Shown here one piece after another: positions 1-5,834 of a DNA stretch of 5,834 nt. Position 1 is the first letter of the stretch. Every line of letters starts with the position of its first letter. The stretch comes from Bacteroidota bacterium (GTDB lineage Bacteria; Bacteroidota; Bacteroidia; Chitinophagales; Chitinophagaceae). Made by a program: the position numbers and the translations under genes. The DNA is taken from NCBI GenBank assembly GCA_023436685.1, contig JAEZIL010000247.1, positions 1 to 5,834 on the forward strand, written 5' to 3'. Below the pieces are notes generated by a model. That model was not told where the DNA came from. It worked only from the letters and a program-made list of their open reading frames with translations, and did not search any database.

Positions 1-8
1 TAATATAG

Positions 9-797
9 CTATAACAGTATTTCCTTTATAATGATATAGATACCCATTATCAGAACAAACCATCCAAATGCAGGTTTTAGTTTCTTGCCTTCAATCTTTG
101 CAGATAGAAAGCTTCCGATAAGTATACCAATAACGGCAATTGCAGCAATACTGAGTAAAAAAGACCATCGAATATGCTGGTTTCCCAAGGAGAAGAAAAA
201 ACCCATAAGAGAGTTGGCAGCTATAATAAGCAGGGACGTTCCGACAGCCTTTTTCATAGGTAGCTTCAACATGTTAACTAACGCGGGTATGACCAAGAAT
301 CCTCCACCGGCGCCGATAAGACCAGTGATGGCACCAACACCCAACCCTTGCAATAATACCCTTACAACTGAAAAATTTCTTTCAGAATTTTCTCTAGCAG
401 TATCTTGCTTTCTGATCATGCTAAATGATGCAAGTATCATCAGCAGTGCAAAAAGCAACATTAGCAGGATACCTTTGGTAAGGGTGAAACTCCCAATCTG
501 AAATAATCTATCCGGTATGGCCGGAACGATATAGGTACGGGTAAACGATACAGAAAAAATGGACGGAATACCGAAAAGAATTGCTGTTCTGGGACTGATA
601 AGGCGCTTTTTAAAATAAGCAACCGATCCTATAGCACTCGTACTGCCAACTACAAACAGTGAATACGTTGTAGCCAATACTGCATCCACACTGAACAGAT
701 ATACCAATACCGGGACGGTGAGAATGCTGCCGCCTCCGCCAATTAAACCTAATGAAATACCAATCAGCACAGATGCCAGATAACCTGCTATAACCAT
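9..797 (-). CDS. TauE/SafE-family inner-membrane anion/sulfite exporter
   Basis: This 262-residue, very hydrophobic protein has the architecture of the TauE/SafE (DUF81) transporter family, with about eight membrane segments in two homologous halves. Each half opens with the family's glycine-rich loop: GLIGGGGSILTVPVLV at residues 17-32 and GLIGAGGGFLVIPALV at 159-174. A short charged linker (about 129-143, RKQDTARENSER) divides the halves and is probably cytoplasmic. Length is normal for the family, and the protein runs from an ATG at 797 to a TAG at 9-11. Family members are inner-membrane carriers linked to export of sulfite, sulfoacetate or other organosulfur anions, but the substrate cannot be read from sequence. 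The gene lies 58 bp downstream of the Crp/Fnr gene on the same strand, with no convincing promoter between them, so co-transcription and control by that regulator are likely. No Shine-Dalgarno is visible. The family call is firm; sulfite as substrate is inference. Confidence 0.93.
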   Translation of the reverse strand: MVIAGYLASVLIGISLGLIGGGGSILTVPVLVYLFSVDAVLATTYSLFVVGSTSAIGSVAYFKKRLISPRTAILFGIPSIFSVSFTRTYIVPAIPDRLFQIGSFTLTKGILLMLLFALLMILASFSMIRKQDTARENSERNFSVVRVLLQGLGVGAITGLIGAGGGFLVIPALVNMLKLPMKKAVGTSLLIIAANSLMGFFFSLGNQHIRWSFLLSIAAIAVIGILIGSFLSAKIEGKKLKPAFGWFVLIMGIYIIIKEILL

Positions 798-855
798 TGC
801 ATTTTAACTTATGAGCAAAGGTGCATTTAATCAACCGCAGACCCAGTAACATTAG

Positions 856-1479
856 TTACACGATTGTTATTTTATTTCTGCCCAGTTGAACAAATCCAGA
901 TTCTTCCAGCTGCTTTAAGAGCCTGGAAACTACTACTCTCGCGGTTCCCAGTTCACCCGCCAGTTGTTCATGGGTTGTTAAGATAACTTTTGACTTTGCC
1001 AATTCCGCCTTCTTATTCAACAAATTGAACAATCTTTCATCAACTTTTTTAAATGCTATTGCATTTATTATTTCCAGAAGCTCCTCAAAGCGCTTATGGT
1101 ATAGACGGAAGATATAGTCCAGCCATTGTGGATATTCTTTGATGAACACGCTAACCTTGTCCATAGGTAGAAAAAGAATTTCAGCATCCTCTTCAACTTC
1201 AGCTTTTACTTTACTGGTTTCATTATGTAATCCCCCCAGAAAGGACATGATGCAACTTTCCCCAGCCTTTATATAATACAATAAAATCTCCCTTCCGTCC
1301 TCCTCGGTTCGCATTACTTTCAACGTTCCTTTCATGACTATGGGAATAGAACGTATATGTGTATTTTCATTTAGTATGATATCTCCTGTATGGTAACTCT
1401 TTTGAATGCCGTATGCATAAAGTTTCTCTATCAGTTCTGGTGAAGACTTAAATTCTGATATTTGATTTAATTGATTCAT
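856..1479 (-). CDS. Crp/Fnr-family transcriptional regulator
   Basis: This 207-residue protein has the two-domain layout of the CRP/FNR superfamily. Residues about 20-110 form the cyclic-nucleotide-binding-like beta barrel, with the usual YHTGDIILNEN and IVMKGTLKVMRTEEDGREILLYYIKAGES strands. Residues about 112-145 form the long dimerisation helix. Residues about 150-207 form a winged helix-turn-helix: TTHEQLAGELGTARVVVSRLLKQLEESGFV at 168-197 matches the CRP pattern, with a recognition helix of the form GTxRxxVSRLLKxLE. Only one cysteine is present (Cys76), so there is no four-cysteine FNR-type iron-sulfur ligand set. The signal could be a small ligand or thiol redox chemistry, and the sequence does not decide. 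The start is the ATG at 1479, just 4 nt beyond a TAGATTTG box, so the transcript may be nearly leaderless. The gene heads the probable unit with the downstream TauE/SafE exporter, whose expression is a plausible target. Confidence 0.93.
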   Translation of the reverse strand: MNQLNQISEFKSSPELIEKLYAYGIQKSYHTGDIILNENTHIRSIPIVMKGTLKVMRTEEDGREILLYYIKAGESCIMSFLGGLHNETSKVKAEVEEDAEILFLPMDKVSVFIKEYPQWLDYIFRLYHKRFEELLEIINAIAFKKVDERLFNLLNKKAELAKSKVILTTHEQLAGELGTARVVVSRLLKQLEESGFVQLGRNKITIV

Positions 1480-1483
1480 ATAA

Positions 1484-1491
1484 CAAATCTA
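1484..1491 (-). promoter_or_regulatory. Candidate Bacteroidota -7 promoter box of the Crp/Fnr gene
   Basis: On the minus strand this reads TAGATTTG, a full match to the Bacteroidota -7 consensus TAnnTTTG. It ends 4 nt before the Crp/Fnr ATG, which would place transcription initiation at or a base or two before the start codon and give a leaderless or nearly leaderless mRNA. No TTG or TTTG -33 box lies at the usual spacing of about 19 nt, so it may be weak or activator-dependent. Confidence 0.45.
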
Positions 1492-1496
1492 CTGTT

Positions 1497-1861
1497 TTGA
1501 ATTATTATGCTACGTCACCTAGTCATTTGCTGTAAAAGGAATTCTATTTTCTGATCCCAGCCAAACTTGCACTGATCTTTCCTATTTGTTTTTCGTTCCT
1601 AATAACGGTAACAGTAGCAACAGCGAATCAGTTGCTTACACAGTACCTTGGAAAATAATCTTGTCCTCACTTTTTCATTCTTATATACAGGCATTGATTC
1701 TCCTGTAAGGTAGATTTGTTCACGAAAAATCACTGCTCTGGATAATCATTTCATCAGCAGGTATCCTCACGTCTTCTATTATAAACTGTCACCATGACCT
1801 GCTCCTGCGTATTTATAATTGCATCCTGCCATTGCGAAATATTTTGCAAGCCCTATTTGTA
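1497..1861 (-). pseudogene. Decayed fragment of a P-type cation-transporting ATPase (actuator domain relic)
   Basis: No intact reading frame exists here, but successive short segments in shifting minus-strand frames line up, in order, with the actuator domain and flanks of a P-type ATPase. They are: YK-x-GLQNIS (1832-1861); RNGRMQ (1819-1836) then INTQEQVM (1793-1816), followed by GD (1788-1793); FIIEDVRIPADEMIIQSSDF (within 1723-1785), matching the GDxxxxxxxxxIPADGxxxxSxDxxV region; VNKSTL (1706-1723); LTGESMPVYKNE (1674-1709), the hallmark TGES-PV loop required for dephosphorylation; EDKIIFQGTV (1639-1668); FAVATVTVIRNEKQIGKIS and SLAGI (within about 1550-1630); and LLQQMTR (1518-1538). The QGT and QIGKIxxSL patterns resemble calcium-type (P2) pumps more than heavy-metal P1B pumps. 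Frameshifts and in-frame TGA, TAA and TAG codons separate the blocks. The DKTGT phosphorylation site, nucleotide-binding domain, start and C-terminal helices are absent, so only about 120 of roughly 800-900 residues remain. The fragment cannot encode a functional pump. Family assignment is strong; subfamily is tentative. Confidence 0.85.
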
Positions 1862-1884
1862 GAAGGGAAGCACAAATTCCATAA

Positions 1885-4329
1885 TCAAAATTCAAATATT
1901 ATACCTAGCGCAGGCGTTATATTTTGATCTACATTCTTAATTAATACAGGAACACCGTTAGAGCCATCCTGCTTTAAAGGAAGACCATCAGTAGTTACAA
2001 AACTATTGTCAGCATTGCGTTGAAAGCTGTAATAATCGCGATTTACATTTTTTGCAAATGTTGCGTTCTGGAAGTCCAGATACACATTGAGCGATGATCT
2101 TTTAAAATTTATCTTTTTGTCTATCCTGAGATCAAGTTGGTTGAAAAAAGGTAGCCTGTTCTGGTTCAGCCTTGCATAATCGCGAATACCCTGGCCTGTT
2201 GTTGTATAATTCAACCGTGATGCCGTCTCATCAAATGGCGTATAAGGAGTGCCACCCTGTAGCCGATATTTTGCACCAAACTCCCAACCCTTTCCGAGTT
2301 TCTTGCCGAAGATAAATGATAACAAGTGTCTTGTATCCCATGCAGAAGATATGTATCGTCTGTTAATACCTGTGAATTCACTCCAGAACAGTGTATAAGA
2401 TACCGTGACAAAAAAACTTTTTACCAATTTTTGCTGAGCAAATAGCTCAACCCCAAAACTTCTTCCGCTACCATCACTTATAACCCTTTCATTACCAATA
2501 GCTCCATAATCAGCGCCCAAATTAGCTAATGAAATTCCATTGGTTACCGATATAGGATAATTACTGTACTTTTTATAGAAACCCTCAGCAGTAATGCGAA
2601 GTGAATTATTGGGCAGGTATTCAATACCTCCACTTAAATGGTCACAAAGTATATATTCGTTGTCTTTATTCACAAGCATGCCTGCTTGGTTCTGGTAACC
2701 AAGCACAGTGTATACCGGCAGCTTAGCATATCTGCCCAATGTGCCGTTTATATTGAATCGGCTGTTTAAGCTGTAAGATGCAGTGAATCTTGGAGAAAAA
2801 GCATTAAGCTGATTATTACCATCTATTAAATAACTATTCATATCGGTACGCATGCCCAAGGTTAACGATAGCTTTTCATTCAGTACGCGTCGGCTAAGAG
2901 AACCATAAAGTCCATACTTAAAGAAATCGATATCTGTATCATAATTTATGGTTAAGGCGGGCTGAATCACGTATCCGTTCGAATCTCTGATTTGTTTTCG
3001 TGCTAAGGAAAACAAATCATTATTATACTTTACGTATTGCACAGATGCTCCATAATTAACTTTCCACTTCCCATATACCTTGTTCACTTCTAGTCTTAAT
3101 TTATTTTCTATTTCCTGTGACACAGATTTGAATGTACGTTTGGTCTCATTGCCGAAATCAGCATCTTCAAACTGGTCTAAACGGTTATTGAACATGTTTC
3201 TGCTAACAGTCAGATTAACATAACCTCTATTTACTAACCTTTTAAGTGAAAAGCCTACTGTATAATTCCATTGATTAATAGTGGGTAACGACCTGATGAT
3301 ATACTGTTTTTCAAGATCCGTTTTTTTAGGCACTGCGAAGGAGAACTCGTCAATTGCGCCCAAGCCAATAGCCGTGAGTGTTGTTTTTTCATTGATCTTG
3401 TGGGTTACCTTATATTGGAAATCCCAAAAGTTTGGCCGAATGGGCAGATCAATTAACTGAAAAAAATATTGCAGATAGGATCGTCTCGCGGAAGCAAGGA
3501 AAGTTGTTTTCTTCGAAATTGGGCCTTCCAAAGTTGCCGCTATCTCAGTACTGCTTAAACGCAAATTGCCTTGAAATTTTTCCGGGTTGCCATCTCTTTG
3601 TTTAAATTGTAAAACAGAAGATAACGCGTTATCATATTTAGCAGCGAAGCTGCTGGTACTCAGGGTCACGTCTTCAATGAACGAAACGTTTAATATACCT
3701 TGTGGCCCGCCTGAAGCTCCTTGTGTAGAGAAGTGGTTGATTTGGGGTACTTCTACGCCATCCAGGTAATAAACATTTTCGCTTGGCGCCCCACCACGTA
3801 TGATTAGGTCGTTCCTGGCGGCGCCACCGCTGGTACCGCCAACACCTGGCAACGCCTGTATGGCTCGCGATATATCATAATTTCCACCAGGATTACTTTT
3901 TATCTCTTCTGAAGTAAGGCTTTGTACGGATAGAGGTGTCTCCGTCTTTTTACCAAAACTGTTGTTTCGAATAACTACCTCATTCAGCGATGTTGTGCTT
4001 TTCTCAAGCTCTATATCCAGTACTGTCGCATTACCGTTGGATACAATAATATTAAAACGCTTTTCTTGATTGTAACCTATAAATTGCGCAACCAGATTAT
4101 AGGTTTTAGGTTGTATATCGGCCAACTTAAATTTCCCCGAAGAGTCTGTTTGAGTTCCAAGTTCCGTGCCCTCTAATGTAATAATAACCCCTTCTATCGC
4201 TTCTTGGGTTTCCTTATCCTTCACTGAACCAATCAATATACCATTAGCCTGAGCTAAAGCTCTTTGAGTAAAGAAAGCTGTCAATACTATTAAAAGCAGT
4301 ACCGCTCTGTACAGGTATAATTTATTCAT
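1885..4329 (-). CDS. TonB-dependent outer-membrane receptor with N-terminal carboxypeptidase-regulatory-like domain
   Basis: This complete 814-residue receptor has a signal peptide at residues 1-26 (hydrophobic LLLIVLTAFF core, likely cleavage after ALA). A carboxypeptidase-regulatory-like (CarboxypepD_reg) domain follows at about 32-110, with GSVKDKETQEAIEGVIITLEG and the DSSGKFKL turn. A TonB plug spans about 130-245, containing ISRAIQALPGVGG, DLIIRGGAPSENVYYLDGVEV and the NHFSTQGASGGPQGILN stretch. From about 250 onward comes the beta-barrel, with many alternating aromatic strands and a terminal strand ending in F (GIIFEF), the usual outer-membrane assembly signal. It would bring a substrate into the periplasm using TonB-ExbBD energy. 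It is shorter than SusC-type glycan receptors and no SusD gene adjoins it, so a metal chelate or other small substrate is possible, but the ligand is not recognisable. A well-formed promoter lies upstream. The ATG at 4329 is supported by the signal peptide directly after it. The gene ends about 23 bp before the ATPase relic. Confidence 0.97.
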   Translation of the reverse strand: MNKLYLYRAVLLLIVLTAFFTQRALAQANGILIGSVKDKETQEAIEGVIITLEGTELGTQTDSSGKFKLADIQPKTYNLVAQFIGYNQEKRFNIIVSNGNATVLDIELEKSTTSLNEVVIRNNSFGKKTETPLSVQSLTSEEIKSNPGGNYDISRAIQALPGVGGTSGGAARNDLIIRGGAPSENVYYLDGVEVPQINHFSTQGASGGPQGILNVSFIEDVTLSTSSFAAKYDNALSSVLQFKQRDGNPEKFQGNLRLSSTEIAATLEGPISKKTTFLASARRSYLQYFFQLIDLPIRPNFWDFQYKVTHKINEKTTLTAIGLGAIDEFSFAVPKKTDLEKQYIIRSLPTINQWNYTVGFSLKRLVNRGYVNLTVSRNMFNNRLDQFEDADFGNETKRTFKSVSQEIENKLRLEVNKVYGKWKVNYGASVQYVKYNNDLFSLARKQIRDSNGYVIQPALTINYDTDIDFFKYGLYGSLSRRVLNEKLSLTLGMRTDMNSYLIDGNNQLNAFSPRFTASYSLNSRFNINGTLGRYAKLPVYTVLGYQNQAGMLVNKDNEYILCDHLSGGIEYLPNNSLRITAEGFYKKYSNYPISVTNGISLANLGADYGAIGNERVISDGSGRSFGVELFAQQKLVKSFFVTVSYTLFWSEFTGINRRYISSAWDTRHLLSFIFGKKLGKGWEFGAKYRLQGGTPYTPFDETASRLNYTTTGQGIRDYARLNQNRLPFFNQLDLRIDKKINFKRSSLNVYLDFQNATFAKNVNRDYYSFQRNADNSFVTTDGLPLKQDGSNGVPVLIKNVDQNITPALGIIFEF

Positions 4330-4386
4330 CTACAAGGTTCAATTTAATCAATTCGTCGTGCCACAGGCATCTTATTCACTAGCACA

Positions 4387-4417
4387 CAAAGCTATAAAAC
4401 AGGTGTACCGGAACAAA
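4387..4417 (-). promoter_or_regulatory. Promoter of the TonB-dependent receptor gene (Bacteroidota type)
   Basis: On the minus strand this reads TTTG (4414-4417), 19 nt spacer, then TAGCTTTG (4387-4394). This fits the Bacteroidota primary-sigma promoter consensus of a TTTG/TTG -33 box and a TAnnTTTG -7 box with about 19 nt between them. Initiation would fall near 4380-4383, giving a leader of about 50 nt before the receptor ATG at 4329. No Shine-Dalgarno is seen in that leader, which is normal for this phylum. No experimental start site is available. Confidence 0.65.
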
Positions 4418-4570
4418 TAAACTATATCTATTTCTGTATTATAATATTAAGCACACCACTGTTTCAAAGCACAGTCTCTATCAAGCTAAAGACACAAAAA
4501 AGGATCTAGCAACAATATATTTGAATTTATTTCTGTTGCACCAATCCGAAGCGTTTACAACCACACCATT

Positions 4571-4650
4571 ACTACATAAATGTAATATGCACAGCATACT
4601 ACTTTACATAATAAAAGTAATACTATTTTAAATTAGTGTAAAAATTTTAC
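4571..4650. promoter_or_regulatory. Cluster of AT-rich dyads, candidate operator for the TetR-family regulator
   Basis: Three inverted repeats lie within 80 bp upstream of the TetR gene. TACAT-AA-ATGTA is at 4573-4584. TACTACTTT, an 8-nt spacer and AAAGTAATA are at 4597-4622 (8 of 9 arm positions complementary). GTAAAA-A-TTTTAC is at 4638-4650. The first two also share a common order of elements, ACTAC ... CATAA ... GTAATA, starting at 4571 and 4598, as if one site had been duplicated. TetR-family proteins usually bind palindromes in their own upstream region and often act on the divergent gene, so these are reasonable operator candidates. AT-rich DNA produces dyads by chance, so confidence is limited. 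Confidence 0.35.
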
Positions 4651-4708
4651 GGATAAGTGCTTCTCAATCTTAAAACAGTAATTTTACGTGTATATATCCG
4701 AATATATT

Positions 4709-5413
4709 ATGGAGCTACAATTACAGATAAAGATGAATCCTGCGCTGTTTGTTCGTGATCCTGAGTCTTCTGAGTTAGGGAAAAACATTATACAGCATGG
4801 GATAATGATGATAAATGATATAGGATTTGAAGATTTTACATTTAAAAAGTTAGCCAATAATATAGGTACTACTGAGGCAAGTATCTACAGGTATTTTGAA
4901 AATAAGCACCGGCTGCTTACATACATCACTACATGGTTTTGGACATGGATGGAATACCAGCTTATATTTCATACAAACAACTTAAAGGATCCAAAAGAGA
5001 AAATAAATATTATAATAAACCTATTGACCTTCCAGGCAACAGACAAGTTTATACTAGAGCACATAAACAAAAATGTACTGCATAAGATCGTGATAGCTGA
5101 AGGAAACAAATCTTACCTGACCAAACATGTAACTGAAGATAATAAAGCAATGCTCTTCCAACCTTACAAAGATCTCTGCCATAGAATAGCTGAAGTGTTC
5201 CTGGAATATAAACCTGGTTTCCCTTTTCCACATTCTCTAGGTAGCACACTTATAGAAACAGCACATCACCAAATGTACTTTAAAGATCATTTACCAAGAC
5301 TTACTGACTTTGGTGGAGCAAAAGATGGAAAACTACTAGGAAGTTTTCTGCATCACCTTGTATTCAGCGCGCTAGATGGATTTACAAAACGAAAGATAAT
5401 TAGATCAAGATAA
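4709..5413 (+). CDS. TetR/AcrR-family transcriptional regulator
   Basis: Read from the ATG at 4709, the product has 234 residues. The N-terminal TetR DNA-binding domain covers about residues 23-70: ELGKNIIQHGIMMINDIGF, then the helix-turn-helix FTFKKLANNIGTTEASIYRYFENKHRLL, with the typical S-x-Y-R-Y-F-x-N-K recognition helix and following segment. The rest (about 71-234) is a mostly helical ligand-binding and dimerisation domain with tryptophan and aromatic residues (TWFWTWMEYQL) at its start; the ligand is unknown. The frame is open upstream to a GTG at 4688. The ATG is preferred because it places a conserved-looking MELQLQIKMNPALFVRDP leader at the front, and because the nearest promoter-like box would initiate downstream of the GTG. 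No Shine-Dalgarno is visible at either. It is divergent from the TonB receptor and convergent with the TolC gene, overlapping the latter's end by 9 bp. Repression of the receptor or of the neighbouring efflux genes is plausible, not shown. Confidence 0.92.
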   Translation: MELQLQIKMNPALFVRDPESSELGKNIIQHGIMMINDIGFEDFTFKKLANNIGTTEASIYRYFENKHRLLTYITTWFWTWMEYQLIFHTNNLKDPKEKINIIINLLTFQATDKFILEHINKNVLHKIVIAEGNKSYLTKHVTEDNKAMLFQPYKDLCHRIAEVFLEYKPGFPFPHSLGSTLIETAHHQMYFKDHLPRLTDFGGAKDGKLLGSFLHHLVFSALDGFTKRKIIRSR

Positions 5414-5834
5414 CCGGCCGGCTGCCCACATCAAAGCCGCATAGCTTTTGTGCCATTTGGTTCTTAATTCATATACCTTTTGTGTTGCTTCCAAAACTTT
5501 ATTCTCACGTGAATTAAGCAGGAATAGTGTACTCTCACCCGTCTCAAATCTTATTTTTTCTCCAAGAAACAGTTTCTGATAATTACCGAGCGCCTGCTCG
5601 TATATCATAATCTGCTGACTGAGCTGTAATACTTCATTATAATAACCTTTTACTTTGTTCTCTATCTGCAATGCAGCCTGGTCCTGCTCCAGCGCAATTT
5701 CCTGAAGCTTTATTCCAGCTGATCTATAGTTTCCACGAGCTTCTCTAAACAAAAGAGGAACACTCAAATCAACACCTAGCTTGTAGTTATTTTCAAGAAA
5801 TGCGACTGAAAAGTTATTTGGTGTAGTATAACCT
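5405..5834 (-). CDS. TolC-family outer-membrane efflux protein, C-terminal part (5' end outside window)
   Basis: The frame is open from the right edge (first whole codon ends at 5833) to a TGA at 5405-5407, giving the last 142 residues of a protein normally 400-500 long. An apparent start near 5767 is only a TTG leucine codon inside the gene, since the family-typical sequence continues upstream of it (NNYKLGVDLSVPLLFREARG). That segment is the beta-strand plus entry to the second OEP repeat, with the P-L-x-x-R-E-A-R-G signature of Bacteroidota TolC proteins. A long amphipathic helical hairpin follows (ALQIENKVKGYYNEVLQLSQ... then GEKIRFETGESTLFLLNSRE), with the F-x-x-G-E-S-x-x-x-x-L-N-x-R-E motif seen near the end of these channels. 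TolC proteins form the trimeric outer-membrane exit duct of RND, MFS or ABC efflux systems. The partner pump genes would lie beyond the window. Confidence 0.93.
   Translation of the reverse strand, partial: GYTTPNNFSVAFLENNYKLGVDLSVPLLFREARGNYRSAGIKLQEIALEQDQAALQIENKVKGYYNEVLQLSQQIMIYEQALGNYQKLFLGEKIRFETGESTLFLLNSRENKVLEATQKVYELRTKWHKSYAALMWAAGRLS

Follow-up and report, generated by a model that had tools for sequence, protein, structure and literature searches.

Does the apparently empty spacer between two intact genes of a Bacteroidota bacterium hold the remains of a third, and if so, to which of its neighbours did that gene belong? An earlier note, made from the sequence alone, had claimed that conserved blocks of a P-type ATPase can be read there on the minus strand. 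We followed up this claim in the window, i.e. the whole stretch of DNA that was analysed (5,834 bp), which appears to be one whole contig. The spacer lies between a receptor gene and a Crp gene, spans 405 bp (1480-1884), is AT-rich (GC about 0.35) and, as the note had stated, contains no meaningful open reading frame: none of at least 50 amino acids overlaps it. The window otherwise encodes an intact TauE/SafE family permease (12..797, minus strand; PF01925), an intact Crp/Fnr-family regulator (859..1479, minus strand; PF00027 and PF13545), an intact TonB-dependent receptor (1888..4329, minus strand, with its stop codon at 1885-1887; PF07715 and PF13715) and, identified by Pfam, a TetR-family regulator (4688-5413, plus strand) and a partial outer-membrane efflux protein (5405-5833, minus strand). 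Rfam gave no match, and nothing was found when the whole window was searched against plasmids. When the three stop-masked frames of the 405-base gap were searched against Pfam, no ATPase family was found; single-frame profile searches are thus blind to the ATPase relic described below.

Intact ATPases were aligned with the minus strand of 1480-1884 by a frameshift-aware protein-to-DNA alignment (own script). The ATPase at locus L148 scored 231, while 500 dinucleotide shuffles of the gap gave a mean of 48.8 (sd 6.6) and a maximum of 77; the L124 ATPase scored 199 against a mean of 48.7 and a maximum of 72 in 200 shuffles, and when the best of 14 proteins was taken for each of 40 shuffles the maximum was 75. 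Genomic controls, scored on both strands, behaved similarly. Regions of 405 bases upstream of 11 Crp orthologues scored 42-66 and those downstream of the receptor in 28 of 64 receptor loci scored 41-85, where the top value (L014) reflects hydrophobic, AT-rich sequence matching the C-terminus of the ATPase. Tiling the window with 82 overlapping 405-base tiles (41 positions on both strands) gave 231, 173 and 166 for tiles in the gap and at most 81 elsewhere. A tblastn search with P-type ATPases from other genomes likewise recovered ordered segments in the gap (best E 3.9e-7). Finally, with the gap as a DNA query against 36 genomes, short matches were found in 7 (E 2.6e-8 to 0.0058), of which 5 (G042, G050, G053, G054 and G056) fall on an intact ATPase of the same family and the remaining two are 23 bases (G049) and 21 bases (G025) long.

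Aligned with L148, the relic spans 356 bases, from 1882 down to 1527, with 10 frameshifts, 1 stop and 60 of 113 residues identical, and corresponds to positions 103-224 of the L148 open frame, which are about residues 93-214 when numbering starts at the start codon (in L124, residues 93-211). Its secure part is 1527..1848 (minus strand), where frameshift-tolerant alignments to L148, L153, L144 and others, together with tblastn, follow the series CKIFRNG, GD, IPAD, TGES, FQGT and IGKISASLAGI. The blocks therefore stand in three frames and in the right order, collinear with the intact ATPases, as had been claimed; the TGES loop of the actuator domain is kept and is collinear with the GD and IPAD blocks. 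GD is not the first of them, since the relic begins earlier, with CKIFRNG at 1848, which pairs with CKVIRNG of the intact gene. Just before this block, weak similarity (1849..1882, minus strand) possibly extends the relic upstream to two bases from the receptor stop codon; it is present in the L148 and L144 alignments and absent from those of L153 and L146. The other edge varies with the homologue, mostly between 1537 and 1514, with L146 and L212 among the few showing a ragged match beyond. A possible downstream extension at 1514..1526 (minus strand) holds the LLQQMTR block, which the earlier note had counted in; some alignments reach it (L153 to 1521, L089 to 1514) but most stop before. The remaining stretch up to the Crp start codon (1480..1513, minus strand) carries no secure ATPase similarity in the frameshift-tolerant alignments. 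The limits first given for the relic, 1497-1861, are accordingly replaced by a secure core of about 1527-1848, with weak similarity to 1882 and possibly to about 1514.

Both gene ends are missing, again in agreement with the initial reading. The first ~92 and last ~615 codons of the ATPase are absent from the window by tblastn and tiling, and intact genes stand in their place. The DKTGT phosphorylation site and the ATP-binding domain are absent as well, the relic ending near residue 214 with no other credible match in the window. Lacking this site, this domain and most membrane segments, the relic is predicted to make no pump and, more generally, no product. The relic keeps 32 of the 46 positions that are invariant in 14 intact members. 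Of the 14 that have changed, 4 fall in the weak upstream extension, and leaving this extension out gives 10 changes in 42. Identity at codon positions 1, 2 and 3 is 0.63, 0.74 and 0.36 between the relic and intact genes (mean of 14) versus 0.79, 0.88 and 0.43 among intact genes, so that the extra divergence of the relic is greater at the first two positions than at the third and is not concentrated at silent positions; both this pattern and the invariant-site counts depend on the alignment, which favours matching residues. With this caveat, they fit decay without constraint. A search for repeats around the junction returned a direct pair of 14 bases and an inverted pair of 11 bases. Neither pair brackets the relic, and both were treated as chance.

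To which ATPases is the relic related? Scored against 41 ATPase sequences, some of which are one gene fetched twice, the relic gave 180-231 with 14 distinct members of one family, 166 (L156) and 157 (L093) with the nearest sequences outside these members and 47-124 with other P-type ATPases. ATPases from a class-wide search scored 166-213 at 24 loci (L200 repeating L090), 164 at L220 and 160 at L226. Judged by these scores, the matches converge on one P-type ATPase family. A tree of its 112 readable residues puts the relic near the outgroups, at the end of a long branch, and gives it no secure place within the family. Three further family members carry one in-frame stop each (G077:C1:372232-374373, G083:C9:163142-165610 and G395:C52:200837-203323) and may possibly be further decaying copies. 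By eye, the family ATPase at L089-L091 lies near genes resembling BON-domain, Hsp20 or Dps proteins.

The comparison with related genomes that the earlier note had proposed revealed an intact ATPase at the matching place in two of them. In G053 (L124) 16 bp separate the end of the ATPase open reading frame from a Crp gene on the same strand, which shares 70% identity with that of the window, and in G055 (L161) the ATPase frame ends at 2441 with Crp starting at 2453, also on the same strand and 11 bp apart. In G130 (L220) the two genes are divergent with about 110 bp between their start codons, and in G424 (L226) a family ATPase lies 2.4 kb upstream of Crp with two open reading frames between. 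A same-strand intact ATPase directly upstream of Crp was thus found in 2 of 43 genomes, these being the fetched Crp loci checked for 1 kb upstream (261 bp only in G028). No further relics were detected upstream of Crp in this set, where an intact ATPase lies within 1 kb in G053, G055 and G130; the other 1-kb strips score up to 125, so that weaker relics could be missed. Searching 395 genomes of the class returned a Crp match in 51 (E 1e-70) and an ATPase match in 74 (E 1e-200). Of these 51, G053 and G130 are the only ones with the family ATPase next to Crp, and G424 has it 2.4 kb off; most genomes with both genes carry the ATPase elsewhere. The Crp genes closest to that of the window (77-83% identical) have no same-strand ATPase upstream: none lies within 1 kb in G135, G422, G077, G186 and G277, and the ATPase of G130, whose Crp is also among the closest, is divergent. 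Because the most similar Crp genes lack a same-strand ATPase, the ancestral order of ATPase and Crp is one that we infer and do not observe. Separately, G041 has a different P-type ATPase (about 30% identical; L170, 7185-9575) upstream of its Crp orthologue, the two being separated by one open reading frame.

The receptor side tells a different story. Among 64 receptor loci, many of them short, none matched the window's Crp or ATPase at E 1e-5 and an open reading frame motif scan found no P-type ATPase; a TauE match was present in 5 of the 64, 5-8 kb away. Conversely, the receptor was not matched in the Crp loci searched (sets of 14 and 12), and, of the loci examined, this window alone has a TonB-dependent receptor in that position. 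With the ATPase beside Crp in relatives and the receptor loci devoid of Crp and ATPase, the relic belongs with Crp and the receptor is a local, foreign neighbour. Similarly, none of the 64 receptor loci matched the TetR-family regulator or the efflux protein (4688-5833) at E 1e-5, so this side is likewise a local arrangement. Composition shows no sharp break at the junction of receptor and relic. The proposal that this transport locus once included or received a cation pump can therefore be retained for the Crp side, where we infer it from relatives, but the relic does not go with the TonB-dependent receptor.

On the Crp side, Crp is followed by TauE/SafE in 5 of 12 close-relative loci (L220, L221, L222, L223 and L224). 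By Pfam, genes neighbouring Crp encode a metallo-beta-lactamase plus rhodanese protein, a rhodanese and an OsmC protein in L221, a sulphur-transport protein in L220 and a thioredoxin in L161. From this gene content, Crp likely leads a sulfide/persulfide gene cluster; a literature search for this combination found none. Within the spacer, TAGATTTG at 1484-1491 (minus strand) begins 12 bp before the Crp start and matches TAnnTTTG, which we take to be the consensus of the Bacteroidota -7 box. A box of this type is found at the same distance from Crp in 2 of 13 other loci (L169 and L170). Promoter and terminator scans gave no excess, and TANNTTTG occurs 8 times in the window against an expectation of 7.5, which is no excess either. 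That the eroded spacer now gives Crp its own promoter, replacing read-through from the pump gene and freeing the regulator of sulfur genes from pump control, is a speculative idea that we consider improbable.

Taken together, these observations make us highly confident that 1480-1884 holds, on the minus strand, a frameshifted internal remnant (about 356 bp) of a P-type ATPase gene of about 832 residues, likely cut by rearrangement or deletion and likely decayed without function. An ancestor would have carried an intact ATPase upstream of this Crp gene. The rearrangement that brought the TonB receptor beside the ATPase would have removed its first ~92 codons, and a deletion would have taken the last ~615, up to about 35-55 bp before Crp. 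The remaining piece would have gathered frameshifts, in this or another order of events.

Several other explanations deserve consideration. The spacer is AT-rich and one AT-rich control reached 85, as might be expected if the similarity were a chance or low-complexity resemblance, but 231 stands far from the shuffle maximum of 77 (n = 500), and the order of the blocks and the specificity for one family speak against it as well. A chance origin of the ATPase blocks, already called implausible before any search, is excluded, the probability left to it being vanishingly small. Sequencing or assembly errors in a truly intact gene would be easier to entertain given that the assembly is short and the window apparently a whole contig. 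Such errors would have to place ten frameshifts in 356 bp and yet leave about 3.8 kb of open reading frame unbroken in the three nearest flanking genes, so that sequence error of a general kind is no explanation for the frameshifts; such errors would also leave unexplained the 14 of 46 changed invariant residues and the missing codons at both ends, where intact genes are in place. We regard this explanation as very improbable.

The contig could instead be a chimera joined near 1884, in which case the receptor never adjoined the relic. Receptor and Crp are indeed not neighbours in any locus examined in relatives, yet the lack of a sharp composition break at the junction argues against a join, which strikes us as improbable, and the relic beside Crp stands even if the contig is chimeric. 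Harder to dismiss, if still unlikely, is the arrival of the relic as a small fragment, by recombination or failed transfer, that was never a working gene beside Crp. It would account for the survival of a middle piece only, for the rarity of same-strand adjacency (2 of 43 genomes), for the nearest Crp orthologues having no same-strand ATPase and for the absence of the receptor from the Crp neighbourhoods of relatives. A random landing would, on the other hand, rarely hit the very place where two genomes have a member of the same family directly before Crp and with the same orientation, and where a third has one divergently. Loss of a resident ATPase gene by truncation and erosion thus remains our preferred reading.

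The relic illustrates how a gene that is heavily eroded and escapes open reading frame listing can be recovered by close reading of a seemingly empty spacer, and how the genomic context of homologues can assign such a relic to one side of a junction. It also draws attention to the repeated occurrence of a P-type ATPase near a Crp-family regulator, the latter having relatives beside TauE, rhodanese and OsmC genes.

How does the relic compare with known systems? The frameshift-tolerant translated search gave a collinear match to the region before the DKTGT site of one family, and against the intact proteins of that family the relic keeps TGES within its aligned residues and has lost both ends, DKTGT and a single frame. 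The intact L124 ATPase (832 amino acids) contains the Pfam domains Cation_ATPase_N, E1-E2_ATPase, Hydrolase, Cation_ATPase and Cation_ATPase_C. Its best NCBIfam model is TIGR01522, the PMR1-type calcium ATPase, at 449.2 bits, below the cut-off of 798.3, and the solved structure nearest to it by sequence is the Listeria pump lmo0841 (6zhf, 9euq), titled calcium-transporting ATPase lmo0841 in the PDB and presumably the pump named LMCA1. The family differs from that pump in carrying PEEIP (24 sequences checked and six others; L124, L144-L154, L195-L218) where the aligned Listeria protein has PEALS. Given the score below cut-off and this difference, calcium as the ion is not established for the intact family. 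A literature search on P-type ATPase pseudogenes in Bacteroidetes intergenic spacers surfaced only a phytoplasma genome review. The passages of the Pseudofinder paper that deal with intergenic remnants (PMC9336565) describe how BLASTX of spacers finds remnants without a predicted open reading frame, 238 in a Shewanella genome and 305 in a Sodalis genome. Set beside those passages, our relic is the same, a coding remnant in a spacer without open reading frames found by translated similarity, with no difference in kind; what accompanies it is a homologue that is still intact and stands in matching context in two other genomes. In summary, the relic is an ordinary intergenic pseudogene remnant of a known kind.
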